A stretch of DNA of 64,000 nt from Rhodococcus sp. KBS0724 (GTDB lineage: Bacteria > Actinomycetota > Actinomycetes > Mycobacteriales > Mycobacteriaceae), in the NCBI RefSeq assembly GCF_005938745.2, contig NZ_VCBX02000001.1, positions 4,788,501 through 4,852,500 of the forward strand. The letters are read 5' to 3'. The notes under the pieces were generated by a model. That model was given only the letters and a program-made list of their open reading frames with translations. It did not search any database and was not told where the DNA came from. Shown piece after piece: positions 1-64,000 of this stretch. The translations under genes were made by a program, and so were the position numbers. Every line of letters starts with the position of its first letter. Position 1 is the stretch's first letter.

Positions 1-1
1 T

Positions 2-862
2 CCCGGATTCGAGAATCTCACCGACATCACTTATCACCGCCATGTCAGTCAAGGCACAGTTCGTATCGCCTTCGACCGCCCCGAGGTACGCAATGCGTTT
101 CGCCCACACACCGTCGACGAGCTGTACCGGGCACTCGACCACGCCCGGATGACGTCCGACGTGGGCGCCGTACTGCTCACCGGCAACGGACCGAGCGAGA
201 AGGACGGCGGCTGGGCCTTCTGCTCCGGCGGCGATCAGCGCATCCGTGGCCGTAGCGGCTACCAGTACGCGGAAGGCGAAACGGCCGACACCGTCGACAA
301 GGCCCGCGCCGGACGCCTCCACATCCTCGAAGTCCAGCGACTGATTCGTTTCATGCCCAAGGTGGTCATCTGCCTGGTCAACGGTTGGGCCGCCGGCGGC
401 GGACACAGCCTGCACGTCGTCTGCGACCTGACTCTCGCGAGTCGCGAACATGCCCGGTTCAAGCAGACCGATGCGGACGTCGGAAGTTTCGACGGCGGGT
501 ACGGCAGCGCCTACCTCGCAAAGATGGTGGGCCAGAAGTTCGCTCGCGAGATCTTCTTCCTCGGCGAGACCTATTCCGCCGAGGAAATGCATCAGATGGG
601 CGCCGTCAACAAGGTTGTCGATCACGCCGAGCTCGAGAACGTTGCCATCGAGTGGGCCGGCAAGATCAACGGCAAGTCCCCGCAGGCTCAGCGCATGCTC
701 AAGTACGCGTTCAACCTGCAGGACGACGGCTTGGTCGGTCAGCAGCTATTTGCCGGTGAGGCAACGCGTTTGGCCTACATGACCGACGAAGCTGTCGAGG
801 GCCGCGACTCCTTCCTCGAGAAGCGTGATCCCGACTGGTCGCCGTACCCCTGGTATTTCTGA
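2..862 (+). CDS. menB: 1,4-dihydroxy-2-naphthoyl-CoA synthase, 5'-truncated by window edge
   Basis: This crotonase-family enzyme converts o-succinylbenzoyl-CoA to 1,4-dihydroxy-2-naphthoyl-CoA in menaquinone synthesis, in the cytosol. The reading frame is open from base 2, so 286 residues are visible and only the extreme N-terminus is missing. An internal ATG at 149 is not the start, because good crotonase sequence (IAFDRPEVRNAF) lies before it. MenB-specific features are the FCSGGDQRIRG oxyanion-hole segment, NGWAAGGGHSLH, the SFDGGYG loop and the aromatic C-terminus DWSPYPWYF. menE (9392) and menA (16743) of the same pathway lie further along the window but not in one operon. Confidence 0.95.
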   Translation, partial: PGFENLTDITYHRHVSQGTVRIAFDRPEVRNAFRPHTVDELYRALDHARMTSDVGAVLLTGNGPSEKDGGWAFCSGGDQRIRGRSGYQYAEGETADTVDKARAGRLHILEVQRLIRFMPKVVICLVNGWAAGGGHSLHVVCDLTLASREHARFKQTDADVGSFDGGYGSAYLAKMVGQKFAREIFFLGETYSAEEMHQMGAVNKVVDHAELENVAIEWAGKINGKSPQAQRMLKYAFNLQDDGLVGQQLFAGEATRLAYMTDEAVEGRDSFLEKRDPDWSPYPWYF

Positions 863-909
863 TTCATCAGGTCCAGGTATCGCAGAGCGAGACGTGGAAG
901 GATAGTTCC

Positions 910-1296
910 GTGGAGATTCTGAGCAGCCGAACGATATTGCGCCCCGCCGACTACGAGCTGACGCTGAGCTTCTACCGGGACACGCTCGGGCTGGCTATTG
1001 CCCGTGAATATCCCGGCGGCACAGTGTTCTTCGCTGGCCAGGGCTTGATCGAGATCGCCGCACACGGCGGCACCGGCAACGGCGGGTTCCGTGGCGCGAT
1101 CTGGCTGCAGGTTCGCGATCTCACCGCCGCCCAGACGGAATTAGTACTCGTCGGAGTCAAGATTGCCCGGGAGGCACGTCAGGAACCGTGGGGTCTTCAC
1201 GAAATGTGGATCGCCGATCCCGATGGGACGCCGATCGTCATGGTGCAGATCCCGGAGGATCATCCGATCCGCCGTGATTCCCGAACACCGCAGTAG
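910..1296 (+). CDS. VOC-fold (glyoxalase/bleomycin-resistance-like) protein
   Basis: This 128-residue protein has the length and pattern of a single vicinal-oxygen-chelate domain made of two beta-alpha-beta-beta-beta halves. The first half contains the typical YELTLSFYRDTLGL segment, and the second ends with the WIADPDGTPIVMVQ strand that usually carries the last metal or substrate ligand. The start is a GTG preceded by a GGAAGG-like ribosome site. It lies 47 bases after menB on the same strand, and a strong hairpin follows its stop. The substrate cannot be told from the sequence; a lyase, dioxygenase or binding protein are all possible. Confidence 0.85.
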   Translation: MEILSSRTILRPADYELTLSFYRDTLGLAIAREYPGGTVFFAGQGLIEIAAHGGTGNGGFRGAIWLQVRDLTAAQTELVLVGVKIAREARQEPWGLHEMWIADPDGTPIVMVQIPEDHPIRRDSRTPQ

Positions 1297-1314
1297 CGCA
1301 CCGACGACTGCACT

Positions 1315-1350
1315 GACAATGCCCGCCACGGTTTCGTGGCGGGCATTGTC
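1315..1350. terminator. bidirectional hairpin terminator
   Basis: A perfect 16-bp inverted repeat (1315-1330 and 1335-1350) with a GTTT loop sits between the converging VOC gene and the leftward small membrane-protein gene. It has no long T run on either side but is symmetrical and very stable, so it probably stops transcription from both directions. Confidence 0.85.
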
Positions 1351-1364
1351 GGTTGAACCGGGTA

Positions 1365-1724
1365 TCAGATGCGGGTGTTCAGTGCCTGGGCGATCTGATC
1401 GGTCTGGGCCTGGCCTTCGAGCAGCTGACGCACCAGCCACAGGCGCAGTACCTTCGCGACGGACGCGGCGATGAACATCGCCGCCCCGATGACCGTCAAT
1501 GCCAGGAACGCGATCGCCAGAATCTGGTACGACGCGATGTTCCGCAGATCCGATTCGGTGAGCGAGGAAATGTAGAGCACACACGCGCCGACCACACCCA
1601 CCACCATCAGGATCAGGCCACCGAACAGTGTTTTGGCGTCGCCACCGGACTGGCCCTTGTCGAGCCCCAGCTCCGCGATGTTCTTCTTGAATTCGCCACG
1701 GCGATCTTGTGCAACAGTAGTCAT
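1365..1724 (-). CDS. small membrane protein at the end of the liv operon
   Basis: This 119-residue protein has two strongly hydrophobic segments, one near residues 33-53 (FGGLILMVVGVVGACVLYIS) and one near 68-90 (ILAIAFLALTVIGAAMFIAA), separated by a short polar loop, with a charged N-terminus. I do not recognise the family. The start was set at 1724 because a GGAGG lies 6 bases upstream of that ATG; the ATG at 1730 would have no spacing. It directly follows livF, so it is probably co-transcribed with the importer and may be an accessory or unrelated membrane protein. Confidence 0.75.
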   Translation of the reverse strand: MTTVAQDRRGEFKKNIAELGLDKGQSGGDAKTLFGGLILMVVGVVGACVLYISSLTESDLRNIASYQILAIAFLALTVIGAAMFIAASVAKVLRLWLVRQLLEGQAQTDQIAQALNTRI

Positions 1725-1726
1725 CG

Positions 1727-2470
1727 TCATCCTCCTAGATAACTGGTAGAAAGTTCTTGTTCGATCTCATGCGGGTCACCGACCCGAGTAACGCGGCCCT
1801 GCAACATCAACGCCGCCGACGTCGCGATCGGCAACACCGCCCGCGCGAACTGCTCCGCGACGAGGATGGAAATACCCTCTGCGGCAAGTGAACCCACCAC
1901 GTCGTACATCTGCGAGACAATTCGAGGGGCCAGGCCCATCGACAACTCGTCGAGCAGCAGCACCGTCGGATGAGTTCCCAACGCCCGAGAGAGCGCGAGC
2001 ATCTGCTGCTCACCGCCGGACATCGAACCCGCCAACTGAGCCCGCCGCTCCCCCAGAATCGGGAACCTGGTGTACGCAACCTCTTCGAGGTCCGCGAGCG
2101 AGGCTCCGGTTCCGGTGGCGATCCACAGGTTCTCCCGCACCGAGAGGTTCGCGAAGATCCCGCGGCCTTCCGGGATGGAGCACACACCCAACCGGGCGAG
2201 TTCGGACGCTTCGACGCCGTTCACGACGCGGCCGGCGAGCTTGAACTCACCGCGCGTGACCGGCAGGACACCGGAGCACACTTTCAGGGTCGAGGTTTTT
2301 CCGCCGCCGTTCGGGCCGAGCAAGGCCACCACGGCGCCGGGCTCGAGTACGAGGTCCACGCCGTGCAGGACCTCGATGGATCCGTAACCGGCACGCACAC
2401 CCGATAATTCGAGCAACGGCTCCGGGCGGGTCGATCCGGTGGCCGCCGGATCGATCGTTGCTGCGGTCAT
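1727..2470 (-). CDS. livF: branched-chain amino acid-type ABC transporter, ATPase LivF
   Basis: One of the two cytoplasmic ATPases that drive a HAAT-family importer. The 247-residue protein has Walker A GPNGGGKTS at residues 52-60 (Gly in place of the usual Ala), the ABC signature MSGGEQQ, Walker B LLLDEL and an H-loop region reading VAEQFARAV, where a Gln-Phe replaces the usual His-type sequence seen in LivG. This QFA form is common in LivF proteins. It overlaps livG by 4 bases, indicating translational coupling. The transported compound may be an amino acid, amide or urea-like compound rather than leucine itself. Confidence 0.93.
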   Translation of the reverse strand: MTAATIDPAATGSTRPEPLLELSGVRAGYGSIEVLHGVDLVLEPGAVVALLGPNGGGKTSTLKVCSGVLPVTRGEFKLAGRVVNGVEASELARLGVCSIPEGRGIFANLSVRENLWIATGTGASLADLEEVAYTRFPILGERRAQLAGSMSGGEQQMLALSRALGTHPTVLLLDELSMGLAPRIVSQMYDVVGSLAAEGISILVAEQFARAVLPIATSAALMLQGRVTRVGDPHEIEQELSTSYLGG

Positions 2471-3225
2471 ACTGCTTCCTCCTCGGTGCCGATGTACGCG
2501 GCGATCACTTCGGGATCGGTGCGGATCTTCTCCGGATCACCCGAAGCCAGCACGGCTCCGTAATCGAGCACGTGAATCGTCGAGCACACCTTCATGACCA
2601 ACGGAATATCGTGCTCCACCAAACAGATTCCGAGACCACCGGCCGCAAGATCGGTGAGCATCTGCGCGAACACCTCGGTTTCCTGCTCCGTCTGACCCGA
2701 CGCCGGCTCGTCCAGAAGCAGGATCCGCGGATTCGTCATCAGTGCCCGCGCAACCTCGACGACGCGAGCGCGGCCGGTGGGGATGTCGGAGACATCTTTC
2801 TCCGCGACGTCCGTCAGTCCGGTCAGCTCGAGCAGTCGATCCGTTTCGGCGTCGACGTCGATCTTGTTGCCGCTGTTCGCTTTGTGGATATCCCCGGCGA
2901 CACGCAAATTGTCGCGCACCGACAGGGAGACGAACAGCTCCAGTCGCTGGAACGTGCGCGCCAAACCTTTGTTGGCCCGCTTGTGCGGCGCCAGTTTCGT
3001 CACGTCCACACCATCGAGGAACACCTGCCCCGACGTCGGTTTCTGCAGTCCGGTGATGGTGTTGAACAGGGTGGTCTTCCCGGCACCGTTAGGGCCGATC
3101 AACCCGGTCACCGTTCCCGGAGCCACCGACAGCGAGACGTCCTTGACGGCGACATGACCGCCGAAACGAACAGTGACACCACGAGTTTCGAGAAGTGGGG
3201 TTTCGAGCAAAGGCGACTCAGACAT
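2467..3225 (-). CDS. livG: branched-chain amino acid-type ABC transporter, ATPase LivG
   Basis: The second ATPase of the importer, 252 residues. Walker A GPNGAGKTT lies at residues 44-52 and Walker B LLLDEPASG is followed by LVEHD with the switch histidine. The signature segment is DIPTGRARVVEVARAL rather than LSGGQ, a divergence within the LivG-type nucleotide-binding domain that is worth noting. The gene overlaps the end of the LivHM permease gene by 8 bases and livF by 4, so the five genes form one operon running leftwards. Confidence 0.92.
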   Translation of the reverse strand: MSESPLLETPLLETRGVTVRFGGHVAVKDVSLSVAPGTVTGLIGPNGAGKTTLFNTITGLQKPTSGQVFLDGVDVTKLAPHKRANKGLARTFQRLELFVSLSVRDNLRVAGDIHKANSGNKIDVDAETDRLLELTGLTDVAEKDVSDIPTGRARVVEVARALMTNPRILLLDEPASGQTEQETEVFAQMLTDLAAGGLGICLVEHDIPLVMKVCSTIHVLDYGAVLASGDPEKIRTDPEVIAAYIGTEEEAV

Positions 3226-5470
3226 GGGCGGCCAACTCCTTTTCGGACTTGCTCAGATCGATGCCGAGTTCGCGGTCGATCTCGTCGCGGACCTCGTCGC
3301 TGTACGGGACGTCGATCCCGACCTCTTCCGGCACCAGCGTCTTCTTCGCTGCCAACTCTTCCGCAGTGAGAACCGCTGCCGGCATCACCATTTCGCCGAT
3401 CACCGGCAGCATGAACACCACCGCGATGGTGATGGACGCAAACCACCAGTTCCCGAGTACCCCGGTCAGGGCGAGCAGATACGTCACCGCGATCACGGCA
3501 GCGCCGCCGTAGAGGACCGGCTTCGCGTTCGTCAAACGCCGGTAGCCTTCGACGATCTGGTGGATGGTGCCACTGGGGTTCGCGCCGACACCGATACCGA
3601 TCAACGCCGGGCTCACGGCGGCGATGTTGCCGAAGAGCAGCCACATGCCTTCGAGTTCGGGCTGCGCGGAGGCGAGATTGGTGAACGAGACCATGATGAC
3701 GGCAAAACCGATACCCGCCATCAAACCACCGAACAACGCGCCACTGACGTAGCCGATTCCGGCGACGACGGTGAGCATCAGCAGCGACAGCGAGACCATG
3801 ATCGCGAAACTCTCACCCGAGACCGAACCCATCGCGCTCGACATCAAGATGCCACCCAATCCGGCGATGCCGGAGGAGATCATGAACACGCTGAGCTTGA
3901 GGCGAACCAGGGACTGGCCGAGCATCGCCGATCCGGCGGGGCTGTCCTTCATCGCCGCGAGACGACGGCCGTAACCGCTGTTGCGCAACGCGATCACCCC
4001 GACACCGAGAACCGAGAACAGTGCGGTCACGGTCATCAGGAACACCGTGTCGTTGCTCAGATCGAGCGGACCGACCTTGAGCGGCGGGATCGCGATATTG
4101 CCGTCCTTGAACAGCGAATACCGGATGCCGAACATCTCGTGTTCGGTGGTATCACGCAACACCATGTTCGAGAGGAACACTCCGAACGCCATCGTTGCGA
4201 GCGCCAGATACAACCCGCGCAGACGCAACGCCGGCAGCGCGACGATTCCGCCGATGACGGCGGTGACGAGAACACCGACGATGATGCCCCACAGGTTCAG
4301 GTGCGCCGCCAACCCACTGCCGGAAATACCGAAGTGGAACGCGACGATGGTGGCGATGGCTCCGAAAGAGACCGGCGCCAAGTTCAATTCACCGGCATAC
4401 CCGGTCAACAAGGTCAGCGAGAGCGCGATGATCGCGAACGTCATACCGATCGTCAGCGTCGTGATCGCCGAGGTGACCATCAGCAGACGCAGCAGGTACA
4501 CGATGACAATGAGCGCGATACCCCAGATGACGGCCTTGCGGACCGTCGGCACGTGATACCGCTCGCGGGTACGGGTGACGGCGCCGCGCAGACGATCCTG
4601 CGGCAGCACGATCAACACCACGAACAGCGCGATCATCGGCAGGGAGACACGGAAATTCGACGTCCACGACCAACTCGTCGGGAAGTACGCCAACACGTAC
4701 GTACCCGCCAAACCGAGAACGACAGCGCCGACGAACGTGCGGGGAATGCTGCGCAACCGGCCGAACATCGCGGCGGCAAACGCGTCGATCACCAACAGCG
4801 TCAACATGTTCGCCTCGAGGGTGCCGCCGCTGATCGGGGTGATCAAAATGCCGGCCAACACCGCCAACGTCGAACCCATCGCCCACGACAACGCGGCGAG
4901 ACGTTCCGGGTTGTGACCGTTGAGGCGCAACAAATCCGGATCGTCGACCACACCGCGCATCGCAACACCAGCGCGAGTTTTGGTGAACAGGATTCGCAAT
5001 CCCACGGCGATAGCGATGGCAACGAAGATGCAGATCAACTCGTGATAGCGGATATTGGCGCCGAACACCGTGATCTTGGACTGATCGCCGAAGAACATCT
5101 GCATGGTGCGCGCCGTCTCCGGATGCCAGAACCAATGCGAAATCGACAGCATACCCAGCAGAATCGACACCGTGACAACAATTTTGGTGACCTCCGCGGT
5201 ATCGCGCAGGCCCTTCATCACAAGCAGATACAAGCCCAACCCCATCAAGGGGCCGACCACAACCAAAGAAATCAACAGCGCAACGACGGTCGGGAGTTCC
5301 CAGCCGTACCGCAACTGCCAGTAGATGAACGCGCCCAGCATCGCCTGAGCGCCGTGCGCGAAATTGAAAATGCCGGACGTGTTGTACGTGAGCACCAACC
5401 CGGAAGCTGCGATCGCGTACACCGACCCCAGGACCAAACCCAGAATCGTGAAGGTGACAAAAGTGTTCAT
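3218..5470 (-). CDS. fused ABC transporter permease LivH-LivM
   Basis: This 750-residue membrane protein joins both permease halves of a HAAT importer. Residues 1 to about 300 match LivH (NTFVTFTILGLVLGSVYAIA, FNFAHGAQAMLGAF). Residues about 330-640 match LivM (GMTFAIIALSLTLLTGYAGE, LALATMAFGVFLSNM). The last 100 residues contain two further hydrophobic segments and a charged tail. The ATG at 5470 has a GAGGG ribosome site; upstream in-frame codons have none. It lies 79 bases after the binding-protein gene. Normally livH and livM are separate genes, so the fusion fixes their 1:1 ratio. Confidence 0.92.
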   Translation of the reverse strand: MNTFVTFTILGLVLGSVYAIAASGLVLTYNTSGIFNFAHGAQAMLGAFIYWQLRYGWELPTVVALLISLVVVGPLMGLGLYLLVMKGLRDTAEVTKIVVTVSILLGMLSISHWFWHPETARTMQMFFGDQSKITVFGANIRYHELICIFVAIAIAVGLRILFTKTRAGVAMRGVVDDPDLLRLNGHNPERLAALSWAMGSTLAVLAGILITPISGGTLEANMLTLLVIDAFAAAMFGRLRSIPRTFVGAVVLGLAGTYVLAYFPTSWSWTSNFRVSLPMIALFVVLIVLPQDRLRGAVTRTRERYHVPTVRKAVIWGIALIVIVYLLRLLMVTSAITTLTIGMTFAIIALSLTLLTGYAGELNLAPVSFGAIATIVAFHFGISGSGLAAHLNLWGIIVGVLVTAVIGGIVALPALRLRGLYLALATMAFGVFLSNMVLRDTTEHEMFGIRYSLFKDGNIAIPPLKVGPLDLSNDTVFLMTVTALFSVLGVGVIALRNSGYGRRLAAMKDSPAGSAMLGQSLVRLKLSVFMISSGIAGLGGILMSSAMGSVSGESFAIMVSLSLLMLTVVAGIGYVSGALFGGLMAGIGFAVIMVSFTNLASAQPELEGMWLLFGNIAAVSPALIGIGVGANPSGTIHQIVEGYRRLTNAKPVLYGGAAVIAVTYLLALTGVLGNWWFASITIAVVFMLPVIGEMVMPAAVLTAEELAAKKTLVPEEVGIDVPYSDEVRDEIDRELGIDLSKSEKELAAHV

Positions 5471-5549
5471 AACTGAACCCTCGTTAGGGGACACCGGCGG
5501 CGCGCACCACGCACAAGGCACACAGTGCGCGCCACCGGCATCAAGTCGA

Positions 5550-6974
5550 TCAGGACTGCGGCTTGATCACATTCGCGTTCTGGTACTTCGTGGAGATGCG
5601 ATCGGCACCCAGTTCGGTGCCCCACGTGCTCTTGTCCGTGGCAACCATGTACTTCGGGTCGCACTTGAACTCGCCGGCCGTGGTCGGGAAAGCCTGTGAG
5701 TATTCGTCGCCTGTCAGCGCGGTCATCAGGCCGCAGGTGGCCGGCATGTTCTTGCCCGGATCGGTGACGGCGTGCAATCCGCCGCCATCCCACTCATGGA
5801 TGCTCGAGAGCTCGTTGACCATGCACTGACGCGTCAGATCGCTACCGCACTCATCCGCCGCGGTAGCCCACAGCAGGAACGACGATGCCGCCTGCATACC
5901 GAGGAGTGCCGTCTTGCCACCTTCTTCGCTGACCAGGTCTGCGTACTGCTTCACAGCCGGAACCTTGTCCGCGTTCTCGAGCATCTGGAACGTCATGCCG
6001 GCGTTGAGGTTGTCGAGCAGTCCGGTGTCCTTGTTCCACGCCTTGACGGCGTCGCCGTACCACGTGGCTTCACCGAAGAAGATCGGATCGATGCCGACCT
6101 GGTCGAGGGCCTTGACGAAGTTGAACTCGGCCGGAACCGCCGAACGAGACGTCCACAATCCCTTGACGCCGCATTCCTTGTACTTCTCGGCGAACGGGAC
6201 GTAGCTGGATTCACCGTCGTAGTTCAGCGTGACGCCGCAGTCCTTGAGCTTGAAGCCCGCAGCCTCGGCAATCGAACGAATCTTGGTGGTGGAGGAGATG
6301 ATCGTCGGCATCGTGCTGTTGACGACGTCGAAGTCGTTCACCAGATCCGGATGCATCTCAGCCATCTGGAACCACTGCGAACCGTTGGCGTAGTCGACGG
6401 GGAACGGCACGCCCTGGAAGGTCATCGGGCCGTTGGCAGCGTCAGGTGACACCGTGAAACCGGGAACCGACACCAAGTTGCAGGCCACGCGGGTCTGCTC
6501 TGCGGTCTGGTCCATCGCGAAGCCGTAGCCGACCATCATGAACTGGCTGGCGCACGCTTCCTGCATGACCGAGTTCGCTTGCGTCATCGCTGCGTCGTAG
6601 TCGGTGCCGACAACCTTGCGGCCGTTGATGCCGCCCTGATCGTTGCACCAGGAGATGAGGGCGTTGACCGCGTCGCTCATTTCCTTGTTCAGGCCGGGTG
6701 ACTTCACGTAGCCGCGGTCGTCGCCGAAGCCGATCTTGATCTCGGTGTCACTGACACCCTGATCCGTGGCGCCCTTTGCATCGCCGTCGCCACACGGCGA
6801 GGCGAGAGTTCCGAACTTTGCATCGGAACTCTTCGACACGGCGTCGGCCGTCGCAACGGATGCACCGTTCGACGTGGCCGACGGGTCGTCGCCTCGGTCG
6901 CCGGCACAGGCAGAGACCAATGCAGCTGTTGCGGCAAGTGCCACAACCAGCTTCGCGGTCTTGTTGGGCTTCAC
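5550..6974 (-). CDS. ABC transporter substrate-binding lipoprotein
   Basis: This 474-residue protein is the extracytoplasmic ligand receptor of the importer. It has a positively charged start, a hydrophobic stretch (LVVALAATAALVS) and the lipobox VSAC, so it should be lipid-anchored after signal peptidase II cleavage. The mature part has the periplasmic-binding-protein type I layout (IKIGFGDDRGYVKSPGL near the start). A GTG at 6974 with AAGGAG 8 bases upstream is the best start; the GTG at 6998 lies before that ribosome site. It is the first gene of the leftward operon, and no ligand can be assigned from sequence alone. Confidence 0.9.
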   Translation of the reverse strand: MKPNKTAKLVVALAATAALVSACAGDRGDDPSATSNGASVATADAVSKSSDAKFGTLASPCGDGDAKGATDQGVSDTEIKIGFGDDRGYVKSPGLNKEMSDAVNALISWCNDQGGINGRKVVGTDYDAAMTQANSVMQEACASQFMMVGYGFAMDQTAEQTRVACNLVSVPGFTVSPDAANGPMTFQGVPFPVDYANGSQWFQMAEMHPDLVNDFDVVNSTMPTIISSTTKIRSIAEAAGFKLKDCGVTLNYDGESSYVPFAEKYKECGVKGLWTSRSAVPAEFNFVKALDQVGIDPIFFGEATWYGDAVKAWNKDTGLLDNLNAGMTFQMLENADKVPAVKQYADLVSEEGGKTALLGMQAASSFLLWATAADECGSDLTRQCMVNELSSIHEWDGGGLHAVTDPGKNMPATCGLMTALTGDEYSQAFPTTAGEFKCDPKYMVATDKSTWGTELGADRISTKYQNANVIKPQS

Positions 6975-7104
6975 TTCGAGATTCTCCTTCTCACACACGT
7001 GCGCTGCCGGACAGCGCGCTCAGTGCCGTAGGTAATCAGCGTTCAAAGGACGACGACTGTGCTTTCCCGGTCAGTGAGACGGAGAAGTGAAACGCAACAC
7101 AAGA

Positions 7105-7126
7105 GTTCAGCGCAGTGTCGCTGAAC
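7105..7126. promoter_or_regulatory. 8-bp-arm dyad between binding-protein gene and pit
   Basis: GTTCAGCG and CGCTGAAC are exact inverse complements separated by CAGTGT. The dyad lies in the 262-base divergent intergenic region, 131 bases before the binding-protein start and 111 before the pit start. Its form (8-6-8) fits an operator for a dimeric repressor or activator; no regulator gene is adjacent. Confidence 0.5.
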
Positions 7127-7236
7127 ACGCCCTCAGCTGCAGCGGCGCAGCCCACGCGCCCGCCTCTACCGCATGAGCCGGAAGGTCACATCGCGTTGGC
7201 TGTACATTTACGCGTTCGATACGCACAATTCACGTT

Positions 7237-8430
7237 GTGACCGCAGAGCTCGTAATCCTCCTGGTGGTAGTTGTCACCGCCCTCGCGTTCGATTTCACGA
7301 ACGGATTTCACGACACAGGCAATGCAATGGCCACATCCATTGCCACCGGTGCACTCAAACCGAAGGTCGCGGTCACACTCTCCGCAATCCTGAACCTGGT
7401 TGGTGCCTTCCTGTCCGTCGAAGTTGCGGCGACCGTCGCAAAAGGCGTCGTCAACCTCGGCGCCGTCAGCGGGCAGGACCTTCTGCTGATCGTTTTTGCC
7501 GGTCTGGTCGGCGGCATCATCTGGAACTTGGCGACGTGGTTGCTCGGCCTTCCGTCGAGTTCGTCCCACGCTCTGTTCGGTGGATTGATCGGCGCGGCGA
7601 TCGCCTCCATCGGAATGGGCGGCGTCGAGTGGGGTGGCGTCCTCACCAAGGTTGTCGTCCCGGCTCTCCTCGCCCCCGTGGTCGCAGCACTTGTTGCGGG
7701 TGTCGGCACCAAGCTCGTCTACCGGATCACCGCATCCGTCAAGGAAGACGAGCGTGAGCGCGGATTCCGTTTCGGTCAGATCGGCACCGCTTCACTGATC
7801 TCCCTCGCGCACGGCACCAATGACGCCCAAAAGACAATGGGCGTCATCTTTTTGGCCTTGGTCGCTCACGGGTCAATCACCGCCGAGACGGAGATGCCGT
7901 TCTGGGTCAAGTTCACGTGTGCCGTCGCTATCGCATTGGGCACCTACCTCGGCGGATGGCGAATCATCCGCACGCTGGGCAAGGGACTCGTCGAGATTTC
8001 CGCACCGCAGGGACTCGCTGCCGAAGCATCCTCGGCCGCAATCATTCTTACGTCGAGCCACCTCGGACTCCCCCTGTCCACCACCCACGTCGCCACCGGA
8101 TCCATCCTCGGCACCGGCCTCGGACGCAAGGGCGCCGAAGTTCGCTGGGGCGTCGCCGGACGCATGGGCGCTGCGTGGTTGATCACTCTCCCGTCCGCCG
8201 CGATCGTCGGCGCGATCTGCTGGGCAATCGCCCATTTCATCGGCGGACTCGCCGGTGTTCTGGTCGTCTTCGCCGCACTGATCGCCTTCGCGGTCTTCAT
8301 GTACGTGCGTTCGCGTAAAGAACCCGTCGACGCGGCCAACGTGACCGCTGAGTGGGACGAGAATCAAGCTGTGCCCGTCGCAGATCCGACGCCGACCGTC
8401 GAGACCACCCACAACTCCGGAAAGGGGTAG
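7237..8430 (+). CDS. pit: PiT-family inorganic phosphate transporter
   Basis: A 397-residue integral membrane symporter that takes up phosphate (as neutral metal-phosphate in bacterial Pit proteins) with protons. The family's duplicated signature is present: FDFTNGFHDTGNAMATS near the N-terminus and LAHGTNDAQKTMGVI about 190 residues later. About ten hydrophobic segments are visible, and the C-terminal 60 residues are polar and cytoplasmic. The start is GTG at 7237. A second small membrane gene follows after 6 bases, suggesting an operon. Confidence 0.92.
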   Translation: MTAELVILLVVVVTALAFDFTNGFHDTGNAMATSIATGALKPKVAVTLSAILNLVGAFLSVEVAATVAKGVVNLGAVSGQDLLLIVFAGLVGGIIWNLATWLLGLPSSSSHALFGGLIGAAIASIGMGGVEWGGVLTKVVVPALLAPVVAALVAGVGTKLVYRITASVKEDERERGFRFGQIGTASLISLAHGTNDAQKTMGVIFLALVAHGSITAETEMPFWVKFTCAVAIALGTYLGGWRIIRTLGKGLVEISAPQGLAAEASSAAIILTSSHLGLPLSTTHVATGSILGTGLGRKGAEVRWGVAGRMGAAWLITLPSAAIVGAICWAIAHFIGGLAGVLVVFAALIAFAVFMYVRSRKEPVDAANVTAEWDENQAVPVADPTPTVETTHNSGKG

Positions 8431-8436
8431 ACGAGA

Positions 8437-8700
8437 ATGCATCTCCTCACCGACACTCTCCAATCGCTCTGGCAGGTAGTTGCCGTCGGGCTGCTCTTCG
8501 GCGCCGGATTGCCCGCGATCTTTGCGCTCGGCCTCAAATCGCTGAGTCTGCAGAACGCCGACGGCACCGACGGACCCACACCGCTCGGCAGGGCCGGAGC
8601 GTATCTGTGCTTTGCCGTCGTGCTGATCACGATCTTCGCTGGAATACTGCTGCTGATGAAGAACTTCCTGGCCAGCACGTTCGGAATCAACGTCTTCTGA
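8437..8700 (+). CDS. small two-helix membrane protein downstream of pit
   Basis: This 87-residue protein has two hydrophobic segments, LWQVVAVGLLFGAGLPAIFA and YLCFAVVLITIFAGILLLM, joined by a polar loop. It begins 6 bases after the pit stop and is probably translated from the same message. It has no recognisable catalytic motif; a role as a partner or stabiliser of the phosphate transporter is an inference from position only. Confidence 0.8.
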   Translation: MHLLTDTLQSLWQVVAVGLLFGAGLPAIFALGLKSLSLQNADGTDGPTPLGRAGAYLCFAVVLITIFAGILLLMKNFLASTFGINVF

Positions 8701-8755
8701 ACCGGGTGCACGGGCGATCCGACTCCACCACCGAAACGAAAAAGAGGCCGAGGAT

Positions 8756-9085
8756 TTGAGCAAGTATTCATTGCGCAGCGTGCTCGACTGGCTGCGGGCG
8801 GGATACCCCGAAGGAATCCCGGACAAGGATCATTTTGCGCTGCTCGCCGTGTTGCGTCGACGCCTGACCGACGAGGAAATCGAGCAGGTCGTCGCGATGT
8901 CCATCGAATCCGCGCACGAAGTTCCGGATCGGCACGTCGACTACGACACGCTCCGGGCGATCATCGCGGGAATCCTCAACGAGGAATCCTCCGAAGAGGA
9001 CGTCGAACGTGTGACCGCGCGTCTGCGCGCAGGCGGGTGGCCCGTGACCGACGACGCCGAACACGAAGTTCGAGACGTGAGCTGA
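8756..9085 (+). CDS. DUF3349 protein, first of a tandem pair
   Basis: This 109-residue acidic protein has the DUF3349 pattern LDWLRAGYPEGIPDKDHFALLAVLRRRLTDEE shown in part here (LDWLRAGYPEGIPDKD), known from mycobacteria as a small helical domain of unknown role. The start is taken as TTG at 8756, since the frame has no closer ATG. A shortened copy of the same domain follows 4 bases later, and menE follows that. The gene order DUF3349-DUF3349-menE suggests a local duplication. Confidence 0.8.
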   Translation: MSKYSLRSVLDWLRAGYPEGIPDKDHFALLAVLRRRLTDEEIEQVVAMSIESAHEVPDRHVDYDTLRAIIAGILNEESSEEDVERVTARLRAGGWPVTDDAEHEVRDVS

Positions 9086-9089
9086 CGTC

Positions 9090-9395
9090 ATGGCCCTTCC
9101 GCCCTTCCTCACCTCGATAGTCGGTTGGTTGCGGGCCGGCTATCCCAACGGCGTTCCCGAACAGGACTACATTCCGCTGTTTGCTCTGCTGACGCGTCGA
9201 CTCTCCGAGACAGAGGTCGACGCGGTTGCCGACGCCTTGATCGAAGACGGTGATCTCCCGATCGAGAAGACCGACATCCAGGTCCTGATCACCAAGATCA
9301 CTAACGAAATGCCTCTGGAGACCGACGTCGATCGTGTCCGCAGTCATCTTGCCGCCGGCGGTTGGCCGTTGGCCGGACCGGACGTTCGGCGGTGA
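9090..9395 (+). CDS. DUF3349 protein, second of a tandem pair
   Basis: This 101-residue protein shares the plan of its neighbour: IVGWLRAGYPNGVPEQDYIP then RRLSETEVDAV and a C-terminal DVDRVRSHLAAGGWPL, which aligns with the first copy's DVERVTARLRAGGWPV. The two are clear paralogues. It starts 4 bases after the first copy and overlaps the menE start codon, so the three genes are likely one transcript. No function is known for the family. Confidence 0.82.
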   Translation: MALPPFLTSIVGWLRAGYPNGVPEQDYIPLFALLTRRLSETEVDAVADALIEDGDLPIEKTDIQVLITKITNEMPLETDVDRVRSHLAAGGWPLAGPDVRR

Positions 9396-10531
9396 ACATT
9401 CTCGAAGCACTGCCCGTTCCGCAGGGTGAGGCTGTGCGCGGCGTTCTGCCGCGGATCGCCCGGATCCTCGACGGCACAAGCCCTGCCGTCCTTCCTGTCC
9501 CGGCCGCTGATTCGCTCGAGACCGCCAGGCTCACCGACGCTCTGCACCCCGGCGAACCCATCGACGACGGCATTGCCCTGGTCGTGGCTACATCGGGAAC
9601 CACCGGCACGCCGAAGGGCGCGATGCTGCGCGCCGACGCACTACGCGCGAGCGGTGAGGCCACCCACGAGCACCTCGGCGGGCCCGGTTCCTGGCTACTC
9701 GTCCTTCCGCCGCACCACATCGCGGGTATGCAGGTTCTGCTGCGCAGCGCACTTGCCGGAACCGAACCCGTTGTCGTCGACGTCAGCACAGGTTTTGATC
9801 CCGCCGCGCTTCCCGCTGCGGTTGCCGCGATGAGCGGCCCGCGAAAGTACACGTCGATGGTCCCGACGCAGTTGATCAAAGCGCTTGCTGATCCCGGTGC
9901 CGTCGACGCGCTGGCGTCCCTCGACGCCGTACTGCTCGGTGGAGCCGCAACTCCCGCACCGGTTCTCGCGCAGGCCACCGCTGCTGGCATCACGGTTGTG
10001 CGGACCTACGGCATGAGCGAAACCGCCGGCGGCTGCGTGTACGACGGAATCCCGCTGGCCGGGGCCCGTATTCGCATCGACAACGGCCGGGTTCTGCTGG
10101 GCGGGCCGATGCTCGCATCCGGGTATCGGGGGCTCCCGGATCACCCGGCCTTCGCCGAGCCCGGCTGGTTTCGTACCGACGACGCCGGTTCGGTGGTCGA
10201 CGGCGTTCTGCGCATCAGCGGGCGCCTCGACGAAGCGATCTCCACCGGCGGGCTGACCGTGGTGCCGCAGGTGGTCGAAGCCGCCCTCGCTGATCATCCC
10301 GCTGTTCGGGAGTGCGCTGTCATCGGCGTCGCCGATCCGCGTCTCGGCCAACGGGTAGTGGTGTGTGTTGTGCCCGATGGCGCTCCCCCGACTCTCGACG
10401 AACTGCGCGCGCATGCTCAGCGGACACTCGATGTGACGGCCGCGCCGCGCGAGTTGTTCATCGTGGACGCACTACCCGTGCGCGGTCCCGGCAAGCTCGA
10501 CCGGGCCGCCCTGGTAGCCAGGTTCAGCTAG
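9392..10531 (+). CDS. menE: o-succinylbenzoate-CoA ligase
   Basis: An acyl-CoA synthetase that activates o-succinylbenzoate to its CoA thioester, the step before MenB in menaquinone synthesis. The 379-residue protein is short for the adenylate-forming family, as actinobacterial MenE proteins are. It has the P-loop VVATSGTTGTPKGAM, the adenine motif RTYGMSETAGG, the hinge region DDAGSVVDGVLRISGRLDE and the catalytic Lys segment VRGPGKLDRAAL at the C-terminus. The GTG at 9392 forms a GTGA overlap with the preceding stop, so translation is coupled to the DUF3349 genes. Confidence 0.93.
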   Translation: MNILEALPVPQGEAVRGVLPRIARILDGTSPAVLPVPAADSLETARLTDALHPGEPIDDGIALVVATSGTTGTPKGAMLRADALRASGEATHEHLGGPGSWLLVLPPHHIAGMQVLLRSALAGTEPVVVDVSTGFDPAALPAAVAAMSGPRKYTSMVPTQLIKALADPGAVDALASLDAVLLGGAATPAPVLAQATAAGITVVRTYGMSETAGGCVYDGIPLAGARIRIDNGRVLLGGPMLASGYRGLPDHPAFAEPGWFRTDDAGSVVDGVLRISGRLDEAISTGGLTVVPQVVEAALADHPAVRECAVIGVADPRLGQRVVVCVVPDGAPPTLDELRAHAQRTLDVTAAPRELFIVDALPVRGPGKLDRAALVARFS

Positions 10532-10550
10532 CTCCCGCAGGCCGAATGTT

Positions 10551-10580
10551 CAGCCGCAGCCCGAACTAGCCCTGCGGCTG
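10551..10580. terminator. hairpin terminator between convergent genes
   Basis: CAGCCGCAG (10551-10559) and CTGCGGCTG (10572-10580) form a 9-bp stem around a 12-base loop between the menE stop and the stop of the leftward gene. There is no T run, but the position between converging genes fits a bidirectional terminator. Confidence 0.65.
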
Positions 10581-10585
10581 CAGAA

Positions 10586-11479
10586 TCAGCGCGCGACGCC
10601 GCGCAGGCACGCCCGATCGAAGCGTTCCCGCACCCGATCGAAGTCCCGCAGATCCGCCCACACCCACCGGAACACCTCGAACCCCGCGTCGCGAATTGCA
10701 TCCTCACGCAGCTTCTCGCGCTCCACCACCGCACCCGGATTCTCGCTGCGATACTTCACCATCCCGTCGAACTCGCCCACCACACCGTGTTCTTTCCAGA
10801 AGAAGTCGACCCTCCCGACAAACCGTCCAACGACGCGGATCTCTTGCTGCAAGATCGGCGGCGGCCAACCGTCGGCGCGCATACGAACCCTGCTGACGGA
10901 CTCCCCTGGACTCTCGGCACCCGGTTCGATGAACTCGGCCGCGACCCGCGCTCGGCTCATTCCGCGGCGGCCGTGCAATCGTTCGAGCGCGACTGCCACG
11001 TCCTCACGTCTCATCCCCCGGCGCAGCGCACAGTCACCGATGACCACCGCATTCTCGAACGACGTCGTGCGCGCGATATCGACAAACGTGCGCGCCAGCG
11101 ATGTTGTTGCCACACCGTCGACAACCACGATCTCCTCCGGAACCAACGGCGCCGGGTGTAGGTGGAAGCTGGCACTCTTTCGCCCACCTGAGCTTCTACT
11201 CCGCGTCACGTGAACAACATTGAGACCCAACGCGCCGCAGTCGAGACCGTGCATCACAGCCGCGGATACATGGCTGAGGATTGCGCCTGGTCCGCAGGCC
11301 GCAGCAGCGGCAATGGCGGTGTGGCGGTGACGGGCCCGCGCATCGAGTTCGCGGTAGTAATCCGCCCGCATGTAGATTCCCGCGGCGATTCGGTGCAGCT
11401 CACCGCGCTTGACCGCCCGCTGCAACTGTTCGTCGCTGATACCGTCCCGATGGGCCTGTGCCCGCGTGAGAATTCCCAT
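10586..11479 (-). CDS. AbiEi-type HTH / DUF559 nuclease-like protein
   Basis: This 297-residue protein begins with an AbiEi antitoxin-like winged-helix region (ILTRAQAHRDGISDEQLQRA, GIYMRADYY), followed by the middle domain with SHVSAAVMHGLD. It ends with a DUF559/Vsr-like segment (GRVDFFWKEHGVVGEFDGMVKY) that places D, E and D residues like a PD-(D/E)XK nuclease. Such proteins are common and solitary in actinobacteria. No AbiEii toxin partner is adjacent. The ATG at 11479 is chosen because sequence upstream in the frame is not conserved-looking and belongs to the divergent ABC promoter region. Confidence 0.75.
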   Translation of the reverse strand: MGILTRAQAHRDGISDEQLQRAVKRGELHRIAAGIYMRADYYRELDARARHRHTAIAAAAACGPGAILSHVSAAVMHGLDCGALGLNVVHVTRSRSSGGRKSASFHLHPAPLVPEEIVVVDGVATTSLARTFVDIARTTSFENAVVIGDCALRRGMRREDVAVALERLHGRRGMSRARVAAEFIEPGAESPGESVSRVRMRADGWPPPILQQEIRVVGRFVGRVDFFWKEHGVVGEFDGMVKYRSENPGAVVEREKLREDAIRDAGFEVFRWVWADLRDFDRVRERFDRACLRGVAR

Positions 11480-11654
11480 GTGGCGAGCGTGCCGCCTCCA
11501 TCGACGTTTATCGCCAGCGATTATTCGGCTGGGGATAACGATGCCGCTGTGGAGAACGCCGTCAGCGTCGAGAACACTGCGCACTGTCACCCTTGCATGG
11601 GTGCGCAAGTTCCACGCAAGGCAAATGCAAGCGCACTCTGTCACGCTTGATCTC

Positions 11655-12662
11655 ATGAACCACACAGCTTCGCCTCTTGCCATCGAGGCCGAGGGGCTAG
11701 TCAAGATGTTCGGCGAGCAACGCGCCGTCGACGGTGTCAGCCTCACCGTGCCCACAGGATCGGTGTTCGGAGTACTCGGCCCCAACGGCGCGGGCAAAAC
11801 CACCACCGTTCGCATGCTCGCCACCCTCCTACGCCCCGACGGCGGTGAGGCCCGCATCTTCGGTCGCGATGTCAGCCGCGAGCCCGTGGCAGTGCGATCC
11901 CTGATCGGCGTCACCGGGCAGTACGCGTCCGTCGACGAGGACCTGACGGCCACCGAGAACCTGGTGATCTTCTCCCGTCTGCTCGGTCTGAGCCGCAAGG
12001 ACTCCCGCAAGAAATCACTCGAACTTCTCGAGGAATTCGACCTCACCGAGGCCGCGGCCAAACCTCTCAAGAACTTCTCCGGCGGTATGCGTCGACGCCT
12101 CGACCTCGCGGCCAGCCTGATCGCCCGCCCACCTCTGCTGTTCCTCGACGAACCCACGACCGGCCTCGACCCGCGTACTCGCGCCCAGATGTGGGAGACG
12201 ATCAGGCGACTGGTTGCCGAGGGCTCGACGGTCATGCTGACCACGCAATACCTGGACGAGGCCGATCAGCTGGCGGACCGGATCGCGGTGATCGACCGTG
12301 GCCGAGTGATCGCGAACGGCACTGCCGATGAACTCAAGGCGTCGGTGGGCATTTCGTCGTTGCACCTCAAACTCGTCGAGCGTGATCGAACCGACGAGGC
12401 TCGATCCGTCATCGCGTCGATGCTCGGAGTCGAGGTGGGTGTCACACCCGAGGTCGGCCGGATCACTGCCCCGCTGAGCGACCCATCCGTAACCGCCGAT
12501 CTCTTGATTCGCTTGCGGGAGCGGGGTATCGCCGTCGAGGAGATCAACGTGCAGAAACCCAGTCTGGACGAGGTGTTCCTCACCATCACCGGACATCAAC
12601 CAGAAGACGGTGGCCGCAACGACGCCGATTCCGACAACAATTCCGATCGGATTCCCGCATGA
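11655..12662 (+). CDS. DrrA-type ABC exporter ATPase
   Basis: A 335-residue ATPase of the daunorubicin-resistance (DrrA) family, which pairs with a DrrB permease to export hydrophobic compounds or lipids. It has Walker A GPNGAGKTT, signature FSGGMRRRLDLA, Walker B LLFLDEPTTGLDP and the DrrA-specific C-terminal domain ending in PSLDEVFLTITGH. The ATG at 11655 is used; the upstream open frame is not typical of the family. It overlaps the permease by 4 bases. No cognate TetR gene is next to it, but a large SARP-type regulator faces the pair. Confidence 0.92.
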   Translation: MNHTASPLAIEAEGLVKMFGEQRAVDGVSLTVPTGSVFGVLGPNGAGKTTTVRMLATLLRPDGGEARIFGRDVSREPVAVRSLIGVTGQYASVDEDLTATENLVIFSRLLGLSRKDSRKKSLELLEEFDLTEAAAKPLKNFSGGMRRRLDLAASLIARPPLLFLDEPTTGLDPRTRAQMWETIRRLVAEGSTVMLTTQYLDEADQLADRIAVIDRGRVIANGTADELKASVGISSLHLKLVERDRTDEARSVIASMLGVEVGVTPEVGRITAPLSDPSVTADLLIRLRERGIAVEEINVQKPSLDEVFLTITGHQPEDGGRNDADSDNNSDRIPA

Positions 12663-13486
12663 CCACTACCCTCACCACTACCAAATCCCCAGTCGCCGAT
12701 CCCACTTCGGCTCCGCGACGAATCAGTCTCGAGCAGAGTTTCGCAAACACGTTCACGATGGCGTACCGCGGCATTCTCAAGATCAAGCACAATCCCGAGC
12801 AACTGTTCGACGTCGTCATTCAGCCGATCATCTTCACGTTGATGTTCACGTACATCTTCGGCGGCGCCATCGCCGGCGACGTCACGGCGTACTTGCCGAC
12901 GATCATTCCCGGCATCCTCGTCCAGACGGTCATCACCGGTTCCATCGTCACCGGCACTCAGCTTCGCGAAGACATGGACAAGGGTGTGTTCGACCGCTTC
13001 AAGTCGTTGCCGATCGCCCGGATCGCTCCCCTCTCCGGCGCCCTGCTCGCCGACGTCGTGCGGTACGGAATCGCCACCACCATCACGTTCATCGTGGGCT
13101 TCGCCATGGGATACCGCCCGGCCGGTGGTGCGATCGGCATCCTGTCCGCCGCGATTCTGGTGATGGTGTGCGCATTCTCGATCAGTTGGATCTTTGCGCT
13201 CATGGGCGTGATGATGAACAAAGCGTCTACGGTGCAGGGTGTTTCGATGCTCGTGCTGTTCCCCTTGACGTTCATGTCGAATGCTTTCGTCGATCCTGCC
13301 ACCATGCCGAGCTGGCTTCAGAAGTTCGTCAACGTCAATCCGGTTTCACAATTGGTGACTGCTGTCCGCGAACTCGCGAATGACGGGCACTTCGGTATCC
13401 ACGTGGTGTGGTCGCTCGTCGGAGCGGCGGTCATCGTGGCTGTCATGGCACCACTGACGGTACGGATGTACATGCGCAAGACCTGA
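12659..13486 (+). CDS. DrrB-type ABC exporter permease
   Basis: This 275-residue ABC-2 permease should form the membrane channel for the preceding ATPase. After a polar 50-residue N-terminus it shows six hydrophobic segments, including IIFTLMFTYIFGGAIAGDV and VSMLVLFPLTFMSNAFVDP, the latter being the classic DrrB/ABC-2 motif region with the following NPVSQLVTAVREL. Its ATG overlaps the ATPase stop (ATGA). The cargo cannot be assigned; lipids, siderophores or drugs are all exported by this family in mycolic-acid bacteria. Confidence 0.92.
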   Translation: MTTTLTTTKSPVADPTSAPRRISLEQSFANTFTMAYRGILKIKHNPEQLFDVVIQPIIFTLMFTYIFGGAIAGDVTAYLPTIIPGILVQTVITGSIVTGTQLREDMDKGVFDRFKSLPIARIAPLSGALLADVVRYGIATTITFIVGFAMGYRPAGGAIGILSAAILVMVCAFSISWIFALMGVMMNKASTVQGVSMLVLFPLTFMSNAFVDPATMPSWLQKFVNVNPVSQLVTAVRELANDGHFGIHVVWSLVGAAVIVAVMAPLTVRMYMRKT

Positions 13487-13495
13487 GCGAGGCGA

Positions 13496-16400
13496 TTACG
13501 CCCGCGATCCGCGAAGCGCGTCGAGAACGGCTTCGCGGATTGCGGCGCGCGGGTATCTCGAAACCTTGTTCACCGCGGAAAGCCACTGTTCCTCACCGAC
13601 AATTTCGCTCGCAAGGGCGGTCAGTCGAGCGTGCTGCAGTGAGGCAAAATCCTGCCGTCCTCGCATCACGACGGCCAGGGCCAACAGTTCCGTGCCGGGA
13701 CCGGTGTTACCAACGGACAGATCGTAGGCACCGACGCCCGCCGCGACCGCCCCTGTCAACGGCAAGTCGGTATATCCGTTGGGATGCAACTTGATCAGAC
13801 TCGACTCGACCATCCGCTGCACGTGATCCGCAATCTTCGCCGACTGCCCGGCCTGTGCGTGTGCGCACACCGCGGCAGCGCTGAGCAGGATGACAAACGG
13901 ATCGCCGTAGATGTTTTCCACCGCGCCGCCAAGCGAATTCAGCGCATCTCGATACTGGCGCAGGCCGAGTTCGACATTGCCGTCCGCCAGGTCGGCTTCG
14001 GCAAGATTGGCCAGTAGCGCTGCCCGACGCTGATGGTTCTCCATTGTTGCGTTGGCGCTGATCTGCGCCACGGCGGGTCGCAGCTCGTCCAACAACGCGC
14101 GTCCGCCGACGGAATCTCCGCTCGCAATCAACGCGCTGGCTTGAAACCCGATGAGTTGCAATGCCTCGTCGTGGGCGCCGAGACGTTCACTGGCCGCTAC
14201 TGCCAGCGCGTAGTACTCGACAGCTTCGCCGTAATTTGTCGATTGACTGTGGATCGAGCCGACGTGTTGAGCGGCCATCGCGACACCCCACTCGTCTCCG
14301 ATCTCTCGGGCGTACCGAAGTAGGTTCTCGGCATCACGATGAGCACCCCGCACGTCGCCGATGTTCTCGCGCAAGTTCGACCGGGCGAACAACGCCGCCG
14401 TCCGTGTCTCGATGTCAGCGCTACGGACTCCGTCCGCGAGCAACCGCGCGACGCCGTACCCGGACCGCGGACTGTTCAGCAAGCGGATGAAAAAGACGAA
14501 GATCGGCCGCAGATCATCTCTCTCGCGCAGCATCTTTCGGAGACGGACCCGCGCCCGAGCATGTTCGCGCCCGAGTTCGCCGAACAGCAGGTGCATCGCC
14601 ACCAACATGAACGTCGTGGCCGCCAAATCGCCCGTGACGCTGCGAAGATCGTGATCTCGGGTTGCTTCCATCACCTTCGGCGCCCAATTTGATACTTCCG
14701 TGTGCGCACCGCGAATCGACCAGAGCATCCCGAGAACCGGAAAGACGCTCGCTGTCGTCGTGGCATCGCCGTCGTCGACGGCCCATCGCAGAACGGCAAG
14801 GAGATTGTCGTGTTCGGCGTCGATCTCACCGACCAGGCGCACCTGATCGGACCGTGCCCGCAGTCGCGCGTTCTCGGCGATCGCGACGGCCCAGTCACCG
14901 CGTCGGCGAAGGACTTCCGTTCCCTCACCGAGCTCGGCGAGTTTCTCCTCGCCGTATTCACGAACCGTCTCGAGCATGTGATAGCGCAACCCGCTCGGCC
15001 CGTCGACAACGGTGAGCAACGACTGGTTGACCAGAGCCTCGATCGCGTCGGCTACGTCGCCCACTCCATCCCACTCTGCGACCGATTGCGCCGACGCCAA
15101 CGTGAAACCTGCCGGGAATCGGCACAACCGCGCCAATGCCACTCGATGCTCGGTGCCGAGCAGATTCCAACTCCAGTCGATCACCGCGTGCAGAGTGCGA
15201 TGGCGATCCGGTGACGTGGGGTCACCTGAACGCAGTAGCGCAAAACGATCGCTCAGCCGCGCCGAAATTTCCTCGACGCTCATCGTTCGCACGCGAGCGG
15301 CTGCGAGTTCGATGGCCAACGGCAACCCGTCGAGCGTCGCGCACAGCACTCCGACGGCCACCAGATCGAGATGAACGGACGGTCGCACTGCCCTGGCCCG
15401 AGCGGCGAACAATTCGACCGCGGATCCGGAATCTCCGTGAATCTCCAACGGAGGCAGCGGGTAGACGACCTCGGCACTGAGCATGAGCGGAGATCGACTT
15501 GTGGTGAGAACGGTCAGCTGAGCACTGGCTGCGATCATCTCGGCAACGATGTCCGCGCAGGCCCCGATCACATGTTCACAGTTGTCGAGTATCAATGTCA
15601 TCGGTCCGGCCGAAAGCACTTCGACCAATCGCTCGCGGGCGGAATGAGTTCGCCCGACGGTAAGTCGGCCAGGTGCCAGATCTGCTTCACTGATTCCGAG
15701 GGTGCTGCCGATGGCCGCGATCACGTCGTCGCTGCTTCGCAACGATGCCAGTTCGACCAGCGCAACGGACGTGCGCGCCGAGGCCCGCGAACCCAATTCG
15801 TGTGCCAGCCGGGTTTTTCCCGCGCCGCCGGGTCCGAGAATCGTCACGACGCGAGACCGTTCGAGGAGTGACTCGAGGTTGTCGATATCGTCTCGGCGGC
15901 CGAACATGGCATTGGGCGCCGCACGCAGACCGATCGCCCGGGAACTCCGGACCGGCGTGGCAGCCGCACCGAGCAAGTCCGCATTGAGCGCCACCAGAGC
16001 CGGCGACGGATCAACACCCAACCGGTCAGCCAGACGCTCTCGGTGTACCGCGAACATCTCGAGCGCCTCGTTGACGCGGTCCGAGCCGGCGAGCGCCCGC
16101 ATCAGGTTCCCGGCAGCTGCGTCGTCGAAAGGATTGTCGGCGTGAGCTTCACGCGCCAGTAGAAGTGCTTCGGAGAAATCCCCGCGCTCGAGAAGGGAGC
16201 GCAATCGCAGCGCGACAAGTTCGTCGCGCAGGCCCTGGGCACGCGCCGCCAACTGCTCCCCCGCCGGACCGACGACATCCGCGCCGGGGCTCCCCCGCCA
16301 GAGACTCAGAGTTGCAGTGACTCTCGCCAGGAGCTCCCCCGGATGCACGTCAGCGCCGCGAACGGATCGGACCGCGTCTTCCGCTCGTGCGAGATCAACA

Positions 16401-16705
16401 TGTTCCCGCGCCACCGTGAGTCGATAGCCGGCCGATGTCACTTCCAGGGCGCCTTCGGGGAGCGCGGATCGCAACCGGGATACCTGCGTGTGTAAAGCGT
16501 TGGTCGGCGAGCGTGGCGGCTCCGACCCCCAGATGTCGGAGATCAGGCTCTGGGGCGAACACGGTTGCCCCGGATCGAGCGCCAACGCAGTGAGCAGGGC
16601 GCGAGCTCGCGGGCCAGGCACTCCAACCCACTCATCCGCCGCCCTGATTGCCACGGGGCCGAGCAGGGCTATGCCAGTCACGTCTCGAGTCTTGTCCTGA
16701 TCCAC
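13496..16705 (-). CDS. SARP/AfsR-type regulator with BTAD, NTPase and TPR-like regions
   Basis: A 1069-residue multi-domain regulator. It opens with an OmpR-like DNA-binding winged helix ([20 protein letters not shown] onwards) and a bacterial transcriptional activation domain. Next comes a STAND/NB-ARC-like NTPase with P-loop GPGGAGKTR near residue 295 and Walker B-like LILDNCEH, and then a long helical, TPR-like C-terminus. Such proteins act as ATP-gated activators of nearby gene clusters. The start is uncertain: GTG codons at 16705 or 16681 are both possible, and an ATG at 16744 would overlap menA. Its convergent neighbour is the DrrAB pair, a possible but unproven target. Confidence 0.85.
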
Positions 16706-16742
16706 CGCGTTCGATCGTATGGCACAGTGCAAAGATCGATGC

Positions 16743-17612
16743 ATGGCTACAGCTGCTCAATGGATCGAAGGCGCGAGACCGCGCACCCTCCCGAATGCTA
16801 TTGCCCCGGTGCTGGTCGGCACCGGAGCAGCGGCGTCACTGGATCATGCAGTGTGGTGGAAGGCGCTCCTCGCGCTGATCGTTGCCCTGGCTTTGATCGT
16901 CGGGGTGAACTTCGCAAACGATTACTCCGACGGAATTCGCGGGACAGACGACGATCGTGTCGGGCCGATTCGCCTGGTCGGATCGAAGATTGTCAGCCCC
17001 GGCACCGTCAAGGCCGCAGCTATCGGTTGCTTCTCGGTGGCGGCTGTCGCCGGATTTGTCCTGGCCGCAACAACGGCCTGGTGGCTGGTCGCGGTGGGCG
17101 TGTTCTGCATCATCGGCGCTTGGTACTACACCGGCGGCAAGAAGCCGTACGGGTACAGCGGATTCGGCGAGATCGCCGTATTCGTGTTCTTCGGTCTGGT
17201 CGCGGTTCTGGGAACTCAGTTCGTCCAGGCAGAACGCATTGATCTGGCCGGACTTGCCGGCGCGGTTGCCGTCGGTTCCTTCTCGAGCGCAGTTCTTGTG
17301 GCCAACAACTTGCGAGACATCCCGACGGACACCGAATCCGGCAAGATCACACTCGCCGTGCGACTCGGAGACGCAAAAACCCGCACGTTGCACATCGTCT
17401 TGCTGGCCGTCCCGTTCATCGCGACACTGCTGCTGGTTCTGCGAACGCCGTGGGCGCTGCTCGGACTGCTTGCGTTGCCACTCGCAGTCCGAGCCAACGC
17501 ACCACTGCGCTCTGGCGGTCAGGGTATGGCCCTCATCCCGGCCCTGCGCGACACCGGACTCGCAATGCTTGTCTGGGGTGCCACGACGGCAGTTGCGCTC
17601 AGCCTGGCTTGA
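16743..17612 (+). CDS. menA: 1,4-dihydroxy-2-naphthoate polyprenyltransferase
   Basis: This 289-residue UbiA-family membrane enzyme attaches the polyprenyl side chain to 1,4-dihydroxy-2-naphthoate to give demethylmenaquinone. The first Asp-rich motif is [14 protein letters not shown], and the second is [14 protein letters not shown], as expected for Men[18 protein letters not shown] is the typical N-terminus, which places the start at the ATG at 16743. Eight or nine hydrophobic segments are visible. It is divergent from the SARP gene and ends directly against the stop of the next, leftward gene. Confidence 0.94.
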
Positions 17613-17993
17613 TCAGCGATTCTCGGGCACAAACGCGCTGAGCACGAAGTTCACGATCGAGATGATCAGTGCGCCCCACACAGCAGTCCAGAATCCGTCG
17701 ACGGTCAGGCCGGCGTCCAGTGACGTCGAGATCCAGGCCGTCAACAGAAGCATGAGCGCGTTGATGACCAGCGTGAACAACCCGAGAGTGAGAATCAACA
17801 GCGGGAGGGACAGTAGCTTCAGCAATGGCTTGATAAAGGCGTTGACGACGGTGAAGATCAGCGCAATTATGGCGATGACCAGGATGTTTCCCCAGGTGTC
17901 GTCTTGATTGCTGTCGATAGTGATTCCGGTGACCCACATGGAGGCGAGCCAGATAGCTATTCCGTTGACTATGAGACGTGCCAGAAATGTCAT
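17613..17993 (-). CDS. four-helix membrane protein (phage_holin_4_2 / PF04020-like)
   Basis: This 126-residue protein has four hydrophobic segments, with TFLARLIVNGIAIWLASMWV at the start and LSLPLLILTLGLFTLVINAL in the middle. That pattern is shared by the widespread bacterial family named mycobacterial four-TM phage holin, most members of which are chromosomal genes of unknown role and not phage lysis genes. The start at 17993 gives MTFLAR. It is the last of three leftward genes, 39 bases after the Clp-N gene. Confidence 0.8.
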   Translation of the reverse strand: MTFLARLIVNGIAIWLASMWVTGITIDSNQDDTWGNILVIAIIALIFTVVNAFIKPLLKLLSLPLLILTLGLFTLVINALMLLLTAWISTSLDAGLTVDGFWTAVWGALIISIVNFVLSAFVPENR

Positions 17994-18032
17994 ATCTGAA
18001 TGCTGGCACACGACCCCGTCATGTCGTGGTGT

Positions 18033-18581
18033 CTAGGCCGCTCGAGTCATCGCAGATTCCAACCGACGACGAATCTCCGGGATGCTGACCTGCGCTTCGA
18101 GCGCCGTGCGTGTCGGACCGTCGGCAACACGCAGGATGCCGAGGAGTATGTGCTCGGCTCCGATGTGGCTGCTCTTGTGCGCAACCGCTTCCCGCAGTGA
18201 CAGTTCGAGAACTTTCTTCGAATTCTTGTCGAATCGCGAGCGGGGGAAGACGAATCTGCCACGACGCGAACCGATCCCGGCGGGCACGGCGGCGTCGTCG
18301 AGTGCACCCTCCCCGAATGATTGCTCGAGACTCTCCCGAACTGCTGCCAGGTCGATGCCGATCGATGCCAGCACGTCGGCGTCCTGATCAAGGTCGTGGG
18401 ACGGCGGAGTCTCGCTGCGAACGGATTCCGCGGTGACGCCGACGTCGGTCAAGGTCGCGGTGGCGATACCGCGATCAGTCGTCAGCAACGCCGCCAACAA
18501 CTGCTGGGGAGTCACCTGGTCGGCGCCGGCGACTGCGTCGACGACAACGGCGCGGGCGTCTGCAGTAAACCTCTCGAACAT
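18033..18581 (-). CDS. Clp N-terminal domain protein without ATPase
   Basis: This 182-residue protein consists of two Clp N-terminal repeats, MFERFTADARAVVVDAV... at the front and KKVLELSLREAVAHKSSHIG with EHILLGIL near the end. This is the adaptor- and substrate-binding part of ClpC/ClpB, but no AAA module follows. Stand-alone proteins of this type are frequent in actinobacteria, paired with a short HTH gene as here, and are thought to modulate Clp proteolysis or sense stress. It begins 4 bases after the HTH gene, so the two are translated from one message. Confidence 0.85.
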   Translation of the reverse strand: MFERFTADARAVVVDAVAGADQVTPQQLLAALLTTDRGIATATLTDVGVTAESVRSETPPSHDLDQDADVLASIGIDLAAVRESLEQSFGEGALDDAAVPAGIGSRRGRFVFPRSRFDKNSKKVLELSLREAVAHKSSHIGAEHILLGILRVADGPTRTALEAQVSIPEIRRRLESAMTRAA

Positions 18582-18585
18582 TTCC

Positions 18586-18819
18586 CTACCTGCCTTTGCC
18601 TCGTGGCGACTCTGCGCCTGCATGCTTCTTGTGGACGGCCTGACGGCTCACTTCGAGAGTCTCGGCGATTGCCTGCCACGACCATCCCTGCTTGCGCGCG
18701 TTGGCAACCTGGATGGCTTCGAGTCGTTCGAGGAGTCGTCGCAGTGCCCGCACGGCCCGCAGTCCCTCGGCTGGGTCAGGACTTCCTGCGGCGGTGGCGA
18801 GTGAGGTCGCTTCGGTCAT
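18586..18819 (-). CDS. short HTH regulator paired with Clp-N gene
   Basis: This 77-residue protein is mostly a helix-turn-helix: a leading helical arm (ALRRLLERLEAIQVANARKQ) and then WSWQAIAETLEVSRQAVHKKH, a clear HTH whose QAVHKKH recognition helix resembles other actinobacterial Clp-N partners. The ATG at 18819 is preferred; upstream in-frame ATGs would place the operator inside the gene. Two matching dyads lie immediately upstream, so autoregulation of the HTH/Clp-N/membrane-protein set is likely. Confidence 0.85.
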   Translation of the reverse strand: MTEATSLATAAGSPDPAEGLRAVRALRRLLERLEAIQVANARKQGWSWQAIAETLEVSRQAVHKKHAGAESPRGKGR

Positions 18820-18820
18820 G

Positions 18821-18865
18821 TTGTCAATATAGGTTGACAACATGCGGGCGTCAACCAAAGTTGAC
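18821..18865. promoter_or_regulatory. two-site operator GTCAA-N6-TTGAC
   Basis: Two dyads share the same form: GTCAA-TATAGG-TTGAC at 18823-18838 (arms extend to 7 bp, 18821-18840) and GTCAA-CCAAAG-TTGAC at 18850-18865. Their centres are 27 bases apart. They lie directly upstream of the HTH gene start at 18819, which makes autoregulation by that protein the simplest reading. The TTGAC half sites may also double as -35 elements. Confidence 0.7.
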
Positions 18866-18891
18866 ACATGCGTTCGGAGGACAGGCGGGGA

Positions 18892-19629
18892 TCAGTAACT
18901 GGCCACGGCGCCGTCCACCGCACGCTGCAGATCACCCGCGACGACGCGGGCAATGTCCATCGGCTTCCCACCGAGGTCGGCTACCGGAGTCCCGATGAAA
19001 ACCCGAGCACTCTTGACGTGACCCGCCTCCGGCCCGTAGCTGATGCCGACCGACAGGAGCGCAGGCGAACATCCCAATTTCTCTGCGCGCGAGACGATGT
19101 GGCCGATTCCACTGTTGACGTGCTGCAGCGTCCGAGGATCCACGGTATTGCATGTCCCCTCGGGAAAAATCGCCAAACAGTCACCGTCTTTCAGTCTCTC
19201 CGCCGCGACGTCCATCATCACGCGACCAGCGTCCGACACCGCGCGCAGACCGTGATTCTTACTGCGGAACACCGGAATACTGCCCATCATGTCGACCTTC
19301 TTACGCTGGGCCGGATCAACGAAGAGCTCATCCTTGGCCAGTACGCGAGTCCGCCCGATCACCCGCCGCAGCGGCGTGCGCCACGCCGTCGCCGCAAGCG
19401 TGAATTGGTCACTCTCCGTGAGGTGATTGACAGCGATGACCAGTTGCGCCCCGCGCTCGAGTAGCGCTTTCAACGCCGCCTCCGCGCCGGGCGCATAGGT
19501 GACTCGGGGACGATACTTCAGCGCCAAGCCGGCATACGCGAGCTTCGCTACAAACCGATTCTGCTGATGAACCCGGTAGTACTCGTACACGGCCTCATAG
19601 TTGTCGAGCGAAACCTCGGGAGCGTCCAT
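18892..19629 (-). CDS. PlsC-type 1-acylglycerol-3-phosphate acyltransferase-like protein
   Basis: A 245-residue member of the lysophospholipid acyltransferase family. The catalytic motif appears as NHLTESD (NHxxxxD), and the substrate-binding motif as FPEGT, in the correct order about 70 residues apart, with VPVFRSKNHGLR-like sequence between (IPVFRSKN). It probably acylates a lysophospholipid or another lipid acceptor at the membrane. It is the last unmistakably chromosomal gene before the prophage. A perfect palindrome lies 17-36 bases before its start and is a good candidate operator. Confidence 0.87.
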   Translation of the reverse strand: MDAPEVSLDNYEAVYEYYRVHQQNRFVAKLAYAGLALKYRPRVTYAPGAEAALKALLERGAQLVIAVNHLTESDQFTLAATAWRTPLRRVIGRTRVLAKDELFVDPAQRKKVDMMGSIPVFRSKNHGLRAVSDAGRVMMDVAAERLKDGDCLAIFPEGTCNTVDPRTLQHVNSGIGHIVSRAEKLGCSPALLSVGISYGPEAGHVKSARVFIGTPVADLGGKPMDIARVVAGDLQRAVDGAVASY

Positions 19630-19645
19630 CGCTCAAACGATACAC

Positions 19646-19665
19646 AACCTACGGTTCCGTAGGTT
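19646..19665. promoter_or_regulatory. 9-bp-arm palindrome upstream of the acyltransferase
   Basis: AACCTACGG-TT-CCGTAGGTT is a perfect 20-bp palindrome that begins 17 bases before the acyltransferase start and covers the last codons of the prophage repressor gene. TetR-family repressors of lipid genes bind palindromes with TACGG/CCGTA cores, so an operator is plausible. Because it lies at the chromosome-prophage junction it could also be part of an attachment region. Confidence 0.5.
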
Positions 19666-19921
19666 TGCCTACTCTCGGCAGATAATCGAACGGATTCTTG
19701 GTCAAATCAGCCACATCTACCCCCAGTTTTTCGGCTACATGATCGAGGTCGTCCAGTTGCCAGGCGTTGCGCCGAAGGCAGCGACTCGTCTTCGCTGTCG
19801 TCCAGCCGAGGAGCTCGGCAAGGTCATTGTCTCGGCGCAAACCACGGCTGGGCATCAAAGTCAGCACGTTGGCGCTAATGCGCTCACGAAGTGTCTGTGT
19901 CGGGCGTTCCGTCGTGGTCAT
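19649..19921 (-). CDS. phage repressor-like HTH protein
   Basis: This 90-residue protein has a lambda-repressor/Xre-like helix-turn-helix (DNDLAELLGWTTAKTSRCLR) and a short C-terminal segment (DDLDHVAEKLGVDVADLTKN) typical of Xre proteins that dimerise through little more than the HTH domain. It is the only leftward gene at the start of the early region and faces an HTH gene, like an immunity repressor opposite cro. The start at 19921 (MTTTERP) is preferred because a dyad follows 20-38 bases upstream. It is short for a CI repressor, lacking a peptidase-type C-terminal domain, so no RecA-stimulated self-cleavage is expected. Confidence 0.8.
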   Translation of the reverse strand: MTTTERPTQTLRERISANVLTLMPSRGLRRDNDLAELLGWTTAKTSRCLRRNAWQLDDLDHVAEKLGVDVADLTKNPFDYLPRVGKPTEP

Positions 19922-19940
19922 GTCAACAATCTTGCATGTA

Positions 19941-19959
19941 ACTTGCCGCACTCGCAAGT
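19941..19959. promoter_or_regulatory. lysogeny-switch operator, left copy (TTGC-N7-GCAA)
   Basis: ACTTGC-CGCACTC-GCAAGT is a perfect 6-bp-arm dyad starting 20 bases upstream of the repressor start. Its core TTGC-N7-GCAA is repeated at 20027-20041 next to the opposite gene. The shared core and spacing support an operator bound by the repressor or its antagonist. Confidence 0.65.
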
Positions 19960-20025
19960 GTACTGGTCAAACACGGAAAATTACAGTGATGTAGTAATGG
20001 TTTTGTTATGCATCTTGACTATTTA

Positions 20026-20042
20026 GTTGCATGATCTGCAAC
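20026..20042. promoter_or_regulatory. lysogeny-switch operator, right copy (TTGC-N7-GCAA)
   Basis: GTTGCA-TGATC-TGCAAC is a perfect dyad ending 22 bases before the rightward HTH gene. It contains TTGC-ATGATCT-GCAA, the same core and seven-base spacing as the left copy 84 bases away. A TTGACT hexamer at 20015-20020 may be a -35 element overlapping the operator side. Confidence 0.65.
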
Positions 20043-20063
20043 AAACGACGTACCTTTCGTGAC

Positions 20064-20273
20064 ATGCAACCGACAACGACCCCCAGGGCTGCCGCATCTG
20101 CAGCTCTCGGAGAAGACGTACGGGAGTGGATCGAACGCCAACGCAATACCCCCGCCAAGCTCAGCTACCGGCAAATCGCCGACACCCTCTCTGCGGAGAC
20201 CGGAGTAACGGTCACCAGGGAAGCCCTTCGGCAATGGCATTCAGAGATTCATGCCGGCACGTCTGCAGCGTAA
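20064..20273 (+). CDS. small HTH protein, Cro/antirepressor candidate
   Basis: This 69-residue protein contains a helix-turn-helix (LSYRQIADTLSAETG then VTREALRQWHSEI) and a flexible Ala/Thr N-terminus. As the first rightward gene of the early operon, divergent from the repressor, it sits where cro or an early regulator would be. The start ATG at 20064 was chosen because the upstream in-frame ATG at 20031 lies inside the operator. No other domain is present. Confidence 0.72.
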   Translation: MQPTTTPRAAASAALGEDVREWIERQRNTPAKLSYRQIADTLSAETGVTVTREALRQWHSEIHAGTSAA

Positions 20274-20281
20274 ATGCCCAG

Positions 20282-20317
20282 AAAAAAGCCCGCCCGGTGC
20301 TCGAACACCGAACGGGC
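20282..20317 (-). terminator. intrinsic terminator oriented leftwards
   Basis: A stem of GCCCG/CGGGC and CGGTG/CACCG (20288-20317) with one 2x2 internal loop is preceded by six A residues on the + strand (20282-20287). Read on the - strand it is a classical stem plus T run. It would stop leftward transcription from entering the repressor region; alternatively it is an RNA structure in the early message leader of the next gene. Confidence 0.6.
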
Positions 20318-20344
20318 AACGCCCTAACCATGAAAAGGAAAGCC

Positions 20345-20614
20345 ATGGCCCAGCATCCGGCACCCCTGATCGACCCGGAATACCTTGCAACACTGAACGA
20401 GCCGATGAAGAACGTCCTCACGCACATCTTCTCGTCACCGAACCCAGTCGCCTTCCACCTCGACGGCACCATTCCCGTTGACACCATCACACCCGCCCAG
20501 CCACCCCAGGGCGTCGACTACCGCCACGGTGGCTACTACCTGATCGAATACGTCGGAGGCGGCACAGCAGAGGCCTACGGCGACCAGATCCTCATGATGG
20601 CCGGTGCAGCATGA
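20345..20614 (+). CDS. hypothetical early phage protein
   Basis: An 89-residue soluble protein with no domain I recognise. It has an early helical stretch (LIDPEYLATLNEPMKNVLTH) and a Gly/Tyr-rich C-terminal part (GVDYRHGGYYLIEYVGGG). The ATG at 20345 follows an AAAGGAA ribosome site by 6 bases; the ATG at 20330 (MKRKA) is less well placed. It overlaps the next small gene by 4 bases. Confidence 0.65.
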   Translation: MAQHPAPLIDPEYLATLNEPMKNVLTHIFSSPNPVAFHLDGTIPVDTITPAQPPQGVDYRHGGYYLIEYVGGGTAEAYGDQILMMAGAA

Positions 20615-20745
20615 TCGCCGCCGCCGAGCTGCTCATCCTCGGACTCCGCATCAGCCTTCACGTCATCGGTCTCGCCGTCACAGTCCTCGTCGTCGGGTCC
20701 GCTGTCGACTGGGCCGCAGGCGTCTTGATCGGCGATATCGACTAG
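20611..20745 (+). CDS. 44-residue single-pass membrane miniprotein
   Basis: This short gene starts in an ATGA overlap with the preceding gene. It encodes one hydrophobic helix (LRISLHVIGLAVTVLVVGSA) flanked by a short N-terminus and an acidic GDID end. The overlapping start and neat membrane segment argue that it is real. It is one of several such miniproteins in the early operon; the role is unknown. Confidence 0.6.
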   Translation: MIAAAELLILGLRISLHVIGLAVTVLVVGSAVDWAAGVLIGDID

Positions 20746-20885
20746 GCAGTCGCTAATCGTCCCTTCGCTGCCTCTGCCCACGGGTAGTTGGCGCAGGGAT
20801 ATCCCGGGGCGGGCGACTGCAACAGATTCGACGCCCGACCCGGTTGATCCACCCTCAATCCTTCTCTCGCGAAAGAAGACTCGCC

Positions 20886-21113
20886 ATGCCACGGACCAGG
20901 ATCTCCGACGACATCATTACTCTGCCGAGCCCACAACTCGACGCAGCCGCCGAACTCATTGACGAACAACGCAAAGCTCTCAGCCGAGACAAAGGCCGGC
21001 ACCGCATCCAAACCGCCGGCATGAGTCGGCGAGTACTCGGAACACTGTCCGCAGCGGTCCTCGCCGGATGCGGAATCGCTTACTTCGCAACAGATCACGG
21101 ACTAATCCAGTGA
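20886..21113 (+). CDS. hypothetical phage protein with C-terminal membrane segment
   Basis: This 75-residue protein has a polar, charged N-terminal two thirds (helical, with DAAAELIDEQRKALSRDKGR) and a C-terminal hydrophobic segment (VLGTLSAAVLAGCGIAYFAT), so it may be tail-anchored. The ATG at 20886 has a GAAAGAAG-like ribosome site. The following gene begins in the same overlap (GTGA). Confidence 0.6.
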   Translation: MPRTRISDDIITLPSPQLDAAAELIDEQRKALSRDKGRHRIQTAGMSRRVLGTLSAAVLAGCGIAYFATDHGLIQ

Positions 21114-21469
21114 GCGTCCCACCTGAGCATCGCTGTGCTGTGCATCCGGATCGGTACGAGCCATGTGTGAGCTGCGACTGGCTGCACATCCGCCGCTCCC
21201 CAGCGGCCGAATGGAGCGTCGAGGACCTGCGAGATATGGCGAATGCGCTCGGACCACAGGTGATGATCGTCCACCTGCCCCAGACCCCGACGCTGCCGTG
21301 GTGCTCGATCGACGAGCAAGCCGGTTTCACCGTCAACGACGCCGGCGAACTCGCCATCCGGACCACCGGCCCGATCTCGCCCTACACAGCAATGGAACTC
21401 GCGTCCGCGATCACCGCCCACGAGATGCATTACCACCAGCAGACACAGACTCCGGAAGGCCCGTCATGA
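21110..21469 (+). CDS. hypothetical phage protein with Cys cluster
   Basis: A 119-residue protein beginning at GTG 21110, overlapping the upstream stop. It has an N-terminal Cys group (CAVHPDRYEPCVSCDWLHI) that could bind zinc, and a C-terminal half resembling small phage regulators with WSVEDLRDMANALG. I do not recognise the family. It overlaps rtcB by 4 bases. Confidence 0.6.
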   Translation: MSVPPEHRCAVHPDRYEPCVSCDWLHIRRSPAAEWSVEDLRDMANALGPQVMIVHLPQTPTLPWCSIDEQAGFTVNDAGELAIRTTGPISPYTAMELASAITAHEMHYHQQTQTPEGPS

Positions 21470-22668
21470 CACCGACCCAACTCCCCGGAAGCCACGTCCT
21501 GAGCTTCGCATCGATCCTCGACGACCAGACAGCCAAGCAGGCGATCGAACTCTCGCAGTTGCCGTTCATGTACCCGCACATCGCACTGATGCCAGATGCG
21601 CACTTCGGCAGCGGGTCGTCCGTCGGAACGGTCATCCCCACGAAGGGTGCTGTCATCCCTGCCGCAGTCGGCGTAGATATCGGGTGCGGAATGATCGCCG
21701 TCCGAACACAGTTCACGAAAGACGACATTGAAGCCAAGGGACGCATCGATCCTTGGATTCTTCGTGACCTCCGTCGTGAAATCGAGTGTGCGATCCCGGT
21801 GTCGGCCGGAAACTACAACGACGCTGATTCGCTCGACCGTTGGTACGCGGCATCGAAGATCACTTTGCTCGAAGAGGCAGCGAAGTCGCGGCGTGTGGAC
21901 CTGGAGCACTCGCCCAAGTGGCGTGAGCAGCTCGGCACGCTCGGTGGCGGCAACCATTTCATCGAACTGTGCCTCGACGAGGAAGACCGCGTCTGGTTGT
22001 TCCTGCACTCCGGATCGCGGGGCGTCGGAAACAAGATCGCCAAGAAGCACATCAAGATAGCTCAACAGCTTTGTAAGACATGGCACATCGAACTCGCCGA
22101 CAAAGACCACGCCTACCTCCCCGAAGGTATCCCGCAGTTCCAGGCGTACCTGAACGAGTTGTGGTGGGCGCAGCAGTTCGCGCACCTCAACCGCGCCGAA
22201 ATGATGGACCGTTTCGCCCACGTCTTCGGTCAGTGGATCGGCGCCGCCGTTATCGAGGAAGACCGAATCAACTGCCACCACAACTACACCGAGCAGGAAC
22301 ACCTCTTCAACGAGGACGTGTGGGTAACCCGCAAGGGCGCCATCAACGCCCACACCGGCGTCAAGGGAGTCATCCCCGGATCCATGGGCACCCGCTCCTA
22401 CGTCGTCGTCGGCAAAGGCAACAAGTCCGGCCTCTACTCCGCACCCCACGGCGCCGGCCGACTGTTCTCCCGCAACGAAGCACGCAAACGCTTCAACGCC
22501 GACGACCTCGCGAAGCGGATGGAAGGCATCGAATACCGCCACGGAGACGAATGGGTCGACGAAATACCCGACGCGTACAAGGACATCGACGTCGTAATGG
22601 CAGACGCCGCAGACCTCGTCGAGATCACCCACACCCTCCGACAAATCCTGAACGTCAAGGGAACCTGA
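21466..22668 (+). CDS. rtcB: RtcB-family RNA 3'-phosphate ligase, phage-encoded
   Basis: A 400-residue RtcB protein, which joins RNA 2',3'-cyclic-phosphate or 3'-phosphate ends to 5'-OH ends using GTP and Mn2+. Visible motifs are HFGSGSSVGTV, the metal-binding DIGCGMIAV near residue 70, GGGNHFIEL, HSGSRGVGN, GSMGTRSYVVVG and SAPHGAGR, whose histidine (about residue 329) is the expected guanylylation site. All key motifs are intact, so activity is likely. The ATG at 21466 overlaps the preceding stop. Archease, the usual helper, is absent. Repair of tRNAs cut by host anticodon nucleases is the likeliest reason for a phage to carry it. Confidence 0.93.
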   Translation: MTPTQLPGSHVLSFASILDDQTAKQAIELSQLPFMYPHIALMPDAHFGSGSSVGTVIPTKGAVIPAAVGVDIGCGMIAVRTQFTKDDIEAKGRIDPWILRDLRREIECAIPVSAGNYNDADSLDRWYAASKITLLEEAAKSRRVDLEHSPKWREQLGTLGGGNHFIELCLDEEDRVWLFLHSGSRGVGNKIAKKHIKIAQQLCKTWHIELADKDHAYLPEGIPQFQAYLNELWWAQQFAHLNRAEMMDRFAHVFGQWIGAAVIEEDRINCHHNYTEQEHLFNEDVWVTRKGAINAHTGVKGVIPGSMGTRSYVVVGKGNKSGLYSAPHGAGRLFSRNEARKRFNADDLAKRMEGIEYRHGDEWVDEIPDAYKDIDVVMADAADLVEITHTLRQILNVKGT

Positions 22669-22669
22669 C

Positions 22670-22996
22670 ATGGCGGCGCAGTGCAGAGATTGCGGACTCG
22701 ACATCCGCTGGTTCCAACCCATGCGCCTGGACGGCAAAGCAATACCCGTGGACATCTCACCAGACCCAGACCACGGCACCGTTCGCCAGCACATATCAGG
22801 GACCGCCGACAAGACCGTCCTGCGCGGAGAAATCCTCAAAGGAACCGCACTCGACAACGCCCACGCCGACGGCGAAGCCCTGTGGATGCGGCACGCCGAA
22901 ACCTGCACTGCGCACAAGCCATACAACCCGAAACCAGCACACGTCGTTCTCGACATCCCTGCCCCGCCTCGCAGACCTCGACGGAGATACCGATGA
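22670..22996 (+). CDS. small zinc-finger-like phage protein
   Basis: This 108-residue protein starts with CRDCGLDIRWF and ends its core with MRHAETC, giving a CxxC...HxxxC set able to hold one zinc ion. A basic Pro/Arg tail (PAPPRRPRRRYR) may touch nucleic acid. Proteins with this layout occur in early regions of many actinophages, without known function. It starts one base after rtcB and overlaps the ParB-like gene by 4 bases. Confidence 0.65.
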   Translation: MAAQCRDCGLDIRWFQPMRLDGKAIPVDISPDPDHGTVRQHISGTADKTVLRGEILKGTALDNAHADGEALWMRHAETCTAHKPYNPKPAHVVLDIPAPPRRPRRRYR

Positions 22997-24399
22997 CCAC
23001 CGCCGCCACCCCACGCATCGTTAGTCTGACGCTCGCGCAGATCGTTCCGCACCCCCGCAACGTCCGCCACACGTTGACCGACCTGGCCCCGCTCGCCGCG
23101 TCGATCAAAGAGGACGGCATCCTGCAGCCCCTCGTCGTCGCACCCGGCGACACCAAGGGCACCTACGTCCTGATCGCCGGTCACAGACGCCACGCAGCCG
23201 CAGGAAAGGCCGGTCTGCACGAACTGCCGTGCCTCGTCCGCGACGACCTCACCGACAAAGCCGACCAGCTGCAGGCGATGCTCACCGAGAACCTGCAACG
23301 CACCGACCTCAACCCGATCGAAGAGGGCGACGCATTTCAAGAGTTGCTCGACCTCGGTATCAAGCCCGCAGTTCTCGCCAAGCGCACCGGCCGCACCGCC
23401 AAGCTGATCCGGACGCGCGTCAAGATCGCCTCCGGACCCGCCGAACTCCGCGACCGCGTCATCGCCCGCGAGGTCACCCTCGACGAAGCCCTGATCCTCG
23501 AAGGGTTCAGCAAGTACTCCGAGATCTACGACCAGCTCTCCCAGTATGTCGGCACCAGGAACTGGTCCTGGGCTGTCGGACGCGCCAAAGAAGACACCAC
23601 CCACCTCATCGCCGTCACCAAACGCACCAAAGAACTCACCGCGGGAGGCGTCCAGGTCCTCGACGACGACGGACTCGAGGAACACCGACTCCGCGCCGAA
23701 GCAGTCGGACTGGACCGAGTCTGGCAGAAACTCGACGAACGACCCGATGACGCAACATCCGAGGACGTCGCAGTCACCTTCCCCTTCCGCAACCCTGACA
23801 AAGTGCAGTGGCACCGTCTCGTCGACGCAACTGTCGCCGCAGGAGCGAGCAGCCCGAAGAAGCCTGCCGGTAAAAAGACCACAACCGCAGTCGACGCCGC
23901 GACCGACCGAGACCTCGAGGCCGACCGAGCCCGAGTCGAAGCCGACATCGCAGCAGCTAACCAGCTCGCCGCCGACCTCAAGACCGCCACACCAGTCCGC
24001 CGCGCGCACCTCAAGAACTCGATCTCCAACGCCGACACAGACATCGCCGCTGAGTGCCTCCGCCGCCTGCTCGCCAGCCAACTCGGATTTCTCGACGCCG
24101 ATCAGATCCTCATCTTCGCCGGTATCGCCGGACTGAACCCGGACACAGTGAGCGACAACGACCTCGAACTGTGGGCGTACAGCCTCACTGTCAACCAGCT
24201 CGCTGTCGCCTTGCGGGTGGCCGATTCCGTTGAATCCGAGGAAAGCCTCGAACAGCTCACCGGGTGGCAATACCGAAGCTACCTCGGCAAGAACACCGCA
24301 CCCTGGCGCGACGAACTCGGAACCACCTTCGGTTACGAATGGTCCGACGTTGAAGCCGACCTACTCACCCAATTCGCCACGGACGCAGCAAAAAGCTGA
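22993..24399 (+). CDS. ParB/RepB/Spo0J-type DNA-binding protein
   Basis: A 468-residue protein with an N-terminal ParB nuclease-like (CTPase-fold) domain: IVPHPRNVRHTLTDLAPLAA, DGILQPLVVAP and the GHRRHAAA motif where ParB proteins contact CTP. A HTH region follows (LAKRTGRTAKLIRTRVKIA). The long C-terminal half is charged and helical, and it lacks an obvious dimerisation zipper. No ParA gene is near, so this is more likely a phage transcription or replication factor, or a centromere binder without its motor. The start in an ATGA overlap is convincing. Confidence 0.85.
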   Translation: MTTAATPRIVSLTLAQIVPHPRNVRHTLTDLAPLAASIKEDGILQPLVVAPGDTKGTYVLIAGHRRHAAAGKAGLHELPCLVRDDLTDKADQLQAMLTENLQRTDLNPIEEGDAFQELLDLGIKPAVLAKRTGRTAKLIRTRVKIASGPAELRDRVIAREVTLDEALILEGFSKYSEIYDQLSQYVGTRNWSWAVGRAKEDTTHLIAVTKRTKELTAGGVQVLDDDGLEEHRLRAEAVGLDRVWQKLDERPDDATSEDVAVTFPFRNPDKVQWHRLVDATVAAGASSPKKPAGKKTTTAVDAATDRDLEADRARVEADIAAANQLAADLKTATPVRRAHLKNSISNADTDIAAECLRRLLASQLGFLDADQILIFAGIAGLNPDTVSDNDLELWAYSLTVNQLAVALRVADSVESEESLEQLTGWQYRSYLGKNTAPWRDELGTTFGYEWSDVEADLLTQFATDAAKS

Positions 24400-24548
24400 T
24401 GGACGCAGCCCGAGCCGCCGACGAATGGTGGCACACCCTCCCCGCCGAACGCCGCGCACAGATCCACAAATGGGTCGACCGCCCAGAAGAACACCGACCC
24501 ATCGCCGGCCAACTCGAAATCCCCATCCCCGCACCACGAAGGAGGTGA
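24399..24548 (+). CDS. 49-residue hypothetical phage protein
   Basis: The gene begins at the ATG overlapping the ParB-like stop and ends 6 bases before the clamp-like gene, where its last codons form that gene's GGAGG ribosome site. The product is a basic, Trp-containing peptide (AADEWWHTLPAERRAQIHKW) with no known domain. The tight fit between neighbours supports it as real. Confidence 0.55.
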   Translation: MDAARAADEWWHTLPAERRAQIHKWVDRPEEHRPIAGQLEIPIPAPRRR

Positions 24549-24554
24549 CACCCC

Positions 24555-25277
24555 ATGACAAAAATCCTCGTAGAAACCAACGACCTTCGCGCCGGACTCA
24601 TCTCCACCGTCGCGCACGCATCCAACGGGAAGTACTACCCATCCCTCGCCCGCGTACGACTCGACGTCGGCCCCGTCAACATCAACATCACCGCCACCGA
24701 CACCCACACAGTCGGCTGGGCAGTCGTCTCCGTCGTCAGCCATGTCGAACCAGAACTGGAAACCATCGACATCAGCGTCACCGACGTCGAGAAAATCCTC
24801 ACCGTATTCAAAGCCGTTCGCACCAAAGGCGACGAACCAGAACACACACTCTGCATCGCCACCACCGAACAAGAAATCACAATCACCGACGCATCGGGAC
24901 TCTTCGCGGGCGAAGAATCTCTCACCGTCATTCGGCTACCCGCCGAAGAGAAGTTCCCCGACATCCCAGCATCATTCGCGCACGCACAACACTCACGGCC
25001 GCGCCCGATCGACTGGCTCCTTGTCGGTGACTCTCTGGTCCGCAAGTTCCACGCAGCAGCAGCCTGCTACCACGAACCTTTCACCTTCGAAACAGTCCGA
25101 ACGTCGAGTTCCATCATCGTTCGCTGCGGCGAATCATTCATCGGCCGGATGCCGCAACCCGAGCTCCGCCCTGCCGTCAAGGAAGAACTCGCCCGATGGA
25201 GATCCGGATGGGACGCCCGGATCCCCACACCTGCCGAAGTCGAAGCCAAACAAAGAGAACAGGACACCCAGAAATGA
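24555..25277 (+). CDS. compact sliding-clamp (DnaN)-like phage protein
   Basis: This 240-residue protein resembles bacterial beta clamps in its first 135 residues: a leading helix (LRAGLISTVAHAS), LARVRLDVG and NINITATDTHTVG where DnaN has its strand-turn-TATD signature, then ISVTDVEKILTVFKA and VIRLPAEEKFPDIP, which parallels the DnaN FSLP...YPxLP linker. The C-terminal third (SSIIVRCGESFIGRMPQPE) looks like a final clamp edge. It is much shorter than the usual 370-400 residues, so a domain is missing or reduced. Its place in the early operon fits replication. An excellent GGAGG precedes the ATG. Confidence 0.6.
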   Translation: MTKILVETNDLRAGLISTVAHASNGKYYPSLARVRLDVGPVNINITATDTHTVGWAVVSVVSHVEPELETIDISVTDVEKILTVFKAVRTKGDEPEHTLCIATTEQEITITDASGLFAGEESLTVIRLPAEEKFPDIPASFAHAQHSRPRPIDWLLVGDSLVRKFHAAAACYHEPFTFETVRTSSSIIVRCGESFIGRMPQPELRPAVKEELARWRSGWDARIPTPAEVEAKQREQDTQK

Positions 25278-25879
25278 CTGTCGAGAACACCTCTAACCGC
25301 GACGACATGCTCCACCTCGCGGGAGTAATGAGCGAAGGCCAAACCGGATACATCGAAGGCATGGAAGCCGCGGGCCAGGCACAGCTCGTCCACTCCGATG
25401 TCCTCCCAGCCGAAGCAGCGAACGACTACAACTCCGAGGGCGGTACCGACCAGTGGCCACTCCTCGAAGCGCTCGGAATCGTCCGCGGCGAACCCGTCGC
25501 AGGTGACCCACTGTTCGTGCACGCGACCCTCCCTGACGGCTGGACCCGTGAAGCATCCGAACACGCCATGCACTCATACCTGCTCGACGCCCGCGGAGTC
25601 CGCCGCGTAGCCATCTTCTACAAGGCAGCGTTCTACGACCGCCGCGCCGACCTCCGAGTCGTCAACGTCGGCACCGAACTCGCCAGCGAAGCCATCTACG
25701 GCGACGACCCCGCAGTCCTACCTCCCGTGTGGCCCAAGCTGACAACCGCTGAACGCGCCGACTTCTGCGCCGGACTCGAAAGCTACCGAGAAAGCGCACT
25801 CCGCAGCCCGTCCATCTACGGCGACCGACTGCCACGCATCGATGCGCTCTCCGACGCCGCGCACGGAACCACCGCATGA
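25274..25879 (+). CDS. hypothetical phage protein
   Basis: A 201-residue acidic protein without recognised domains. It contains PLFVHATLPDGWTREASEHA in the centre, and the C-terminal part PPVWPKLTTAERADFC looks helical. It overlaps its upstream and downstream genes by 4 bases each, consistent with tightly coupled early expression. Confidence 0.7.
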   Translation: MTVENTSNRDDMLHLAGVMSEGQTGYIEGMEAAGQAQLVHSDVLPAEAANDYNSEGGTDQWPLLEALGIVRGEPVAGDPLFVHATLPDGWTREASEHAMHSYLLDARGVRRVAIFYKAAFYDRRADLRVVNVGTELASEAIYGDDPAVLPPVWPKLTTAERADFCAGLESYRESALRSPSIYGDRLPRIDALSDAAHGTTA

Positions 25880-26184
25880 GCGAAACCAGCGTCGCATCAC
25901 CACTGTCGGGCAACTGGTCCCTCCCCGACACCTCACTCGGCTGGAGTGCCCCACCGACAAAACCTTCCGGTGTCCAACTCTTGCGTGAGATCGGAGTAGC
26001 CCGCAACGGCCGCATCATCTACGCCGAGATTGACTGCAGCGTCATCTACGCCGGCCGCGACGCCGACGACATTGACTGGTGGGCAGTCCGCACCGTCACC
26101 GACGAGTGGATTCTCCCGACCGATCAAATCGTCTGCTACTACCTGCCGGCCAACGCACGACTATCCGGAATTGATGCCGCGTGA
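25876..26184 (+). CDS. hypothetical phage protein
   Basis: A 102-residue protein of unknown function. The N-terminal third is Ser/Pro/Trp-rich and the rest alternates as beta strands (VARNGRIIYAEIDCSVIYAG, WWAVRTVTDEWILP). It starts in an ATGA overlap and ends where a 36-residue membrane peptide begins. Confidence 0.65.
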   Translation: MSETSVASPLSGNWSLPDTSLGWSAPPTKPSGVQLLREIGVARNGRIIYAEIDCSVIYAGRDADDIDWWAVRTVTDEWILPTDQIVCYYLPANARLSGIDAA

Positions 26185-26291
26185 TCGAAGACATCGCAGC
26201 AATCGCGGCCGTCGTGGCACTCGTCGCCGTCGGAACCTTCATCACCGTTATTGCCCGCATGATCCGCAAAGACACCGGAGGCAAGTCATGA
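26181..26291 (+). CDS. 36-residue membrane miniprotein
   Basis: A short gene starting at GTG in a GTGA overlap and ending in the ATGA start of the next gene. It encodes one hydrophobic helix (IAAVVALVAVGTFITVIARM) with a charged end (RKDTGGK). Its position, with overlaps on both sides, supports it as a real gene. Its function is unknown. Confidence 0.55.
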   Translation: MIEDIAAIAAVVALVAVGTFITVIARMIRKDTGGKS

Positions 26292-26701
26292 GTAGCGGCC
26301 AACTCCCTCGGACACCAAAGCATTTCCCGAAGATGAAGCATCGGGCGCGAAAGCGTCAGCACCGCAACCATGTGCACTGGTGCCTTCCACAGGATCGAAT
26401 GGGTGTTGCCACCGTATCGATCACCCCCGTTACCGACAGGTTCGAATCTCAGATCAGCCGCGCTCTCGAAGCTATCCGTCGAATCGCACTCGGCCTCCCA
26501 CTCGCTGACCTCGATCCCGCGGCCGACAACACGGTGCCACCGCTCAAACACGCGAAAACCCCAACCTTGCCGAGGGGCGCATCGGCGGACAGGTTCCTAC
26601 TGGACGAAACGTTCAACGAATTCGCGTTGCCCTCACTCCCGGTAGACCGCCCCGTCCGCCGCACCATCATTCTGAATCCGAATGTAAGGAAACAACGTTG
26701 A
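26288..26701 (+). CDS. hypothetical basic phage protein
   Basis: A 137-residue protein with a strongly basic N-terminus (KHFPKMKHRARKRQHRNHVH) that could bind nucleic acid, and a Pro-rich C-terminal half. No domain is recognised. It overlaps both neighbours. Confidence 0.62.
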   Translation: MSSGQLPRTPKHFPKMKHRARKRQHRNHVHWCLPQDRMGVATVSITPVTDRFESQISRALEAIRRIALGLPLADLDPAADNTVPPLKHAKTPTLPRGASADRFLLDETFNEFALPSLPVDRPVRRTIILNPNVRKQR

Positions 26702-27513
26702 GATTCCACCGCTACAACATCAATGAAGCTGCGAACCATCCGAAAGCAACGGTGTTCTCGCACATGCGCCGGTTCCTCACCGTCTTCGGCGCCAACGATG
26801 AACAAGTAATCTTCGGTGGTCATATCGAGACGATCATCCGGAAACCGCAGCCCGAGTTCAGTCTCCGGTTCCACGTCGGGACAGAAGGTTCCGAGACACC
26901 GTTCGACGGACACGTAACGATCCTCGGATCAGGTCTCTACTGGGGAATTGAGAACGGCCGCAAACTCGCTGACTGGATCACTCGCGAGGCGAAACACAAG
27001 TACGAAGGCCGTGACCTGAAGTTGCGGGCCTATCACGGGACCCTTTACTGGAGCGTCTGGGTCCACCAGAACCGCCACGAAAAGGGCGAGTTCGCGAAGT
27101 GGCGGGATTCCAGTCTCAACCTCAATCTGTTCGACCACCTCTACGGGCCAAAGAGATACAGCTACGAAGACATCATGCGGGCTGATATCGATATTCAACT
27201 CCCCGAAGGGTCATACCCGGTCACCGCGACCCTGCAACGACAGATCCTCGGCCGCGCCGGCCACCCCAAAAAGATCGAAAAACTCACCATCGATGTCGAG
27301 GCACACAACGGAATCCCCAACCGCTTCGACAAGTCCGGCGGGTGGAAAGGCGACCGCGTCTACGGATTCTCCGTTCCCTTCAACTGTGTCGTGGCCTCCG
27401 ACTGGTGGATCGACGCGAAAGCCGCCATCACCGCACGCATCCTGCAAGACCGCGCCAATTCCGGATTTCGCAAAGCCCAAGCCCCGGAACCCGTGGGAAC
27501 GGACGAAGCATGA
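26698..27513 (+). CDS. hypothetical phage protein, beta-rich
   Basis: A 271-residue protein beginning at TTG 26698 in a TTGA overlap. It has regular alternating strands (TIIRKPQPEFSLRFHVGTEG, LKLRAYHGTLYWSVWVHQNR) and conserved-looking aromatic residues, but I cannot assign a family. It sits between a basic protein and a zinc-binding protein in the early operon, so DNA metabolism is possible but not shown. Confidence 0.65.
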   Translation: MRFHRYNINEAANHPKATVFSHMRRFLTVFGANDEQVIFGGHIETIIRKPQPEFSLRFHVGTEGSETPFDGHVTILGSGLYWGIENGRKLADWITREAKHKYEGRDLKLRAYHGTLYWSVWVHQNRHEKGEFAKWRDSSLNLNLFDHLYGPKRYSYEDIMRADIDIQLPEGSYPVTATLQRQILGRAGHPKKIEKLTIDVEAHNGIPNRFDKSGGWKGDRVYGFSVPFNCVVASDWWIDAKAAITARILQDRANSGFRKAQAPEPVGTDEA

Positions 27514-28046
27514 AAGCGACCTCGACCTACGAATGCCACGTCTGCAACCACACTGTCCACGCCGGAGACGAGATCTACCTCGTCGGAGGAGACCTCCGAT
27601 GTGAGAAGTGCTCACCGCGAATCAATACGACGCAGATCATCCCCGATGGTGGACCGATGCGCTACGACCGCGACTTCGCGTTCGCTGAAACCGCGACCGA
27701 AGCGAACCTCAAAATCACCGCCAAACGTTGGCTACCAAGTGAAACCACCCCCTCAATCCCGTACGACGAGATGCGCAGACTGTGTGGACTGCCCGACGTC
27801 AGTGCTTACATCGCACGTCGCGATGCCGAGCGCGCATGGATCCGCCTGAATGCGACGTTCGCCGCGTTCGGTGAAGCGTTCCTCGTAGTCGGCAAGGAAT
27901 TGGATAAATCTCTGGAACCGTTGAGGCAGTTCGTCGCTGCGGTTCAAGTGAAGCCGAAGCACACACCTCCGATGTGGGCTGTCGTTCCCGGCCACAGTCC
28001 GCGCACCCGTAACCGCGCCACCGATATCCGGACCCCGTTCCGGTGA
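27510..28046 (+). CDS. hypothetical phage protein with N-terminal zinc ribbon
   Basis: A 178-residue protein that opens with CHVCNHTVHAGDEIYLVGGD and then CEKC, a CxxC-x17-20-CxxC zinc ribbon. The remaining 130 residues are helical and unrecognised. It is the last gene of the first early block; 125 bases without a clear gene separate it from the HNH gene. Confidence 0.65.
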   Translation: MKATSTYECHVCNHTVHAGDEIYLVGGDLRCEKCSPRINTTQIIPDGGPMRYDRDFAFAETATEANLKITAKRWLPSETTPSIPYDEMRRLCGLPDVSAYIARRDAERAWIRLNATFAAFGEAFLVVGKELDKSLEPLRQFVAAVQVKPKHTPPMWAVVPGHSPRTRNRATDIRTPFR

Positions 28047-28171
28047 CCACCACCCGCGCTCAAGCGCGTGCACCGCCGGCCATCCTTCGACCACGCACAA
28101 CGACCCATGAGACGAGGACCAATGATGCTCTCCACTAACGCAATCCGATCCAGGCCGGTTGGTGCCTGACT

Positions 28172-29341
28172 GTGCCTTGGGTCCGCTGGGGAGACACATC
28201 GGCTAACCACCCGATCGTGTTGTCAGTCCTCGAACACGAAGAATGCGACGACCGGCTCGTCAACGAAGTTCACGGATTCATCTCGCGATGCTCAGCCCAA
28301 TCCGGCGCCCACACGACTGACTACGTTGTTTCCCGCGGTACAGCGGTTCTGATAGCTGGCCACTCTCGCGTGGACGTCATGATTGCCGTTTCAGTGTTCG
28401 CGGGATACATGACAGAGATCGACATCGACGGCCGCACCGCCTACAAACTCGTCGACGACGACCCCGACTTCCTGCACCTGCGCCTCAAGGCAGAGGTCGA
28501 TTGGGAGAAGCAACGCAAGTCCGACAACAGCAACCCGGCCCTCATCGTTCCCGTCCGCATCCGCGACGGCGACGCATGCCGGTGGTGCGGCGACGTCGTG
28601 AACTGGCAGTCCCGCACCGGTGGACGCAACGGAACATACGACCACCTCGAACCCGGGCAGCCCGCCACGATCGACACCTACGTCGTCGCGTGCGGCTCGT
28701 GCAACAGCTCCCGAGGTGACGGCACCAAAGCCGCCGGCCAACGCCAACTGTTGCCCGCCCCGTCAGTGCCGTACTTCTCGCAGTACAGCTCCGAGTGGAT
28801 CCGCGACAACAAGTGGGCACAGAACAACGCCTACGACCCGCCAGCACCGTCCCGCAAGAAAGTTCGACCCGGAACCCCGGCCCCACACATTGCGGCCACC
28901 ACGACGCGCCAGAGCCCCGCCACGGCGGCGAGCACGGCACCAGCAGGAGAGCGACCCGACAACCTGTCGGAGACCGCGGGCACGCCCGATCTCACAGACG
29001 CTCCTGCACAGCGAACCGACCCCAAGTCGGCGAACGCACCGTCGAACACGCGAACCGACAGCCAGTCGGCGAACGCACCGGAACCGGAATCGACCAGCAC
29101 GGACAACCGGCCTGACAGAACCCCGCAGAACCCGATAAGCGAGAAGCCTGCGCTTTCTGTCGCCACTGGACGGGACGGGACTGGGCGGGACGGGTCGGGT
29201 CGGGACGGGGACCCCGCTGTTTCCAGCTACCCACCCTCCGAATCTTCAACACCTCGGAAATTCCCACGTGGTCGTCGCCGTCGTAAACGTGGACCTGCCA
29301 ACCAATCTCAGAACCCATCATCAGGAGATACCCGTGGATGA
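28172..29341 (+). CDS. HNH-domain protein with repetitive disordered tail
   Basis: A 389-residue protein. Residues about 1-110 form an unrecognised domain (VPWVRWGDTSANHP start). Residues about 125-185 are HNH-like with two zinc knuckles, CRWCGD and CGSCNSSRGD, around a YDHLEPG core that supplies the His. The rest is Pro/Thr/Asn-rich, with near repeats DPKSANAP / DSQSANAP and a run of GRDG units, and ends basic. This layout resembles phage replisome-organiser or HNH proteins. The start is GTG at 28172. It overlaps the next gene by 8 bases. Confidence 0.75.
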   Translation: MPWVRWGDTSANHPIVLSVLEHEECDDRLVNEVHGFISRCSAQSGAHTTDYVVSRGTAVLIAGHSRVDVMIAVSVFAGYMTEIDIDGRTAYKLVDDDPDFLHLRLKAEVDWEKQRKSDNSNPALIVPVRIRDGDACRWCGDVVNWQSRTGGRNGTYDHLEPGQPATIDTYVVACGSCNSSRGDGTKAAGQRQLLPAPSVPYFSQYSSEWIRDNKWAQNNAYDPPAPSRKKVRPGTPAPHIAATTTRQSPATAASTAPAGERPDNLSETAGTPDLTDAPAQRTDPKSANAPSNTRTDSQSANAPEPESTSTDNRPDRTPQNPISEKPALSVATGRDGTGRDGSGRDGDPAVSSYPPSESSTPRKFPRGRRRRKRGPANQSQNPSSGDTRG

Positions 29342-30059
29342 ATCACACCTGTGCAGAGCGGGCGCATCCTGCAGCGGACGAACCCGCAAAGACCTGGACT
29401 GGATCCCCCGAACGACCGTCATGCCGAACACCGTCTGCCCGCGCTGCATCCAAACCATCCAGACCACGGTCAATCAACTGTGGTCCGATTACCTCGCACT
29501 CGATCGACTGTTCCTCGTCCCGACCACCCACGCCGGTTCCGAAATCCGCAGCGGCGAACCGAAATCACAAGTCCCCGTCAATGTCATGTCCGATGCCCTG
29601 ATGAACGAGATCGTCGACGCCGTCTTCCGATGCGCCGCCGCAATCGCCTGCCAGCTCGACCGACCGCTCCGCGAATCAGGCCAATTCGTGTACTGGCTCG
29701 ACGTCGTCAACGACAACATCGAAGTCCTGATCGAAGCACCCGAGACCGAAGTACTCGCATGGAACCGAGCGGGCGACGCATTCGGCCCGGTGATGATGGA
29801 CGGCGTGCAGCTCGGCCTCGCACTCGTCGAGCTTCACCGCCGCGCGGCCGCAATGGTCGGCGTCGAACGACCACGCGAACGCATGCCGGTTCCTTGCCCG
29901 AGATGCGAGGCGAACCAACTCAGTCGAGTCATCAACAAATCCATGGTCGTCATCGCTGACATCGACTGCCGTGCATGCGGAGCGGTGTGGACCGACGCCG
30001 AATACCGAACCCTCACCCAGATCGGGGCCCAGCTGCACCGAGAAGGCGGCGCACCGTGA
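29334..30059 (+). CDS. phage protein with two zinc-ribbon-like Cys groups
   Basis: A 241-residue protein starting at GTG 29334 after an AGGAGA site. An N-terminal group (CRAGASC, then CPRC) and a C-terminal ribbon (CPRCEAN...CRACGAVW) each could bind zinc; the second is the usual shape for a nucleic-acid-binding ribbon. The middle is helical. Similar proteins occur in actinophage early regions with unknown role. Confidence 0.7.
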   Translation: MDESHLCRAGASCSGRTRKDLDWIPRTTVMPNTVCPRCIQTIQTTVNQLWSDYLALDRLFLVPTTHAGSEIRSGEPKSQVPVNVMSDALMNEIVDAVFRCAAAIACQLDRPLRESGQFVYWLDVVNDNIEVLIEAPETEVLAWNRAGDAFGPVMMDGVQLGLALVELHRRAAAMVGVERPRERMPVPCPRCEANQLSRVINKSMVVIADIDCRACGAVWTDAEYRTLTQIGAQLHREGGAP

Positions 30060-30436
30060 GCACCGACTGGCCATGGCCGGCCGACACACCACTGGACATC
30101 GCCCGCCGTCTACTGCAGTCCTACCGCCAAGCACTCATGTCCATCGACCCCGAGTCCTGCCGACTCATCGATGTACATGCCGCCACAGTTGGCCAGGGTT
30201 GGGTCGCACCGAGAGTCGAGACAGTCGACCTCGACGACCTCGTGGTCGCCGCCGACGCAGCAGCGCTCGCCGGTGTCACCGTGCAAGTCATCCGCCAGTG
30301 GGCATACCGCGGATACATCCCCCGACATCACGCCGCCGGGCACCCGACTAGATACCGAGTCGGCGACATCCTTGACCACGTCGCACAGACGCGACAGGCC
30401 CGGGCAAAAGCCCGGACTGGACAGCGCGCGACATAA
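30056..30436 (+). CDS. MerR/excisionase-type HTH DNA-binding protein
   Basis: A 126-residue protein whose C-terminal half has the HTH_17/MerR form: ADAAALAGVTVQVIRQWAYR followed by GYIPRHHAAGHPTRYRVGD, as in excisionases and small phage regulators. The N-terminal half is unassigned. It overlaps the upstream gene (GTGA) and is followed by a palindrome and a strong hairpin. It could be a late-gene regulator or a directionality factor for an integrase that is not visible here. Confidence 0.72.
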   Translation: MSTDWPWPADTPLDIARRLLQSYRQALMSIDPESCRLIDVHAATVGQGWVAPRVETVDLDDLVVAADAAALAGVTVQVIRQWAYRGYIPRHHAAGHPTRYRVGDILDHVAQTRQARAKARTGQRAT

Positions 30437-30456
30437 CGCGTTATGGTTCTGCCACT

Positions 30457-30485
30457 GGCCGACGTGACTTCAAAGCACGTTGGCC
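30457..30485 (+). terminator. 10-bp-stem hairpin after the HTH gene
   Basis: GGCCGACGTG and CACGTTGGCC pair over 10 bp with one G-T around the loop ACTTCAAAG. It lies 21 bases after the HTH gene stop and just after a 12-bp palindrome ATAACGCGTTAT (30433-30444). There is no T run, so it may be a weak terminator or a structured RNA element. Confidence 0.5.
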
Positions 30486-30625
30486 TTCGTGGTTTCCAGG
30501 GCAAATGCTGCAACGCTGGCCCGAACCAATCCCCCTGAACGCTGCCGCCGGTGACGAGTGGACGCCCTGTCGTGAGGGTGGTTTCTTGTCGTGCCGGCGG
30601 CAGTCATCGAACCCGAGGAGCAGCC

Positions 30626-30862
30626 ATGCCGGAACAACTGCGAGGCAGCGTCGGCGGAGCGATCAAGCGCCTAGTGCCGATCATCGGCGGTGGGTACTTC
30701 TTCCCTGCCCGCGAGTTCGCCGCCGGTGGACAGATCGCTGGGCCGCAGTCTGATTCGATCATGGGCGTGGATGTTGGTGAGGCCGCACGGACTGTGTGGC
30801 TCGACGATCCGATCGTGCCGACGCGCGAGATGATCGAGCACTCGTGCGAAGAGTGCACCTGA
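30626..30862 (+). CDS. hypothetical phage protein
   Basis: A 78-residue protein starting at ATG 30626 after a GAGGAG ribosome site. It has a Gly-rich middle (VPIIGGGYFFPAREFAAGGQ) and ends with CEEC. Its last base overlaps the start of the HNH gene, so the two are coupled. The family is unknown. Confidence 0.6.
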   Translation: MPEQLRGSVGGAIKRLVPIIGGGYFFPAREFAAGGQIAGPQSDSIMGVDVGEAARTVWLDDPIVPTREMIEHSCEECT

Positions 30863-31200
30863 TGGCGTGGGGAACGGGTGCGAGAGATCGCACAAGTACT
30901 GCCGCACACAAGGCCCGTACCGCGAGAGTGCTTGAGCGCGACGGTTACCAGTGCCAGCTCCGAGGGCCACGCTGCGTCGGCCATGCCACACAGAACGACC
31001 ACATCAAGAACGTCAAGTCCTTTGCCAACGAAGCTGAGGCCGAGCATGACGACAACTGCCAGGCCGCTTGCGCTCCTTGCCATCTGGAGAAGACCGCTCG
31101 CGAGGGCGTCGCGGCCAGGCAACAGCGGCGCTCGCGACTGCGCCTGCCGCAAGGCCGGCACCCGGGCGACCTGATCGGGCGGGCCGGGAGTGGGGGGTGA
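30862..31200 (+). CDS. HNH endonuclease of the packaging type
   Basis: A 112-residue HNH endonuclease with the zinc knuckle pairs CQLRGPRC and CAPCH around a NDHI core (ATQNDHIKNV), the usual HNH metal-binding site. In many cos-type siphoviruses such a gene lies just upstream of the terminase genes and is needed for efficient genome end cutting with the large terminase. Here a PrimPol-like gene and a TIR gene lie between it and terS. Confidence 0.85.
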   Translation: MAWGTGARDRTSTAAHKARTARVLERDGYQCQLRGPRCVGHATQNDHIKNVKSFANEAEAEHDDNCQAACAPCHLEKTAREGVAARQQRRSRLRLPQGRHPGDLIGRAGSGG

Positions 31201-31443
31201 CCCTCCTCGGCCCAATCCCGTTCTGTCGCTACGCATACCGCTTGAGATTCTGTACGGGTTAGAGGGTTTTCGCCCTGGTCGTGAGGGGTGAGCCCTGGTC
31301 GCGCCGGTGCCTGCCGAACGGGCTGAACCTGGGGTGATTTGGACCCTCGAAACGGTAGATCCACCTCGTGAATCGGCTCCGAAATCTGCCAAATATGCGC
31401 AGGTCAGAGTAGGTAATTCGTTACATCGACGGTATGATGAGGT

Positions 31444-32028
31444 ATGCCTTGCAACTGGTGTGGTGAGCAGATTGCGCGAAATGGCGCACGCGGTCGAACG
31501 GCGAGCTATTGCTCGGGTCGTTGCCGGGTCGCCGCGCACCGATTTCGATCACGCGTGCCGGCCGAACTCGCTTCCGAGGATCGGTGGGTTCGCCATTCCC
31601 GAAAGCGTCCGATCACAACTGGCGGCCGCTCCGCGTCGAGCACGAACTCGCGAACGTGGACCTCACTCGCGAACGTCGACGCCGCCGCGGTTGGCGACGG
31701 AATCGGTTTCGTCCTCAACGGCGACGGCATCGCGTGCATCGACATCGACCACTGCCTGCGCCCTGACGGCGCTCTGGAGCCGTGGGCTGCTCGACTGCTC
31801 CGCGATGTACCCCCGACGTGGATTGAGGTCTCTCCGTCGCGTACGGGGCTGCACGTTTGGGGTATCGCGACGGTAGGTGCCGGTCGAATGTTGAAGATGC
31901 CGAACGGTGGTGGCGTCGAGGTGTACGACCGCGGTCGCTACATCACCGTCACCCGCAACTCGTACGGCAAGTGCCCGAAAACGCTCGCAGACCTCTCTGA
32001 CGTCGTCGACCGACTCCTATCGGAATAA
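31444..32028 (+). CDS. stand-alone PrimPol (AEP)-like protein with zinc finger
   Basis: A 194-residue protein. It begins with a four-Cys zinc finger (CNWCGEQ ... CSGRC). It continues with a segment resembling the N-terminal bifunctional primase/polymerase domain: GIGFVLNGDGIACIDIDHC carries a DxD metal motif, and SPSRTGLHVWG matches the S-x-H nucleotide-binding motif. Helicase or C-terminal primase domains are absent, and the fold is near minimal length, so it is either a compact priming enzyme or a degenerate one. A 243-base gap precedes it. Confidence 0.72.
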   Translation: MPCNWCGEQIARNGARGRTASYCSGRCRVAAHRFRSRVPAELASEDRWVRHSRKRPITTGGRSASSTNSRTWTSLANVDAAAVGDGIGFVLNGDGIACIDIDHCLRPDGALEPWAARLLRDVPPTWIEVSPSRTGLHVWGIATVGAGRMLKMPNGGGVEVYDRGRYITVTRNSYGKCPKTLADLSDVVDRLLSE

Positions 32029-32036
32029 CGCGATCG

Positions 32037-32885
32037 CTATGAAGGCGATGAGCCGTGGCCTGTCGGCTCATGTAGGAAGGTCATTGAATAACCTTCCCGA
32101 GACGCCAGTTTGCGAGCAGCAGCCGCCTGCTTCGGTTCTGGCATGGTATTGCACGACACCTCCACTGTCATGCCGGTGGAGGAAGTGCCTAACTCGAACG
32201 AAGACACATCGCCGATTCCCACAGTGCTCAAAATATCGATAATTGTGTCGGTGTTCCCGTAGCGTTCGCGACTCTCGCGTGCACTACTAGGCCTCTCCAG
32301 ACCTCGCTTTTCGATCGAGTTGAGCCTAGCCAGAATTTCTTGTAGCAGATCGGATTCCGTCACGTCGGGAGCCTTCGGTTGTGGGCCTGCTTCGGCGCGC
32401 GCAACTTCAATGGCCTTTTCGAAGTCCTTCCAGGACCATTCGAATCTCGCCTCGATCATCGGCCAGTCCGATCCAGCAATATTCGTGATCGACTGTAGTA
32501 GTTCACGCATCCCGTCTTTATCGAGCATGACACCTTGAAACTGACGGATAGGACCTTCGATTTGATAGAAATCGTCAAAGTTGACGAGGATCGGAACTAC
32601 TCGTCCTGACCCACCTTCAAATCGCTTAGACAGTGCCCCTGCTTCAAAATTCAGCCAGGTTTTGTGCTGATTCTCTGTGGTGACAACAATTATCCCGAAT
32701 GAACTATTGTTCAACCGATCTTCGATCAGCTGGAGACCCCGCGTACCGGCTTGGATATCAATATCAGACATCCAAGGGTCGATCCGATCGAATAGCTTGG
32801 GCAACCAGGTTCGGATTTCTCGGGTAACAGCTTTGGCCAATTCGCCGGACCAGCTAATAAAAATCTTCAAATCGTTATCTGCCAT
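32037..32885 (-). CDS. TIR-domain protein, inverted insertion in the late region
   Basis: A 282-residue protein whose first 130 residues are a TIR domain of the bacterial TIR_2 type. It begins LKIFISWSGELAKAV, and the segment TWLNFEAGAL holds the glutamate expected for NADase activity. The C-terminal half (from about residue 150) includes a coiled-coil-like stretch (LLQEILARLNSIEK) and an unassigned domain. The gene runs against all its phage neighbours, has visibly lower GC, lies 8 bases from the converging PrimPol stop and has no good ribosome site. It looks like a moron acquired for conflict with other phages. Confidence 0.85.
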   Translation of the reverse strand: MADNDLKIFISWSGELAKAVTREIRTWLPKLFDRIDPWMSDIDIQAGTRGLQLIEDRLNNSSFGIIVVTTENQHKTWLNFEAGALSKRFEGGSGRVVPILVNFDDFYQIEGPIRQFQGVMLDKDGMRELLQSITNIAGSDWPMIEARFEWSWKDFEKAIEVARAEAGPQPKAPDVTESDLLQEILARLNSIEKRGLERPSSARESRERYGNTDTIIDILSTVGIGDVSSFELGTSSTGMTVEVSCNTMPEPKQAAAARKLASREGYSMTFLHEPTGHGSSPS

Positions 32886-32930
32886 GCGCAGAGACTAGCA
32901 AGCAACATCTTCGGACCGAGGAGGACTTAA

Positions 32931-33383
32931 ATGCCTGGACCACCTCCCAGCCGGAGCAGTGAGCGTCGTCGACGCAACAAGCCGAAGGACGTCGAGCCTG
33001 CTGCGCCGAACGTTGTTGCGCTCGGTGGCGCTGCCGTCGTCAAAGCGCCGGCCGAATCGCGCGAGTGGCATGTCCTCGCGAAGGGCTGGTATCGCTCGCT
33101 GAAGCAATCGGGGCAGGCGAAGTACTTTGAACCGTCTGACTGGCAGGCTGCGCGTTTCTGTGCGCATGTGATGACCGAGCACCTCAATGCCGGCCCGCTT
33201 CGTGCGGGCATGGTGCAGCAGATCTGGTCGATGATGGGCGATCTGCTCACTACGGAGGCTGACCGTAGACGCGTGCGAGTCGAACTGTCGCGCACTGAGA
33301 CCGGCGATCCGGAGACTGATGCGTCCGTGACGGTCATGCAGGATTACGCGAAAATGCTCGAAGCGCATGGAATCGGGCAATAG
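32931..33383 (+). CDS. terS: terminase small subunit
   Basis: A 150-residue protein with a Pro/Arg-rich, basic N-terminus and a helical core (WHVLAKGWYRSLKQSGQAKY, WQAARFCAHVMTEHL) typical of phage terminase small subunits, which recognise the packaging site. The ATG at 32931 follows GAGGAGGA. Its end overlaps the start of terL by 17 bases, which fixes the assignment by context. Confidence 0.85.
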   Translation: MPGPPPSRSSERRRRNKPKDVEPAAPNVVALGGAAVVKAPAESREWHVLAKGWYRSLKQSGQAKYFEPSDWQAARFCAHVMTEHLNAGPLRAGMVQQIWSMMGDLLTTEADRRRVRVELSRTETGDPETDASVTVMQDYAKMLEAHGIGQ

Positions 33384-35013
33384 GCTTGCCGCCGCCGACC
33401 GACTGATCACACTCCCTGAAGGCTTACCGAAGCTCACTCTCGGATGGGAAGCTCTCCGTTTCGCTGCGCAGTATCTCAAGCACCCCAACGGCATTCGTGC
33501 CGGTATGCGTTGGAGGTACACGCCGGAACAGGCGCGTTTCCTGCTGTGGTGGTACGCGCTCGACGAGGACGGGCAGTGGCTGTTCTATCACGCAGCCCGC
33601 AGGCTTTCGAAGGGTTCGGGTAAGTCGCCGTTCGCGGGTTCGTTAGCGCTGATCGAGTTCTGTGCTCCGGTGCGGCTGAAGGATTTCGATCCGAAGTTGC
33701 CCGGGGGTTGTAAGGGCAAGCGCGTCGATATGCCGTTGGTGCAGATTGCGGCGACGTCGGAGAAGCAGACCGCGAACACGATGCGTCAGATTCGGGCGAT
33801 GGCGCCGAAGGGATCGCTGATCGTTCGAGACTTCCTGCTCGATCCTGGTCGCTCGCAGTACAACATGCTGCCCGAAGGCACCCTCGAAGTGATTACGTCG
33901 TCAGCAGCGACTGCGGAAGGCGCGGAAGCGACATTCGTGGTTGGTGACGAGACCGAGCACTGGTTGCCGGCCAATGGCGGCCCGGACTTGTTCTCGACGC
34001 TGGTGGACAACCTGACCAAGTCCGGCAATCGGATGCTCGAGACGGCGAACGCACCGAAGCCCGGCAAGGGTGCCGTCATCGACGACACCTACGACGCGTG
34101 GTGTGCGCAGGAAGACGGCAAGCAGGCCGGTGATCGTCGGATCTTGTTTGATGCGAGGATCGCGCCACCGGAGACGGTGATGGAAGATCCTGCGAGCCTG
34201 CGGACAGCACTGGAATTTGTGTACGCGGATTGTGAGTGGGCGAGCATCGACGCGATCATCACTCGCATTCAAGCGAAGAACGCGAAGAAGGACGACTCGA
34301 AACGCAAGTATCTGAATTGGCCTACGACAGTGGCGAATGCATGGGCGGATCCGCAGCTATGGAAGAAGCTCGCACGCCCGGACATCGTGGTCGAGCCTGG
34401 AACTCGCATTGTCATGTTCTTCGACGGCTCGAAGTCACGAGACGACACTGCGTTACTCGGGTGCCGGATCGACGACGGTCACGTGTTCACGATCGACGTG
34501 TGGTCTCCCGGCAACAGCCACGACAGCGAAGACGAGACACCCACGATCGATGTGGAAGCTGTTGACGCGAAGGTTGACTGGGCGATGGATACCTACGACG
34601 TCGTCGCGTTCTTCTCAGACGTCAAGGAGTGGGAAGGGTTCGCGAAGGTCACCTGGCCGCAGCGATACCGTGATCGCCTCACATTGCATGCTGTGCCGTC
34701 CGGTAGGTCTCCGGAACCGATCGCGTGGGACATGCGCAGTCGAGACTTCGAGTTCACGATGGCCGCCGAGCTGGTGGAAGCGGAGATCGCCGATGCCGCA
34801 TTCACCCACGACGGAGATCCGCGAACAACCGAACACGTGCTCAATGCACTACGTAAGGACGGACGCTTCGGTGTCTCGATCCAAAAGCGAACGCCGAACA
34901 GCCCCGACAAGATTGACGCCGCGGTCTGCGTAATCGGTGTCCGAATGGTGCGCCGACTGGTGTTGGCGGCCAAGACAGTTCCCGAACGCTCGAACGAAGC
35001 GTTCTTCATCTGA
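33367..35013 (+). CDS. terL: terminase large subunit
   Basis: A 548-residue packaging motor. The N-terminal ATPase has a P-loop variant (RRLSKGSGKSPFAG, near residue 82) and Walker B VVGDETEHW near residue 191. The C-terminal RNase H-like nuclease begins with FFDGSKSRDDTALLG (near 351), holding the first catalytic Asp, and further acidic residues follow. It hydrolyses ATP to pump DNA into proheads and cuts concatemers at headful or cos ends. This ATPase/nuclease pair matches HK97-like actinophage terminases. Confidence 0.95.
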   Translation: MESGNRLAAADRLITLPEGLPKLTLGWEALRFAAQYLKHPNGIRAGMRWRYTPEQARFLLWWYALDEDGQWLFYHAARRLSKGSGKSPFAGSLALIEFCAPVRLKDFDPKLPGGCKGKRVDMPLVQIAATSEKQTANTMRQIRAMAPKGSLIVRDFLLDPGRSQYNMLPEGTLEVITSSAATAEGAEATFVVGDETEHWLPANGGPDLFSTLVDNLTKSGNRMLETANAPKPGKGAVIDDTYDAWCAQEDGKQAGDRRILFDARIAPPETVMEDPASLRTALEFVYADCEWASIDAIITRIQAKNAKKDDSKRKYLNWPTTVANAWADPQLWKKLARPDIVVEPGTRIVMFFDGSKSRDDTALLGCRIDDGHVFTIDVWSPGNSHDSEDETPTIDVEAVDAKVDWAMDTYDVVAFFSDVKEWEGFAKVTWPQRYRDRLTLHAVPSGRSPEPIAWDMRSRDFEFTMAAELVEAEIADAAFTHDGDPRTTEHVLNALRKDGRFGVSIQKRTPNSPDKIDAAVCVIGVRMVRRLVLAAKTVPERSNEAFFI

Positions 35014-35033
35014 GATACGAAAGGTGGTCTCGG

Positions 35034-36419
35034 GTGAACAAGAACGCCGCGATCGACGCCGTGCAAGAAATTCTCAAGGGTGCCAGGGCTTCCGAGTCCG
35101 TGCGTTTGGAGAAGCTCGCGGATGCGATGCAGCCGTGGACGCCGGAAACGGCGGTGACCAAGGTTCAGATCAAGGGTGTTCCGGAAGGGCCGAGTGCCGG
35201 TATCGCGGCGCGGTCCCAAACGAATTTCCTACCGCTGGTCTTGGACGTCTTCTCGCAGGCGCTGAAGGTCGACGACTATCTTTCGTCGAAGACGAAGTCG
35301 ACAGCAGGGCCGTGGCAGTGGTGGCAGCGCAACAAACTCGGCGCGGTGCAGACCGGAGTTCATAGGTCCACGCTGCACTACGGCGCATCGTATTGCACTG
35401 TGTTGCCGTCGATGTCACCGGGCGACAGCACACCCGGTGCGTTCGTTCGTGGTGTGGCGCCTCGGAAGATGACGGCGATGTACGGCGAGCCAATGGAATG
35501 GGCGCCAAGTGCCGGCGGCCCGGTCGATGATGACTGGCCGATGATGGCCTTGGAGATGCACGGGTCGTTGATCCGTTTGTATGACGAGGAGTCCGTGCAT
35601 TTCGTCGGCATCAAAAACCTTCCTCGCTCGACTTTCGGATGGTCGGACCCGGCGTATCTGAAAGACAACTTCGAGTACATCGAGCCACGCGGCCACGGTG
35701 TCGGAGTGTGTCCGATCGTGCGGTTCCGGGATCGGATCCTGCTCGACGGTGAGGAACAGTTCGGGATTATCGAGCCACTGCTGACAATTCAGTCGCGGAT
35801 CGACGAGACCTCGTTCGAGATGGCGACGACGCAGTACTGGGCAGCGTTCATGCAGCGGTACGTCATGGGTTGGCTCCCGAAGGATGAGGCGGAAGCGTTT
35901 CGTCAGTCCGCCTCGGACACCATGTTCTTCAAGGAGAAGGACGTCAAGGTCGGACAGTTCGAAGCGTCCCCGCTCGGGCCCTACATCGAATCGCATGACT
36001 CTGCATTGCGTGACCTCTCGGCCATCTCGCAGGTTCCTGCGATGAACCTTGGTCTCTCCGGAGTCTCCAACATCGCGGAGGGCACGCTCGCCGGTGTCGA
36101 AGCGGGTAAGGACCGCAAGGCTGACGAGATCGCGACATCGCTTGGTGAATCGTGGGAACAGGTGCTGCGCACCAGCGCCCACATCACCGGGGACGCCGAG
36201 AGTGCCGCCGATTTCGGAGCTGAGGTGAAGTGGCGCGATCAGACAGCTCGCACGTTCGCTCAGATCGTCGACGGTCTCGGCAAACTCGCGCAATCTCTTG
36301 ATATTCCGCCGGAGGCACTGTGGGAGGACGTTCCGGGATGGACCAAGGAACGGGTCGATCGTATTCGGGAAATCGCTGCCGCTCGTGATTCAGGATTGGC
36401 GTATTCCGGGGGTGAGTAG
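35034..36419 (+). CDS. portal protein
   Basis: A 461-residue phage portal of the SPP1/HK97-like actinophage type that forms the dodecameric DNA channel at one capsid vertex. Features are the long central beta-rich part (FVGIKNLPRSTFGW, GVCPIVRFRDRILLDGEEQF) and the helical C-terminus with PAMNLGLSGVSNIAEGTLAG, the segment common to portals where a bound helix lines the channel. The start is GTG at 35034, 20 bases after terL. The next gene overlaps its stop by one base. Confidence 0.93.
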   Translation: MNKNAAIDAVQEILKGARASESVRLEKLADAMQPWTPETAVTKVQIKGVPEGPSAGIAARSQTNFLPLVLDVFSQALKVDDYLSSKTKSTAGPWQWWQRNKLGAVQTGVHRSTLHYGASYCTVLPSMSPGDSTPGAFVRGVAPRKMTAMYGEPMEWAPSAGGPVDDDWPMMALEMHGSLIRLYDEESVHFVGIKNLPRSTFGWSDPAYLKDNFEYIEPRGHGVGVCPIVRFRDRILLDGEEQFGIIEPLLTIQSRIDETSFEMATTQYWAAFMQRYVMGWLPKDEAEAFRQSASDTMFFKEKDVKVGQFEASPLGPYIESHDSALRDLSAISQVPAMNLGLSGVSNIAEGTLAGVEAGKDRKADEIATSLGESWEQVLRTSAHITGDAESAADFGAEVKWRDQTARTFAQIVDGLGKLAQSLDIPPEALWEDVPGWTKERVDRIREIAAARDSGLAYSGGE

Positions 36420-38284
36420 TGAATCAGTCCCGATTCCGTCGCCTCGTAGCCCTGCTGATGAAGACGTTGGGCCGACAGGTCCGCCGCACCATCCGAACTC
36501 AGGGCGTCCCGATCACAGCGGAGCAGCGTGCGGAGGTTGCGGCGGCACTGCTGCCGCACATCCGCCGTGCTCGGGCTCAGTCGCACGCGTTGGGCGCGGC
36601 GATGCTCGAACCTCAAGCACGCTCTCTCGGTGTGGTGACGCCTCCGGTGCGCCCGGTGCGTCCCTACCCTCAGCGTGCGGTCGAGACGATGCTCGAGAAC
36701 GTCACGAACGTGAACCCTCGGCCGTCTCGGGCTCGGGTCACCGTCGACGGGAACGCTCAGGACGGGGCGCGCGGCCCCCGGGTGTCTGTGCAGGCGCTCG
36801 ATCCGGTCACGCGGCGTCGTGCTCGGGTCACTGTCGATGTGACAGAGGAGAATCGGCGCGACTCGCAAGTGGTCAAGGTCGTCACCGCGCGGCTGGAAGC
36901 TGCTGCTGAGCGTCACGCACGGATGCCGAGCCGTGAAGCTCTGACCGATGCTTTGGAGTCGACGCCGATTGTTCCCCTGCAGTCAGCTCCGGACGAGGAT
37001 CCTGAAGCCGATTTCGTGTGGGACGACGACGATCTGCTCTCACCCGACGACGTAAATGCCGGCCGTGCGGCTTTGATCGGATGGGCACGAGTACTCACCG
37101 GAACGGAATCGTGCCCCTGGTGCGCGATGCTCGCCTCTCGCGGGCCGGTGTTCAAGTCCGAACGGGACGCGCAGTTCATCACGTCCAGGTCCGAACGATT
37201 CGATTCCCGCGAACTCAAGCTCTACCACGACAACTGCGACTGCGAAATCGTCATGGTCCGTGAGGGCGTCGACTGGAATGGCCGTGAACAATACGAGGCG
37301 CTCGAACAGTTGTGGATCGAATCCACTCTCGACACGTCGGGGCAGGACTCGGTAAAGGCGTTCTCGCAGGCGTTCAACCAACGTGCCGCCGACGGTGATA
37401 TCGATCAGTTCATCGCGACGTTCCCCGACGAGACGGATGACGATTCCATCGAGGTTCCCCCTGAACCGGATACGTCTGTGCCTGAGTCTGATCCGGTCGA
37501 TCGACTGCAAGAGTCGAGAGATCGTCTGGCCTGGCTCGAAGAGTCCCGTGCGACTCTCGAATGGCTCGAAGCGGAAAGAAACTTCAACGCCGCACCCCCG
37601 GCTCTGTCTGCGGACTACGACTCCTCCGTTACTCCGGAGCAGAGAGCATCGATCGATCGTGACCTGTCGGTCATTCCGATTTCGGTGCGTCAGCAACTCG
37701 CGGCCGAGGGTGTTCGATTACAGGTCGGTGACACGGTCGAGAACACTCCACTGGGTGCGATCTACCGCGGTCAGCTGACCTCAGACGGTCGACCGCTCAC
37801 CGATGGTGTCGGCGGCTTCTACGATCCGCCCGAGAACGCCGTGCTGATTTCGTCGACCGTTCCTCACGGATCGGTGAACGTGATCGCCCACGAACTCGGA
37901 CATGCACTGGACTACACCGCACTTCGCAATCGACCCGTCGATGTGGAGATGTCGATTCAGGGCACGCGCGGGCAGCAGAATCTGCCTGCGTCGACACTGG
38001 CATCGGTCATCCAGCAGCCTCGGGTCCGGCGAATCACACAGATCGTGCAGGACCCGTACTTGGAGTTCGCGCACGCGATGGTCGTCGCGTCGACTACTGG
38101 TCGCGAGTACTTCAAATCCGGCTCCGCCGGCACTCGTGAGGATGGTCGCCGGGAGTGGATCGCCGAAGGCATCGCTGCGATCATCGAAGGTGATGATGCG
38201 GTACTGCTGGAGATCTCCGGTGGAAGCGCTCAAGCTGCGGATATACTCAAATGGTCCCTACGTCGATTGGAGGTGCTGCCGTGA
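36419..38284 (+). CDS. MuF-type head protein with C-terminal zinc metalloprotease domain
   Basis: A 621-residue fusion. Residues about 1-300 are a phage MuF minor head protein: helical start, then the MuF core ESCPWCAMLASRGPVF and HDNCDCEIVMV near residues 230-280. Residues about 440-620 carry a second module with HELGHALD (HExxH, near residue 490) and a downstream EWIAEGIAAI glutamate near 579 as third ligand, the pattern of ATLF-like/gluzincin metallopeptidases. A linker rich in Glu/Ser joins them. The protein should be packaged in the virion head, so the peptidase may be injected with DNA or help maturation. It overlaps the next gene by 4 bases. Confidence 0.85.
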   Translation: MNQSRFRRLVALLMKTLGRQVRRTIRTQGVPITAEQRAEVAAALLPHIRRARAQSHALGAAMLEPQARSLGVVTPPVRPVRPYPQRAVETMLENVTNVNPRPSRARVTVDGNAQDGARGPRVSVQALDPVTRRRARVTVDVTEENRRDSQVVKVVTARLEAAAERHARMPSREALTDALESTPIVPLQSAPDEDPEADFVWDDDDLLSPDDVNAGRAALIGWARVLTGTESCPWCAMLASRGPVFKSERDAQFITSRSERFDSRELKLYHDNCDCEIVMVREGVDWNGREQYEALEQLWIESTLDTSGQDSVKAFSQAFNQRAADGDIDQFIATFPDETDDDSIEVPPEPDTSVPESDPVDRLQESRDRLAWLEESRATLEWLEAERNFNAAPPALSADYDSSVTPEQRASIDRDLSVIPISVRQQLAAEGVRLQVGDTVENTPLGAIYRGQLTSDGRPLTDGVGGFYDPPENAVLISSTVPHGSVNVIAHELGHALDYTALRNRPVDVEMSIQGTRGQQNLPASTLASVIQQPRVRRITQIVQDPYLEFAHAMVVASTTGREYFKSGSAGTREDGRREWIAEGIAAIIEGDDAVLLEISGGSAQAADILKWSLRRLEVLP

Positions 38285-38529
38285 TCGCTCCCGTGCTGTA
38301 CCTCGGTGACAATCGCTATCTGACCGTGCAAGGCACCATCGTCGAAGGCCAACCCAAGACAGCCGACGACATTGAGTTCAGTCGCATGCTCGATCCGGAC
38401 TACGAACCGGCCGAGACGGATGGCGCGCCGGCCCCGGTTGCGCCCCTGACTGATGCGAACCGATCAGGTTGGGAATTAGCAGCACAGCGTGGCGGATACG
38501 TCCTCGACGAACTGCTGACTGCCTCGTAA
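38281..38529 (+). CDS. small acidic protein next to the MuF-peptidase
   Basis: An 82-residue acidic protein that begins in a GTGA overlap with the MuF fusion and is followed by an intrinsic terminator. It shows strands at the start (VLYLGDNRYLTVQGTIVEGQ) and a helical end (GWELAAQRGGYVLDELL). I do not recognise it. Its tight coupling to a possible effector makes a binding partner or immunity role imaginable but unproven. Confidence 0.6.
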   Translation: MIAPVLYLGDNRYLTVQGTIVEGQPKTADDIEFSRMLDPDYEPAETDGAPAPVAPLTDANRSGWELAAQRGGYVLDELLTAS

Positions 38530-38550
38530 CCACATTCACTAATCATCTGA

Positions 38551-38578
38551 CCCCGTAGCACTCGCTGCGGGGTTTTTT
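38551..38578 (+). terminator. intrinsic terminator between MuF and scaffold genes
   Basis: A 9-bp stem (CCCCGTAGC / GCTGCGGGG, one G-T) with loop ACTC is followed by TTTTTT (38573-38578). It lies in the 100-base gap between the MuF-linked gene and the scaffold gene, so it probably sets the ratio of packaging genes to capsid genes. Confidence 0.88.
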
Positions 38579-38629
38579 ATGCCCAGACCACGGTCGTGGG
38601 CGCATCCACCCCAGGAGGGTTTCTTCGTC

Positions 38630-39217
38630 ATGACTGCACCCGTCACACCGCCCGCACCGGCCGCTCCGCCCGCACCCCCGGCACCATCAGTTGATCCGGC
38701 ACCCCCGGCGACTCCTCCGGCCCCTGCCGCTCCAGCTGCCCCGGCCACACCACCCGCACCTGCGGCAAACGAGCCGACACTTGAGCAGCTCACTGCACAG
38801 CTCGCAGCGGCACAGGCGCAGTTGGCGGAAGCGGCTCCAATCCTGGAGGCCCACACGGCGACGCAGGAACAGAACAAGACCGAGGTGCAGAAAGCTCTCG
38901 ATCGTGCCGACGCAGCGGAGAAGCGCGAAGCTGCGTTGGCACTCAAATATGTTGCCGCATCGCACGGTATCGCCGAGGAGAATATCGACCTGCTCGGCAC
39001 CGGAACGCTTGAGGAAATCCAGGCCCGCGCGGCGCGCATCGCCGCTCTCGTCCCGGCACCGACCGAACCTCCCACACCCGTCGATCCTGCGCCGCTGGGC
39101 GCGCCGCCGTCGCAGCGCCCGGTCGAGGCACTCAAACCCGGCGCTTCCCCCGCACCGCCCGTCGCCCCCGACGACTCGTACCCGGCGTCCTGGCTTCCGC
39201 CAGTTCGCTCCAACTAG
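38630..39217 (+). CDS. capsid scaffold protein
   Basis: A 195-residue protein placed directly before the decoration and capsid genes. It has a long Pro/Ala-rich N-terminus, a central coiled-coil-like helix (LEQLTAQLAAAQAQLAEAAP), a second helix with ALDRADAAEKREAAL, and a Pro-rich C-terminus. This is the usual look of siphovirus scaffolds, which direct assembly of HK97-fold capsids and are then removed. The ATG at 38630 follows the phage GGAGG site. Confidence 0.82.
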   Translation: MTAPVTPPAPAAPPAPPAPSVDPAPPATPPAPAAPAAPATPPAPAANEPTLEQLTAQLAAAQAQLAEAAPILEAHTATQEQNKTEVQKALDRADAAEKREAALALKYVAASHGIAEENIDLLGTGTLEEIQARAARIAALVPAPTEPPTPVDPAPLGAPPSQRPVEALKPGASPAPPVAPDDSYPASWLPPVRSN

Positions 39218-39232
39218 AAAGGCAAGTCCCTC

Positions 39233-39616
39233 ATGGCAAATGAGTGCATTCCCTTTTACTCGCCCGGGCTGGACCTCACTGTTCAGACCACGACGGCGGT
39301 GAAGGGCAAGACGTTCCTCAATATCAATGGCGCTCTCGATCCGGCCGCCGGAACTCTCGCGAAGGCAACGACCGCTGCTGCGGCCGGTCTCGTGATCGGT
39401 GTCGCCTCACGTGATGCCGCATCCGGTGCGCGGGTGCCGGTGATCCGAGGCCCTGGCCGCATCGTCCCGGTCACGGCCGGCGGCGCAATCGCTGCGGGCG
39501 CCGAAGTCGAGGTCGGCGCTGGCGGTAAGGCCGTCACGCTCGCCGCCGGCAAGGCCGTCGGCCGCGCGTGGAGCGCCGGAGTCAACAACGGCGACGTCGC
39601 CGTATCCCTCTACTAG
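39233..39616 (+). CDS. capsid decoration protein (DUF2190-like)
   Basis: A 127-residue protein with a Gly/Ala/Val-rich beta pattern (GLVIGVASRDAASGARVPVI, GPGRIVPVTAGGAIAAGA) like DUF2190/lambda gpD-type head decoration proteins, which bind the mature capsid surface. Gene position between scaffold and capsid genes supports this. It ends 17 bases before the major capsid gene. Confidence 0.8.
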   Translation: MANECIPFYSPGLDLTVQTTTAVKGKTFLNINGALDPAAGTLAKATTAAAAGLVIGVASRDAASGARVPVIRGPGRIVPVTAGGAIAAGAEVEVGAGGKAVTLAAGKAVGRAWSAGVNNGDVAVSLY

Positions 39617-39633
39617 GAAAGGAGTACTCGATC

Positions 39634-40590
39634 ATGGCACTCAACCCCTCGCATCACCCACTCGCAGGTCCAGTGGTCGACGGAACGAACTACACCGTCG
39701 ACCTCATGCTCAAGGAACCGACTCGCATCACGCGGTATCTCTCGGATCTGATGTTGCCCAAGTACTTCATGCACCGCATCTTCAGTAGCGGTGGATCGGT
39801 CAGTGGCGGATCGGTCGTCTTCGATCAGCTCACCAAGAATGATCTGTACTCCGACCGCGACGTCCAGAACGTCGAGCCCGGTGGCGAATTCCCGATCATG
39901 ACTTCATCCCGCCAGGCACCGCGCACGGCTCAGGTCGAGAAGTTCGGTGGCAAGTTCGAGGTGCTCGACGAGGCGAAGGATCGCAACGATCCGTCCTCCA
40001 TCAAGCAGGAAACGACGAAGCTGTCGAACACGATCAACCGCGGTATCCACATTCGCGGTGTCCGCGAGCTCGAAGCGGCGATCGCCGAGTACAGCTCCGG
40101 CGACTACGCCGACTGGACCCCGGACAGGGAAGCCCCGGCCGGAAAGATCCTCGGCGTCACGATGGCGGGTGCGTCGTGGAAGAGCGCCACGACCACCAAG
40201 GCAGCGGACAAGACGGCCGCGACCGACCCGTCGGCGAACTTCGCCCTCGCCGAATTGCGCTCGGAGAAGATCGAACTCGGGGTGAACTACAACCTGTGGC
40301 TCGTCAACCCGACCGACAAGACGAACTTCCAGATGACCTACGGCGAGAACTGGGAGAACATCCTCAAGAACTGGGGCGTCGAGCTTCAGTCCTCGAACAT
40401 CGTCCCCGTGGGCACCGCCTACGCGGTCGCCGAGGGCCAGGTCGGTGAAACCCGGCTCGAGAAGCCGCTGTCCACCGAGACGTGGCGCACGCCCGAAACC
40501 GAGTCGAGCTGGGTACAGACCTCGGTCCGACCGGTGATGTACGTGACTAACCCGTTCTCGGTTCTCAAGATCACCGGCCTAAACGCCTGA
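39634..40590 (+). CDS. major capsid protein
   Basis: A 318-residue protein with the expected size and place for an HK97-fold capsid protein. It has an N-arm, an E-loop-like region (GGSVSGGSVVFDQLTKNDLY), a long spine-helix-like region (SIKQETTKLSNTINRGIHIR) and a beta-rich C-terminal P/A domain (PVMYVTNPFSVLKITGLN). There is no protease domain or long delta region, consistent with a separate scaffold gene. An AGGAAAGGAG site precedes the ATG at 39634. Confidence 0.9.
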   Translation: MALNPSHHPLAGPVVDGTNYTVDLMLKEPTRITRYLSDLMLPKYFMHRIFSSGGSVSGGSVVFDQLTKNDLYSDRDVQNVEPGGEFPIMTSSRQAPRTAQVEKFGGKFEVLDEAKDRNDPSSIKQETTKLSNTINRGIHIRGVRELEAAIAEYSSGDYADWTPDREAPAGKILGVTMAGASWKSATTTKAADKTAATDPSANFALAELRSEKIELGVNYNLWLVNPTDKTNFQMTYGENWENILKNWGVELQSSNIVPVGTAYAVAEGQVGETRLEKPLSTETWRTPETESSWVQTSVRPVMYVTNPFSVLKITGLNA

Positions 40591-40602
40591 TCGGAGGTAG
40601 CT

Positions 40603-40995
40603 GTGGCTACGCCGTTCGCAACAATCGTTGATCTGAAGTCCCGTCCATCTGCGCTGACCGAAGCACAGATGGACGGGTCCGGTCAGCTCCTCAAAGACGC
40701 GTCGCTGTGGATGCGGGTGTGGTTCCCCGGAGCCGCGGACGCAATCGGTTCAAACGAGGATCTGGCAGAGGCGCTATCAATGGTGTGTTGCTCGATGGTC
40801 AAGCGCGCCTTGATCGCTGGCGAGCGAGAAGGGCTCACCTCGCACAGCGAGACGATCGACGGGTACGCCGAGCAGGTTGTGCTCAGTAATCCTGACGGGA
40901 ACTTGTACGTCACGAATGCGGAGAAAGATCTGATCGAGAAACTCCTCGAGGTCAAGACCGTCACCGCGGTATCTATGACGATGCGAGGTACGTGA
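40603..40995 (+). CDS. head-tail connector (Gp19/Gp15-like)
   Basis: A 130-residue helical protein directly after the capsid gene, the slot of the HK97 gp6-like connector that binds the portal. Helices LTEAQMDGSGQLLKDASLWM and AEALSMVCCSMVKRALIAGE are followed by a short C-terminal strand region, resembling the Gp19/Gp15/Gp42-type connector family. The start is GTG at 40603. It overlaps the next gene. Confidence 0.78.
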   Translation: MATPFATIVDLKSRPSALTEAQMDGSGQLLKDASLWMRVWFPGAADAIGSNEDLAEALSMVCCSMVKRALIAGEREGLTSHSETIDGYAEQVVLSNPDGNLYVTNAEKDLIEKLLEVKTVTAVSMTMRGT

Positions 40996-41333
40996 TGTGG
41001 AGTCGTGGGGAAACGGTCACGGTCTTTCGGAAGAAGGAACGTGACCGGCCCGGTGACGCGGTCGACGGCGGCACAGACGGATACGTCGAGCACCATCCGA
41101 TCGAGAACGTCGTCATTCGTTGGCTGGACTCACAGGATCTGACCGATCAGCGGGTCGGCTCGGAAACATCTGTGCGGCTGTCGTGCCCGTCGGGTGCGGA
41201 TGTACTTGCCACAGACCGAATCCGACTACCAGACGGCGATATGTACGCCGTCGACGGCAAACCGAAGCGGCCCAGGTCGCCCAAGAGTGGCCGTCAACCG
41301 TACGTCGGTGTGATGTTGAAGGCGGTGACGTAA
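40995..41333 (+). CDS. head-tail joining protein (stopper-like)
   Basis: A 112-residue beta-rich protein (ETVTVFRKKERDRPGDAV at the start, DRIRLPDGDMYAVDGKPKRP near the end) of the size and order of a gp9/gp16-like head stopper. The ATG at 40995 has GAGG 6 bases upstream; a GTG at 40992 is also possible. It ends immediately before the next start. Confidence 0.72.
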   Translation: MWSRGETVTVFRKKERDRPGDAVDGGTDGYVEHHPIENVVIRWLDSQDLTDQRVGSETSVRLSCPSGADVLATDRIRLPDGDMYAVDGKPKRPRSPKSGRQPYVGVMLKAVT

Positions 41334-41669
41334 ATGGCGCAGCCGAAGGATTACACGCCCAACCACGCCGGTGTCGGCAAGATGCTGGTAGGTCCGGAGA
41401 TGCGGTCGCTGGTGCAGGAACGTGCCGAAATGGGCGCTGCCCTGTACCGCGAACGGGTCAAGAAGCACACCGGCGAGAACGCCAGAACCGTTCGCGTGCA
41501 CACCGAGATCGGCGGCAAGAAAAACGACCGCTGGACCGGCGTCGTGACGGCCTTCGCTCCGCACGCCGCTGCCCGAGAGTTCGGCAACTTCCGCAAGCGC
41601 GGCAAAGGGTTCCAGGGCGAGCACGTCTTGCGCACCATCGCAAACGATCTGGAAGCAGGTATCGAATGA
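41334..41669 (+). CDS. HK97 gp10-like tail-component protein
   Basis: A 111-residue protein with a helical N-terminus (VGKMLVGPEMRSLVQERAEM), the tail-component motif RERVKKHTGENARTVRVHTE, and an end with AAREFGNFRKRGKGF, seen in HK97 gp10/gp64-type neck proteins where EFG...H follows. It joins the head stopper to the tail tube and overlaps the next gene by 4 bases. Confidence 0.82.
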   Translation: MAQPKDYTPNHAGVGKMLVGPEMRSLVQERAEMGAALYRERVKKHTGENARTVRVHTEIGGKKNDRWTGVVTAFAPHAAAREFGNFRKRGKGFQGEHVLRTIANDLEAGIE

Positions 41670-42052
41670 CCTGGCAATTCCCCGACGCTGAAAACGTGAT
41701 GTGCGATCTTCTCGACCCCATCGCTCCGGCATCGACATGGCTCGGTGACGACTGGGAGAAAAACCTCCCCCAGATCCAGGTCAACCGGATTGGCGGCGGC
41801 CTCGACCCGGACGAGGTCACCGACACCGCCCGCCTGCAGGTTGCTGTGTTCGCCGTCAACCGTGCAGAAGTCCAGCGGTTGAACACGCTGGTGCGCAATG
41901 CGGTTCGGGAAGCCGAGTTCAGCGAAGTCGGTGGTGTGCAGATCGACACCACCTCGGAAGCGATCGCCGGGCAGCAAGTGCCCGACAGCAATCCGGACGA
42001 TCGGCGCGTCATCTCGACGTACACCCTCGCATTCCGCGAACAAGACCTCTAA
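41666..42052 (+). CDS. tail terminator protein
   Basis: A 128-residue protein with the alternating alpha/beta pattern of tail terminators (ENVMCDLLDPI helix, PQIQVNRIGGGLD strand, VISTYTLAFREQDL final strand). It lies right before the major tail protein, where the terminator gene is found in almost all siphoviruses. Terminators cap the tail tube and fix its junction to the head. Confidence 0.8.
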   Translation: MTWQFPDAENVMCDLLDPIAPASTWLGDDWEKNLPQIQVNRIGGGLDPDEVTDTARLQVAVFAVNRAEVQRLNTLVRNAVREAEFSEVGGVQIDTTSEAIAGQQVPDSNPDDRRVISTYTLAFREQDL

Positions 42053-42123
42053 CACCACTAGCGACCAACCAGCGCGCTCCCACTTCGGGTTCGGCGCTTC
42101 TTTGTCGTACCCGAAAGGACATC

Positions 42124-43050
42124 ATGACCTCCATCGAACAGATCCGCGACGTCCACAAGGGCCAGATCCGCAAGGGCGGCGCCGGCGCGGTCCTCCTCGG
42201 ACCCGAAGACGCCGATCCCATCCTGACGCTGACCACCGGCGCCAGCGCAGGCCTCGCGGAAATCCCCAAGGGACCCAAGGGCTACAAGTCCATGGGCAAG
42301 CATCCCCGCGACGGCGCTCCGACATTCACCTCCGAGCAGGAGCAGTCCGAGGTCTTTACCTGGGGCGAGCTGGAAGCCTCTCGTATCGACAATATCTCGA
42401 AGACCTCGACCATCGCGTGGACCTGCCAGGACACCCGCAAGAGTGTGCTTTCCGCGCACACCGGCGTCGATCTCGACACCATCGAACTCGATCCGGTCAC
42501 CGGCGAGCTCCAGATCATCGAGCCCACCGATCCGGACATCCGGTACTACCGCGCCATCTTCATCACCGTCGACGGCCGCGGCGAGAACGCCTACTTCATC
42601 GCCCGCTACTGCCCCCGATTCGTCATCACCACCATCGGTGAGGAGTCGTGGAACGCGGAGAACCCGATCGTCTACCCCTTCACCGGTCGCGCACTCGTCG
42701 ACGACGACCTCGGATACGCCGTCAAGCGTCTCTACGGCGGACCGGGATGGAAGAAGGGTGCGCAGGCCGCTGGGTTCACACTGGGCTCGCTCGAGATCAC
42801 CACGGCCACCCTCCCCGGCGGCAAGGTTGGCACTGCGTACTCGCAGACGCTGCTCTCCGCCGGCGGCACCGCATCGCGCACCTGGACCATCTCCACAGGC
42901 TCACTGCCTGCAGGGCTGACCCTCAACGCCGCGACCGGCCTCATCTCCGGAACCCCGACCACTGCGGGCACGGTGAACTTCACCGTCCAGGTCGTAGACG
43001 ACGGATCGACCATCGCACAGAAGGCGCTGACCATCGTCGTCACCGCCTGA
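42124..43050 (+). CDS. major tail tube protein with C-terminal Ig-like domain
   Basis: A 308-residue tail tube protein. Residues about 1-220 form the tube subunit. The last 80 residues form a putative Ig/cadherin-like (He_PIG) domain: GGKVGTAYSQTLLSAGGTA, then SLPAGLTLNAATGLISGTP, a classic signature. Such extra domains sit on the outside of the tail tube and may bind cell-surface sugars or just strengthen the tail. It is followed by a strong hairpin. Confidence 0.9.
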   Translation: MTSIEQIRDVHKGQIRKGGAGAVLLGPEDADPILTLTTGASAGLAEIPKGPKGYKSMGKHPRDGAPTFTSEQEQSEVFTWGELEASRIDNISKTSTIAWTCQDTRKSVLSAHTGVDLDTIELDPVTGELQIIEPTDPDIRYYRAIFITVDGRGENAYFIARYCPRFVITTIGEESWNAENPIVYPFTGRALVDDDLGYAVKRLYGGPGWKKGAQAAGFTLGSLEITTATLPGGKVGTAYSQTLLSAGGTASRTWTISTGSLPAGLTLNAATGLISGTPTTAGTVNFTVQVVDDGSTIAQKALTIVVTA

Positions 43051-43061
43051 CCCCTGTTCGT

Positions 43062-43100
43062 CAGCCCGCGCCGTTGCATACCCCGGTGCGGCGCGGGCTG
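43062..43100. terminator. 12-bp-stem hairpin after the tail tube gene
   Basis: CAGCCCGCGCCG (43062-43073) and CGGCGCGGGCTG (43089-43100) are exact inverse complements with a 15-base loop, 11 bases after the stop codon of the tail tube gene. There is no T run. It probably reduces downstream expression or stabilises the capsid and tube messages. Confidence 0.65.
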
Positions 43101-43156
43101 ATTCCCACCCCCGCCGGGGACAACAACTTTCACCACCTCCCATCGAAGGGGCTCCC

Positions 43157-43513
43157 ATGTCTTTCCCGTCCCATCTCGTCTCACCCAGCGGCGTCACCGT
43201 CGCCGTCGGCTCCGCCCGCGAACACGTCAATCTGCGCTCTCTCGGCTACAAGACGCCCGAGCAGGTCACCGCCGCTGCGGAACAGGCGGCTGCACAGGCC
43301 ACCGCGAACGTCGCCGCAGCAGAAGCATCGGTCGAGGACGCTGCCGCGAATTCGTCAGCCGCACAATCCGATCTCGACTCCGCCCGCGAAAACGCGACAT
43401 CGACCCTGTCCGAACTCAAGGACGAACTGGGCGACGGCGGCGATCCTGCCCTACCGGTCGATGGCGATCCCGTCGCCCCCAAGCCAACCGGCCGCGCCGG
43501 CCGCACCAAGTAG
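43157..43513 (+). CDS. small Ala-rich coiled-coil phage protein
   Basis: A 118-residue protein with a short beta N-terminus (HLVSPSGVTVAVGSAREHVN), an Ala-rich helix (AAAEQAAAQATANVAAAEAS) and an acidic-to-Pro/Arg tail. It lies between tail tube and tail chaperone genes and is probably structural or an assembly factor. No family is recognised. Confidence 0.68.
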   Translation: MSFPSHLVSPSGVTVAVGSAREHVNLRSLGYKTPEQVTAAAEQAAAQATANVAAAEASVEDAAANSSAAQSDLDSARENATSTLSELKDELGDGGDPALPVDGDPVAPKPTGRAGRTK

Positions 43514-43558
43514 TTCCCACCCATCCGTAAACAACCAACACAGAACCGGGGTTCCATC

Positions 43559-43903
43559 ATGGCCAAGAAGAACGAATACGACTACTTCGCAATGAAAGCC
43601 GCTGCCGAGAAGAAGTCACGCGGCCCGTTCATCCTCCCGCTCCCGCCGAAGGAAGAGGAGGACGGTTCGTTCACCGACCGCAAGATCGTCGTCGAACCGT
43701 TCACGGTGAAAAAGGCATTCAAGGCGAACCCTGGAGCGGGTCCGAACGAGCAGTTGAAATTCGCATTCGGCGCCGAGCAGTGGGAAATGCTGCTTGATGT
43801 TGTCGGGGATGAGGATGTGCTTGTCCTGCAGGAGATTGCACAAACATTCAGTAACCATTTCTACGGTGATGTCGAGGGCGTCGACGGGGGAAAAGAGCAG
43901 TAG
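43559..43903 (+). CDS. tail assembly chaperone, short product (G)
   Basis: The 114-residue zero-frame product of the tail assembly chaperone pair. It has charged ends and a helical core (QLKFAFGAEQWEMLLDVVGD, VLVLQEIAQTFSNHFYGD) as in lambda gpG-like proteins. A slippery heptamer lies just before its stop, and the next reading frame continues for 150 codons without its own ribosome site, so a minor longer protein is expected. Confidence 0.85.
   Translation: MAKKNEYDYFAMKAAAEKKSRGPFILPLPPKEEEDGSFTDRKIVVEPFTVKKAFKANPGAGPNEQLKFAFGAEQWEMLLDVVGDEDVLVLQEIAQTFSNHFYGDVEGVDGGKEQ
43888..43894 (+). other. programmed -1 frameshift site GGGAAAA
   Basis: The heptamer G-GGA-AAA fits the X-XXY-YYZ slip rule in the zero frame of the chaperone gene (43888-43894), 6 bases before the zero-frame stop. 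Slipping one base back joins the frame open from 43870 to 44346. Confidence 0.85.
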
Positions 43904-44346
43904 TCGAACTGATCGACCAGTGGGCAGGTGAACTCGAATACGACCTGCACGCTTACCTCGGAATAGATCTCGATGATTTCTTCCGAGGTAAGTGGCCCTG
44001 GGCCAAACTGTTTCGGCTCATCTCGCAACTGCCGAACGGCTCGCGCTACAAAGCCGGACTGATGCTCGATCCGGAGTTGGCCGAGTGGATCGTCGATCAG
44101 CTCGAAGACGACGGCGAGGAGCTGACCGCCAGGTCGTCGTTCGTCGACGAGACCGTCGATACCGCGATTCTGCGCGACATTCACAACGCGGTGCGCTACC
44201 TGGTGTCGCCGATCCTCGCGCCTCACGTGAAGAAGCCTCCGCGCATCGACCCCATCAAAGGCCCTGTCCCGGAGTGGAAACGCGTCCAGAACGGGCGCGA
44301 CATGGACGACGTCGACGAGATGTTGGCGTACTACGGAATTGAATAG
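43894..44346 (+). CDS. tail assembly chaperone, frameshift extension (T of GT)
   Basis: This frame lies -1 to the upstream chaperone gene and is translated after slipping at 43888-43894, giving a fusion of about 262 residues. The extension contributes 150 residues (AVVELIDQWAGELEYDLHAY, FFRGKWPWAKLFRLISQLP) with the Trp-rich helical look of lambda gpT-like domains. The fusion binds the tape measure and loads tail tube subunits onto it during tail assembly; it is not in the finished virion. It has no credible start codon or ribosome site of its own before 44062. Confidence 0.85.
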   Translation, partial: RAVVELIDQWAGELEYDLHAYLGIDLDDFFRGKWPWAKLFRLISQLPNGSRYKAGLMLDPELAEWIVDQLEDDGEELTARSSFVDETVDTAILRDIHNAVRYLVSPILAPHVKKPPRIDPIKGPVPEWKRVQNGRDMDDVDEMLAYYGIE

Positions 44347-44357
44347 GCGGTGCCCTG

Positions 44358-47300
44358 ATGGCGACGTACGAAACCGGTCAAGCGGCCATCCGGATCGTCC
44401 CGAATCTGACTGGGTTTCATAAGACGTCGAACGAGAAGTTGAAGGAGCGTCCACTTCGGGCGCCGGTTCAGTTGGTGCCGAACCTGAAAGGGTTCATCAC
44501 CGATGCGAACACCAAGATCGCGGCACTGAATCTCAAGCCTGCCAAGGTCCAGATCGTTCCGGACATAACCGGTTTCGCGACGGCGCTCGACAACAAGCTC
44601 AAAGCCGTGCACGCCGAGTTCGACGTGCAGATCCTTCCGGACATCACGGGTTTCGCGACCGAGCTGGATACCCAATTGGCGACGGTTCCCGAGCACAAAC
44701 TCGAAGTTGGACTTGAGGTCACGGAAGCGGAAATCCAGCGGTTCCTTCGGGACCTGCAGGCGCATCTGAGCAAGGCCGATATCAGGGTGCCGGTAAGGCT
44801 CGATCTCGACGAGGGCAACTACCTCGAACGGATCGCATGGCTGACCCGGCCGCGCAATCAGAAAATCGACATCCACACCGACGAGTCCGGCATCAAAAAG
44901 ATGAGCGGAGCACTCGGTGGGTTGACCTCGGGTCTGGGTGGAATCTTGCGAGGTGTCGCACCGATAGCGGCAATCGGTTTCGCCGCGGCCGGCGCGGTCG
45001 GCCCGATCGGTGCGCTGGTGGCGGCTCTCGGTACCGCTGCCGGTGCTTTGGCGGCGCTTCCGGCTCTCGGTGTCGCTGCCGGTGCGGGTTTGGCTGCTGT
45101 GATGATCGGCGCTAACGGTGTCTCCGGAGCGTTTTCCGAGATGAAGAAGTCCAGCAGCGCTGGCGCCGACACATCAAAGGCGGTCGAGGCAGCGCAACAG
45201 CGAATTGCATCAGCCGAACGAGGCGTCGCAGCGGCACAGCGCACATCCAAGCGCGCCCAACAGGACCTCAACGACGCCCGCAAGGACGCTGCGAAGCGTC
45301 TGCGCGACATGAATGACGAACTGCAGAACTCGGCACTCGACGAGGAAGCCGCCGTTCTGGCAGTCAATCGCGCACGTAAAGACCTGGAGCAGACGAAGAA
45401 GGACCAAGCCAAGGGCGAGGCTGACGGCGACGATGTCGCCGAAGCTGACCTTGCCTATCGACAGGCCATCGCGGCAATGGAGGCGCAACGCAAGTCTGCT
45501 ACCGAACTCGCAAGTGAGACAGCGCTTGCCAACCAGGCCGGTGTCGAAGGTTCACGCGAGGTCATTGATGCCAAGCAAGGAGTCATTGACGCGACCCAGG
45601 GCGAAGCAGACGCGCAGCAGGATCTAGCCAACGCTGTTCGTGATCTCGGTGACGCCGGGAAGGGCTCCGGCGGGGTCGACAAGTTCGCCGAAGCGATGGA
45701 CAAGCTCTCCGCGAATGCGCAGGACTTCGTCTACGCGATGCAAGATCTCGGTCCTGCGTGGACCGATGTGCGGAAGTCGATCCAGGATGATCTGTTCGAG
45801 GGGCTGGGTGACTCTGTCACCAACCTCGCGAATACGCAGTTGCCGGTCCTCAAGACCGGGCTCGGTGCCATCGCATCCGAGATCAACGGTGGCCTGCGAT
45901 CGGCAATCGCACAGTTTTCGACGGAGTCTGCTGCGCTGGACTTTTCGAAGGTGCTGGGCAGCTCGGCGGATATGTTCTCCGGGATCGCGGATTCCATGGC
46001 GCCGCTCTCCCAAGCGTTCATGGACATCGTGTGGGTCGGCTCGGACTTTCTCGGCGGTGTCGGGTCCGGGATAAGTGATTGGGCCTCTGGGTTCGCCGAC
46101 ACGATCGCGGAGATGCGGGCCGACGGCAGCTTGAAAGAGATGATCCAGAACGGCTTGGACATGCTCAAGAAGCTCGGGTCCATGCTTGCCGATGTCGGTG
46201 GCATCATCACCGGAGTCTTCGGCGCCGCGATGGAGGCCGGCGGCGACACCATGGCCGGTCTCGGTCAGGTGCTGGACATGGTCAACAAGTTCGTCAATTC
46301 CGTTGACGGACAGGCTGCGTTGAAGGACTTCTTCACCGCTATCGGTGCTGCGATCAGTGCTGTTATGCCGATCATTTTGCAGATCGCTGAGGTCATCGGA
46401 ACTACGGTGGCACCGGCGATCTCGGAGATGATTGTCGCGATGGGACCGGGGATCTCCGTCCTTGTCGACGGTCTCGCGGCGGGTTTGGAGGCATTGGCTC
46501 CGGCGATGGGGCCGATCGGCGAAATGATCGGCGCTATCGGTGCCGCTCTCGCTCCCCTGATGGAGCCGTTGGGTGCGCTCATTGGTGTCATCGCGGGCGG
46601 TCTCGCGCAGGCGATCACGGCGATCATGCCGGGCATCACGGCTATCACGGAAGCGCTCTCGACGGCTTTGATGCCGATCCTTCCGATACTGACCGGGTTG
46701 TTCGAGCAACTCACTCCGATCATCGGAGAGATCGCGACTGTGCTGGGAGACGTTCTCGGATCGGTTATTTCGGTAATCGCTGAGGCGCTCTCTGCGGCAC
46801 TGGTGCCGATTCTCCCGATCCTGACCGGGTTGTTCGAACAGATGGCCCCGATCATCGGGCAACTGGCGACAGTGCTCGGTGATGTTCTGGGAACGGTCCT
46901 TTCGGTGCTCGCACCGATCCTTCCGGTGATCATCGGTTACTGGGCGGATCTGCTCGATGCAGTGTTGCCGTTGCTTGAACCACTGATGAGTTTGGCGGTG
47001 GCGATTCTCGAACCGCTGCTCACCGTGATCATGGAACTGATTCCGATCATTGCGGAGATCGCCGGCGTCATTGCCGGGGTACTCGGCGAAGCGGTCGAGA
47101 TGCTGGTGCCGATCCTCGAACAGTTGTCGCCGATGTTCGGTGAAGTCGCGAGCATCGTCGGCGAGTTGTTGATGGCGGCGGTGCGGGCGCTTGCTCCGCT
47201 GATTCCGCCACTGGCAGATGCGTTCTTGAAGATCATCGAGGCGCTGCTGCCGCTGCTTCCGGTGATACTGGATCTGGCGATGAAGCTGCTTCCACCGTTG

Positions 47301-49433
47301 GTGGACATCATCATGGCGCTGATTCCGGCGATCGAACCGGTGATCGGCATCGTGACGATCCTGATCGACATCTTCGCCGAGCTGGTGGCATTCCTTGTCC
47401 CGATATTGATTCCGGCTGTCGAGCTGATCGGATCGATTGTTTCGACGGTATTCGGCGTGATCGGTGACGTGATCTCCGGAACCATCAACAACGTCGTGAC
47501 ACCGGTGCTCAACACCTTCGAGACGGTGATCGGCAAGGCCCGCGATTTCATCAGCGGCGCTATCGACGCGATCAAGGGATTCTTCACCGGTCTCGGTGAC
47601 GTCGTCGGCAACGTCTTCAACGGAATTACGACCGGAATCGCCAAGGCCATCAAGGGCATCGGCAGCCTGATGTCGAAGTTCAAGAATGTCCCAGGTCTCG
47701 GATGGGTCGGCGAAACCGGTGAGTCCATGACTCGTTGGGCTGATGAGCGACTTGCTCAGAAGCTCGCGACTGGTGGTCAGGTCGAAGCCGGCCGCGACAG
47801 CCGCGGTGTGTTGTTCGGTCCCGGAACCGGTACGTCGGACAGCATTCTCGGCCGCGACGAGAATGGAATGCCGACGGCGCTGGTGTCGGCCGGTGAGATG
47901 GTCGTCAACAAGAAGCAGACGGACAAGAATCTGCCCTTGCTGACAGCGATCAATGCCGGGTGGACACCGCCAGCGGAGTTCCTGCACGCAATGCTGCCCG
48001 GCTTCGCTGGCGGTGGCCAGGTCGAGTCGATGGAGAAGATCGTCGGCGAACGCTGGCCGTCGCTGCTCCAAGGCGGCCATGCGTTCTCGTCGTACCGCAA
48101 CAGCAACGATCACCACGGTTCCGGTCTCGCTGCGGACTTCTCCAACGGCGGTGACGCCGGCAGTCCGGAGATGCAGGAGTTGGCGGCGTACATTGCCGAC
48201 AACTATCTCGGGCAGACACTCGAGCTGATCCACTCACCGTTCGACCGCAACATCAAGAACGGTGAGTACGTCGGCGACGGAATGGGCTACTACGGCGCCG
48301 GTCTGATGGCGCAGCACCGCAATCACGTGCACTGGGCTGTGGCCGAACCTGTCGGTGAACCAACTCCACAGATCGTTCCGGAGCTCAACCCGTTCGCCGG
48401 TAGTGGCCCGTCGGCGCAGACACCGTCCACGTCTGCATCGGAGGCGAAAGTTCCGGACACCGGGATCTATGCCGGGATCAAGGACGGCAGCACCACCACC
48501 GATTCCGGGGCATTGCCGACGATGGCGGATATCGCTGCCGATGCGGCGAGGGAAACCACCGAGGGCGTGTTCGACTTCTTCGGACTCAAGGACACCGTGT
48601 TCTTCGATCCGAACCTGTCGCCCTTCGTTCGCGGCGCTACCGCGGCCGAGGACGCTCGCAAGCAGCAGAACTCCGATGCCAACTCTGCATTCAACGCACA
48701 CCAGGGAACCGGGTTCGCGCCGGGAACGGTGGCCTCGGAGGTAGTTCCGACGTTCACCTCACCGTTAGCTCCGGAGCCTGATCACATCTGGGATCCGAAT
48801 CAGGGTGCAGCGCAGTGGGACAGCACGATCCTCAAGGCGCTGAACATGATGGGGCTGCCGGAATCGAATCTCGGTCGCACTCGTGAGCAGATCGACATCG
48901 AGTCCTCGGGTAATCCGGACATCGTCAACTACGGCTACACCGGCGAGGACGGCAGCCACCCGACCGGGTTGTTGCAGTGCTTGCAGGCCACGTACGACGC
49001 GATGGTCCATCCCGACCTTGCGGGTCGTCCGATCACCGATCCGCTGGCGAACATCACCGGCGGTCTCGGCTGGGTGGTCAACCGGTGGGGCGGTCCGGAG
49101 CAGAAGTGGCCCACCCGCGCCGGATACCGCGACGGCGGATTTATCTGGGGCGGCGGTGACGGCACGTCGGACTCCGTACCGATCGATGCCAGCACCGGTG
49201 AGTTCATTGTCCGAGAGGCGAAGGCCCGCAAGTACGGGCCGGTCCTCGAGGCCATCAACTCCGGCGTGATGGATCAGATGCTCCAAGCGGGCCGGGCCGG
49301 GTTCCGCGGCTCGGGCGCCGGCCGCGACATCTCGTTGTCGATCGGCGAAATCAACACCTACGGCGAGGCCGCAGCGGTGCGCGAGTACAAGCGCGCCGTC
49401 CGCGCTGCCGTGACGTCCGACGCGCTGGCATAG
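44358..49433 (+). CDS. tape measure protein with two wall-hydrolase domains
   Basis: The longest phage gene, 1691 residues, setting tail length. At the usual 0.15 nm per residue the tail would be about 250 nm. Repeated NLTGF/DITGF-like strands lie at the N-terminus, a coiled-coil region near 265-380, and long hydrophobic helices from about 400 to 1100. Near residues 1225-1325 is an M15-like metal site (HHGSGLAADF, then HRNHVHW). Near 1500-1585 is a lytic-transglycosylase-like domain (IDIESSGNPDIVNYG, HPTGLLQCL). Both probably cut peptidoglycan at DNA entry. Confidence 0.93.
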   Translation: MATYETGQAAIRIVPNLTGFHKTSNEKLKERPLRAPVQLVPNLKGFITDANTKIAALNLKPAKVQIVPDITGFATALDNKLKAVHAEFDVQILPDITGFATELDTQLATVPEHKLEVGLEVTEAEIQRFLRDLQAHLSKADIRVPVRLDLDEGNYLERIAWLTRPRNQKIDIHTDESGIKKMSGALGGLTSGLGGILRGVAPIAAIGFAAAGAVGPIGALVAALGTAAGALAALPALGVAAGAGLAAVMIGANGVSGAFSEMKKSSSAGADTSKAVEAAQQRIASAERGVAAAQRTSKRAQQDLNDARKDAAKRLRDMNDELQNSALDEEAAVLAVNRARKDLEQTKKDQAKGEADGDDVAEADLAYRQAIAAMEAQRKSATELASETALANQAGVEGSREVIDAKQGVIDATQGEADAQQDLANAVRDLGDAGKGSGGVDKFAEAMDKLSANAQDFVYAMQDLGPAWTDVRKSIQDDLFEGLGDSVTNLANTQLPVLKTGLGAIASEINGGLRSAIAQFSTESAALDFSKVLGSSADMFSGIADSMAPLSQAFMDIVWVGSDFLGGVGSGISDWASGFADTIAEMRADGSLKEMIQNGLDMLKKLGSMLADVGGIITGVFGAAMEAGGDTMAGLGQVLDMVNKFVNSVDGQAALKDFFTAIGAAISAVMPIILQIAEVIGTTVAPAISEMIVAMGPGISVLVDGLAAGLEALAPAMGPIGEMIGAIGAALAPLMEPLGALIGVIAGGLAQAITAIMPGITAITEALSTALMPILPILTGLFEQLTPIIGEIATVLGDVLGSVISVIAEALSAALVPILPILTGLFEQMAPIIGQLATVLGDVLGTVLSVLAPILPVIIGYWADLLDAVLPLLEPLMSLAVAILEPLLTVIMELIPIIAEIAGVIAGVLGEAVEMLVPILEQLSPMFGEVASIVGELLMAAVRALAPLIPPLADAFLKIIEALLPLLPVILDLAMKLLPPLVDIIMALIPAIEPVIGIVTILIDIFAELVAFLVPILIPAVELIGSIVSTVFGVIGDVISGTINNVVTPVLNTFETVIGKARDFISGAIDAIKGFFTGLGDVVGNVFNGITTGIAKAIKGIGSLMSKFKNVPGLGWVGETGESMTRWADERLAQKLATGGQVEAGRDSRGVLFGPGTGTSDSILGRDENGMPTALVSAGEMVVNKKQTDKNLPLLTAINAGWTPPAEFLHAMLPGFAGGGQVESMEKIVGERWPSLLQGGHAFSSYRNSNDHHGSGLAADFSNGGDAGSPEMQELAAYIADNYLGQTLELIHSPFDRNIKNGEYVGDGMGYYGAGLMAQHRNHVHWAVAEPVGEPTPQIVPELNPFAGSGPSAQTPSTSASEAKVPDTGIYAGIKDGSTTTDSGALPTMADIAADAARETTEGVFDFFGLKDTVFFDPNLSPFVRGATAAEDARKQQNSDANSAFNAHQGTGFAPGTVASEVVPTFTSPLAPEPDHIWDPNQGAAQWDSTILKALNMMGLPESNLGRTREQIDIESSGNPDIVNYGYTGEDGSHPTGLLQCLQATYDAMVHPDLAGRPITDPLANITGGLGWVVNRWGGPEQKWPTRAGYRDGGFIWGGGDGTSDSVPIDASTGEFIVREAKARKYGPVLEAINSGVMDQMLQAGRAGFRGSGAGRDISLSIGEINTYGEAAAVREYKRAVRAAVTSDALA

Positions 49434-49442
49434 GAGGCGAAT

Positions 49443-50288
49443 GTGAGTTTCATCCGTGGTGATGCCACGTACTCCGACTATGTCGGCCCGTCCGGGCGGG
49501 TGTACCCGCTCACCGGCCCGCGCCGGGGAACGATGGGGATTCAGATGCTCCCCGGCGCAGACGGGCTCCTGGGGCCGTCCGGCGGGCTGCTCACTGACAG
49601 TGCAGCCCGCCAGCACGGCATCGACATCTCCGGGGTGTCGATCGGTGCCGCGTACTACGAGTACAACTTCGACGTGTGGGGCAAAACCGCACGCGAATGG
49701 GCTGTGGTCAACCGGATGTGGCTCGACGACTGGGATTTCCTGCGCCCGGGGTTCCTGCGTTATTACACATCGGATTTCGGGTGGCGCTGGGCGCAGGTTC
49801 AGCAGGGCCGGGATCACTCCGGAGCGTACAAGTTCGACCCCCGCCGTACCCGCCAAGCGACCTACGCGCAGGTCGCAGTCGCACCATCGGCGTACTGGCG
49901 AGCCAAGGACGTCGAAGATTCCTGGATCGACGAGGGCACGCACATCGTGCGAATGAAGCTCTACAACGGTGGTGACGTTCCGGCGTGGCCGCAGCTGACG
50001 TTGACCGGTGAGTGCGGGTTCCGGATCCGGTGGCGCTCGAACGACTTCGAGGTCCCGAAGTTGCTCCCCGGCGAGGACGCCGTGGTGTCGTCGCTGCAGA
50101 CCGATCAATCGATCCGGACGATGAAGGCAGACGGCTCTCGCGGCCGCAATCTGCTGCCCCTCACCAAGGGCCGCTACTTCAAAGACCCGATCGATCCGGG
50201 GGTCGTGGAGACCGTGATCATCGAAACCATCGGTGGCGCAGGCAAAGTGCAGGCCCGCGTCCCTCAACAGTTCAAGAGGCCCATCTGA
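49443..50288 (+). CDS. distal tail (Dit)-like minor tail protein
   Basis: A 281-residue protein directly after the tape measure, where the Dit hub gene lies. It is beta-rich, with a DYVGPSGRVYPLTGPRRGTM start, a body including FRIRWRSNDFEVPKLLPGED and a basic C-terminus. Dit hexamers join the tube to the fibre-bearing tip. The start is GTG at 49443 following AGGAGG. The family assignment rests mainly on order. Confidence 0.8.
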   Translation: MSFIRGDATYSDYVGPSGRVYPLTGPRRGTMGIQMLPGADGLLGPSGGLLTDSAARQHGIDISGVSIGAAYYEYNFDVWGKTAREWAVVNRMWLDDWDFLRPGFLRYYTSDFGWRWAQVQQGRDHSGAYKFDPRRTRQATYAQVAVAPSAYWRAKDVEDSWIDEGTHIVRMKLYNGGDVPAWPQLTLTGECGFRIRWRSNDFEVPKLLPGEDAVVSSLQTDQSIRTMKADGSRGRNLLPLTKGRYFKDPIDPGVVETVIIETIGGAGKVQARVPQQFKRPI

Positions 50289-51943
50289 TGGCTTACATCG
50301 ACATGTACAACGACGTGTACGGGGCGCAAGCCGAAGATCTTCTCGATCCCGCGTTCATCAACGAGATGCGCGAAAAGTTCGCGAAGATCGAGGAACAGGC
50401 GGAGAAGGACCGCCAGCTTTACGGCTATCCCAAGGCTCATGTGCGGATGATGACCAAGCACATGGAAGTTGCTGCGATCTGCACCGACTACCGCGAGCTG
50501 AAGTTCAGCGACAAGATGAACGCTGCCGGGTCCCTGCAACTGAAGTTGCCGTACAGCGAGAAGTGGATCGAGGCGGTCGCCGACATCGACGTCGACGAAG
50601 TCATTCCGATCATCGTCGATCTGCCCGGCTATCAGACGGTGTGGTTTGTCACCGACTCCTACGAGGTCGAGGACGAGGACGGCAGCGAGTGGATCGAAGT
50701 CGTCGCGATCAACGACTGGGAGTTCATGAACCGCATGGTGTTCTGGGCCTCGCCTGGCGCACCGGCATCGTTCCAGCTGCCTAAGGAATGGGTGGGTATC
50801 GGGTCGGCGATTTCGCTGCTCAAGTACTGGTTCATCCTGCCGAACCTCGCGCGCCTGCAGGCACCGTTCTACGGGTTCCCGGACGGCGATCTGCTGTCGC
50901 TGAAAACGTGGAACATTCTGCGGAACGCGCAGTGGCCGATCATGGTGAAGCCGACGTCGATCATCCACGACACCAGCCCTATCGTTGCGCTCTCGACGCG
51001 CTTCGATGTTGCTGGTGCTGCAGTCGGGGACATTCTGAAAACCGAAGGCCTGCAGCTGGTCACCGAGATCTACATTCACGGTGAGTCGGAGCAGCCGTTC
51101 CCGGACATCATGATTCTCGACCGCACGACGATCATCATCGACATCGTGCAGAAGGCAGACCTGCGCGCCTTCACCGGAACGTTCGTCGACGGCATCATCC
51201 GCACCGGACTCGAGATCCTCGACAGTGGCCTGTCGTGGTTGGCGTACCCAATCCTGAGTCAGGACGATTACAGCGACTACTTCCAAACCCTTTTGGGGAC
51301 ACTGCCGTACAAACCGTGGATTGTCTTCCACAAAGGCACCACCCGAAGCAGTCGCGTCGGCAAACACAAACCGATGGCGTCGCGAGCGACCGTCGGCGGC
51401 CACTCTCCGGAGTGGATGAACAAACTCGCCGTCGCCGCCTCGAACACCCTCCTCGGGTTGCTCGGCACCGCAATCGGTATCCCCGGCCTCGGCGTCGGGA
51501 TCCTCGAAGACGAAGTCAAGAACGTCGCGATGGCCTTCCATACCTGGGAAGACCAAGCCCGGGCGAAACGGTCCGGGCCGTGGCGATTCCGAGAAGTGTT
51601 CAAGGAAGCCTCCAGCGGCCTGTCGCTGAACGCGCTCGCCGCGATCAAGACAGCGTTGTGGGAGAACCGCGGCTATCTCTCGCACGAGATTTCGGTGACG
51701 AACGGAAGACCGTTCTACCTGGGATTGCATATCGGTCTCGGAGATCCGTGCGGCTACGAGAAGCGCGGCAAGATCCACACCGACTACGTCTACGGCATCG
51801 ACTACGAGGACACCCCAGGTGTTCGCGGTCATGTCGTGATGCAAATCGGCGACGGTACAAGAGATTTGGACCCCGGCGCACTCGCGCTCGGGAAGATCCG
51901 CACCTTCGGGTCGGCGCTGAGCAAGATGGCCCTCGCCAGCTGA
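50288..51943 (+). CDS. tail tip protein, ReqiPepy6 Gp37-like
   Basis: A 551-residue tail tip protein in the slot of Tal/gp27-like hubs. It fits the siphovirus Gp37-like family described from Rhodococcus phages: EVAAICTDYRELKFSDKMNA, then LPGYQTVWFVTDSYEVEDED and EVVAINDWEFMNRMV. Such proteins form the tip core below Dit. It overlaps the upstream gene by one base and contains no visible hydrolase motif. Confidence 0.85.
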   Translation: MAYIDMYNDVYGAQAEDLLDPAFINEMREKFAKIEEQAEKDRQLYGYPKAHVRMMTKHMEVAAICTDYRELKFSDKMNAAGSLQLKLPYSEKWIEAVADIDVDEVIPIIVDLPGYQTVWFVTDSYEVEDEDGSEWIEVVAINDWEFMNRMVFWASPGAPASFQLPKEWVGIGSAISLLKYWFILPNLARLQAPFYGFPDGDLLSLKTWNILRNAQWPIMVKPTSIIHDTSPIVALSTRFDVAGAAVGDILKTEGLQLVTEIYIHGESEQPFPDIMILDRTTIIIDIVQKADLRAFTGTFVDGIIRTGLEILDSGLSWLAYPILSQDDYSDYFQTLLGTLPYKPWIVFHKGTTRSSRVGKHKPMASRATVGGHSPEWMNKLAVAASNTLLGLLGTAIGIPGLGVGILEDEVKNVAMAFHTWEDQARAKRSGPWRFREVFKEASSGLSLNALAAIKTALWENRGYLSHEISVTNGRPFYLGLHIGLGDPCGYEKRGKIHTDYVYGIDYEDTPGVRGHVVMQIGDGTRDLDPGALALGKIRTFGSALSKMALAS

Positions 51944-51973
51944 CCCCCATCGAAAGCAAAAGGGGAACAACTC

Positions 51974-52756
51974 GTGTCGCAATTTCGAACCGCGTACGGC
52001 AACACCTATTCCGAGAACGGTTGGCGCATGTGCAACCGGGAAGCGTGCGAGCGCATCTACATCCCGGGCGCCGACAATACGTTCCTCGCCGCGATGATCG
52101 TCCGCTCCGGACCGTCCGAAGTCGTACTTCGTGCCTGGGCAACCTGGTATCACCGCAACGTCGAACGCCTCGATCTGTACAAGGCCGGCGTCGGCGACGA
52201 CTGGGGCTGGTCCGCAGTCAATGACGTCGCGAACTCGAACCACCTCTCGGGTACCGCGCTCGACTTCAACGCCGTGCAGTACCCGTGGGGTTCGCGCACG
52301 ATGCCCACCGCCCGCAAACAGAAGATCCGCGAAGGCTTGAACCTATTTCAGGACAACATCTTCTGGGGTGCGGACTGGCCTCGTGCCGACGAGATGCACT
52401 ACCAACTCAACCGCGGCACTGCCTCCGGTGACGGCGCATCGAACAAGCTCATCGCATTCGCGAGAGATCTCAACGCCGGATACCTCGGACTCCTTGCCGG
52501 GGTTTCGGTGCCTCCGACAATTCCGACACCTGCACCGGTGTCTCGTCCGACGTTGCGTCGCGGCTCGACAGGCGGCGACGTGACGTATCTCCAAGGACTG
52601 CTGAACCGCATGTTCGCCAGCTACTCCAAGTTGATCGTAGACGGCGACTTCGGTCCCGCAACGGAATCCGTTGTCCGGCAGGTGCAGAGCCGATCCAACC
52701 TTGCCGTCGACGGCATCGTTGGCCCGGCCACCTGGCGCGTCCTCGGCGTGAAGTAA
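51974..52756 (+). CDS. endolysin: M15 peptidase plus peptidoglycan-binding domain
   Basis: A 260-residue endolysin (LysA). Residues about 20-160 form a D-Ala-D-Ala carboxypeptidase/L-Ala-D-Glu peptidase fold of the M15/VanY kind with SNHLSGTALDFN (metal H and D) and DEMHYQL (catalytic/metal E and H). Residues about 190-258 are a PG_binding_1 domain (GSTGGDVTYLQGLLNRMF, DGIVGPATWRVLGV). It should cut cross-bridges of peptidoglycan after the holin opens the membrane. The start is GTG at 51974. It is followed within one base by a membrane miniprotein and then a holin-like gene. Confidence 0.92.
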   Translation: MSQFRTAYGNTYSENGWRMCNREACERIYIPGADNTFLAAMIVRSGPSEVVLRAWATWYHRNVERLDLYKAGVGDDWGWSAVNDVANSNHLSGTALDFNAVQYPWGSRTMPTARKQKIREGLNLFQDNIFWGADWPRADEMHYQLNRGTASGDGASNKLIAFARDLNAGYLGLLAGVSVPPTIPTPAPVSRPTLRRGSTGGDVTYLQGLLNRMFASYSKLIVDGDFGPATESVVRQVQSRSNLAVDGIVGPATWRVLGVK

Positions 52757-52860
52757 TGCGCACCGCACTTGCCGGCGGCGCACTGCTCCTGATCTGGGCA
52801 GTGCGCCGCTGGGTCAACCAGCACGAAGCGATCGTCGCTTCGGACTCCCTCGAACGATAG
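52756..52860 (+). CDS. 34-residue membrane miniprotein in the lysis cassette
   Basis: Starts one base overlapping the endolysin stop (TAATG) and ends 8 bases before the holin-like gene. It encodes a short hydrophobic segment (TALAGGALLLIWAVRRW) and a polar tail. It could be an accessory lysis protein or antiholin-like factor. This is inferred from position only. Confidence 0.5.
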   Translation: MRTALAGGALLLIWAVRRWVNQHEAIVASDSLER

Positions 52861-52868
52861 GAAACCTC

Positions 52869-53282
52869 ATGTCTGCCACCACCGGAACGATCACCCACAT
52901 CGCGAAAGCTCTCCCCGGAGGTATCGTCGCGTCCAACGAAATTCGTGCCTGGATCTACCCGCTCGTCACTCCGCTGCTCGCAGTACTCGTCGCACTCGGC
53001 TACCTGTCCGACTCCATCGCGCCGATCATCGGTGCTGTAGTACTCGCTGCGCTCGGCTCCGGTCTCGCCTGGGTCAACACCGGCGCGTTCTGGCGTAAGT
53101 GGGCGTACGGGCTGATCGCACCGCTCTCTGCATTGGTGCTCGCTCTTGGCTGGGCTAACGCGAGTGTTGTTACGGCGGTTGTCGCGCTGATTGTTCCTGC
53201 GCTCGGATTCACTCTTGCCTCCCGCCGCACTCCCACGGCGATCGAAGGCGAACTCGTCAGCGTGACTGATACGGAGCTCTGA
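52869..53282 (+). CDS. holin-like protein with four membrane segments
   Basis: A 137-residue protein with hydrophobic segments WIYPLVTPLLAVLVALGYLS, IIGAVVLAALGSGLAWVN, LIAPLSALVLALGWANASVV and VVALIVPALGFTLAS, and an acidic tail. It lies right after the endolysin gene and before a small membrane protein, the usual holin place in actinophages. It should form membrane holes at a timed moment and release the endolysin. Confidence 0.8.
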   Translation: MSATTGTITHIAKALPGGIVASNEIRAWIYPLVTPLLAVLVALGYLSDSIAPIIGAVVLAALGSGLAWVNTGAFWRKWAYGLIAPLSALVLALGWANASVVTAVVALIVPALGFTLASRRTPTAIEGELVSVTDTEL

Positions 53283-53285
53283 TCG

Positions 53286-53588
53286 GTGGACGCACTGCTG
53301 GAGTTGCTGAGCCCTGAGCGCATCCAAGCAATCGGTATCTCGTTCACCGGGTTTCTCACCGTCTGGGTGAGCAGGCAGGCCGCGCAGGTGCGGCAGTTGC
53401 GCGGTGAGGTCACCGAACTCAAGAGCGGGCGGATCAAGGACCAGGGCGTGATCAAGGCGTCCGTGAAGTACATCCGTGCGCTCGGTGTCCACAACGGCGT
53501 GCTGACCGGACTGCTCCGCCACCATGCCCCGCACGTCGAGATCCCTGCCGAACCTGTGATGCCCGAAGTACTGCGAGAAGAGGTCTGA
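53286..53588 (+). CDS. single-pass membrane protein with coiled coil, lysis cassette
   Basis: A 100-residue protein with one hydrophobic N-terminal segment (IQAIGISFTGFLTVWVSRQA) followed by a helical coiled-coil-like stretch (QVRQLRGEVTELKSGRIK). Two small membrane proteins behind a lysin are common in mycolic-acid-host phages; this may be the second holin or an antiholin. The start is GTG at 53286, 3 bases after the preceding stop. Confidence 0.65.
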   Translation: MDALLELLSPERIQAIGISFTGFLTVWVSRQAAQVRQLRGEVTELKSGRIKDQGVIKASVKYIRALGVHNGVLTGLLRHHAPHVEIPAEPVMPEVLREEV

Positions 53589-53591
53589 GAT

Positions 53592-53921
53592 ATGAGCCAG
53601 CCGAACCGCCGCTACAAGCAACGCCGGACTGCGCTGCTCCGCGAGGAGATGGAGGGACGCCTGCAGAACCCGTTCGGGTTCGACGAGACGCTGACGCCGG
53701 CCGAGCAGGAGGAGATCAAACACCTCGCCGCGCTGATCGCCCGCATCTACGTTCCGGAGCAGCGTCCGTTCCCGGAGGTGGACATCGTGTTCACCGGTCC
53801 GGTGGCTCGGATCGCGACGCAGTGGTGGAAGCAGGGACTGCGAGTAGTTCCGGAGAAGGCGCGGGTCGCTGTCGTCGTCGAGAACGGCAAGGCGAAGAAC
53901 GTGGAGGTTGATCGTGGCTAA
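53592..53921 (+). CDS. hypothetical phage protein between lysis and fibre genes
   Basis: A 109-residue protein with a basic N-terminus (NRRYKQRRTALLREEMEGRL), a helical stretch (PAEQEEIKHLAALIARIYVP) and a C-terminal strand region (VDIVFTGPVARIATQWW). It is unrecognised. It overlaps the fibre gene by 8 bases, and its last codons include that gene's GGAGG site. Confidence 0.62.
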   Translation: MSQPNRRYKQRRTALLREEMEGRLQNPFGFDETLTPAEQEEIKHLAALIARIYVPEQRPFPEVDIVFTGPVARIATQWWKQGLRVVPEKARVAVVVENGKAKNVEVDRG

Positions 53922-54975
53922 CGAATACGGCGATCCGATCGAGCGGTTCATTGCCGAGGTGGAAGTGTTCGGGATGGCGCAACTGCCCGGGCAGCCGCCG
54001 CAGACCGAAGCGTTCTTCCAGATCCGTCGGCGCCAGGACGGCGGCGCCGAAGGAGTACTCGGGTTGCCGGCGTACAAGGGCGACACGGGTGATCGTGGTC
54101 CTGCGTTGCAGATCTTCGTTGTCCCGGCTGCGGCGAACATTCCGCAGCCGGGAACGCTGACCAGTGCCGACTACGGCAAGGGCTGGCGGGTCGCAGGCGA
54201 GAACACGGTCAAGTTTTGGACGTCGCAAGGCTTCCAGACGCACCAGAACTGGATCGGCAGCGAAGGGCCACCCGGCGGTGTAGGTCCGGCGAACAAGCTC
54301 TCCCCGGGCACCATCGAGATGCTGCCCGAAGGTGCGGTTCCGACGATCGACATCACCGGTACCGCGCCGAATCAGACCCTGTCGATCGGCATTCCAGCTG
54401 TGCCCGGGGAGCAGGGCGAGATCGGGCCTGCAGCTGCGATCGCGGCCTCGACGGACTACTCCGACGGCGGCACACCCGCCACCGTCGGCCAGGTCATCGC
54501 GATGGGTGCAGACGGGAAGTTTCATCCTGTGCAGCCGATCTCCGTCCTCGAGGAGTACGTTGTCCCGCCGGCCTCGTTCCCGAACGCGTCCAAGTCGTCG
54601 TCGGATCAGCGACATCAGTTGGTGTCGGTCCCGATTCCGGCGAAGCCCTATCCGTATCGGTTCAACTTCACCGGCGGTGTCGACGTGCAGAACAAGGTCG
54701 GTCATCAGGTCGACGTCGAGATCCGGATCGAAAACCCGACCACCGGAACGCTCGTGGGGCTCGGCAAGGGCCAAGACGGTGAAGGGTGGCGTGAAGTGAT
54801 GTTCCGTGCACACTCCGATACCGCGTATCAGCCGGGATCCACTGTCGGTGTCATCCCGCCGGGAACACCGGTCACGTTGTATTGCGTTGCGGTACTTCGG
54901 TCAGGGTTCCTGCTCGGGTGGGCTGTGCGGAAGGACTTCGCGCAGTTGCGGATTCAGTTGGTCAGTGCGGCATGA
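53914..54975 (+). CDS. minor tail protein with collagen-like patches
   Basis: A 353-residue fibre-type protein starting at GTG 53914 after GGAGG. Short collagen-like Gly-X-Y patches (GDTGDRGPALQIF, GSEGPPGGVGPANKL, GEQGEIGPAAA) separate beta-rich parts, and the C-terminus (GTPVTLYCVAVLRSGFLLGW) looks like a jelly-roll-type head. It probably forms part of the tail tip or a receptor-binding fibre. It overlaps the following gene (ATGA). Confidence 0.8.
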   Translation: MANEYGDPIERFIAEVEVFGMAQLPGQPPQTEAFFQIRRRQDGGAEGVLGLPAYKGDTGDRGPALQIFVVPAAANIPQPGTLTSADYGKGWRVAGENTVKFWTSQGFQTHQNWIGSEGPPGGVGPANKLSPGTIEMLPEGAVPTIDITGTAPNQTLSIGIPAVPGEQGEIGPAAAIAASTDYSDGGTPATVGQVIAMGADGKFHPVQPISVLEEYVVPPASFPNASKSSSDQRHQLVSVPIPAKPYPYRFNFTGGVDVQNKVGHQVDVEIRIENPTTGTLVGLGKGQDGEGWREVMFRAHSDTAYQPGSTVGVIPPGTPVTLYCVAVLRSGFLLGWAVRKDFAQLRIQLVSAA

Positions 54976-56843
54976 GTATCTACGAGGAGGTATTCGCGCC
55001 GCAGACGCCACCTCAGATCGATCTCACTGCCGACGAGTCCGCTGACGTCATGTCCCGCCGGGCCGCTCAGATCGGCGAGTGGCTCGGCGGCGGGTGGATC
55101 GAGGGATTGTTCGGCGCTGCACTGGAGTTCGTCGAGGACGGACTCGAAACCCTCGAACGCATCGTCGGTCAGATCATCGACATCTTCAACGGCTTCGTCA
55201 TCACCCCGATCAATAACCTCATTCAGGGCGTCAAAGACTGGTGGCACAACCTGATCAACTGGCGTGGATCCACCGACAGCACTGCCGAGGCACAGCAGTC
55301 GCAGATCATCGACCAGCAGGGCCGTCTGATCCTGACCGAGGCGGAAGCTGCTGCCGCTACCCAAAAAGCATTTGACGCCTCCACCCTGGCTGCAGTGTCC
55401 GAGGGCTTGGCGATCGCTGCTGATGCGAGGATCGACAACCTGAACTCGACCCTCGCCACGAAGATCGAGTTCGCGGACATCCCAACCGACGTTCCCGGCT
55501 GGTACTCGTTGAACCCGGTCGACGACGTAGCGTTCCCGCGCGCGGACCTGATCAAGATTCCGTCGATCGTCAATGCGGACACCTCGAACGAGTTTGCTGC
55601 CGAGTTCGGTCCTCACACGCACAAGCACAATGCGACTCTCACGTGGGTGGACCCGCTCTATACCCCGACCGTCAACCGCATCGACTTCATCTACATCAAC
55701 ACCACGCGTCGACGCATCTACAACACCCTCAGCTTCGCGGTCGGACCGAAACCCTCCGGCACCGCCGCAGCGTTTTATGCCGCGGTCTACAAGATGGACA
55801 CCGACGCCAACGGGTTGGAGAACGGGAACATCACCCGGAAGTGGGCTAGCGGCAACGTCGCTGCCACCCTGCCTGCCTCCGGGGATGCCTCGGTCGAGTT
55901 CCCGGACCTCGCCGCCGAACCCGGCGACTGGCACGTGGTTGCCCTGGTGCAGGGCAGCGGTGTGATCCGGCCGTTGTTCTACAAGAATGCGGCCGGGTTG
56001 CCGCCGATTTCCGGGTTCAATCCAGCGAAGGCGTCGATGACGAACAGCGCGTCCGGTGGGGCGCTCTCGGCGTCCTTCGCCAAGGGCGCGTTGGACACCG
56101 CGACGACCATCGTGCCGTGGGCGGCCCTCGGCCAGAAGACCTCGCTCGTGCTCGAGTCCTGGTCCGATTTGTTCGACCGGACGAATGCGGACGCTCTCGG
56201 GGTGGACTGGTCCGTCTTCGGTGTCGGTATCGTGATCCGGGGCTTCGCTGCGCAGTCCAAGCAAGTCGACTACGGCGCATTCAAGTCGCGGGAAAACTAC
56301 TCCACCGCCGCGTACACGAAACCGACCGTCACCCGCTCGCAGGGCACCTCGATCCAGCTCGGGTCCTGGTCGGATTACAGCGGCAACTCGTCCATCAGCA
56401 GCAAGCCGTACACCACGATGGTCTGGTCGCGCGGTAATACAGACCTCACTCGGGGTGTGGCCGTGATGATCTACCCGAACAGAGTGGAAATCCGCGGCTT
56501 CAACGCCGCGAATCCTCGCAACACGTCCGATCCGGCAGCGATCGGCGGCTTGTTACTCGCCGAAGTCCCGCACACCGCCGGGACCGGCAACAACACCTGG
56601 TATCTACACGCCACCGGGGTCGCCGGGACGTACGTGCTCTACAAGAACGGGGAAACCCCCGACGTACACAATGTGCTGTCGTGGTCAGACTCCGAGACCA
56701 ACCCGCAGTACGCCACAAACCGCAACGACAAGTACGGCGGAATCTCCGTCTACTGCTACTCACACGGCAACCTGCTCCCGACTAACGGGCAGTACATCTC
56801 TGCGCCGGTCAAGGAATGGAAGTTGAGGGACCTGACGGTATGA
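54972..56843 (+). CDS. tail fibre / minor tail protein
   Basis: A 623-residue protein starting at ATG 54972 in an overlap. The N-terminal 150 residues are helical, with a segment (FGAALEFVEDGLETLERIVG) typical of Rhodococcus and Gordonia phage tail proteins. The rest is a beta-rich lectin-like body (YTPTVNRIDFIYINTTRRRI, GIVIRGFAAQSKQVDYGAFK). It is probably the largest receptor-binding component, anchored to the tail tip. No catalytic motif is visible. Confidence 0.8.
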   Translation: MSIYEEVFAPQTPPQIDLTADESADVMSRRAAQIGEWLGGGWIEGLFGAALEFVEDGLETLERIVGQIIDIFNGFVITPINNLIQGVKDWWHNLINWRGSTDSTAEAQQSQIIDQQGRLILTEAEAAAATQKAFDASTLAAVSEGLAIAADARIDNLNSTLATKIEFADIPTDVPGWYSLNPVDDVAFPRADLIKIPSIVNADTSNEFAAEFGPHTHKHNATLTWVDPLYTPTVNRIDFIYINTTRRRIYNTLSFAVGPKPSGTAAAFYAAVYKMDTDANGLENGNITRKWASGNVAATLPASGDASVEFPDLAAEPGDWHVVALVQGSGVIRPLFYKNAAGLPPISGFNPAKASMTNSASGGALSASFAKGALDTATTIVPWAALGQKTSLVLESWSDLFDRTNADALGVDWSVFGVGIVIRGFAAQSKQVDYGAFKSRENYSTAAYTKPTVTRSQGTSIQLGSWSDYSGNSSISSKPYTTMVWSRGNTDLTRGVAVMIYPNRVEIRGFNAANPRNTSDPAAIGGLLLAEVPHTAGTGNNTWYLHATGVAGTYVLYKNGETPDVHNVLSWSDSETNPQYATNRNDKYGGISVYCYSHGNLLPTNGQYISAPVKEWKLRDLTV

Positions 56844-57061
56844 GCGACGACTACACGCAATTCAAAGCCGACTACGAGATCCCGTCCCGCCCCGACGTCG
56901 CATTCACCACCTGGTACGACCCGGACCGGGACTGGCTCACACTCGAAGCCCGAGACAAGGCGACCGGCGCGCTCGTCAGTGCCGTCGGCTGCCGAATGGA
57001 GATGGCAGTTCCACTCCCAGTCCCGGAACAGATCGGAGACAACGATGACGCTGCGGGATGA
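56840..57061 (+). CDS. small phage protein in the fibre cluster
   Basis: A 73-residue acidic protein (DDYTQFKADYEIPSRPD start, LTLEARDKATGALVSAV middle) between two fibre genes. It starts at ATG 56840, overlapping the upstream stop by 4 bases, and its end overlaps the next start by 17. It could be a fibre chaperone or a linker; the family is unknown. Confidence 0.6.
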   Translation: MSDDYTQFKADYEIPSRPDVAFTTWYDPDRDWLTLEARDKATGALVSAVGCRMEMAVPLPVPEQIGDNDDAAG

Positions 57062-58073
57062 CATCGCGAACCTGCCACTGGTCGTGAAAGACAAAGACGA
57101 GGGCCACAACTCGCACCACATGGTCCTGCACAAGGCCGTGCAGGACCATGACGCCAGACTCGACAGTGCAATCCAGGACGATGACCCTCGTCTGTCGAAT
57201 GAACGCACGCCGACCAATTCCAGTGTGGTCACTACGAAGATCGCCGATCTGGCGGTCACTGGCACCAAGGTTGCCGATGGCACGATCAACGGTGGGCAGA
57301 AGCTGGTCGACAGTTCCGTTCCGTCTTCCAAGTTGGCGACGAATGCAGTTGCTACAGCGAAGATCGCGGACACTGCGGTCACGAAACCGAAACTGGCGAC
57401 GGCGTTGCAGGCGTCGATCGACAAGGCCGACAGTGCGGTGCAACCTGCCGCGCTCACGACGAAAGCGGATCTGGTCGGCGGGCTCATCCCGCAGGCGCAG
57501 CTCCCCGCGATCGCTGTCACCGAGTTCCTGGGCGCGGTTGCGACACAATCTGCGATGCTCGCACTGGCCGGACAGCGCGGCGATTGGTGCACTCGCACCG
57601 ATCGCGGCACCGATTGGCAACTGATCGCCGAACCGCCAACCACGTTGGCGAATTGGCGTGAACGCACCTATCCGGCATCTCCGGTGTCGTCGGTGGCGGG
57701 CCGCAACGGTGCTGTCACGTTGTCAGTTGCGGATGTTTCGGGTGCTGCGCCGACCGTTCACTCGCATACGACCGCGCAGGTGACAGGTCTTGATGCGGCG
57801 ATCGCAGCGAGGGTGGCACGCGGCGTTACGGCCTGGAAGCTTTACGGCACAGCGGATTCCGGAGGTGTGGTTGTCGATCAGCTTCTCGACTATTCGGCGG
57901 TCGCGAATGCGTGGCAGATCGCGCAGAGGTACGACGATGGCCGTTTGCGGGTTGGTGCGGCGGTAGAGGGTGGGGACGCTGTGACGAAAAACCAGTTGGA
58001 CACGAAAATTCAGGTTGTCGCATCGTGGCCCGCGTCGCCTGTCGCGGGTGTGCTCTATCTGATGGCGGAATAA
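57045..58073 (+). CDS. tail fibre-like minor tail protein
   Basis: A 342-residue protein with a short DDIANLPLVVKDKDEGHN start, then several degenerate repeats of the form V-T-K-I-A-D-x-A-V (VTTKIADLAVTGTKVADG, VATAKIADTAVTKPKL) that look like a fibrous beta shaft. The beta-rich C-terminal head ends in VASWPASPVAGVLYLMAE, a motif frequent at phage fibre C-termini. The repeats suggest a trimeric fibre. Its stop overlaps the hydrolase start by one base. Confidence 0.78.
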   Translation: MTLRDDIANLPLVVKDKDEGHNSHHMVLHKAVQDHDARLDSAIQDDDPRLSNERTPTNSSVVTTKIADLAVTGTKVADGTINGGQKLVDSSVPSSKLATNAVATAKIADTAVTKPKLATALQASIDKADSAVQPAALTTKADLVGGLIPQAQLPAIAVTEFLGAVATQSAMLALAGQRGDWCTRTDRGTDWQLIAEPPTTLANWRERTYPASPVSSVAGRNGAVTLSVADVSGAAPTVHSHTTAQVTGLDAAIAARVARGVTAWKLYGTADSGGVVVDQLLDYSAVANAWQIAQRYDDGRLRVGAAVEGGDAVTKNQLDTKIQVVASWPASPVAGVLYLMAE

Positions 58074-58960
58074 TGCCAATTCGGAGCATGGCGGTAGTGC
58101 CGGCGAACACAACGGGGTCGGGTGGCGCGCTGACCGATGTGACGGGCGTCAGTTACAGCGCGTCCAACGGGTACGGCTCGAAATATCACCTGTACGCGGC
58201 CGGACTCGACTGGACGAAACCAGTCGGGCTGCTCGTCCACTTCCACGGCGACGGCGCGTTCGAGTACAACAACCCAACCAACGCGTGGATGCTCGGCGGA
58301 GTAAACGGGATGATCGCGCAGGCGAAAGCCCGCAACATGATCCTGCTCGTTCCGCTCACCCCGGATGATGCGGTCGGCCGATTCACGTGGTGGGCGTGGT
58401 ACGGCAAAGAGGAAAACCCGAGGTACGCGAAGGATCTGATCGCGTACATCCTGGGCCGGTACAAGATCGACAAGAAACGGATCTGGCTCTCCGGGTATTC
58501 CGGCGGAAGCCAGTTCATTACCCGGTATCTGTTGCCTCACTTTGGTGTCGACCTCGGCATCGTCGGCGGCGGCTTCATCTGCTTTGCTGGCGGGCAAGCG
58601 CCCGCGTCGACATTCGCACCGTACAACCCAGCATTCAAGGCGGCGTGGCATTGCAGATGGGTTGCCGGTGCCCTCGACGACGGCACCGGTTCGTCCGATG
58701 GATTCAACGCGATCGCAGCATCGAATGCCGGTGCCGCCTGGTATTCCGGGCAAGGCTTCGTCACCGAGGTCACCCAACTCGCAGGGAAGGGTCACGACCT
58801 CGACGGACTGTACGGTCCGAACACCGGATCCGAGATCGACGCCCGGCCCGTCCCCGCAACACTCGCCGAGATGAAGAAACTACGCCATGGAGGGCAAGTC
58901 ATCAAAGAAGGCCGCACCTTGATTGGCGGAGTCCTCACCACCGTCTATAAATCCACCTGA
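58073..58960 (+). CDS. alpha/beta hydrolase of the tail-fibre cluster
   Basis: A 295-residue serine hydrolase of the alpha/beta-hydrolase/PHB-depolymerase-like fold. GLLVHFHGDGAF is the oxyanion strand, and IWLSGYSGGSQFITRYL holds the nucleophile in G-Y-S-G-G. An Asp (DDGTGSSDG region) and a His (GKGHDLDG) are well placed for the triad. It is coupled to the last fibre gene. Two readings fit: a virion esterase acting on cell-surface lipids or polymers, or a LysB-like mycolyl esterase that frees the outer membrane in lysis. The unusual gene order, far from the endolysin, favours the first. Confidence 0.8.
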   Translation: MPIRSMAVVPANTTGSGGALTDVTGVSYSASNGYGSKYHLYAAGLDWTKPVGLLVHFHGDGAFEYNNPTNAWMLGGVNGMIAQAKARNMILLVPLTPDDAVGRFTWWAWYGKEENPRYAKDLIAYILGRYKIDKKRIWLSGYSGGSQFITRYLLPHFGVDLGIVGGGFICFAGGQAPASTFAPYNPAFKAAWHCRWVAGALDDGTGSSDGFNAIAASNAGAAWYSGQGFVTEVTQLAGKGHDLDGLYGPNTGSEIDARPVPATLAEMKKLRHGGQVIKEGRTLIGGVLTTVYKST

Positions 58961-58969
58961 ATACCTACC

Positions 58970-59012
58970 GCACAAACGCCCCACTCTCCTAGTGAGGGTG
59001 GGGCCTTTGTGC
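58970..59012 (+). terminator. large hairpin terminator of the late operon
   Basis: A 10-bp stem CCCCACTCTC/GAGGGTGGGG with loop CTAGT sits inside outer arms GCACAAA (58970-58976) and TTTGTGC (59006-59012). It lies 10 bases after the hydrolase stop, ending the long rightward late operon. The TTT in the outer arm may be the release region. Confidence 0.82.
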
Positions 59013-59384
59013 ATTGAAGTGAGGGAGGAGCTCACCGGTGCAGGCGGTGGTCACGGTGCGCCGTTCGAGGGCACACCCGGCGAGCGACAGTTGGTAGGCA
59101 GGCAATCTGTGGCGAACCTCGCGTCCGATATCGCCGCGGCAACCGATGGGATCGGGTCGAACCCTCCCGCCACTGACGAAATAAGTAGCCAGAAAGCGGA
59201 CCTGATGCCTCGGACATAGACAGGCCCCGCTGGATGGGTCGGCGCAACTGACGAGCGACCGAGGCAGGCGCCGACGCCGCGGCGCGTGTCCTATCCACCC
59301 CCTGCGACAAGGCCTTTTGCGGTGAGTGGACTAGAATTGACTCACAACTAGAGAAAATCGTCCACTTGAATGTAGAGTTTCCCC
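59013..59384. other. 372-base gap with probable promoter region of the IetAS-like pair
   Basis: No convincing gene is seen. A short open frame crosses the terminator and has poor coding character. The first 300 bases are GC-rich. The last 60 are AT-richer and hold a TTGACT hexamer (59337-59342) inside an inverted repeat GTGAGT-N12-ACTCAC (59322-59345), plausibly a -35 element under an operator. No clear ribosome site precedes the ATG at 59385. Confidence 0.5.
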
Positions 59385-60536
59385 ATGTCTCGCACCATAG
59401 AATCGTCACCTCGGAATACTAGTGAGCAAATCAGAACTGATTTAGTCCAGCTTGCGCGCTTGGCTCTAGCCGGACGTCCGCAGGATGTTGAAGCCTACAT
59501 TCAACGCCTCGTTCGCCGTTACAGACCCACAGACTCAGAGGTGGCAGATTCACTCCGGGACCTTCTCCGATCAGGAGCGGTGGCAGGCGCTCCCCTACGC
59601 TCCGCGACATCGCCGGCACCCGTCGACGTCGATTCGCGAATGACACTGTTACGTTCGGATATGACCGGCGCACCGCAATTTGCGCCGATATTGCAAGCGG
59701 CCGCAATGGATGGATTGGTTCAACTCCGTGATGAGAGGAGAGGAGCTGATCGGTTGGAGGAAGCAGGTCTGTTGCCAAGCAGGACTGCACTTTTCACAGG
59801 GCCGCCTGGAGTTGGCAAGACGTTGTCCGCACGTTGGCTGGCCGCCGAACTTGACCTGCCGCTTCTGGTACTTGACCTCAGCGCGGTAATGAGCAGCATG
59901 TTGGGCCGCACGGGCTCGAACCTACGGCGTGTTCTTGATTACGCCAAGCAGCAACCAAGCGTGCTTTTGCTAGACGAACTCGACGCAGTTGCCAAGAAAC
60001 GAAACGATTCTACAGAGGTTGGAGAGCTCAAAAGGCTTGTCACAGTCCTGATTCAAGAGATCGATGATTGGCCGACGACTTCTTTGTTATTAGCGGCAAC
60101 GAACCATGCCGAACTGCTCGATCCGGCAATTTGGAGAAGATTCGATCATGTGATTCCATTCGGCTTGCCCGGGCAGGTCGAGCTAGTATCGGCGATCGAG
60201 CGTTTTCTCTTGCCGAGCACTATTGAGCGTAGCCTCGTTGATTCCCTGGCAATCGCTATGGACGGCGCTTCCTTCAGTGATGTCGAGCGTGTCATAAACG
60301 CGGCTCGCAGGAAGTCTGCAATCACTCAAAGTGAATTGAGTGAGGAACTGCTGGCGTTCGTTCAGCGACACGTAGAAGACCTGCCTGCGCACGAGCGCCG
60401 AAGGCTTGCCGTTACTCTCTCTCAGCAGAAGTCCATTTCGCAGCGACGCGCTAGTGAAATCACTGGTGTAAGCAGAGACACGATTAGGTCGTACGCAAAG
60501 AGCGTGCGTGAGGGTGAAGGAACTGAAAATGGCTAG
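59385..60536 (+). CDS. AAA+ ATPase, IetA-like defence component
   Basis: A 383-residue ATPase. Residues 1-110 are a helical N-domain. Walker A GPPGVGKT lies near 138, Walker B LLLDELDAV near 194 and the sensor AATN near 237, followed by an Arg-finger pair (WRRFDHV). A C-terminal HTH-like segment (QKSISQRRASEITGVSRDTI) is unusual. The gene overlaps a subtilase gene by 8 bases. The two-gene layout AAA ATPase + S8 protease is that of IetAS, reported as an anti-phage system and earlier as a plasmid incompatibility locus. GC is visibly lower than in the structural genes. Confidence 0.82.
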   Translation: MSRTIESSPRNTSEQIRTDLVQLARLALAGRPQDVEAYIQRLVRRYRPTDSEVADSLRDLLRSGAVAGAPLRSATSPAPVDVDSRMTLLRSDMTGAPQFAPILQAAAMDGLVQLRDERRGADRLEEAGLLPSRTALFTGPPGVGKTLSARWLAAELDLPLLVLDLSAVMSSMLGRTGSNLRRVLDYAKQQPSVLLLDELDAVAKKRNDSTEVGELKRLVTVLIQEIDDWPTTSLLLAATNHAELLDPAIWRRFDHVIPFGLPGQVELVSAIERFLLPSTIERSLVDSLAIAMDGASFSDVERVINAARRKSAITQSELSEELLAFVQRHVEDLPAHERRRLAVTLSQQKSISQRRASEITGVSRDTIRSYAKSVREGEGTENG

Positions 60537-62763
60537 TTCGAATAGGAATTTCATCCTTGGGTACGGCGAGCGACTCGTCAAACCGATAAACGCGCCGCCT
60601 AGTCAGCTGATTAAGGCTGATGCCTACACAATCGAAGAGGCATTCGTACGCCTCGCTCCGATGGCCAGTGCAGCAGTCGCAGCTTTCGACTCATTGCCTG
60701 ATCTTGCGCGACCACGTGACGAAGTTGTCGGGGTGATTACTCTTCATCCAGAGTGGATCGCCAAGTCTTATTATCCGCAGCAGCTATTGAATTCGACTGG
60801 TTTGAGAGCAGTTGGCAGCAAGCCTGTCGAGATAACTCCCTCGAAGTGGACCCGCAAGGGTGATCCCGAACCTCGACCGTCGACGGACTTGTTTGTTGCT
60901 GGCGAACGCTCCGCGTTCCGCGATTGGGCCCAGATCCTAAATTCAGGGCAACTCTCAGCGAGCTCCGCCGAGATTACTCAAATCGAAACAATCCGTGCGG
61001 CCACGGTTTCAGAGCGACTGAAGGTTGGAATCGAGTCCGAAGAACCCGCCGATTTCTATGAGATCGTGCTGCATGCGACGTCGTCCGGTAGCTCAAGTTA
61101 CATCCTTGAAGGCTTCGTGGAGTATGCCGACTCGATTGGCGTAACAGCCTTGGCAGATCGTCGAGTATTTGCTGGTGGGCTTTGCTTCATGCCAGTTGGC
61201 ACTGATTCGTCAGGTGCCTCGGAGCTTTCGAAATTCTCGTTCCTGAGGACTGCACGGCCGTTGCCCCGACTCCGTTCACTCAGCCCGATTGAACGATCGA
61301 CGCCTGCGACCAATGTCCCTCCTTCGGCGCTTCCGGATGCCGACGCTGTCGATCCGAACGTAACCATCGCTGTCTTCGATGGAGGTCTGGCTCCGTCCGA
61401 CCTGGACAGGTGGGCAGACGCACACGACCCCATAGGAATTGGTCTGGCCGATGATGTTTACCTCGACCATGGGCACAATGTCACTTCGGCGCTTCTGTTT
61501 GGTTCACTGACACCTGGACGTCCAGCAGAACGTCCATTCACACGAGTTCATCACCACAGGGTTTTGGACGATAACTCACACTCCGACCCTCTCGAACTTT
61601 TCGATGTACTTGAGCGAATCGTAAATATTCTCGAGCAGCGCCCTTACGAGTTCGTAAGTATGAGTATCGGCCCGGCTCTACCGATCGAGGACGATGAAGT
61701 CCATGTCTGGACTGCGAAGCTCGACGAAATGTGGTCAAGCGGTGCGGTACTTGCGGCGGTTGCAGTAGGCAATACTGGCGAAATGGATCGAGCTTCAGGT
61801 AATGCTCGCGTTCAGGTCCCGAGTGATTGCGTCAATAGCCTAGGAATAGGTGCTGCCGATAGCTCTACAGCGGACTGGCGGCGAGCGGCTTATAGCTCAG
61901 TCGGCCCAGGGCGTTCCCCAGGTTTGATCAAGCCTGATGTGCTCAGTTTCGGCGGCGGGGAAAAAGAACCCTTCTACGTCTATGGAACAGACGCTCCGGC
62001 ACTTCGACACACTGCGGGCACAAGCTTTGCCACTCCAGCAACAATTCGACTTGCCGCAGGAGTTCGCGCCCACTTCGGCAATCACTTAACTCCGGTTGCG
62101 TTAAAGGCGCTTCTCATCAATGCAAGTTCGAGTCGATCAGAGCTCGCCAGAAATGAAGTGGGTTGGGGTCGAATTCCGTCTACCCTGGACGAGCTTGTTA
62201 TCTGCCCCGATGGGACTGCGCGGGTCGTGTACCAAGGAAAGATACGGCCAGGAGGTTGGACGCGAGCCGCACTTCCACTGCCCGAAGGCGACCTCGATGG
62301 CATGATCACTGTGCGCGCCACGTTCTGTTTCTTTGCGCCGGTAGACCCTCAGGACCCCGGAAACTATACCCAGGCAGGATTGGAAGTCGTATTTCGTCCT
62401 CACCTCGAAAAGTTCGATAATCCTGACGCAGCCAATCCGAGTACGAAGTCCTTCTTCAAACGAAGTGACTATATGCACGAGGATGAACTACGTATCGACG
62501 CTCACAAATGGGAAACAACACTGCATCGCAGCCAGAGATTTCAGTCGAAAACACTGCATCGCTCGGTATTTGACATTCACTACAATGCTCGCGAGGGCGG
62601 CTCTCAGAGTCGAGCGACCGAAGAACTGAGCTATGCCTTAGTGATCTCGCTGGAATCCGCGAAAACTCCTGACCTGTATGACCGAGTTGTCCGCACCTAC
62701 GCCACACAGCTAGAAGTCCTCAGCCCTACAATATCGATCCCAATCACAACTGGGACACCGTAA
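60529..62763 (+). CDS. subtilisin-family (S8) protease, IetS-like defence component
   Basis: A 744-residue serine protease. The triad is visible: Asp in VTIAVFDGGLA near residue 282, His in DHGHNVTSALLFG near 313 and Ser in GTSFATPATI near 497; VSMSIGPALP lies between. There is no signal peptide, so it acts inside the cell. The N-terminal 270 residues and the C-terminal 200 are not subtilase and may bind the partner ATPase or a trigger. The ATG at 60529 with AAGGA 7 bases upstream overlaps the ATPase stop. A perfect terminator follows. Function is inferred from the IetAS pairing, not shown here. Confidence 0.82.
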   Translation: MASSNRNFILGYGERLVKPINAPPSQLIKADAYTIEEAFVRLAPMASAAVAAFDSLPDLARPRDEVVGVITLHPEWIAKSYYPQQLLNSTGLRAVGSKPVEITPSKWTRKGDPEPRPSTDLFVAGERSAFRDWAQILNSGQLSASSAEITQIETIRAATVSERLKVGIESEEPADFYEIVLHATSSGSSSYILEGFVEYADSIGVTALADRRVFAGGLCFMPVGTDSSGASELSKFSFLRTARPLPRLRSLSPIERSTPATNVPPSALPDADAVDPNVTIAVFDGGLAPSDLDRWADAHDPIGIGLADDVYLDHGHNVTSALLFGSLTPGRPAERPFTRVHHHRVLDDNSHSDPLELFDVLERIVNILEQRPYEFVSMSIGPALPIEDDEVHVWTAKLDEMWSSGAVLAAVAVGNTGEMDRASGNARVQVPSDCVNSLGIGAADSSTADWRRAAYSSVGPGRSPGLIKPDVLSFGGGEKEPFYVYGTDAPALRHTAGTSFATPATIRLAAGVRAHFGNHLTPVALKALLINASSSRSELARNEVGWGRIPSTLDELVICPDGTARVVYQGKIRPGGWTRAALPLPEGDLDGMITVRATFCFFAPVDPQDPGNYTQAGLEVVFRPHLEKFDNPDAANPSTKSFFKRSDYMHEDELRIDAHKWETTLHRSQRFQSKTLHRSVFDIHYNAREGGSQSRATEELSYALVISLESAKTPDLYDRVVRTYATQLEVLSPTISIPITTGTP

Positions 62764-62814
62764 AGTGTTGCGTAACTAAACCTTACGGATTAGCAGCACA
62801 TCGACTACGACTAA

Positions 62815-62845
62815 CCCCGCCGATCCTCACGGATCGGCGGGGTTT
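62815..62845 (+). terminator. intrinsic terminator after the protease gene
   Basis: A perfect 12-bp stem (CCCCGCCGATCC / GGATCGGCGGGG) with loop TCAC is followed by TTT, 52 bases after the protease stop. It ends the ATPase-protease transcript. Confidence 0.88.
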
Positions 62846-62855
62846 GTCGCGGCTT

Positions 62856-62882
62856 GGTTGGCATACCAACCTCGCATGCGAG
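62856..62882. promoter_or_regulatory. two adjacent palindromes before the Cys-rich gene
   Basis: GGTTGG-CATA-CCAACC (62856-62871) is immediately joined to the 12-bp palindrome CTCGCATGCGAG (62871-62882). They lie 86-112 bases before the Cys-rich gene. They could be operators or part of an attachment region at the end of the element. Confidence 0.4.
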
Positions 62883-62967
62883 TATCGGTCAGGTCGATCG
62901 CGGGGCCCGGCTAGTCTTCCCTTACCCTCCGGACCCCGCATGGTCAACGATAGCATTAATCGAACGT

Positions 62968-63195
62968 ATGTGCGAACATTCGAGTGTGTCGACCGTCGAA
63001 CAATCCCCCATTTGCTGCCCCAACGGACACCCATTCACGGCCAACTCGTGCTTGGTCGGATGGGAAGTCTGTGGATGCGTCCAGGCGGAGAATGGCGGGC
63101 ATCGGACCCACTACTGCAAAGCCTGCGGCGAGACTGTTCGGACGCCGCAGTGCGCGGGAGCTATGCCGCAGACGGATCGATGGAGCAGTCGGTAG
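62968..63195 (+). CDS. small Cys-rich zinc-binding-type protein
   Basis: A 75-residue protein with seven or more Cys and several His: SPICCPNGHPFTANSC, WEVCGCV, HYCKACGE and PQCAG, the look of a double zinc ribbon. The ATG at 62968 is chosen because the polar sequence upstream is not conserved-looking. It lies between the protease terminator and a leftward, probably chromosomal gene. It may belong to the prophage's end or the chromosome. The function is unknown. Confidence 0.55.
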   Translation: MCEHSSVSTVEQSPICCPNGHPFTANSCLVGWEVCGCVQAENGGHRTHYCKACGETVRTPQCAGAMPQTDRWSSR

Positions 63196-63237
63196 ATCAC
63201 AAAGTCAACTCGTAGCATATCTACCGGAGAGGTTCTG

Positions 63238-64000
63238 TCAGGTGTTGGCGCGGCAGTACTCATCAGTGTTGCCAGCGTCCTTGCAGGCCCACCAGTCGAT
63301 CTGCGATTGAACCCACGGTGATGGCGTTTTGGGTGCGTTCTCGTCCGGGCGTGTAGCACCGTTCGGGTAGGTGCAGATAGTGCCGTCACAGGTGGCTGTG
63401 TTCGCTGCGCTTTCAGCGTCGGCCGAGGCCTGCAATTGGGATGCGCAGTAGTCGGTCTGGCCACGAGTTCCGTCGGAGTACAGGGTGTTTTCGTAGATGG
63501 GGTAGTCACATTTGACGATGACTTTCGGTGTCACCGGTTCGGGTTCTGGCTCGACCGAGGGGGCTACAGGGGGTGCGCTCGTGGTTGTCACCACAGGAGT
63601 GTTCGTTGGAACGGTGACAGCTGGCATCGCGATCGTGCTACTGGCGGGTGTTGATTGCGTGACCTCGAATGCGCCCTGATTGTCGAGGGTGAGGAACAGT
63701 GGCTCGTGTACGAATGCCTGAGGGTTTGGGAATCGGTTGGCTACTGTGATCCAGCCTTGCGATTTTCCTCCGACCAGGGCGGTGACTGCTTCGGGATATG
63801 CGTCGCGACAAGAATGATCCCCGGAATCGAGTGCTTGCGTGAATCCGCCTTCGTCGTTGATTCTCAAGGTCGACGAGTCCGGTGCCACCATGTCTCTCGT
63901 TCCGGCATGGAGTTCAACTTTGATGCCGAGCAGTTGCCCTGGCCCGTTGGTTTCAGCGTCGAATTCGCTTACGCAGGCCTGGGGAATCGCAGCGACTTCA
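63238..64000 (-). CDS. extracytoplasmic-type protein, N-terminus outside window
   Basis: The leftward frame is open from 63238 through the window end, so at least 254 residues are visible and the N-terminus is missing. The first part (ACVSEFDAETNGPGQLLGIK, then VNELHA-like strands and GGFTQALDSGDHSCRDAYPE) is beta-rich and resembles DUF4352-type domains. A Thr/Pro-rich linker (TVPTNTPVVTTTSAPPVAP) and a Cys-paired C-terminus (CDGTICTYPNG, WWACKDAGNTDEYC) follow. Such a protein would be exported or surface-attached. An ATG at 63891 inside the frame is not necessarily the start. Confidence 0.7.
   Translation of the reverse strand, partial: EVAAIPQACVSEFDAETNGPGQLLGIKVELHAGTRDMVAPDSSTLRINDEGGFTQALDSGDHSCRDAYPEAVTALVGGKSQGWITVANRFPNPQAFVHEPLFLTLDNQGAFEVTQSTPASSTIAMPAVTVPTNTPVVTTTSAPPVAPSVEPEPEPVTPKVIVKCDYPIYENTLYSDGTRGQTDYCASQLQASADAESAANTATCDGTICTYPNGATRPDENAPKTPSPWVQSQIDWWACKDAGNTDEYCRANT

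Follow-up and report, generated by a model that had tools for sequence, protein, structure and literature searches.

The window analysed here, a stretch of 64,000 nucleotides from the genome of Rhodococcus sp. KBS0724, carries an adjacent pair of genes on the forward strand: ietA (59385..60536, +), which encodes a 383-aa AAA+ ATPase with a C-terminal helix-turn-helix (HTH), and ietS (60529..62763, +), which encodes a subtilisin-like (S8) protease with the triad D284/H314/S499, 744 aa long from the ATG or 751 aa if begun at the upstream GTG. Both frames are open and the 3' end of ietA overlaps ietS by 8 bases, as described in an earlier note on this DNA; the lower GC content reported there was likewise found (0.54-0.56 at 60001-63000 versus ~0.62 across most of the window). 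The terminators proposed on either side of the pair are present as terminator-like hairpins with 19-nt arms, one closing the late operon (58970..59012, +; arms 89% complementary) and one 3' of ietS (62808..62849, +; 95%), but their T-tails are weak and neither was flagged by a consensus terminator scan. Rfam gave no match in 58800-63400 up to an E-value of 1.

The surrounding prophage spans ~47.3 kb. Its attL, a 15-bp core read by eye at 19653..19667 (+), coincides with the point where synteny with genus relatives breaks, and a copy of the core, attR, lies outside the window at contig coordinates C1:4855498-4855512, with the same synteny resuming at C1:4855492 and the integrase adjoining attR. 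The pair is thus carried by the prophage, as the note had it, but is not at its very end, since another ~4.2 kb separate it from attR, which is outside the window. A search for near-identical phages gave no DNA match for the ietAS pair, and the matches to the DNA at 34000-58900 cover ~1% or less of it, among those listed (20 of 25 records).

The profile search that the earlier note had proposed matched most of both proteins, the ATPase to the PADLOC IetA profile PDLC02196 (E 7.6e-83; residues 17-373 on 4-370 of 374) and the protease to the IetS profile PDLC02197 (E 1.4e-39; residues 62-724 on 61-731 of 749). The genes are adjacent with the ATPase first, which is the PADLOC gene order for IetAS, and the ATPase and S8 catalytic residues are intact. 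The same arrangement, with ietA preceding ietS in the same orientation, was found in 129 of 133 loci, collected with the best 80 of 263 relatives kept in one search; in the remaining four, the sequence starts less than 200 bases before ietS. Judged by sequence, the pair belongs to the IetAS family, in agreement with the original assignment. It is not filed under the NCBIfam IteA/IteS equivalogs, whose cut-offs it misses (239.1 versus 510 for IteA, 106 versus 900 for IteS). The ATPase HTH and the N-terminal region of the protease, initially regarded as unassigned and as possible marks of a new subtype, both fall inside the PADLOC family profiles, and a new subtype defined by domain borders was rejected.

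Each of the triad residues D284, H314 and S499 of IetS, as well as the oxyanion residue N415, is invariant in 112/112 aligned proteins, own included, and inspection of the N-terminal sequence revealed no hydrophobic signal-like stretch, in line with the claims of an intact triad and of a protease without signal peptide. The predicted structure matches subtilases and has the S8 fold. In the model, the N-terminal part seems to include a subtilisin-propeptide-like fold: secondary structure tentatively delineates a beta-alpha-beta-beta-alpha-beta unit at residues ~173-250 (61045..61278, +), and alignments with the pro-enzymes 3whi and 2zwo begin at residue 173 and comprise 331 and 325 residues, compared with ~250 for mature subtilisins. 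Of 50 listed fold matches, one (3afg) extends across residues 98-172, and none was obtained for residues 1-97, which is not evidence of a new fold. A sequence search for solved relatives of IetS returned a single, unrelated match (E 0.87).

The closest described systems share the architecture of the pair and differ in their carriers or in sequence. The IetAS family exemplified by plasmid pTiC58 (IetA/IetS in PADLOC, IteA/IteS in NCBIfam) has the same gene order, an AAA+ ATPase with an S8 protease and matching profiles, whereas the window pair lies far below the NCBI equivalog cut-offs; the likeness to pTiC58 is through profiles and description, and the sole iteS so named by NCBI in the plasmid list shares 25% identity over 76%. 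A title cited in PMC5006074 names incompatibility alongside stability as affected by the IetAS of pTiC58. The sgiAT pair of Salmonella genomic island 1, as described in the passages of PMC5006074, likewise combines an AAA+ antitoxin with a subtilisin-like toxin on a mobile element, in that case a mobilizable island, and Mycoplasma TA132/3, an AAA-ATPase and a subtilisin-like protease likened to the window pair by description, is a working toxin-antitoxin pair that is chromosomal in mycoplasmas (PMC8562856). In both systems, the protease is toxic alone and the ATPase neutralises it, a toxin-antitoxin link on which the earlier note is silent; the sgiAT construct with the native promoter failed to kill in one experiment (PMC5006074). 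Phages phiT5282H and PfAC08 and Paenibacillus phages Dash, Callan and Yyerffej also encode side-by-side matches to both proteins, yet with IetS identity of 25-39% over 93-97% of the query. In a survey of actinobacterial defence (PMC10482375), a word search turned up no term that starts with Iet.

The AAA fold of IetA matches PAN, Vps4 and FtsH, residues K145, D197, E198, N240, R251 and R252 are invariant in 117/117 proteins, and the pore-loop pattern (L/Y/F)-L-G, represented by M-L-G in the window protein, is kept in 116/117. These features would suit a single ATP-driven protease in which IetA unfolds substrates as FtsH or PAN do, rather than an antitoxin and a toxin, but the behaviour of sgiAT and TA132/3 (PMC5006074, PMC8562856) speaks against such a machine and we consider it unlikely. 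At the other end of the protein, the HTH (residues 335-381; 60387..60527, +) is modelled as helices 335-346, 353-360 and 364-381, and its residues Q353, R354, R364 and R368 are invariant columns in the alignment of 120 IetA proteins. We propose that the recognition helix starts at residue 364, with S363 and D365 as the specificity residues. A chance match to an HTH was rejected on the strength of these invariant columns, of the C-terminal end of the family profile being reached in 128/129 loci, and of the covariation with operator bases described below.

Comparison of the regions ahead of ietA yielded a conserved inverted repeat of 37-38 bp, TGGAC(T/G)A...T(A/C)GTCCA or TGGAAGA...TCTTCCA, which we interpret as the predicted IetA operator. 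In the window, it is the 38-bp repeat TGGACTAG...ATCGTCCA (59327..59364, +), separated from the ietA ATG by 20 bases, with a motif score of 28.2 bits against 10.8 for the 99.9th percentile of the background (1755 windows). The pattern occurs once in the window versus 0.01 times expected. Taken by itself, the window repeat is no better than chance as an inverted repeat (4/12 shuffles were as good), and a simple arm scan ahead of the window's ietA ranked another, unrelated repeat best; the case for this predicted operator is comparative, made among loci and not on its own repeat. Across several phyla, sites above 15 bits precede ietA in 56/117 distinct upstream regions, counting the window's own, and sites above the 99th and 99.9th background percentiles in 74/117 and 61/117, respectively, with a span of 37 in 50 of the former 74. 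In held-out tests, 76/124 cluster tests (4 splits pooled) were positive versus 0/992 background windows. A further 41 loci, comprising 20 distinct new upstream regions, 20 repeats of earlier ones and one locus (L198) without ietA in the frames read, gave scores of at least 19.7 in 7/20 new regions, with spans all 37 or 38. No operator above 6 bits was detected in 43/117 regions of the first set and 10/20 new ones, chiefly in divergent clades, although the close relatives L204 and L240 lack one too. Calls of ~7-15 bits at -39 to -48 in many beta- and gammaproteobacterial loci look like coding sequence, with the ietA start misplaced by the rule used, and the covariation analysis was for this reason limited to sites above 15 bits. 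The conserved operator ahead of ietA is new here: we found no report of one in titles and abstract openings of the papers listed or in the passages of PMC5006074, PMC8562856 and PMC10954446, although an earlier one may exist, for instance in the founding paper (Yamamoto 2009).

In the profile of 53 aligned loci, TAnnnT peaks at +8 to +13 after the repeat, which in the window places a predicted -10 element, TAGAGT, at 59373..59378 (+), and the 3' arm of the operator falls between -35 and -10. The -10 proposal derives from this profile; a sigma-70 scan of the DNA preceding ietA came up empty, and no clear -35 is seen there in the window. Transcription would start at or adjoining the ietA ATG, giving a leaderless mRNA. 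Conservation of the HTH and operator across phyla, together with the effect of pTiC58 IetAS on incompatibility and stability (from the title cited in PMC5006074), could also mean that the HTH is mainly a sensor, an IetA ring on DNA detecting phage takeover or competing replicons, with self-repression secondary. This is rather improbable, given that the only exact match to the window's version of the pattern in the 7.25-Mb genome is at the pair's own promoter and that the 3' arm occupies a place typical of repressors.

Operator and HTH covary. For arm base 5, IetA residues 365 and 363 rank first and second of 366 positions (z 19.3 and 11.1, against 5.0 for the next position), and for arm base 6 residue 363 ranks first (z 11.3; next 7.1 and 6.3). 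E365 pairs with A in both operator arms in 12/12 loci. On the other side, A arms also accompany D365 in 6 loci, and G arms accompany S363 in 5. When only cluster representatives were counted, the residue-operator association gave Fisher p-values of 2.6e-5 and 6.4e-4. A tree test of the association, with 3 supported independent contrasts per trait, was not significant; in the tree pairings, the reverse direction of trait b came up in 1/200 for residue 363 and in none for residue 365. The few contrasts, and a z of 6.3 for arm base 6 at residue 182, outside the HTH, would be in line with shared ancestry as the only source of the association, but ancestry would lift many positions alike rather than two at arm base 5, and we regard this explanation as improbable. 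An RNA leader hairpin or attenuator, which the nearness of the repeat to the start codon might suggest, is most improbable, since the repeat precedes the predicted -10 element and should therefore escape transcription, and its bases covary with the HTH.

The conserved operator, its lone exact match in the genome, its overlap with the -35/-10 region and the covariation with residues 365 and 363 therefore point to self-repression, and IetA very probably represses its own operon. DNA-binding control, suggested from the HTH alone, thereby gains sequence support as a family trait. By sequence, IetA shows what is expected of a type II antitoxin, namely a DNA-binding domain together with a corresponding site in the promoter of its operon. 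With a probability of roughly 0.8, we read the locus as an IetAS unit carried by a prophage, a defence or stabilisation pair of toxin-antitoxin type in which the ATPase restrains the protease and represses its own operon through the 38-bp repeat. The sequences support the family assignment, the intactness of the active sites, the operator and its fit to the recognition helix, and the location within the prophage; we infer the repression, the ability of IetA to neutralise IetS in this host, the trigger and the IetS substrate. IetS would be a cytoplasmic subtilase toxin held in check by the AAA+ ATPase IetA, which through its C-terminal HTH would bind the inverted repeat overlapping the ietAS promoter and repress the operon. 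If another phage infected the cell or the element were lost, the IetA:IetS balance would be disturbed, upon which the protease would be freed, the operon derepressed and the cell stopped.

More tentatively, and with the odds against it, the HTH could embody a two-residue code, in which S363/D365 favours TGGACTA, A363/D365 TGGACGA and A363/E365 TGGAAGA, and the operator-bound AAA+ antitoxin couples promoter occupancy to toxin control, such that the protease is set free when a phage takes over transcription or when a second replicon brings in the same operator. If true, an operator-bound antitoxin would account for both defence and incompatibility. The sgiAT study states for its own system that 'mechanisms of regulation ... 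remain to be identified' (PMC5006074); an operator that is conserved, and for which a recognition code can be predicted, offers a direct handle on regulation, including its role in defence and incompatibility.

The pair occupies a cargo slot whose right border is a conserved 40-bp hairpin element (62900..62939, +; inverted arms 62900-62910 and 62929-62939). The element is 85-90% identical over 40 bases at three other loci (L179, L180 and L183) and is contained within longer matches at five more (L181, L182, L184, L185 and L186). In related prophages, the same slot holds other defence or toxin-antitoxin genes, which suggests that these prophages exchange unrelated modules of either kind at one place. 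A small gene lies to the right of position 62940.

IetAS pairs confer phage resistance in defence screens, as the names given to them by PADLOC and NCBI also imply. The ietA (59385-60536, 383 aa) and ietS (60529-62763, 744 aa) genes overlap by 8 bases, have a GC content below that of most of the window and are flanked by hairpins on either side. Pfam domains PF00004 in IetA (6e-30) and PF00082 in IetS (2.5e-17) were accompanied by PADLOC profile matches covering most of the length of each protein (IetA, 7.6e-83; IetS, 1.4e-39), consistent with the IetAS-like pair proposed in the earlier note; the NCBI equivalogs IteA and IteS were matched far below their cut-offs (239 vs 510 and 106 vs 900 bits, respectively). 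PADLOC IetA models matched every one of the 120 proteins in the IetA alignment, and, with the proteins studied here included, the ATPase residues of IetA (117/117) and the catalytic residues of IetS (112/112) are invariant. Across 133 IetAS loci, comprising 80 genome loci (the best 80 of 263) and 53 viral contigs, ietA lies 5′ of ietS in 129, the remaining four having fewer than 200 bases before ietS. The end of ietA and the opening of the ietS frame lie no more than 21 bases apart at 128 of these 129 loci, ietS being interrupted at locus L154; at 128 loci, too, the match to the IetA profile extends to its C-terminal end.

Ahead of ietA, inverted repeats show a modest enrichment (best scores averaging 7.0, vs 6.0 for shuffled sequences; n = 117), and the one in the window is unremarkable by itself in this comparison. 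The pattern TGGA-N24-36-TCCA was found in 46 of 117 distinct upstream regions, our own included, vs 64 of 2339 background windows from the same loci. With a half-site matrix built on 42 of these regions, and 1755 background windows as the reference, 74 of the 117 exceeded the 99th percentile (50 with a span of 37), 61 the 99.9th percentile and 56 a score of 15 bits. In tests on held-out clusters (four splits pooled), 76 of 124 passed 15 bits, vs none of 992 background windows, and the site is present in 40 of 61 clusters defined at 75% identity. Of 20 further distinct upstream regions from new loci (10 on plasmids, 9 viral and 1 genomic), seven scored at least 19.7 with a span of 37 or 38, one scored 15.0 with a span of 40, two were weak and ten had no operator site; regions without the operator belong mostly to divergent clades. 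The predicted operator of the window (59327-59364) scores 28.2 and is the single exact match in the genome to TGGACKAN{22,24}TMGTCCA. Tandem operators of this type, ~75 bases apart, precede ietA at two loci, L044 and L065, the second site of the latter being imperfect.

The variable bases of the predicted operator arms covary with two IetA residues, 363 and 365, which lie where the recognition helix (364-381) begins in a predicted model. For arm base 5 (C/A), the best two predictors among 366 IetA positions were 365 (D/E; z = 19.3) and 363 (S/A; z = 11.1), the third position reaching 5.0; for arm base 6 (G/T), 363 ranked first (z = 11.3), ahead of 350 (7.1) and 182 (6.3). In the 56 loci counted, E365 goes with A in both arms (12/12), D365 with C at 35, mixed arms at 2 and A at 6, and N365 with A at 1; S363 goes with T (17), mixed G/T (6), G (5) or other bases (2), and A363 with G (22), mixed arms (2) or T (2). 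Fisher tests on cluster representatives that are not fully independent, with mixed arms omitted, yielded P-values of 2.6e-5 and 6.4e-4. An IetA tree built minus the HTH contains three supported independent pairs per trait, and the tree test by itself does not reach significance; the base tracks the residue or shows no difference, with one contrary case in 200 pairings. Among the new loci, L243, with an ARE helix, has AAGA arms, and D365 goes with ACTA or ACGA arms, the single exception being the mixed L244.

When 53 loci were aligned on the repeat, TTGACA-like bases peaked at −16 to −11 (at least five of six bases at exactly −16 in nine loci) and TAnnnT at +8 to +13, both counted from the end of the repeat, with a 17-base spacer; the 3′ arm therefore falls between the −35 and −10 elements. 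A protein on this arm would block RNA polymerase, and we propose that IetA probably acts as a repressor of its own operon. In the window, no recognisable −35 was found for ietA; the −10 would be TAGAGT (59373-59378), with a putative start at the ATG. Relatives are toxin-antitoxin pairs, the protease being described as toxin and the AAA protein as antitoxin in SGI1 (PMC5006074) and in Mycoplasma (PMC8562856). In the sgiAT study, the native promoter gave no killing, and the question of regulation was left open (PMC5006074). A self-repressing IetA would be compatible with both sgiAT points.

In the window (contig positions 4788501-4852500 of a 7.25-Mb genome), synteny with an 88%-identical relative is lost at 19667 and regained at contig position 4855492. 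The closest named proteins come from Rhodococcus qingshengii, which would place the genome in Rhodococcus. A direct repeat of 15 bp, identified by eye, lies at both ends, and terminase, portal, tape measure and, adjoining attR, tyrosine integrase genes were recognised; the element is therefore a prophage of ~47.3 kb, with IetAS ~4.2 kb inside attR. A small HTH gene (19649-19921, minus strand; phrog_4583 repressor match, 8.4e-5) has its 3′ end inside the attL core region (attL, 19653-19667) and its stop codon supplied by the host side, so that the C-terminus would differ in the excised phage, an arrangement that resembles integration-dependent immunity.

Among 28 genomes of the genus, full-length IetS turned up in one, our own, another (G004) having a 60-residue match within a 69-aa frame; IetA at E ≤ 1e-70 occurs in 3 of 396 phylum genomes, own included, with an internal stop in one. 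The same cargo interval, bordered by a tail gene and a 40-bp hairpin element, recurs five times in two related genomes (G022, four; G013, one). In L181 it carries a SocA/Panacea antitoxin gene whose partner matches no known family, in L182 a gene for an RmrA-type HTH-metallopeptidase, in L183 RmrA and RmrT, in L179 ORFs without family and in L180 little; a recognisable defence or toxin-antitoxin module is thus present in three of the five. The GC-rich hairpin element (62900-62939), for which Rfam gave no match, is 85-90% identical across prophage regions of the genus that otherwise differ widely (L179-L186), several of which have a small conserved gene downstream of it; a second region of our own genome, prophage-like by its ORFs (L185, contig positions 4116000-4128000), has both.

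ORF clusters within 5 kb, annotated from one representative each, were surveyed at the 77 genome loci with the pair out of 80 fetched. Genes for multiubiquitin-E2 (12 loci), ThiF (9), patatin (5) and CBASS-type cyclases (5) were found, so part of the IetAS family sits among other defence genes. ThiF genes, often with multiubiquitin/E2 genes, occur near IetAS at several genome loci (9-12 of 77) and also adjoin or lie near it on three rhizobial or related plasmids (L244, L245 and L246).
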